Origin: a virus
IMG/VR virus record: IMGVR_UViG_3300021197_001868
Location: 1-21,433 of that record
Reading direction: 5' to 3' (one strand)
DNA: 21,433 nt
This document shows, piece after piece, positions 1 to 21,433 of this stretch. Numbering within the stretch: the stretch's first letter is position 1; each line of letters starts with the position of its first letter. A model generated the notes under the pieces. The model did not search any database. It was not told the DNA's origin and worked only from the letters and a program-made list of their open reading frames with translations. The position numbers and the translations under genes are program-made.

Positions 1-165
1 CTTAACGAATTAGTATCTACTATTAGCGACGATATAGTAAAAATTAAATTGCAAGAGGTAATTAGTAATATTGGACTTTTATCAAATAAAGAAAAAGTAA
101 ATGATGATACTTTAGCTCTATTAATGCAATACTATGAACTAATTAAAGAAATTAAACAAGCATGA
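1..165 (+). CDS. 3' end of an unidentified gene (partial)
   Basis: The frame is open from base 1 to a TGA at 163-165, giving 54 residues that end in LIKEIKQA. The fragment is Leu/Ile/Lys/Glu-rich and looks entirely helical, with no recognisable motif. Its stop overlaps the next start (ATGA), so it belongs to the same transcription unit as the head genes. In T4 the portal gene 20 comes before genes 67, 68 and 21, so this could be the portal C-terminus or a small core protein. That rests on position only; I do not recognise the residues. Confidence 0.6.
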   Translation, partial: LNELVSTISDDIVKIKLQEVISNIGLLSNKEKVNDDTLALLMQYYELIKEIKQA

Positions 166-395
166 AAAGAAGCGAGTTGAGATCTTTAGTACGAGAAGTA
201 CTTGACGAAATCTCCACTACAGGTACCGGAGCAACATTTACACCTGGTACAGGAGCTCAATACGCTACTCCCTATGCTTTTTCAAAAAATAAAAAAGATA
301 ATCGAGCAACAAAATTTTTAAAAAAGATAGGATATAAAAAGGCTGAAAGACCTAAACGTCCGTCACATACTAAATTATTCGACTACTTACAATGA
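162..395 (+). CDS. Small basic head-module protein with a capsid-like N-arm motif (77 aa)
   Basis: This is an unrecognised 77-residue protein between an unidentified gene end and the 422-residue gene, with ATGA overlaps at both ends. Residues 1-17 form a charged amphipathic helix (MKRSELRSLVREVLDEI). Residues 20-35 are a Gly/Thr-rich stretch, TGTGATFTPGTGAQYA, and the rest is Lys/Arg-rich, ending in TKLFDYLQ. The Gly/Thr stretch resembles residues 63-78 of the gp23 encoded downstream (TGTGGSFSAGAGEQWA, 9 of 16 identical). In both proteins it starts four residues after a Glu that fits a gp21-type cleavage site (LDE here, VAE in gp23). T4 gp67, a cleaved 80-residue prohead core protein, occupies about the same position but is acidic. 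A core or head-internal role is inference. Confidence 0.75.
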   Translation: MKRSELRSLVREVLDEISTTGTGATFTPGTGAQYATPYAFSKNKKDNRATKFLKKIGYKKAERPKRPSHTKLFDYLQ

Positions 396-1660
396 GAACA
401 CTTACAGAAAAATACAACGCAGTACTACTAGGTGAGTATAGTAAGAAGCAATTCGTTAGAGATGCCCGCCTTGCTCACCCAAACATTATAACTCAGTATA
501 ACGGATATGACGATACCGTAGCCATCCTTAAAAATAAGGGTATGGTATTTGAAGAATTAGAAAAGTACAAAGAGGAAAAGATGCCTGAGTACGATAACGG
601 AGTAGTTCCTGCTGACAAATTTTCTATAGAAGACATTGAAAGAGGAGTTGATTACGAATTAGAAAAGAAGGGCTTTAATACAGTACATAGAGACTTTACT
701 GAGGAAGATTATTTAAAAGCTAAGGACAAAGCTGTAAAGAACCTTGAAAAAAATAGAAAATACTATCTAAGTCTTTTGGCTGGAGAGTCTACAAGAGTTC
801 CTCAAAAAAGAGCAGACGTAATGAAGCCTGCAGAAGGAGATGGAGTAGATAAAGATAACGGAATGAAAAAGGCTCAATTAAAGGAAGCTAAAAGCAAAGG
901 CGGTAAAGTCGTAAAAGAAGACGACTACAGCAATGGTGGATACGTTGAAGTAATGGGTCCTAATTTAGATAAAGGTATTCGCTTAATACAGAAGGCCTGG
1001 GATGATTGGAAAGCCGGACCTATGACTGAACCCGGTATGATCGAACATGCTAAAAACGATCTTATAGACTATATATCCAACGAGCTTACTTTCTTCGACG
1101 AGCAAGACTCAGTAATGGAGACAGACAACCCAATTGAAGGTATCAGGTTTGAATTAAAAGAGTCTTTTAAAAAGCTTATCGTTAAAGTTTTAACTGAAGA
1201 CAAAAAAAAAGTTAACGAAAATATAAAAGGCACTGTAGACCTTACTAGCTACGAACCTGAAGTAGCTGACGAAATAAAAAAGGTAGACCCTACCATACAG
1301 AAAATAGACGTTGAACTTTCCCACAAAGAGGATGCTGAATTAGCACAAGCCGATATTATGGTAGTTCCTGGAGACATGGATGTTGAAGAATTACGCGACA
1401 AAACTATCGGTAACCCAAAAAGATTCTTTACAGACGGGCTAAGAAGATACTTTATTAATACATTAAAGAACGTAAACATAGATATAAGGGACGGTAACCT
1501 TTACATTTCATTTGACTTTTATGTAAATCCTTTTGCCGGTAAACAAGGTATGCAGGTAAGTCCCTCCTTTGCTGCGAAAATGAAAAGTGGAGACTACGGC
1601 AGATTAGATGAAAAAGACATGGAAAAGAAAGGATTCACTCTAGATGGTAAGGTACTTTAA
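392..1660 (+). CDS. Charged head-module protein, candidate prohead core component (422 aa)
   Basis: I cannot assign this 422-residue protein to a named family. It is hydrophilic and rich in Lys, Glu and Asp, with no signal peptide or membrane segment. Residues 1-55 look like a folded domain (MRTLTEKYNAVLLGEYSKKQ, then a NGYDDTVAILKNKGM segment). A Lys/Glu-rich middle of predicted helices follows, then a second conserved-looking block near residues 180-235 (GYVEVMGPNLDKGIRLIQKA, WDDWKAGPMTEPGM). The C-terminal third is more beta-like. It lies directly before the prohead protease, where T4 has core genes 67 and 68, and is coupled to it by TAATG. An assembly-core or head-internal role is a positional inference; the protein is much longer than T4 gp68 (about 141 residues). 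Confidence 0.8.
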   Translation: MRTLTEKYNAVLLGEYSKKQFVRDARLAHPNIITQYNGYDDTVAILKNKGMVFEELEKYKEEKMPEYDNGVVPADKFSIEDIERGVDYELEKKGFNTVHRDFTEEDYLKAKDKAVKNLEKNRKYYLSLLAGESTRVPQKRADVMKPAEGDGVDKDNGMKKAQLKEAKSKGGKVVKEDDYSNGGYVEVMGPNLDKGIRLIQKAWDDWKAGPMTEPGMIEHAKNDLIDYISNELTFFDEQDSVMETDNPIEGIRFELKESFKKLIVKVLTEDKKKVNENIKGTVDLTSYEPEVADEIKKVDPTIQKIDVELSHKEDAELAQADIMVVPGDMDVEELRDKTIGNPKRFFTDGLRRYFINTLKNVNIDIRDGNLYISFDFYVNPFAGKQGMQVSPSFAAKMKSGDYGRLDEKDMEKKGFTLDGKVL

Positions 1661-2271
1661 TGTCGAACTTAATTATTGATATAATACCTTTCAAGCCTAT
1701 CTCCACTCTTACCGAGAGTAAGACTAAACCAGGTATCTTTGAAGTAAAAGGTATTCTACAAAGAGCTGAAGCCGAGAATCAAAATGGTAGAGTATATAAA
1801 AGATCTATTTTAGAAAGAGAACTTAAGAAATATGCTCAAAACTTTATCGAAGTAGGTAATGCTTACGGCGAACTAGACCATCCAGACTCTCCTATTGTCT
1901 CCTTAAAAAATGCTTCTCATATAGTTAAAGAAGTATGGTGGAAGGGTAACGATGTAATGGGAACCGTTCAACTACTTAATACACCATCAGGTAATATAGT
2001 TAAAAATATTATTATGGACGGTCATACCATCGGTATTTCATCCAGAGGTACAGGTTCAGTACAGCAGACTAATGAAGGCCATTTAATGGTTCAAGACGAT
2101 TTTGAACTTGTATGTTGGGATTTCGTATCGAATCCTTCTACACATGGAGCTTTTATGGCTCCCGGTAGTTTAAATGAAGGAACTACAGCTAAGAAAGATA
2201 AGTATGCCAAAGTTCATTCTACCATTAGAGAGATACTATGTGCTACTACCTGTGAATGTAGTATAGATTGA
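1660..2271 (+). CDS. 21: Prohead core serine protease, gp21-like
   Basis: This 203-residue protein matches the T4 gp21 prohead protease family in length and motifs. The protease sits in the prohead core, is activated after shell assembly, degrades the scaffold and trims gp23. The likely catalytic His74 is in GELDHP and the catalytic Ser is in GISSRG (Ser127/Ser128), matching the T4 His85/Ser140 arrangement. The family's NxNGRxY start is visible at residues 40-46 (NQNGRVY), followed by the WWKGNDVMGTVQLL strand region and GHTIGISSRGTGSV. The start overlaps the preceding stop (TAATG), implying translational coupling. It is followed by a hairpin terminator and then by its likely substrates gp22 and gp23, the T4 order 21-22-23. 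Confidence 0.93.
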   Translation: MSNLIIDIIPFKPISTLTESKTKPGIFEVKGILQRAEAENQNGRVYKRSILERELKKYAQNFIEVGNAYGELDHPDSPIVSLKNASHIVKEVWWKGNDVMGTVQLLNTPSGNIVKNIIMDGHTIGISSRGTGSVQQTNEGHLMVQDDFELVCWDFVSNPSTHGAFMAPGSLNEGTTAKKDKYAKVHSTIREILCATTCECSID

Positions 2272-2292
2272 TCGTTTTCTTAAAAGGTTATA

Positions 2293-2300
2293 TATTTATA
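2293..2300 (+). promoter_or_regulatory. TATTTATA box in the gap before the scaffold gene
   Basis: The exact octamer TATTTATA lies inside the palindromic stretch TATATATTTATATA (2289-2302). It is one of five copies, one in each sizeable gap. It reads TATAAATA, the T4 late promoter core, on the opposite strand. It lies upstream of a terminator-like hairpin, which is awkward for a simple rightward promoter. The promoter role is inferred. Confidence 0.4.
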
Positions 2301-2307
2301 TAGGAAT

Positions 2308-2340
2308 ATGCCGTCTCCCATACGGCATTAAATTTTTTTA
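2308..2340 (+). terminator. Rho-independent terminator after the prohead protease gene
   Basis: There is a 7-bp perfect stem, ATGCCGT (2308-2314) paired with ACGGCAT (2322-2328), with a 7-base loop. An AT stretch with seven consecutive T (2333-2339) follows. It lies 36 bases past the gp21 stop, so it would limit read-through from gp21 into gp22. Confidence 0.7.
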
Positions 2341-2350
2341 ACCTACCTAT

Positions 2351-2369
2351 TACGTTTTTAATAAACGTA
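2351..2369 (+). other. Leader hairpin upstream of the scaffold gene
   Basis: TACGTTT (2351-2357) is followed by a 5-base loop and AAACGTA (2363-2369), a perfect 7-bp inverted repeat 19 bases before the gp22 start. There is no T-run after it, so it is not a canonical terminator. It could shape the leader mRNA of a gene that has no visible Shine-Dalgarno sequence. Confidence 0.5.
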
Positions 2370-2388
2370 GATTATACCCAATAACATT

Positions 2389-3483
2389 ATGGCAAATCAA
2401 GACTTACTTAAGCAAGCTATTGCTGAAGCTAAAGCTATTCGTGAAGCTGCTATATCCAACGCTAAAGACGTAATGGAAGAGTCCTTAACTCCCCATCTTA
2501 AAGACATGCTTGCAGCTAAGCTACAAGAAATGGAACATGACGAAGAGATGGAAGAAGGATCTTACGACAAAGACGAAATGGATGAAGCTATGCATGACGA
2601 TGACATGGATGAAGCTAAACATCACGATGATATGGATGAAGCGGAACATGACAAAGACATGGATGAAGCTAAGCATGACGACGATATGGACGAAGCTAAA
2701 CATGACGATGACATGGATGAAGTAGTAGCTGAAGAAGATGAAGAACCAGCAGAGGATGACGCAGAAGAATCTGAGGACGAAGCTGAGCATGAAGACGTGG
2801 ACGTTAAGGACATGGAAGTAGACGACCTAAAAGCACTCATAAAAGATATGATAGCGCAGGAACTCGAAGGACATGAAGACGAACTACACGGCGAAGACGA
2901 AATGGAAGATGAAGAAGGCGGAATGGAAGACATGGTCGCATCCGACGATGAAGAAATTAGCCTTGAAGAACTTCTTAAAGAACTAGAAACGTTAGGTGAG
3001 GAAGAAGTAGCTGAACAAGAAGTTGCTGAAGCCAAGCATGACGACGAAGATCATATGGAAGAAGGTAAGCACGAGGAAGAACATTCAATGGAAGAAGAAG
3101 TAAGTGAAGAAGTAGAGGAATCTACTGAATTACAAGAAGCTTTGGATACTGTTGAGACTCTTCGAAAAGAACTTTCAGAAGTAAATCTTCTCAATTCAAA
3201 ACTACTTTACGTAAACAAAATTTTTAAAGCTAATAGCCTATCTGAATCACAAAAAGTAAACATTATTGCTACTTTTGATAAAGCAGAAACAGTTAAAGAA
3301 GTAAAACTTGTATACGAAACAGTAGCAGAGAATATCCCCTCAGTTAAATCTGAAAAAACAAACCTCAAAGAGCATAAATCTTTCGCTTCCAAGGCAACTG
3401 GTAACTCTACAAAAGGAGATGTAATCTCTGAAGTAAGTGATCAAGTTCGTAGAATGCAAAGATTAGCTGGAATCATTAAATAA
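2389..3483 (+). CDS. 22: Prohead scaffold (core) protein, gp22-like, with acidic tandem repeats
   Basis: A 364-residue, extremely acidic protein sits between gp21 and gp23, the exact position of T4 gene 22, the scaffold on which the prohead assembles and which gp21 later digests. Residues 1-45 form an Ala/Lys/Glu-rich helix. Residues 64-108 are five tandem 9-residue units of the form MDEAKHDDD, with a decaying sixth. Residues 110-250 are nearly all Asp/Glu with scattered His. A coiled-coil-like helix covers about residues 245-310, and the C-terminus ends in VRRMQRLAGIIK, a basic tail typical of marine T4-like gp22 proteins. At 364 residues it is longer than T4 gp22 (269), mainly through the acidic repeats. 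No Shine-Dalgarno sequence precedes the ATG. Confidence 0.88.
   Translation: MANQDLLKQAIAEAKAIREAAISNAKDVMEESLTPHLKDMLAAKLQEMEHDEEMEEGSYDKDEMDEAMHDDDMDEAKHHDDMDEAEHDKDMDEAKHDDDMDEAKHDDDMDEVVAEEDEEPAEDDAEESEDEAEHEDVDVKDMEVDDLKALIKDMIAQELEGHEDELHGEDEMEDEEGGMEDMVASDDEEISLEELLKELETLGEEEVAEQEVAEAKHDDEDHMEEGKHEEEHSMEEEVSEEVEESTELQEALDTVETLRKELSEVNLLNSKLLYVNKIFKANSLSESQKVNIIATFDKAETVKEVKLVYETVAENIPSVKSEKTNLKEHKSFASKATGNSTKGDVISEVSDQVRRMQRLAGIIK
2578..2724 (+). repeat. 27-bp in-frame tandem repeat in the scaffold gene
   Basis: Five consecutive units encode MDEAMHDDD, MDEAKHHDD, MDEAEHDKD, MDEAKHDDD and MDEAKHDDD (residues 64-108), followed by a partial MDEV. The base-level unit is GATGAAGC plus a CATGACGATGAC-like segment. 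The low divergence suggests expansion by slippage or recombination. Whole-unit changes keep the reading frame. Confidence 0.9.
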
Positions 3484-3500
3484 TTTTATCCCTTAATACA

Positions 3501-5072
3501 ATGGAATTAAATAACTTATTAGAAGGCTCAAGCAGCAACTTCAAGATGTTACAAGAAGATGCAGCTAAGTTAGCCGACAAATGGACACAATCAGGACTTC
3601 TAGAAGGACTAGAAGGATCTGACAAAGGTACGATGGCTACTATCTTGGAAAACCAAGCTAAGCAAATCGTAGCCGAGCAATCAAATACAGGTACAGGTGG
3701 ATCTTTTTCTGCTGGTGCTGGCGAACAATGGGCAGGCGTTGCTTTACCATTAGTACGTAAAGTATTTGCTCAAATCGCAGCTAAAGACTTCGTCTCTGTA
3801 CAACCAATGAATCTACCTTCAGGTCTAGTATTTTACTTAGACTTCAAATACGGTTCATCTACAGCAGGATTCTCAAGCGGTGACAACATGTATGGAAACG
3901 TTTCTACAGCTAATAGCCAAATGGCTCCTGACGTAGATCCTTCAGGAGGCCTTTACGGTGCCGGACAGTTTGGTTACTCAATCAATTCTGCTTCTACTGC
4001 AGAAGCTAACGTAACCTATGGTGCAGCAACTTCTGCATCTATCGCATTCCAAGACGGAACACTTCCATCTAACTTCAAAACAGCTACTGTTAGTTTATCT
4101 GGTACTGGATTTGATGCAAAAGGTGTAAGAGCATTTAGATTTTTATCTAGCTCCGTTGACGTAACTTCTAACCCAGAACTAACTACTGTATCAGGTAATA
4201 ATGTAACTTTTGTACTTGCTACTTCTGGATTCGGTAACGCTACCGACGCTTCCGGATCAGTTGTTTATCACAAACAACCAGGTGACAACAGCCGAGGCGA
4301 CTTCGAAGATACTGCCGGAACTTTAAAAATTCCTGAAGTAAACGTAGAACTAGCTTCTGAAGCAATTGTTGCTAAGACTAGAAAACTTAAAGCTCAGTGG
4401 ACTCCAGAATTCGCTCAGGATCTTAACGCTTACCATAGTGTAGATGCTGAAGCTGAACTAACATCTATGCTTTCAGAGTACATCTCAATGGAAATCGATC
4501 TAGAAATTCTAGATATGCTTATCCAAGATGCTGCTTCTACTGAAAGATGGTCAGCTGAAAACAATAAGATTTGGGATGGTTCAAAGTGGATCACATCAAC
4601 TTCTGACTTCTACAATACTCAAGGTCAGTGGTTCCAAACTTTAGGTACTAAAATGCAAAAAGTATCTAACAAAATCCATCAGAAAACTCTACGCGGTGGT
4701 GCAAACTTCGCAGTAGTATCTCCAACTGTAGCAACTGTACTTGAGTCTATCCCAGGTTACGCTGCTTCAACTGACGGAGACAGAATGGACTTTGCAATGG
4801 GCGTACAGAGAGTAGGTTCTCTAAACAGCCGTTTCCAAGTTTACAAGAATCCTTACATGACTGAAAACGTAATGTTACTAGGTTACAGAGGTTCTCAATT
4901 CCTAGAAACAGGTGCTGTATATGCTCCTTATGTACCTCTGATGATGACTCCATTAGTGTACGATCCAGATACCTTTACACCACGTAAAGGTCTAATGACT
5001 CGTTACGCTAAGAAAATGATTCGTCCAGAATTCTACGGTAAGATCTTCGTATCTGATATGACTACTGTATAA
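3501..5072 (+). CDS. 23: Major capsid protein, gp23-like precursor
   Basis: This 523-residue protein is almost the length of T4 gp23 (521) and carries the family's hallmark central segment: VELASEAIVAKTRKLKAQWT, then PEFAQDLNAYHSVDAEAELT. The C-terminal segment MTRYAKKMIRPEFYGKIFVS is also typical. Residues 1-59 are a helical propeptide; a likely gp21 cut follows IVAE at Glu59, close to the T4 cut after residue 65. The mature N-arm then starts QSNTGTGGSF. Residues of about 150-265 are Ser/Thr/Gly-rich and beta-like, probably an insertion or decoration domain less conserved than the flanks. It lies 17 bases after gp22 with no promoter box between them, so the two are probably co-transcribed. 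A strong terminator follows. No Shine-Dalgarno sequence is visible. Confidence 0.95.
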   Translation: MELNNLLEGSSSNFKMLQEDAAKLADKWTQSGLLEGLEGSDKGTMATILENQAKQIVAEQSNTGTGGSFSAGAGEQWAGVALPLVRKVFAQIAAKDFVSVQPMNLPSGLVFYLDFKYGSSTAGFSSGDNMYGNVSTANSQMAPDVDPSGGLYGAGQFGYSINSASTAEANVTYGAATSASIAFQDGTLPSNFKTATVSLSGTGFDAKGVRAFRFLSSSVDVTSNPELTTVSGNNVTFVLATSGFGNATDASGSVVYHKQPGDNSRGDFEDTAGTLKIPEVNVELASEAIVAKTRKLKAQWTPEFAQDLNAYHSVDAEAELTSMLSEYISMEIDLEILDMLIQDAASTERWSAENNKIWDGSKWITSTSDFYNTQGQWFQTLGTKMQKVSNKIHQKTLRGGANFAVVSPTVATVLESIPGYAASTDGDRMDFAMGVQRVGSLNSRFQVYKNPYMTENVMLLGYRGSQFLETGAVYAPYVPLMMTPLVYDPDTFTPRKGLMTRYAKKMIRPEFYGKIFVSDMTTV

Positions 5073-5097
5073 GCTTAATTTAGCTTAATTTTTAAAG

Positions 5098-5129
5098 AGG
5101 CCTGCCATTCGGTGGGCCTTTTTTTTTGT
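5098..5129 (+). terminator. Strong Rho-independent terminator after the capsid gene
   Basis: A 9-bp stem with two G-U pairs, AGGCCTGCC (5098-5106) with GGTGGGCCT (5111-5119), and a 4-base loop are followed by a run of T to 5127. It is 26 bases past the gp23 stop and probably ends the scaffold-capsid transcript. Confidence 0.9.
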
Positions 5130-5148
5130 ATCAAAATTTACTATTAGA

Positions 5149-5180
5149 TTTAGTATATATCATATTTATATATAACTAAA
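5149..5180 (+). promoter_or_regulatory. TATTTATA box inside an inverted repeat, upstream of phoH
   Basis: The octamer TATTTATA is at 5163-5170. It is enclosed by TTTAGTATATAT (5149-5160) and ATATATAACTAAA (5168-5180), which are complementary except for one extra A. The order is terminator, box, then the phoH start 34 bases after the box. A promoter role is inferred from position and from recurrence in the other gaps. Confidence 0.45.
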
Positions 5181-5204
5181 ACTTTAACCTCTAGCCCCCA
5201 TTGT

Positions 5205-5891
5205 ATGAGTTCTCTTCCGCACACAGCTGATGTGTATCAAATGAAAAGAAAACCAAAAAATCCAATAAAATTCAACATACAACTTAACGAGGAACAAAAA
5301 AAAGCAAAAGCAGTTTTATTACAAAGCCCAATAACGGTTTTAAAAGGTGGAGCAGGATCCGGAAAAACATTATTAGCTGCACAAACCGGTCTCGACCTTC
5401 TATTTTCCAGAGTAGTAAACAAAATAATTATTACCCGCCCTACTGTTTCTAAAGAAGATATTGGGTTCCTACCAGGAGATATTAGAGAGAAGATGGACCC
5501 TTGGTTAGCCCCTATATATCACAATCTATACATGTTGTATAATAAGGACAAGGTAGATAAAGAAGTAGAAAAAGGTACTATAGAAATAGTTCCATTCGCT
5601 TTTATTAGAGGACGTACCTTCGTTGACTCATTTGTTATAGTAGATGAAGCACAAAACGTTACTCATACTCAAATGCAGGCAGTGATAGGACGACTTGGAA
5701 AAAATAGTCAAATGGTAATATGCGGCGATACCGCCCAGATTGATTTGAGGGATAAAAGAACCTCTGGATTTTCGTTTTTAAATAGACTTGAGGAAAACGT
5801 AGAAGGCTTTAGAACGTTTACTCTTATCGAAAATCATAGACATGAAATCGTTTCTCCTATCCTAAGTGTATATGACCTCTACAGGGAGTAG
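5205..5891 (+). CDS. phoH: PhoH-like P-loop ATPase
   Basis: This 228-residue protein has the compact PhoH ATPase domain. Walker A is GGAGSGKT at residues 48-55, the family motif IIITRPTV is near 74-81 followed by GFLPGDIREKMDPW, and Walker B is VIVDEAQN at 144-151. GDTAQID (174-180) and ENHRHE (209-214) complete the PhoH signature. PhoH proteins are cytoplasmic nucleotide-binding proteins, possibly RNA-related; the phage role is unsettled. phoH is a common auxiliary gene in marine T4-like phages. Here it stands between the capsid and neck genes, with its own box upstream and another after it, so it may form a single-gene unit. No Shine-Dalgarno sequence precedes the ATG. Confidence 0.93.
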   Translation: MSSLPHTADVYQMKRKPKNPIKFNIQLNEEQKKAKAVLLQSPITVLKGGAGSGKTLLAAQTGLDLLFSRVVNKIIITRPTVSKEDIGFLPGDIREKMDPWLAPIYHNLYMLYNKDKVDKEVEKGTIEIVPFAFIRGRTFVDSFVIVDEAQNVTHTQMQAVIGRLGKNSQMVICGDTAQIDLRDKRTSGFSFLNRLEENVEGFRTFTLIENHRHEIVSPILSVYDLYRE

Positions 5892-5894
5892 GAT

Positions 5895-5925
5895 TTACTG
5901 CTATTTATATATAAAATTATAGTAA
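5895..5925 (+). promoter_or_regulatory. TATTTATA box between short inverted repeats, upstream of gp13
   Basis: The octamer TATTTATA is at 5902-5909, flanked by TTACT (5895-5899) and its complement AGTAA (5921-5925). The right arm ends one base before the gp13 ATG at 5927. If transcription starts just downstream of the box, the 5' leader would be only about 10 bases. The role is inferred. Confidence 0.42.
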
Positions 5926-5926
5926 G

Positions 5927-7069
5927 ATGGCCAATATTTCCATTTGGGGCGGTAGTTCTACTTTTGCAACCGGTTCAACTCCTTTCGGATTTTATGATAC
6001 AGACACCGCTTTTCAGGCAGATGCAGACAAAGTAGCAAGTTTTTGCGGTACTCGTTTAGGTTTTCCGTTAATGGATGTAGAACTAAACTCAGGGTCTTTC
6101 TATGCCTGCTTCGAGGAAGCTGTGACAACGTACGGTAACGAAATTTTTCAATATAAAATTAGAGAAAACTACCTCTCATTAGAGGGAGGGCTAACTGGAA
6201 GTAATCTTAATAATAAGCTTATTGATCCGACTCTTAATAGAGTAGTACAGATTTCAAGTAATTATGGTACTGAAGCTGGAGTAGGGGGTAATTTAACTCA
6301 ATACACCGGATCTCTTCCTTTAACAGCATCGGTTCAAAATTACGACTTAGATGCTTGGGCTACTACTGAAGGTATAACAGGCGGAATAGAAATAAGAAGA
6401 GTCTTTTTCGAAGCACCTCCAGCCATTTTAAGGTACTTTGATCCTTATGCAGGGACAGGTACAGGAATACAATCTTTAATGGATGCTTTCGATTTTGGAT
6501 CCTTTAGTCCTGGAGTAAACTTTTTACTAATGCCAGCTTCTTATGACGCATTAAAAGTACAGGCAATAGAATTTAACGATCAAATTAGAAGATCCGGCTA
6601 TAGCTTCGAAGTTATTAATAATCAACTTAAATTATTTCCGGTTCCTAGAGAGGCTCAAAATCTATACTTTGAATACTATAAGTTAGAAGATAAACAAGGT
6701 GCAGTTAATTCCACCGATACAGGTTTAGTGACAAACGTAGGGGAAGTACCTTATGATAATCCCACTTATTCTGAACTTAACTCAGTTGCTAGGCAGTGGA
6801 TTTACAGATATACGCTTGCTTTAACTAGAGAACTCTTAGCTTACGTAAGGGGGAAGTACCAAACGGTACCTGTACCTGGAGCAGAAGCTACTTTGAATCA
6901 AGCTGACTTGTTAGCAGATGCAAGGTCGGAAAAAGAGGCTTTACTCACTAACCTTAGAGAAATGTTAGATCAAACCTCAAGAGAAGCTCAACTAGAAAGA
7001 AAAAGTAATGAAAGTAAATTCTTAAAAGACACTCTTTCAGATGTACCCATGACAATATACGTTGGATAA
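5927..7069 (+). CDS. 13: Neck protein, gp13-like (head completion)
   Basis: This 380-residue protein resembles T4 gp13, which with gp14 forms the neck that closes the filled head and receives the tail. The N-terminal block GTRLGFPLMDVELNSGSFYA with CFEEAVTTYGNEIF parallels the RRLGAPIINVELT...ALELYGE region of T4 gp13. The C-terminal block RQWIYRYTLALTRELLAYVR plus LADARSEKEALLTNLREML parallels T4's VKDYATALAKEL and LIEEARLEKEALREEL. It is about 70 residues longer than T4 gp13, with extra Gly/Ser-rich sequence at the N-terminus and near residues 100-190. It heads a run of coupled neck genes. In T4 these lie before genes 16-20, not after 23. Confidence 0.85.
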   Translation: MANISIWGGSSTFATGSTPFGFYDTDTAFQADADKVASFCGTRLGFPLMDVELNSGSFYACFEEAVTTYGNEIFQYKIRENYLSLEGGLTGSNLNNKLIDPTLNRVVQISSNYGTEAGVGGNLTQYTGSLPLTASVQNYDLDAWATTEGITGGIEIRRVFFEAPPAILRYFDPYAGTGTGIQSLMDAFDFGSFSPGVNFLLMPASYDALKVQAIEFNDQIRRSGYSFEVINNQLKLFPVPREAQNLYFEYYKLEDKQGAVNSTDTGLVTNVGEVPYDNPTYSELNSVARQWIYRYTLALTRELLAYVRGKYQTVPVPGAEATLNQADLLADARSEKEALLTNLREMLDQTSREAQLERKSNESKFLKDTLSDVPMTIYVG

Positions 7070-7371
7070 TGATTAGTTTATTAGATTTATTATTAGAGGA
7101 TGACAATAAAATCTTCAAAGGCCTTGTAAGAGTTACTTACAGTGACGAAGGTTCAGTAATGGATGTTGCTGACGTCATTAGAGCAGTTAAAGGAGTTACC
7201 ATTGTTAATACTGCCGGTAACGAAGAAGGACGTAATGTCTCTATGTACGATGTAAAAGTACGTACTAAATCAGATCCTCAATCAGCCTTTAAATTCGTAC
7301 GCCAGGAAGCAATAAAATCTCCTATTATAAAACGATTCGAAATAGCTACTAAGACAATAGAGAGGTCTTAA
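7069..7371 (+). CDS. Unidentified small protein in the neck operon (100 aa)
   Basis: I do not recognise this 100-residue protein. It is coupled to gp13 upstream and the gp14-like gene downstream by TAATG overlaps. The pattern of strands and helices (FKGLVRVTYSDEG, VMDVADVIRAVKGVTIVNTA, then MYDVKVRTKSD and SAFKFVRQEAIK) suggests a small alpha/beta fold of ferredoxin-like type, with no catalytic motif or membrane segment. Its position between two neck proteins suggests a neck component, an assembly factor or a regulator. This is inference. Confidence 0.8.
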   Translation: MISLLDLLLEDDNKIFKGLVRVTYSDEGSVMDVADVIRAVKGVTIVNTAGNEEGRNVSMYDVKVRTKSDPQSAFKFVRQEAIKSPIIKRFEIATKTIERS

Positions 7372-7856
7372 TGATATTCGGGAGTACCAGAGATTTTGAC
7401 CTACTTACTAAAATAAACAGGGAATTACTTAAAGATATAGTTGAGCAGGAAATACTCTACTATAAGCTATCTCTTGAAGATACCGAAATAAATATTTATG
7501 GAGAGTCTCTGAGTAAAATTTTCTATACTCCTACTAAAGTTAATTGTTTAATTACTAGAGGAGACCAAGTAGTAAGTATAGATGATTTTGGTCCTGATTT
7601 AGGAAGAGAAGCATCGTTTGCATTTTTAAGAGAAGACCTATCCGATATCCAAGTAGTCCCAGAAGTCGGAGATATTGTACTTTGGCATGAAGATTATTAT
7701 GAAGTAGATACAGTAAGAGAGAATCAACTATTCTTAGGTAGAGATGATAGCTATAACTTTACTGAATACGGCTCACAATTTGGTAAGAGCATATCTATTA
7801 TAGTAGACTGTCACCTAACAAGAGGAGATAAAGTAGGAATAGCGGAGGTAGTATGA
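7371..7856 (+). CDS. 14: Probable neck protein, gp14-like
   Basis: This 161-residue protein follows gp13, as gene 14 does in T4. The N-terminal part (LLKDIVEQEILYYKLSLEDT, then EINIYGES) parallels the T4 gp14 start, where a helical segment leads into the Y-Y-V-P region and FGED. The central EASFAFLRED matches the position of T4's KAWKFAAYL, and PEVGDIVLWHEDYYEVDTVR matches T4's GDLIYFPMDNSLFEI, a beta segment typical of gp14. It is shorter than T4 gp14 (256 residues), lacking most of the C-terminal third. AGAGG six bases before the start could serve as a ribosome-binding site. The similarity is by pattern rather than high identity, so the call is moderate. Confidence 0.62.
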   Translation: MIFGSTRDFDLLTKINRELLKDIVEQEILYYKLSLEDTEINIYGESLSKIFYTPTKVNCLITRGDQVVSIDDFGPDLGREASFAFLREDLSDIQVVPEVGDIVLWHEDYYEVDTVRENQLFLGRDDSYNFTEYGSQFGKSISIIVDCHLTRGDKVGIAEVV

Positions 7857-8134
7857 GTAAAATAGATAAATTATATACTGAAGTAGATAGAAGAAACAGA
7901 GGAAAAATAGTTCCTACTGGATATGATCCTGAAACTCGTACTTTCTTTTCTAAAGTAGAATATACTCCTTTGAAGGATCTTCGTACTAATATGGGCGAAT
8001 TTGAAAAAGATTTTGAAAAAGCTATTAAACAGTATCCTGATGACTCTAAATTATTTGACTACCTACAGGCATTGAGAAAATTTAATAAAGGTTTACGTTC
8101 TCATATTACCCGGAACTATAAAGGGAGAGAATAA
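7853..8134 (+). CDS. Unidentified small charged protein in the neck operon (93 aa)
   Basis: A 93-residue hydrophilic protein of unknown family overlaps the gp14-like stop (ATGA) and the next start (TAATG). A clear GGAGG lies four bases upstream of the ATG. The sequence is mixed-charge and mostly helical in its second half (GEFEKDFEKAIKQYPDDSKL, FDYLQALRKFNKGLRSH). The segment KLFDYLQ also ends the 77-residue protein at 162-395, and the underlying bases are nearly the same in both places. No membrane segment, cysteine cluster or enzyme motif is seen. Its position suggests a neck or tail-joining role, without direct evidence. Confidence 0.8.
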   Translation: MSKIDKLYTEVDRRNRGKIVPTGYDPETRTFFSKVEYTPLKDLRTNMGEFEKDFEKAIKQYPDDSKLFDYLQALRKFNKGLRSHITRNYKGRE

Positions 8135-8976
8135 TGGCTGTAGAAAAACCAACCCCAAAAAGTCAAAGAGAGCTCTCGGATAACTTGAGGGAATCCTACA
8201 CTACAGACGGTATATCAACTTTTGATGGAACTGAAAATCGAGCAGAAAGACGTTCTGTTAAAAACGATAACGTAAAAAAGTTTAGCGTTGGACTTAGAGA
8301 TATAGACGAAACGATTGTCTACTACTTCAACAACGTAATAAGACCTTCAGTCCTACAAAATAGCAGCAAAAAGAATGTTCCTATTATATACGGATCTCCG
8401 GAAAGATGGGCGGCAGTACAAAAAGATGGATTTTATCGTGACAAAAATGGGAAGATTCAGGCACCGCTGATTATGTATAAGAGAGATAGTATTGAGAAAA
8501 ATCGTAATCTTGGAAACAAAATGGATGCAAATAATCCAACTAATTTTGGAGTTTTTAAGAAAAATTTCTCTAATAAGAACGTTTACGACAGATTTTCAAT
8601 ACTTAATAATAGAAACGAAATTGACGAATACTACGGAGTAATAGTACCTGATTACGTAAATCTGGTTTATTCTTGTATAGTATTTACCGATTATATTGAG
8701 CAAATGAATAAAATAGTTGAATCTATAAACTTTGCATCTGATGCATACTGGGGTGATCCTGAAAAATTTAGTTTTCGTGCTATGATAGATAATTATACTA
8801 CAGTTACTGAATTAAATCAAGGTGAAGACAGAAAAGTAAAAACTGAATTTAGTATTAATATGCTTGGACATATAATATCGGATTCTATAAATGCTCAATT
8901 AAACGGAATGAATAAATTTTACTCAAAATCAGCTTTAATTTTTGGAACGGAGGTAGTAACAGATGGCAATTCTTAA
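8134..8976 (+). CDS. 15: Probable tail completion / sheath terminator protein, gp15-like
   Basis: This 280-residue protein has the T4 gp15 layout and length (272). In T4, gp15 caps the tail tube and sheath and joins the tail to the gp13/gp14 neck. Matching segments run in order: a paired beta motif NVPIIYGSPERWAAVQKDGF (T4: RVPITYASKEHFMMKL), QAPLIMYKRDSIEKNRNL (T4: LPRINLHLVDF), VYSCIVFTDYIEQMNKIVES (T4: YELSIFTRYEDDMFQIVEQI) and VKTEFSINMLGHI (T4: IEWSLTFEVNGWM). A 55-residue charged N-terminal extension (residues 1-55) is extra. Following gp13 and the gp14-like gene, it completes a 13-14-15 set. Its 3' end overlaps the next gene by 14 bases. Confidence 0.72.
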   Translation: MAVEKPTPKSQRELSDNLRESYTTDGISTFDGTENRAERRSVKNDNVKKFSVGLRDIDETIVYYFNNVIRPSVLQNSSKKNVPIIYGSPERWAAVQKDGFYRDKNGKIQAPLIMYKRDSIEKNRNLGNKMDANNPTNFGVFKKNFSNKNVYDRFSILNNRNEIDEYYGVIVPDYVNLVYSCIVFTDYIEQMNKIVESINFASDAYWGDPEKFSFRAMIDNYTTVTELNQGEDRKVKTEFSINMLGHIISDSINAQLNGMNKFYSKSALIFGTEVVTDGNS

Positions 8977-9349
8977 TAGAAGAGCAAGTACACAAGTTAG
9001 ACAGGGTAGTACTCGATTTTTTGATAACAGCCTAACAGGAGCTTCACGAGCCAGCACCAGCACGGGAGTATTTAGTAATGAAGCAACTTTTATTAACTTA
9101 AATGCTACCGTATCCAATAACTCGGTCACAAATACTACTGCTACATTTTTTAGCTCTTCGTTAGCTGTTCCACCAACAGGATTTACTGTAGGACAAAGTA
9201 GCTTTGAAGTTTTTGTTAACGGTCTTATAGTACCTGAAAATGAAAGAACTGTTGCTGAGTCTGGTATAAATGTAGTAGTAACGTTCTCAAATTTAGGTTA
9301 CAATTTAGATAGTGATGATAAAGTAATTTTAAAAGGGAAACTAGCTTAA
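8963..9349 (+). CDS. Small beta-rich virion protein, candidate fibre accessory (128 aa)
   Basis: This 128-residue protein starts inside the end of the gp15-like gene and has GGAGG nine bases before its ATG, which supports the start. The N-terminus is polar and basic (MAILNRRASTQVRQGSTRFF), the middle is Ser/Thr/Asn-rich, and the last 50 residues are a compact beta domain (FEVFVNGLIVPENERTVAES through DDKVILKGKLA) of a kind found repeatedly in phage fibre or baseplate-associated proteins. It ends two bases before the giant fibre gene. A structural role is inferred from composition and location; I do not recognise a named family. Confidence 0.75.
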   Translation: MAILNRRASTQVRQGSTRFFDNSLTGASRASTSTGVFSNEATFINLNATVSNNSVTNTTATFFSSSLAVPPTGFTVGQSSFEVFVNGLIVPENERTVAESGINVVVTFSNLGYNLDSDDKVILKGKLA

Positions 9350-9350
9350 A

Positions 9351-12300
9351 ATGGGTAGGTTAGACTGGAAGCAACTTAATAGGCATATTAGCGGTGGGGG
9401 CTCTTTTACCGGTTCGTTTAATATCTCCGGCTCTAGTACTTTTAGAGGAACACAATTTTTTACCGGTTCTTTAATCCCGGAGGTTACAGCTGAAAATGCT
9501 GGAATATATGATTTAGGTTCCCTTGCTACACCATGGAGAGATTTATACCTTAGTACTTCTTCCTTAAAGTTTATTAACGGAGGTACTGTACTATCTGAAC
9601 TTGGTGGTGAAAAAGATGGAGTACGGATAGGTAATATACTAATTACTACTTCATCTATATCTGTTGTAAAAGTAAACGGTAATGGTACTCCTGAGGTAGT
9701 AAAAGAGGTTATAAAAGCTACAGTATCAGCATCTGGTGACGTAATAGCTACTGAAGCTATTTTAGCACCACCCGGTACTGTATCCGGCTCAACCCAAATA
9801 ACCGCTTTAGGATTTATTTCTGAATCAACTGATAATCAAACTCTATCGTTTAATAATGCAAGTAAAGTACTAACTATATCTGAAGGAAATAATGTAGATC
9901 TTAGTACTCTAGGAGGCGGCGGTGGTGGCGGATCTTCTATTTGGTCAACTGGTTCTGACTTTTACAGAGTTTCATCAAACTTAAAAGTTACTGGTTCAGT
10001 AGACGCTACTTCAATAACCGGAGCTTTAGATTACTCTAATTTAGTAGGAATACCGACGTTAGTAAGCAGTTCAGCTCAAATTAGTTCTTTAGGATTCGTC
10101 ACTTCCTCTTCATCAGATTCAAGTAGTTTATTTGTTACTGCTTCGGCTAGTAATAACCGTATAACTTTTACAAAAGGAGATTCCTCTACTTTCACCGTTA
10201 CAGTAAATACAGGCTCATTTACTTTACCAGCTAATACAGTATCTTCTTCTGCTCAGATAACAGAACTTACTTCTCTACAAGCTAGTATAGATAGCTTGAC
10301 TACATCTACTAGTTCCTTTATTTCGACTGGATCTAATAACTTTATTGGTAACCAATCTATAGACGGTATTTTAGAAGTAACTGGTCAAGAAAATAAGATT
10401 CGTTTCCACTACAACGCTTTAGTAGACCTACCTAGTGCTAATACCTATCATGGTATGTTTGCTCATGTACATGCAACCGGAAAAGCTTATTATGCTCATG
10501 GTGGAGAATGGATTGAGCTTGCCAAAGCTAGTTCTTATGTATCCAATTCTATTACTGGATCATTTATTACTGCAGACCAAACTGGTTCATTTGTTATACC
10601 TGACGGTACTATTTCTTCATCTGCTCAAATATCAGCTTCAGCAGCAGCAAGTGGATTCGGAGCTGGGAGTACTGTAGCAGGTACTGTATCCTCCTCCGCT
10701 CAAGTAATTTCTAGTTTAGCAGGTTCAGGTATAATATCTGGTTCTGGTCAAATAGGCTTTAATACTGCAACGGTTGCTACAGCTTCACATGCCTTATTTG
10801 CTATTTCAGCATCCCATGAGATAGTTACTGAAGTTTCATCATCTCATGCTGTTTCGGCTGATACTGCATCTTTTATATCCTCTGCATTTTTGTCCTCTTC
10901 AATAGCTGAAAGTGGATTTAGCTTTGACAGTTCTCAACTACCTTCAGGAGTTATTTCTTCTTCAGTACAGCTACCTACCGGAGTAGTATCTTCATCAGCT
11001 CAATTACCTTCAGGACTTATATCTTCTTCAGCTCAAATCTCAGCTTCAGCAGCAGCCAGTGGATTTAGTAGTGCCGAATTACCAGCCGGAGTTATATCCT
11101 CTTCAGCTCAAGTTTCAGCATCTGCTGCAGCTAGTGGTTTCGGAGCAGGTGGTGGAGGTTCGGTAGCATTTGACGGAGATAAAATAGTTTCTAATACTCT
11201 TTTAGGAGATCTATATAGTAACAACTTTAATCCTGGTACAGACGGAACGATACAAGATTTTTTAAATGCTGTCTTTTTTCCTAATACTTCCCCAACTATA
11301 TCTACAGGTAATCAAGAAATAGTTGAGTTTTCTACCTCCGGTAGCTTAGTAGCAATACTAACTGGGTCAGATGCTGAGGGACAGGACTTTACTTTCGGTA
11401 CTTCAAGTCTCTATACAGCAGATTTCTTTAGAGTAGATACTGCCGGTTCGATGTCGCTAAATACTTTAGCTACCGCTTCTATGAATACTGTTAATAGAGG
11501 AGACGGAGAATTAGCACATCCCGTTATAGTTACGGCCACAGATACATTTAATGGAACGACTAGTAAAACTATTTACGTTAGAATAGATCCCAATACCGCT
11601 CCAGTATTTAGAGAAAGCTCTGTTGGCGGCTCTATAATTACCTCTTTTACTACTGCAAGAAATGAAAACGCTACCCCAGGAGAAGTAACTAAAATATACT
11701 TTACAGATGTTGACTCTGATGCAATAACTATTACTTCTAGTTCAATTGCCGGAGATGACTTTAGTATTACTAAGTATTCTACTTACGTTTCTATTGCTCA
11801 AGTTACTGCCTCTCTCGATTTCGAGACTACAAGTTCTTATAGCTTTAGTATTACAGCTTCTGATGAGCATAATGTAGCAGGAGTTGACGGTGATTCTTTT
11901 GCTACATTACCTATAACTATTAACGTAACCGATAACGTCATACCTACTATTAATAACCAGACTTTTACTGGATTTAGTGAAGATGAAAATGACGGAGATA
12001 GTAATAAAGATATTGCAGCTTCAGATCCAGAAGGAGATACTATAGTTTATACTAACTTTACGCTAGCTGGTTTAGCGTTAGATGGAACTCCTATTTCGAT
12101 AGGAACTTACTCAGGGACAAGTCAAAGTGATCCTGATGAAGATCCTTTTCAAATGAATAGTGCTGGTAGAATAACCAGAAAAGGTTCTCAATATATTAAT
12201 TCAGACTTAATTAATAGATACATCTACAGTGCTTCGGTATCTGATGTATTTAATTCAACTACTAATGCAGCAGCTATTACTCTAGATATAAGTGATGACG

Positions 12301-14771
12301 TAGCACCTTCTATATCAGCTAACGGTTCATTTTATATCATAGAATCAGCTCTTTCTAGTAATTTCTTAACTACTGCAACTTCAGGTATTGCAGGAACTAG
12401 AGCTGCCTTTACTGTAACTAATGGACAGTCGGTAACGTTTAGCGTTGCTCCAGCATTATTTAATATCAACAGTAGCGGTCAGATATCCCTAGCTAGTAAC
12501 GTTTCTGCTTCTTTCTTCGGAGGAGCTACCTTAACCGGTTCCGTTACTGCTTCTAATAGTTTTGGAACTACTGCTCAAACAACTTTTAACGTAAGTGTAA
12601 CTGATAATCAAGCTCCTAGTATAACTGCAACCCCTACTGCTGCTAATTTAAATACTAACAGTGCTAGACCTTCTACAGGAAATAACTTATATACTCTTTC
12701 TTTTAGCGATCCTGAAGGCGATGCAATAGTATTAGACAGCTTTACTTTCTCAGGAACTGCAGGACTAGGGCATTACATTAACGGGTCGAACGTATTCGTA
12801 AGTGCTAGTAGTAACTTAGCAGCAGGTAATTACGCATTCACAGCATCAATTTCAGATTCTGGTTCATTTGCTACTAATACCAATAAGACTGATTTTACTA
12901 TAGCTCAAGCAGGTATTGGTACTTTAGGAGGCGATACTACATCTCATATAATAGAATCTGCCGTTTCAGGAGCAGTATTGAGAGATGCATCTGGTTTTGG
13001 AGCAGGTAATACTTCCCAACTAACAGTATCTTATTCCCCACAATACGAATCAGCCGCTGTAGCTTCTTTTACTTCTTCAAATGCATCCATTGTAGTTGAT
13101 AATAGCGGTAATTTAACTTTAGCAGTTAATTTAAGCGGATCAGCAACAAGTTCTGGAGCAACTATTGGTACCGATATAACCTACAGAGATCAATTCGATA
13201 ATATAGGTAGTGGTTCGGTAACTGTTAACGTATTTGCTAACCAAGCACCTTCCGTAAGTGCTACAGATAATTCAGGAGTTCATAATACTAATCAGGCTGT
13301 AACTGGAGCAACTATTCAAAGTGTAACTATAAGTGATACTGAAAGTGACGTACCATTTGCAGTTAGTTTAACAGGAACAGATGCCTCTAAGTTTAATATA
13401 GTACCTCAAAATGCAAATACTTCTTCACTACTAATTACTGCAGCAGAAGATTTAGCTGGAGGAAGCTATAATTTTAATATAGTAGCAGTAGATAATTTTG
13501 ATGAATCTACTACTCAAGCAGAATCAGTGACGATTGTTTTTGCAGATATTGGAACCTTAACTGGAAATACTACTTCTCATATAATTGAATCAGCTATATC
13601 AGGTGCAGTACTTAGAAGCGCTACTGGGTTTAATAACGGGAGTGCGTCAGACCTTAATGTATCCTATTCTCCAAACTATGGTTCACAAGCTGTAGCAGCA
13701 TTTACCTCTTCTAATTCAGCAATAGCTGTTACTAATGCCGGAGCTTTGACTTTAGCAGTTAATTTAAGTGGTTCCGCTACCGGTTCTGGAGATAGTATAA
13801 CAAGTACTATTACTTATCGAGATCAATATGATAATATAGGAAGTGGATCTTTAACTGTTAACGTGTTTGCAAACCAATCTCCTTCCGCAACCTTTACAAA
13901 TCAGGTAGCTAATTTAACCGCATCTATTTCTGCTAATACAAATTTAGTATCAGTTACTATTGCAGATACAGAAACAGATACACCATTTTCAATGTCTCTA
14001 GCCGGACAGCATGCATCTTACTTAAAAGCAGTTCCTCAAAATTCAGTATCTTCATCTTACCAGATTCAAGCTGCTTCATCAATTACCTCTTCACTTAATT
14101 ACAGTGCTTCAATATTTGATAATTTTGATGAAACCAGAAACTATAATAGATCATTAGAAGTATTTGTACCGGTATTTTGGTATGCATTCTTAGATGAATC
14201 TGGAGCTTTTGCCGGAAATGAAACACAGGCTTTAAGTAGCTTTGGAGACGCAAACGATGACGGTACCACAGATAGTGGCACATTATTTGGACAAATTGCT
14301 GCCGGACAATTAGGTACAGGAACTATTACAACTAGTGCGTTTGCCGGACTAGGAGCTACAAAAGCTTACTTAATTGCAAGCGGAAGCAGTTTAGTCGGAG
14401 ATAGAACATCTACATTTATCGAAGCAGTCAACCATACTACCGGTTCTCAATCGGCAACTGGTATAGTAATAGTATTTCCTTCAGCATCTCAAGCCGGTAA
14501 CGGAACTTTCACCCTACCTACAGCTATGGCTACATCAGTAGGGGGTAGTGCAACCGGAGAATATGTATTATTCGCCGATAGGGTTGGTACTGGGGTATCG
14601 GATTCACCTCAATCGGCTTTTGTAAGGTACTTAGATTTTTCATCAGGAGTAACTTACCCAAATACAAGTATAGACAAATTTGGAGCTATTTTCTCCCAAG
14701 TAGATACAACAGCAGATATTAATTATTTCTTTATGGCGTCAAGTGGATCGGCTCCGTCATCAACACAGTAG
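9351..14771 (+). CDS. Giant fibre/adhesin with cadherin- and Ig-like repeats (1806 aa)
   Basis: A very long fibre protein, probably at the virion surface and used in host contact. The N-terminus (MGRLDWKQLNRHISGGGSFT) resembles the W-K-K starts of two other fibre genes here. A conserved AGIYDLGSLATPWRDLYL motif follows near residues 50-70, and seven glycines lie at 188-194. Roughly residues 235-600 hold about nine copies of SSSAQ-type motifs, three followed by ISASAAASGF-type repeats. From about 645 to 1610 it is a chain of cadherin/Ig-like domains with acidic loops (DPEGD, DTESD, DVDSD), probably Ca-binding. Residues 1189-1399 and 1400-1610 are a tandem duplication, with a more divergent third copy before them. 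The last 195 residues are a distinct domain starting near VFWYAFLDES, a likely receptor-binding tip. Confidence 0.88.
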   Translation: MGRLDWKQLNRHISGGGSFTGSFNISGSSTFRGTQFFTGSLIPEVTAENAGIYDLGSLATPWRDLYLSTSSLKFINGGTVLSELGGEKDGVRIGNILITTSSISVVKVNGNGTPEVVKEVIKATVSASGDVIATEAILAPPGTVSGSTQITALGFISESTDNQTLSFNNASKVLTISEGNNVDLSTLGGGGGGGSSIWSTGSDFYRVSSNLKVTGSVDATSITGALDYSNLVGIPTLVSSSAQISSLGFVTSSSSDSSSLFVTASASNNRITFTKGDSSTFTVTVNTGSFTLPANTVSSSAQITELTSLQASIDSLTTSTSSFISTGSNNFIGNQSIDGILEVTGQENKIRFHYNALVDLPSANTYHGMFAHVHATGKAYYAHGGEWIELAKASSYVSNSITGSFITADQTGSFVIPDGTISSSAQISASAAASGFGAGSTVAGTVSSSAQVISSLAGSGIISGSGQIGFNTATVATASHALFAISASHEIVTEVSSSHAVSADTASFISSAFLSSSIAESGFSFDSSQLPSGVISSSVQLPTGVVSSSAQLPSGLISSSAQISASAAASGFSSAELPAGVISSSAQVSASAAASGFGAGGGGSVAFDGDKIVSNTLLGDLYSNNFNPGTDGTIQDFLNAVFFPNTSPTISTGNQEIVEFSTSGSLVAILTGSDAEGQDFTFGTSSLYTADFFRVDTAGSMSLNTLATASMNTVNRGDGELAHPVIVTATDTFNGTTSKTIYVRIDPNTAPVFRESSVGGSIITSFTTARNENATPGEVTKIYFTDVDSDAITITSSSIAGDDFSITKYSTYVSIAQVTASLDFETTSSYSFSITASDEHNVAGVDGDSFATLPITINVTDNVIPTINNQTFTGFSEDENDGDSNKDIAASDPEGDTIVYTNFTLAGLALDGTPISIGTYSGTSQSDPDEDPFQMNSAGRITRKGSQYINSDLINRYIYSASVSDVFNSTTNAAAITLDISDDVAPSISANGSFYIIESALSSNFLTTATSGIAGTRAAFTVTNGQSVTFSVAPALFNINSSGQISLASNVSASFFGGATLTGSVTASNSFGTTAQTTFNVSVTDNQAPSITATPTAANLNTNSARPSTGNNLYTLSFSDPEGDAIVLDSFTFSGTAGLGHYINGSNVFVSASSNLAAGNYAFTASISDSGSFATNTNKTDFTIAQAGIGTLGGDTTSHIIESAVSGAVLRDASGFGAGNTSQLTVSYSPQYESAAVASFTSSNASIVVDNSGNLTLAVNLSGSATSSGATIGTDITYRDQFDNIGSGSVTVNVFANQAPSVSATDNSGVHNTNQAVTGATIQSVTISDTESDVPFAVSLTGTDASKFNIVPQNANTSSLLITAAEDLAGGSYNFNIVAVDNFDESTTQAESVTIVFADIGTLTGNTTSHIIESAISGAVLRSATGFNNGSASDLNVSYSPNYGSQAVAAFTSSNSAIAVTNAGALTLAVNLSGSATGSGDSITSTITYRDQYDNIGSGSLTVNVFANQSPSATFTNQVANLTASISANTNLVSVTIADTETDTPFSMSLAGQHASYLKAVPQNSVSSSYQIQAASSITSSLNYSASIFDNFDETRNYNRSLEVFVPVFWYAFLDESGAFAGNETQALSSFGDANDDGTTDSGTLFGQIAAGQLGTGTITTSAFAGLGATKAYLIASGSSLVGDRTSTFIEAVNHTTGSQSATGIVIVFPSASQAGNGTFTLPTAMATSVGGSATGEYVLFADRVGTGVSDSPQSAFVRYLDFSSGVTYPNTSIDKFGAIFSQVDTTADINYFFMASSGSAPSSTQ
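10600..11150 (+). repeat. SSSAQ / ISASAAASGF module repeats
   Basis: Within the giant fibre, near-identical units encode ISSSAQISASAAASGFGAG, ISSSAQISASAAASGFSS and ISSSAQVSASAAASGFGAG (near 10612, 11020 and 11095). Shorter copies such as VSSSAQLPSG lie between them. The related sequences VVSSSAQ and ISASAQL recur in the two long downstream fibres, so the element is shared across genes. Confidence 0.85.
12320..14180 (+). repeat. Tandem modules of about 211 residues in the giant fibre
   Basis: Two units, 12915-13547 and 13548-14180, align without gaps at an offset of exactly 633 bases. Each starts with IGTL and contains TTSHIIESA, LTLAVNLSGSAT, TYRDQ, DNIGSGS and TVNVFANQ. The first ~114 residues of the two are about three quarters identical by hand count, and the rest is clearly weaker. 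A more distant copy begins near 12320 (FYIIESAL, then DNQAPSITA). Confidence 0.88.
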
Positions 14772-14779
14772 GATAAAAA

Positions 14780-15709
14780 ATGGCAATTAACATATCTACA
14801 GATATCGCAATCACCTCAGGAGGTAAGCTTTCTGACATTACTTCTATACAAGGAGGTTGGCAGACAGTACAGGCAAAAAGCGACATGTTTGCATTAACTG
14901 GAAGTGCGATACTTAAAGGTAAGTTGAATGATGGTCAAATTTTTTATATCGAAACTACTAATGAGTTATATAAACTAGATATTACAGGTTCATTTCCTTT
15001 AGTAAATTATAATTTTGAAGAATTTTCATGGCCAGGAAGTGGTGGAGGAGCTGGGACAGGAAGTACTGATGCATTAAATACTTTTTCTGGTTCTATACAG
15101 GCTGAAGTTAACAGTTTAACTTCTTTTACAGGGTCAATACAAGGTAACGTAAATAGTCTAGCTAACTTTACCGGCTCTATACAAACTCAGGTCGATAGTA
15201 TAAAGCAGGTTACAAGTTCATTTGCAGGTACTTCAGCAGAAAATACTTTTACAGGTAATCAAAATATTGATGGTGACCTTGTAGTTACCGGTGATATAAC
15301 CGCAGAAAGGTATGTAGTATCCTCCTCAGTTACTTTTATTACTCAATCCTTCTCTTCAGGTTCTACTATATTTGGAGATACTTTAGACGATACACACCTG
15401 GTTACTGGTTCTTTAAAAATTACTGGTTCCTTCTTTTTAAATGATAAAAGTATAGTAGAGCAAGTAGGAGTAGTATTTAAACAAACCGGTTCCTTTTTTA
15501 GTGCTACCGCTCCTATAAAGATTACAGGCTCGTTAAATGTGGAACTTGACGGCTCCTCTGAAACTTTTGACGTAAGCGTATCCGGAGAAAAGAAATTTGA
15601 GATAAATGATGAGGGAGTAGTAGTATTAGCGAAGTTCGCTACAGCACCTACAGCTGTATCTGGAGGATTCTTTTACTCTTCATCTAATGACTTTTTCTTG
15701 GGAATGTAG
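14780..15709 (+). CDS. Short fibre-like structural protein (309 aa)
   Basis: This 309-residue protein lies eight bases after the giant fibre; AGGA seven bases upstream supports the ATG. Residues 1-90 form a unique globular-looking N-terminus ending in a Gly-rich linker (PGSGGGAGTGS). Three in-phase 14-residue repeats follow (FSGSIQAEVNSL, FTGSIQGNVNSL, FTGSIQTQVDSI), suggesting a trimeric coiled stalk. NTFTGNQNIDGDLVVTGDIT is shared with the giant fibre (NNFIGNQSIDGILEVTG). Then GSTIFGDTLDDTHLVTGSL is shared with the last fibre in the window. The C-terminus ends in a beta segment (GGFFYSSSNDFFLGM). It is probably a small fibre or fibre-connector subunit; I know no exact name for it. Confidence 0.82.
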   Translation: MAINISTDIAITSGGKLSDITSIQGGWQTVQAKSDMFALTGSAILKGKLNDGQIFYIETTNELYKLDITGSFPLVNYNFEEFSWPGSGGGAGTGSTDALNTFSGSIQAEVNSLTSFTGSIQGNVNSLANFTGSIQTQVDSIKQVTSSFAGTSAENTFTGNQNIDGDLVVTGDITAERYVVSSSVTFITQSFSSGSTIFGDTLDDTHLVTGSLKITGSFFLNDKSIVEQVGVVFKQTGSFFSATAPIKITGSLNVELDGSSETFDVSVSGEKKFEINDEGVVVLAKFATAPTAVSGGFFYSSSNDFFLGM

Positions 15710-15711
15710 CT

Positions 15712-15739
15712 AACTATCTATTTATAAAAGTTGATAGTT
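15712..15739 (+). promoter_or_regulatory. TATTTATA box inside an inverted repeat, before the 771-aa fibre gene
   Basis: The octamer TATTTATA (15719-15726) sits directly after the left arm AACTATC (15712-15718), whose complement GATAGTT is at 15733-15739. It begins two bases past the upstream stop and 119 bases separate it from the next ATG. A promoter role is inferred from recurrence in the other gaps. Confidence 0.42.
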
Positions 15740-15741
15740 TA

Positions 15742-15826
15742 TAACTGCTTTTAACTAACTCATAAGTAGTTTGTAACTCCCTTTAACTATCTCATAACTA
15801 TTTCTTAACAACACAACTTACTAACT
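15742..15826 (+). repeat. TAACT motif array with a 32-bp tandem repeat in the leader of the 771-aa fibre gene
   Basis: Two adjacent 32-base units (15742-15773 and 15774-15805) match at 25 of 32 positions. TAACT occurs at 15742, 15752, 15756, 15774, 15784, 15795 and 15822, plus 15711 just upstream. Several copies are 10-11 bases apart. No reading frame is apparent. This looks like an iterated protein-binding or leader element. Confidence 0.65.
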
Positions 15827-15845
15827 TATTATTTAGGAAAATAAC

Positions 15846-18161
15846 ATGGCAGAATGGAAAAAAGTCGTAGTTTCGGGATCGTCCGCGGAACTATCAAACT
15901 TAAATGTAGATAGTGCAGTTACTGCGTCCGCCTTTATAGGTGACGGGTCAGCACTTACAAATATATCTATTGGAGCATTAGACGGCAACGTATCAGCTTC
16001 TTCTCAGGTATTTCAAGACGTATCCGGAGACGTAACTATTGCGTCAAACGGAGCAGCAGCAATTAGCTCTGGTGTAATCGTAAATGATGACATTAACGGT
16101 TCAGCAGCTATAGCACACGGTAAATTAGACCTGGAAGGCTCTACTATAATATCTGGTTCTGCATCTGATGTTAGAACATTTTTAAGCGTAGAATCCGGAG
16201 CTGATGTAACCGATACAGCTAATGTAACCGCAGCTGGAGCCTTAATGGATTCAGAATTAACTGATTTAGCTGGGGTTAAAGGTGTAACAATTTCAACATT
16301 ACAACCTAAACCATCCGAAGGAGCTTTTGCAGATGGTGATAAAACTAAATTAGACGCAATTGAAGCATCTGCTGATGTAACTGATTCTACTAATGTTCTT
16401 GCAGCTCTAAGTAATCAAGATGTAGCTTTAGGTACAGGAGATATTTCAGCAACTTCAGCTTCTTTCTCTCATATAAGAGCTGCTGAGTTTATTGAGCATT
16501 TAGGTGACCCAGACACAAGAGTAAGATTCCAGGCTGACGACGTAAGTGTACAAGCCGGCGGTATAAATTTATTTAGAGCTACTACTTCTGAAGTAGTTGT
16601 TAACGAACCCGGTCAAGATATTGACTTCAGAGTAGAATCTAATAACAACGCCAACTTACTTTATGCAAATGCTGGTAATAATAGAATAGGTATTTTAAAT
16701 GCCACTCCTTCTACAGCCCTTGACGTAACAGGTACAGTTACTGCTACCGCATTTGCCGGTGACGGTTCTGCCTTGACTGGTATTGTAGCTGCAGGATCTG
16801 TTTCTGGTTCTAGCCAGGTAGTACTTCAAGATGCTGACAAGACCGGATTTACTGGTGCTTCAAGCATTACTACTTTAGGTACAGTAACATCAGGTAACGT
16901 AAAAGCGATATTACCTGCCGGTACTATTTCTGCTTCTGCCCAGCTTGCTAGTGACTTTCTAGATACCTTAGGTGAAGGTGTTCTCTCCGGATCTGCTCAA
17001 GTTGTTTCATCTTTAAGCGGTCAAGACGTAGTTTTAGGTGCAGGAGATATTTCTGCTACTATTATTTCAGGTTCATCTATAAAAGGTAATGGTGCAGACT
17101 TAACCAGTATTCCTAACTCAGCTCTTGATAATTCAAGTGTAAGCTTAGGTGGTGTAACTGTAGCCCTTGGTGCCACAGACGCTACTCCAGCATTTGACTT
17201 AGCAGATGCAACCGGTTACCTAACTTCTAACTTAAGCGGTACTATTACAAATGCTCAGTTAGGTGGTTCAATTTCAAATGATAAACTTGCAGGATCTATT
17301 GCTAACGGTAAATTAGCAAATAGTTCTATAACTATTGCTGGTGCAGCTACTTCCTTAGGTGGTTCTATAACTCAAGCTGCTATTTTAGCCGGTTCAGGTG
17401 TAATTTCTGGATCTGGAGGAACAGCCGCCAGTGCAACTTCTGCCTCATTTGCCTCAACAGCAGCCGAAGCCCAATCAGTAGCAGCTAATTCAGTTGCTTT
17501 AGGTACAGATACAACAGGTGCTTTCGTATCCGCTCTTGGATCAGGAACTGGTGTAACTATCGGTTCTAACTCAGGAGAAGCAAGTAGTCCTACTATCGCA
17601 GTTAATTACGGTTCTACTGCTAATACTGCCGTACAAGGTAACGCAACTGCTACCTTTACCGGTACTGCTAACGAGATTACAGTATCTAATAGTGGTGCTC
17701 AAGCCATAGGTGGTAATATAGCAGTCACAATCGGTTTACCAGATGATGTAACTATCGCAGGTACAGGATCTGTAAACGGTGACCTTTCCGTAGCTGGTAA
17801 CCTAGCCGTAGGTGGGGACTTAACTTACATTAACTCAACTGATTTAGTAGTTGAAGACCCATTTATCCTTCTTAACTCAGGATCAAATGGATCAACTCAA
17901 GGCGATTCCGGTATAATCTTCGGTGGAGCTGATGGTACTATTAACTCAGGTAACTTGTTATTCTGGGATAAGTCATACAATGGTAATGATGGACGTTTAG
18001 CTATAAAAAGTGAATTCGCTCATACAACCACTGGAAACCCAACTCCGGACTATACTATAGCAGGTGTATTCGAAGGCACTGCAGCTAATGCAGCAACCGC
18101 TCAAGCCGATCACGTAGGGAACATTAGAGTAGAGAGTGAAGAAATTTACATCTACGTATAA
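15846..18161 (+). CDS. Long tail fibre-like protein (771 aa)
   Basis: This 771-residue fibre starts MAEWKKVVVSGSSAELSNLN, close to the MPNWKKLVTSGSDASLNSLN start of the next fibre, so the two share a probable attachment or folding domain. GDGSALTNIS and GDGSALTGIV modules follow. GADVTDTANV and SADVTDSTNV flank a DGDKTKLDAIEA motif well known in phage fibres. Paired LSNQDVALGTGDISAT and LSGQDVVLGAGDISAT segments and a long low-complexity Ala/Ser/Gly/Thr shaft come next. The C-terminal 130 residues (from about VAGNLAVGGDLTYINSTDLV, then VEDPFILLNSGS) form a conserved tip-like domain. AGGA seven bases before the ATG may serve as ribosome-binding site. A host-recognition role is inferred from the family type. 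Confidence 0.85.
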   Translation: MAEWKKVVVSGSSAELSNLNVDSAVTASAFIGDGSALTNISIGALDGNVSASSQVFQDVSGDVTIASNGAAAISSGVIVNDDINGSAAIAHGKLDLEGSTIISGSASDVRTFLSVESGADVTDTANVTAAGALMDSELTDLAGVKGVTISTLQPKPSEGAFADGDKTKLDAIEASADVTDSTNVLAALSNQDVALGTGDISATSASFSHIRAAEFIEHLGDPDTRVRFQADDVSVQAGGINLFRATTSEVVVNEPGQDIDFRVESNNNANLLYANAGNNRIGILNATPSTALDVTGTVTATAFAGDGSALTGIVAAGSVSGSSQVVLQDADKTGFTGASSITTLGTVTSGNVKAILPAGTISASAQLASDFLDTLGEGVLSGSAQVVSSLSGQDVVLGAGDISATIISGSSIKGNGADLTSIPNSALDNSSVSLGGVTVALGATDATPAFDLADATGYLTSNLSGTITNAQLGGSISNDKLAGSIANGKLANSSITIAGAATSLGGSITQAAILAGSGVISGSGGTAASATSASFASTAAEAQSVAANSVALGTDTTGAFVSALGSGTGVTIGSNSGEASSPTIAVNYGSTANTAVQGNATATFTGTANEITVSNSGAQAIGGNIAVTIGLPDDVTIAGTGSVNGDLSVAGNLAVGGDLTYINSTDLVVEDPFILLNSGSNGSTQGDSGIIFGGADGTINSGNLLFWDKSYNGNDGRLAIKSEFAHTTTGNPTPDYTIAGVFEGTAANAATAQADHVGNIRVESEEIYIYV

Positions 18162-18187
18162 TAATCCTTGAGGTGTTAAAGTTTGTT

Positions 18188-18385
18188 ATGGCTATCATAA
18201 ATAAAGGAAAAGAGTTCAAAGGAATGGGGCCGGTTAATCCGGACCCCAAACCTTCTGGACCATTAACGAAAGATGAAATAGGCTTTATATTAGAAAAATT
18301 AAAAACGTCTGACTTTAAAGGAGCAGAATTTGAAAGTTTTTATTTTCTATGGGTCAAGCTTAGTAAAATGCTTGAAGAAAAATAA
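18188..18385 (+). CDS. Small unidentified protein in the fibre cassette (65 aa; 70 aa from an upstream GTG)
   Basis: This small protein lies between two fibre genes. The ATG at 18188 gives MAIINKGKEFKGMG and 65 residues; a GTG at 18173 would add five. I prefer the ATG because GAGG (18170-18173) lies upstream of it and overlaps the GTG codon. After a Pro-rich linker (NPDPKPSGP), residues 26-65 form a helical domain (LTKDEIGFILEKLKTSDFKG, then AEFESFYFLWVKLSKMLEEK). No enzyme motif or membrane segment is evident. It is followed by a strong terminator, so it ends the 771-residue fibre transcript. A fibre-assembly chaperone or small virion protein is possible but unproven. Confidence 0.75.
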   Translation: MAIINKGKEFKGMGPVNPDPKPSGPLTKDEIGFILEKLKTSDFKGAEFESFYFLWVKLSKMLEEK

Positions 18386-18420
18386 GTTGATATAAAAATA
18401 TATTTTTTCTATATTTAATA

Positions 18421-18453
18421 GGAAGTAGTTTATAGACTGCTTCCTTTTTTTTT
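18421..18453 (+). terminator. Strong Rho-independent terminator in the fibre cassette
   Basis: A 9-bp stem, GGAAGTAGT (18421-18429) with ACTGCTTCC (18436-18444) including one G-U pair, has a 6-base loop and is followed by nine T (18445-18453). It lies 35 bases past the stop of the small gene. Confidence 0.9.
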
Positions 18454-18511
18454 AAGGCCAATATTAAGTTTTATCTAGACTTCTATATTTATATTATATA
18501 TTATTGGCCTT
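18454..18511 (+). promoter_or_regulatory. TATTTATA box inside a perfect 10-bp inverted repeat, before the last fibre gene
   Basis: AAGGCCAATA (18454-18463) and its exact complement TATTGGCCTT (18502-18511) enclose a 38-base AT-only-like spacer that contains TATTTATA (18486-18493). The left arm starts immediately after the terminator T-run. The fibre start is 67 bases after the box. The GGCC-containing arms make a chance match in AT-rich DNA unlikely. A promoter or operator role is inferred. Confidence 0.5.
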
Positions 18512-18539
18512 TAACAGGAAGTGGGCAGTAAAGCTGTTA
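18512..18539 (+). other. Leader inverted repeat before the last fibre gene
   Basis: TAACAG (18512-18517) and CTGTTA (18534-18539) are perfect complements with a 16-base spacer. They lie 22 bases upstream of the fibre ATG and directly abut the larger inverted repeat. It could form a small hairpin in the mRNA leader. Weak on its own. Confidence 0.3.
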
Positions 18540-18561
18540 CCAACCGTAATTAAAACATATT

Positions 18562-21433
18562 ATGCCGAATTGGAAAAAACTCGTTACTAGTGGGTCAGAC
18601 GCTAGTTTAAATTCTTTAAATGCTGCACAACTAACTGCCTCCGGGCTTAACTATCCTAGCTCTGATGGTTCAGCAAACCATGTCTTACAAACTGACGGAG
18701 CCGGTAATCTTTCTTTTACTTCCGTAGGAGCGGCCAACCTTCCTGCCGGAGTAGTTTCAAGTTCTGCTCAAACTATATCAAATATTTTAAATAAAGATAT
18801 AGTTACTAATAGTTCTAGAGTAAACTCACATTTTCAACTAACAGATACCGGTTCAGGACATACTTATGCTATAGCGCTTGAAGGAAGTTCATTAAATTTC
18901 CATAGGAATATATCTCAAATAGATAGCCCTCTGGTATCATTCGGTCAAAACGGTAGTATTACAGGTTCAGATTCACTTCTTATCTCGGGTTCTACATCTT
19001 CATCATTAGTTTTAAGATCTCAAACTGCAAATAATGAAATTCTTTTTTACAATGTAGCCTCTGATATCGGCGGTACGTTTAAATATGACGGCTCAGATTT
19101 TATTTTAAAACCTAATCCTGAAAGAAATTACGTTTTTAGTACAAATGGGTTTAGTATAGGTCATGAGGGTCCTGTACAGACAGATCTCTATATAAATACA
19201 CATCACGGTGTCAGTCACGCTAACGGTAGACGACAAGCTTTTCTGATAGAATCAGGCAGTCATTCAGGCTCTGCAGGATCAGGAGAAACATTATTCCTTA
19301 TTAACAGTGACGGTACAGTAGGTATCGGTACAAGAGTTTCAAGTTCAGCTAAATTAGAAGTAGCCGGTACAGTATCAGCGTCTGCTTATATTGGAGACGG
19401 TTCTGGGTTGACAGGCGTAACTCTGTCTTCAGCTACCTCAGCTTCTTTTGCAACTAATGCTAATACAGCTACTTCTGCATCATCAGTTCCTCCTAGTAGC
19501 ATAGACCACGATGCTTTAGCTAATTTTGTAGCTAACGAACATATAGATCACAGTAGTGTTACTATTGGCAGCGGAAAAGGTTTAGATGGTGGGGGTACTA
19601 TAGAAGCTTCAAGAAGTTTAACTCTTAATACCGGTTCAACTCATTTTATCGACGGTACTGTTAGTGCCTTAAGTAATAAAGACGTAGATCTTGGTACCGG
19701 AGATATTACAGCAACCTCAAGTTCCTTTGATATAGTAGGTATTGGTACTTCTAGTCCTGGAGCTAAATTAGACGTCGTAGGCTCTACAAGATTCGGTAAC
19801 GTGTCTTCTAATAAACACGTATTTACTGGTTCGATGATTGTTTCTGGTTCAAGTACATTCGGAACCTCAGCTTCAGATAAACATATCTTTACCGGTTCAG
19901 TTATCATTTCCGGTTCCAGTACTCTAACTAATATTGGTCCTGTAAATTTCTTAGACGGTAATTTTAGTGTAGGGACTACAACAGCTACTGCTAGATTACA
20001 TGTCTCCGGTACTTTAGAAGATAATAGATTATTTCAAGTAGGAGACAGTTTTTTAGTGGTCTCTGGATCAAGCGGTAACGTGGGGATTGGTACTGATAGC
20101 CCTAGCCAGGCACTTCATGTAGATGGAAAAATAAGAGCTACAAGTTGGTTTACAGGAACTGACGATACAAATACCTTATTCTCTAGTACTTCAGCTGGTA
20201 CTATTTTACAAACACCAGGTTTAACTGCCGATAATAATAATTCGAAGATATTTTTCCGTCATAGCGGAGGTACAAATAAGTTTACATTTGATACTAATGC
20301 TGGTTCTTTAGGTATTGGTATTACTCCTACGGCAAGACTACATGTAGATGGAGATGCAATAGTTACCGGTAAAATAACAGCACAAGAATTTCATACCGAA
20401 TTTGTATCCGGTTCTATAATTTATACTTCCGGGTCAACTAAGTTCGGTGATACGTCCGATGATATACATTCATTTTCAGGTTCGTTAAGGGTATCAGGTT
20501 CCGGTAACCACTTCTTTACCGATGGTAACGTAGGTATTGGTACTACTAGTCCTGATCAACCTTTACACATAGTAGGGAATACTCTAAAACTAGAAAGCGA
20601 TGGTAGTAATGCCGCAGGTGCTGTATTAGAACTAAAGCATGCTAATAATAATTCCAGTGATGTTTGCGCTACAATTAACCTTACTAATAATGCTGGAGGT
20701 TTTGCAGCAATCGAAGGTGGAACAACCGCAGCTAACAACACCGGCTACATAGCATTTAAAACCGATAACGCAGGTACTCAAGGTGAGAGAATGCGTATTA
20801 TAGGAGACGGTAACGTAGGTATTGGTACTACTAGTCCTGGAACAGTTTTAGATATTCACGGAACTGGGAATGTACTACATGTAGGTACAGGTACAAATAC
20901 TTCTCAACATATGTCCTTCAGAGGTAGCGGGACTAGTGGTGCTTATATTGGATATGACGGGGTGGGAATGCTTTTACAACCAGGTGATGGTAAAAGATTT
21001 TTGATTAGAGGCGGCAATGCCACTTGGGGTAATGGAACAGTAGGATTATCAGTTGATACAAGCGGTAACGTAGGTATTGGTACTACTAGTCCTTCTGCCG
21101 TTCTTCATTTAGCTAAACCTAGTACCGAACAGGTACTAGCAATTAGTGGAAGTAACGGGTATAATGCTTCTCTATTCATGACTGCCGCCGGTAGCGGTAA
21201 AGATGCAAGAGTAGTAGTTGGTAATTCAAGATCGTTATTATTTGATACCACTACATCTCCAACTCCTTCCTCTACAGGTACTACTAAAATGGTACTTACA
21301 AACGCAGGTAACGTAGGTATTGGTACTACTAGTCCTTCCTTTGCTGCAGGTAGTGGTTTAGAAATAGAAAGAGCAGGAATAGCTACATTAAGGTTACAGA
21401 ATACAAGTACGGGAAAATCTACTGAAATAACCC
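18562..21433 (+). CDS. Long tail fibre-like protein, 3' end outside the window (>957 aa)
   Basis: I translated this frame by hand from the ATG at 18562 and found no stop to the window end, giving at least 957 residues. It starts MPNWKKLVTSGSDASLNSLN, matching the start of the 771-residue fibre. LPAGVVSSSAQ, GTVSASAYIGDGSGLTGV and LSNKDVDLGTGDITAT are modules shared with neighbouring fibres. Two FTGS-type units (KHVFTGSMIVSGSSTFG, KHIFTGSVIISGSS) lie near 19816-19920, and GSTKFGDTSDDIHSFSGSL is near 20434. GNVGIG(T)xSP repeats dominate from about 20074 on, four of them identical in bases. Such proteins often end in a self-cleaving chaperone domain, but that part would lie beyond the window. 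No Shine-Dalgarno sequence is visible. Confidence 0.88.
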   Translation, partial: MPNWKKLVTSGSDASLNSLNAAQLTASGLNYPSSDGSANHVLQTDGAGNLSFTSVGAANLPAGVVSSSAQTISNILNKDIVTNSSRVNSHFQLTDTGSGHTYAIALEGSSLNFHRNISQIDSPLVSFGQNGSITGSDSLLISGSTSSSLVLRSQTANNEILFYNVASDIGGTFKYDGSDFILKPNPERNYVFSTNGFSIGHEGPVQTDLYINTHHGVSHANGRRQAFLIESGSHSGSAGSGETLFLINSDGTVGIGTRVSSSAKLEVAGTVSASAYIGDGSGLTGVTLSSATSASFATNANTATSASSVPPSSIDHDALANFVANEHIDHSSVTIGSGKGLDGGGTIEASRSLTLNTGSTHFIDGTVSALSNKDVDLGTGDITATSSSFDIVGIGTSSPGAKLDVVGSTRFGNVSSNKHVFTGSMIVSGSSTFGTSASDKHIFTGSVIISGSSTLTNIGPVNFLDGNFSVGTTTATARLHVSGTLEDNRLFQVGDSFLVVSGSSGNVGIGTDSPSQALHVDGKIRATSWFTGTDDTNTLFSSTSAGTILQTPGLTADNNNSKIFFRHSGGTNKFTFDTNAGSLGIGITPTARLHVDGDAIVTGKITAQEFHTEFVSGSIIYTSGSTKFGDTSDDIHSFSGSLRVSGSGNHFFTDGNVGIGTTSPDQPLHIVGNTLKLESDGSNAAGAVLELKHANNNSSDVCATINLTNNAGGFAAIEGGTTAANNTGYIAFKTDNAGTQGERMRIIGDGNVGIGTTSPGTVLDIHGTGNVLHVGTGTNTSQHMSFRGSGTSGAYIGYDGVGMLLQPGDGKRFLIRGGNATWGNGTVGLSVDTSGNVGIGTTSPSAVLHLAKPSTEQVLAISGSNGYNASLFMTAAGSGKDARVVVGNSRSLLFDTTTSPTPSSTGTTKMVLTNAGNVGIGTTSPSFAAGSGLEIERAGIATLRLQNTSTGKSTEIT
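20524..21336 (+). repeat. Four base-identical 30-bp repeats encoding GNVGIGTTSP
   Basis: The same 30 bases, from GGTAACGTAGG to ACTAGTCCT, occur at 20524-20553, 20809-20838, 21064-21093 and 21307-21336 without a single difference that I can find. Spacings are 285, 255 and 243 bases, all multiples of three. Flanking codons differ. A degenerate copy (GNVGIGTDSP) lies near 20074. Confidence 0.93.

Follow-up and report, generated by a model that had tools for sequence, protein, structure and literature searches.

Genes of the head module and layout of the small protein

The window, meaning the whole 21,433-base stretch of a virus record that was analysed, represents the head module of a phage related to T4; its features are listed in Table 1. 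The gene under study encodes a 77-residue small head protein whose open reading frame (162–395) reads MKRSELRSLVREVLDE up to and including E16 and continues as ISTTGTGATFTPGTGAQYATP..., with residues 18–35 corresponding to window positions 213–266. ATGA overlaps on both sides join the small gene to its neighbours, referred to here as proteins x and y. Downstream of gp23 lie PhoH and then a head–tail adaptor. No family match was obtained for the acidic scaffold.

Table 1 Features of the window that bear on the small head protein.
Feature	Position	Strand	Basis
Protein x, conserved, C-terminal end	1..165	+	Directly upstream in 278/280 testable loci; overlaps small gene by ATGA
Small head protein, 77 aa, full CDS with stop	162..395	+	ORF; orthologs in 281 loci; pN/pS 0.04–0.22
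Residues 1–16, a probable propeptide; amphipathic helix with LxE at its end, resembling the T4 capsid-targeting sequence (CTS)	162..209	+	Low-confidence AF2 model; alignment; PMC9026906
L14-D15-E16, predicted gp21 cleavage motif L/I-x-E	201..209	+	159/159 orthologs; PMC9026906
Residues 17–35, mimic of the gp23 N-fist region (ISTTGTGATFTPGTGAQYA)	210..266	+	Alignment, whole-genome search, cross-genome covariation
Residues 36–77, basic tail, conserved TPxAF, GYK, RPKRPSHTKxFDYL	267..392	+	Alignment; charge
Protein y, conserved, between small gene and gp21	392..1660	+	Directly downstream in 274 loci; start overlaps small-gene stop (ATGA)
gp21-like prohead protease	1660..2271	+	PF03420, E 1e-33; phrog_207
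Acidic scaffold, resembling gp22 in position and composition	2389..3483	+	Gene order and sequence
Major capsid protein gp23	3501..5072	+	PF07068, E 2e-81; phrog_138
gp23 V57-A58-E59, predicted cleavage motif	3669..3677	+	E59 invariant in 26 homologs; position of T4 cut at E65
gp23 residues 60–78, N-fist region (QSNTGTGGSFSAGAGEQWA)	3678..3734	+	Homology with N-terminus of T4 gp23*

The small protein matched no Pfam family and no solved structure. Its AF2 model, of low confidence (pLDDT 60), contains a helix at residues 3–19; the gp23 model reached a pLDDT of 44, and both were too poor for docking. The predicted mature part, residues 17–77, is basic, with a net charge of +10. A gp23 paralog or gp24 vertex protein of the HK97 fold was considered and rejected in view of the length of 77 residues, the missing Pfam match and the single gp23-family gene found in each genome of the relatives.

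Several minor features of the window were recorded. The N-terminus of protein y (window 392–436), MRTLTEKYNAVLLGE..., forms a short helix with a possible L/I-x-E end; its Glu varies in relatives (EGK, EGN), so that a targeting role for this N-terminus is doubtful as well as conceivable. A very large Ser/Thr-rich protein of 1,806 residues (9351–14771) and a second one of over 957 residues that is open at the window end (18562–21432) both carry repeated GTGS/ISSSAQ units and are probably virion fibre or neck proteins. The string KLFDYLQ is common to the small protein and a 93-residue protein (7853–8134), and this was put down to chance because it is not conserved in relatives.

Distribution and conservation of the family

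Of 50,697 phage records searched by tblastn, Flavobacterium phage immuto alone contained the full protein. The ortholog there (QQO92116, annotated as a hypothetical protein) is 52% identical and has the same neighbours, but it is a short form without FTPGxGAQYA, and the immuto gp23 arm is of the non-F type described below. Relatives in IMG/VR number in the hundreds, four queries giving 348, 423, 148 and 177 matches in overlapping sets. Among 281 loci the two neighbours are kept as given in Table 1, and gp21 lies within 2.5 kb downstream of the small gene in 180. A family profile was run against 13 large records of relatives and located an ortholog at the head module of each, Microcystis phage Mel-JY01 (E 2e-4) and the 484-kb LR756508 (E 3e-6) being among them; it found none in T4, S-RIM8, RM378, LR756511 or AG-345-F15.

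The small gene is under strong purifying selection. Against near relatives pS was 0.23–0.85 and pN/pS 0.04–0.22, and across residues 17–40 pN was zero among the five closest relatives at a pS of 0.3–0.6. No variation was seen at M1, E16 or K59 across 36 aligned small proteins, nor at E59 across 26 aligned gp23 sequences. [LIMV]xE, which is a loose pattern, stands ahead of the motif in each of 159 distinct small-protein sequences.

Some variant architectures were also observed. Four loci (L076, L091, L145 and L310) encode small proteins of 115–123 residues in which the TPxAF...GY part of the tail is repeated, as if duplicated, and another (L434) has a unit of LDE followed by ISATGAGEAYQTPNAF embedded in a longer protein, preceded by about 60–75 additional residues. 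The helix MKxSxLxxLIKEVLxE recurs at the N-terminus of several otherwise unrelated proteins (L330–L338, L342–L345), in some of them followed by LxE, and could be a targeting module common to head cargo. In L331 and L332 the helix is followed by STTxAPNNxPGGLxQYAT, whose PGxxAQYAT-like stretch resembles the mimic, is present whatever the gp23 type and likely belongs to another domain. PGGLAQYAT is carried by some proteins of DUF5661-like appearance. Its likeness to the mimic was taken as coincidence, because PGGLAQYAT also occurs in a genome (G018) whose small protein is of the short type.

Correspondence with the N-fist region of gp23

In T4, gp21 cuts after L/I-x-E (PMC9026906) and removes 65 residues of gp23 (PMC9958956, PMC7136217, PMC9026906). 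The first 25 residues of the resulting gp23* form the N-fist, which clamps four subunits, two of its own capsomer and two of a neighbouring capsomer (PMC9958956, PMC7136217). The region is disordered inside the prohead (PMC9958956), shifts to the outer surface upon expansion, and is disordered in the five portal-facing subunits (PMC9958956, PMC7136217).

BLASTP aligned residues 6–35 of the small protein with gp23 residues 49–78 without gaps, with 12 of 30 positions identical (E 3e-6); from I17/Q60 onward, 10 of 19 are identical. The ungapped match of residues 14–35 to gp23 57–78 proposed in the sequence-only reading was thereby confirmed in coordinates and residues, as was its placement of the putative cleavage Glu in the same register in both proteins (E16 and E59, each invariant in the alignments). 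Its likeness to the mature N-terminal stretch of gp23 held as well, with the label "N-arm" refined to N-fist, which comprises the 25 residues ahead of the N-arm proper (PMC9958956, PMC7136217). Like the T4 N-fist (gp23* residues 66–91), the gp23 stretch that the small protein repeats starts right after the gp21 site, at the homologous place in gp23; the letters differ from those of T4, however, and no T4 head-module protein repeats T4's own N-fist. No comparable arm copy was found in the head modules of T4, S-RIM8 and AG-345-F15.

To assess the specificity of the match, all 1,274 ORFs of 40 residues or more in the complete 167-kb genome of one relative (G001) were searched. The gp23 arm scored 136 against itself, 51 against the small protein and 38 against the next ORF, the highest score of shuffled arm queries being 40; the reverse search with the small protein gave 141, 52 and 34. 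The two proteins are thus each other's best match and the sole one above shuffled queries. A 29-residue site peptide searched against 19 records of relatives likewise matched only the small protein and gp23. The motif, whose occurrence in other proteins of related phages had been raised as a possibility, was found in none of them in these searches, and a general tag on many proteins was rejected on the same whole-genome searches. The pairing is also seen in a distant phage (L370), whose small protein reads TGTGASFSPGQGEQYA where its gp23 reads TGTGASFAAGQGEQWA. In the short-form genomes G017 and immuto the likeness of the small protein to gp23 was not above chance.

The presence of the mimic follows the type of the gp23 arm. 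F-type arms (TGTGGSFSAGAGEQW and the like) pair with a small protein bearing [ST]FTPGxGAQYA, and non-F arms (TGTGAIGATASGNEQW and the like) with the short small protein (AVGGYQTP); the two were concordant in 87 of 92 genomes and discordant in five. On a tree of gp23 minus the arm from these 92 genomes, five supported independent switch pairs all ran in the same direction with none contrary (sign test 0.06), the pairs of an earlier 80-genome set standing at 3:0. Pagel's dependent model was preferred over the independent one (LR 37.6, 4 df, p 1.4e-7, 92 genomes) in a fit made with our own script, a kind of test that can be overconfident with few switches.

Distances gave a similar result. In the 80 genomes the distance in the mimic correlated with that in the gp23 arm after the rest of gp23 was removed (partial r 0.64, 0/999 permutations) and after the rest of the small protein was removed as well (partial r 0.60, 0/999 permutations). 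When 174 gp23 windows were ranked by correlation with the mimic, every one of the top eight overlapped the arm. The firm claim is limited to the binary switch, which has few events and accounts for most of the covariation, because the distance correlation vanished among F-type genomes alone (0.07, 166/999 permutations). Residue-by-residue covariation was not seen overall within F-type genomes; two positions exceeded permutation, namely GxG (p 0.006) and the residue before W/Y (p 0.0002), in a test that ignores kinship. Codon identity at the shared residues was 39.7% with the genome's own gp23 and 39.0% with foreign gp23. Recent gene conversion thus left no sign here, and the match does not seem to be maintained by it.

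Proposed role and alternative explanations

Our favoured reading, of moderate confidence, is that the small protein is a basic component of the head with a targeting propeptide of the T4 type, that gp21 would remove this propeptide, and that the N-terminus so exposed would dock in N-fist sockets. We infer targeting, cutting and docking from the T4 features of gp21, the N-fist and the internal proteins, together with the predicted helix and the basic remainder. The first 16 residues would act as a targeting helix like the T4 capsid-targeting sequences and carry the protein into the prohead core, where gp21 would cut after E16, at the conserved LxE site. The new N-terminus, ISTTGTGATFTPGTGAQYA, resembles that of mature gp23, and upon expansion it may fold into those N-fist sockets of the shell that lack a gp23 arm, while the basic tail may hold DNA, the portal or a neighbouring protein. 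By analogy with T4, the site would most plausibly be around the portal vertex. Since each relative has a single gp23-family gene, no gp24 is recognisable; the portal would then be the only vertex lacking gp23, and the surrounding sockets would be the most likely location. A more specific form, in which a second gene product, cut by the same protease as the capsid protein, is a dedicated arm mimic that fills the N-fist sockets at the portal, seals or anchors the symmetry-mismatched vertex and is selected to match its own capsid arm, is considered doubtful.

The T4 internal proteins are the nearest known counterparts. These are basic proteins whose N-terminal targeting sequence is removed by gp21 (PMC9026906); IPI–IPIII with their CTS are small, carry a propeptide of 10–19 residues ending in L/I-x-E, are targeted to the core and are cut by gp21 (PMC9026906). 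The small protein shares with them a short probable propeptide ending in [LIMV]xE and a basic mature part, its own targeting and cutting being predicted. It differs in that the internal proteins carry no capsid-arm copy as far as described, whereas its mature N-terminus matches gp23 and follows the gp23 type. The suggestion in the sequence-only reading that the protein is cut together with gp23 and imitates its arm agrees with the LxE kept in every relative, the confinement of the motif and its dependence on arm type, and it is retained here as a prediction.

Alternatively, the small protein could be a plain internal protein of the T4 kind, which its N-terminal helix targets, gp21 cuts and the head packages together with DNA. 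This would account for the basic mature part and the short propeptide ending in LxE, and the arm-like stretch would be no more than an extended context preferred by the protease after the scissile Glu, which would by itself drive the match to gp23. We consider this rather unlikely, keeping it in view because both matches begin exactly at the cut; the match, however, extends about 19 residues beyond the cut, past the usual reach of protease subsites, T4 gp21 has few determinants beyond L/I-X-E (PMC9026906), and the stretch occurs in no other protein of a whole genome although the scaffold must be cut too. Another explanation is that the protein belongs to the core or scaffold, takes the place of T4 gp67/gp68 and is degraded or lost at maturation, its stretch letting the core hold gp23 during assembly in competition with the gp23 arms. 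The gene does lie between portal and prohead protease, as in immuto, where T4 encodes gp67 (PIP), gp68 and other core proteins, but the order here is 20-x-small-y-21, with x and y intervening unlike in T4. The equivalence to gp67 suggested earlier from gene position was abandoned: the family profile is empty in the T4 genome and the sequences do not match, the net charge of gp67 is strongly acidic at −25 and that of the small protein +10, and gp67 is degraded to peptides (PMC9958956). In T4 the N-fist stretch has no ordered structure until the prohead expands, and a site of this sort is not known from earlier stages (PMC9958956). A core role of this kind appears improbable.

The likeness might also be a functionless remnant of an old duplication or recombination of gp23 arm code into the small gene, with co-distribution reflecting the shared history of a gene block. 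The two genes are within 3.3 kb of each other, close enough for joint exchange, and independent switches are few. Against this stand the correlation that persists after removal of the rest of both proteins, the arm's rank as best of the 174 windows, the absent codon-level similarity and the pN of zero in the mimic of the closest relatives, and we regard such a remnant as very improbable.

Small head proteins cut by a gp21-type protease are already known from T4; copying the mature end of the capsid protein, and following it in evolution, is new, no report of it having been found in the open PMC library, which holds open-access papers only. Docking as proposed would explain how the lattice of the shell copes with sockets for which a capsid arm is missing. 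The family, a ready test system, occurs in hundreds of aquatic phages and has a cultured member in Flavobacterium phage immuto. Outside the arm, the gp23 region best correlated with the mimic was at about residues 272–297 (4314–4391), GTLKIPEVNVELASEAIVAKTRKLK, with a partial r of 0.39, and this stretch could be part of the acceptor site.
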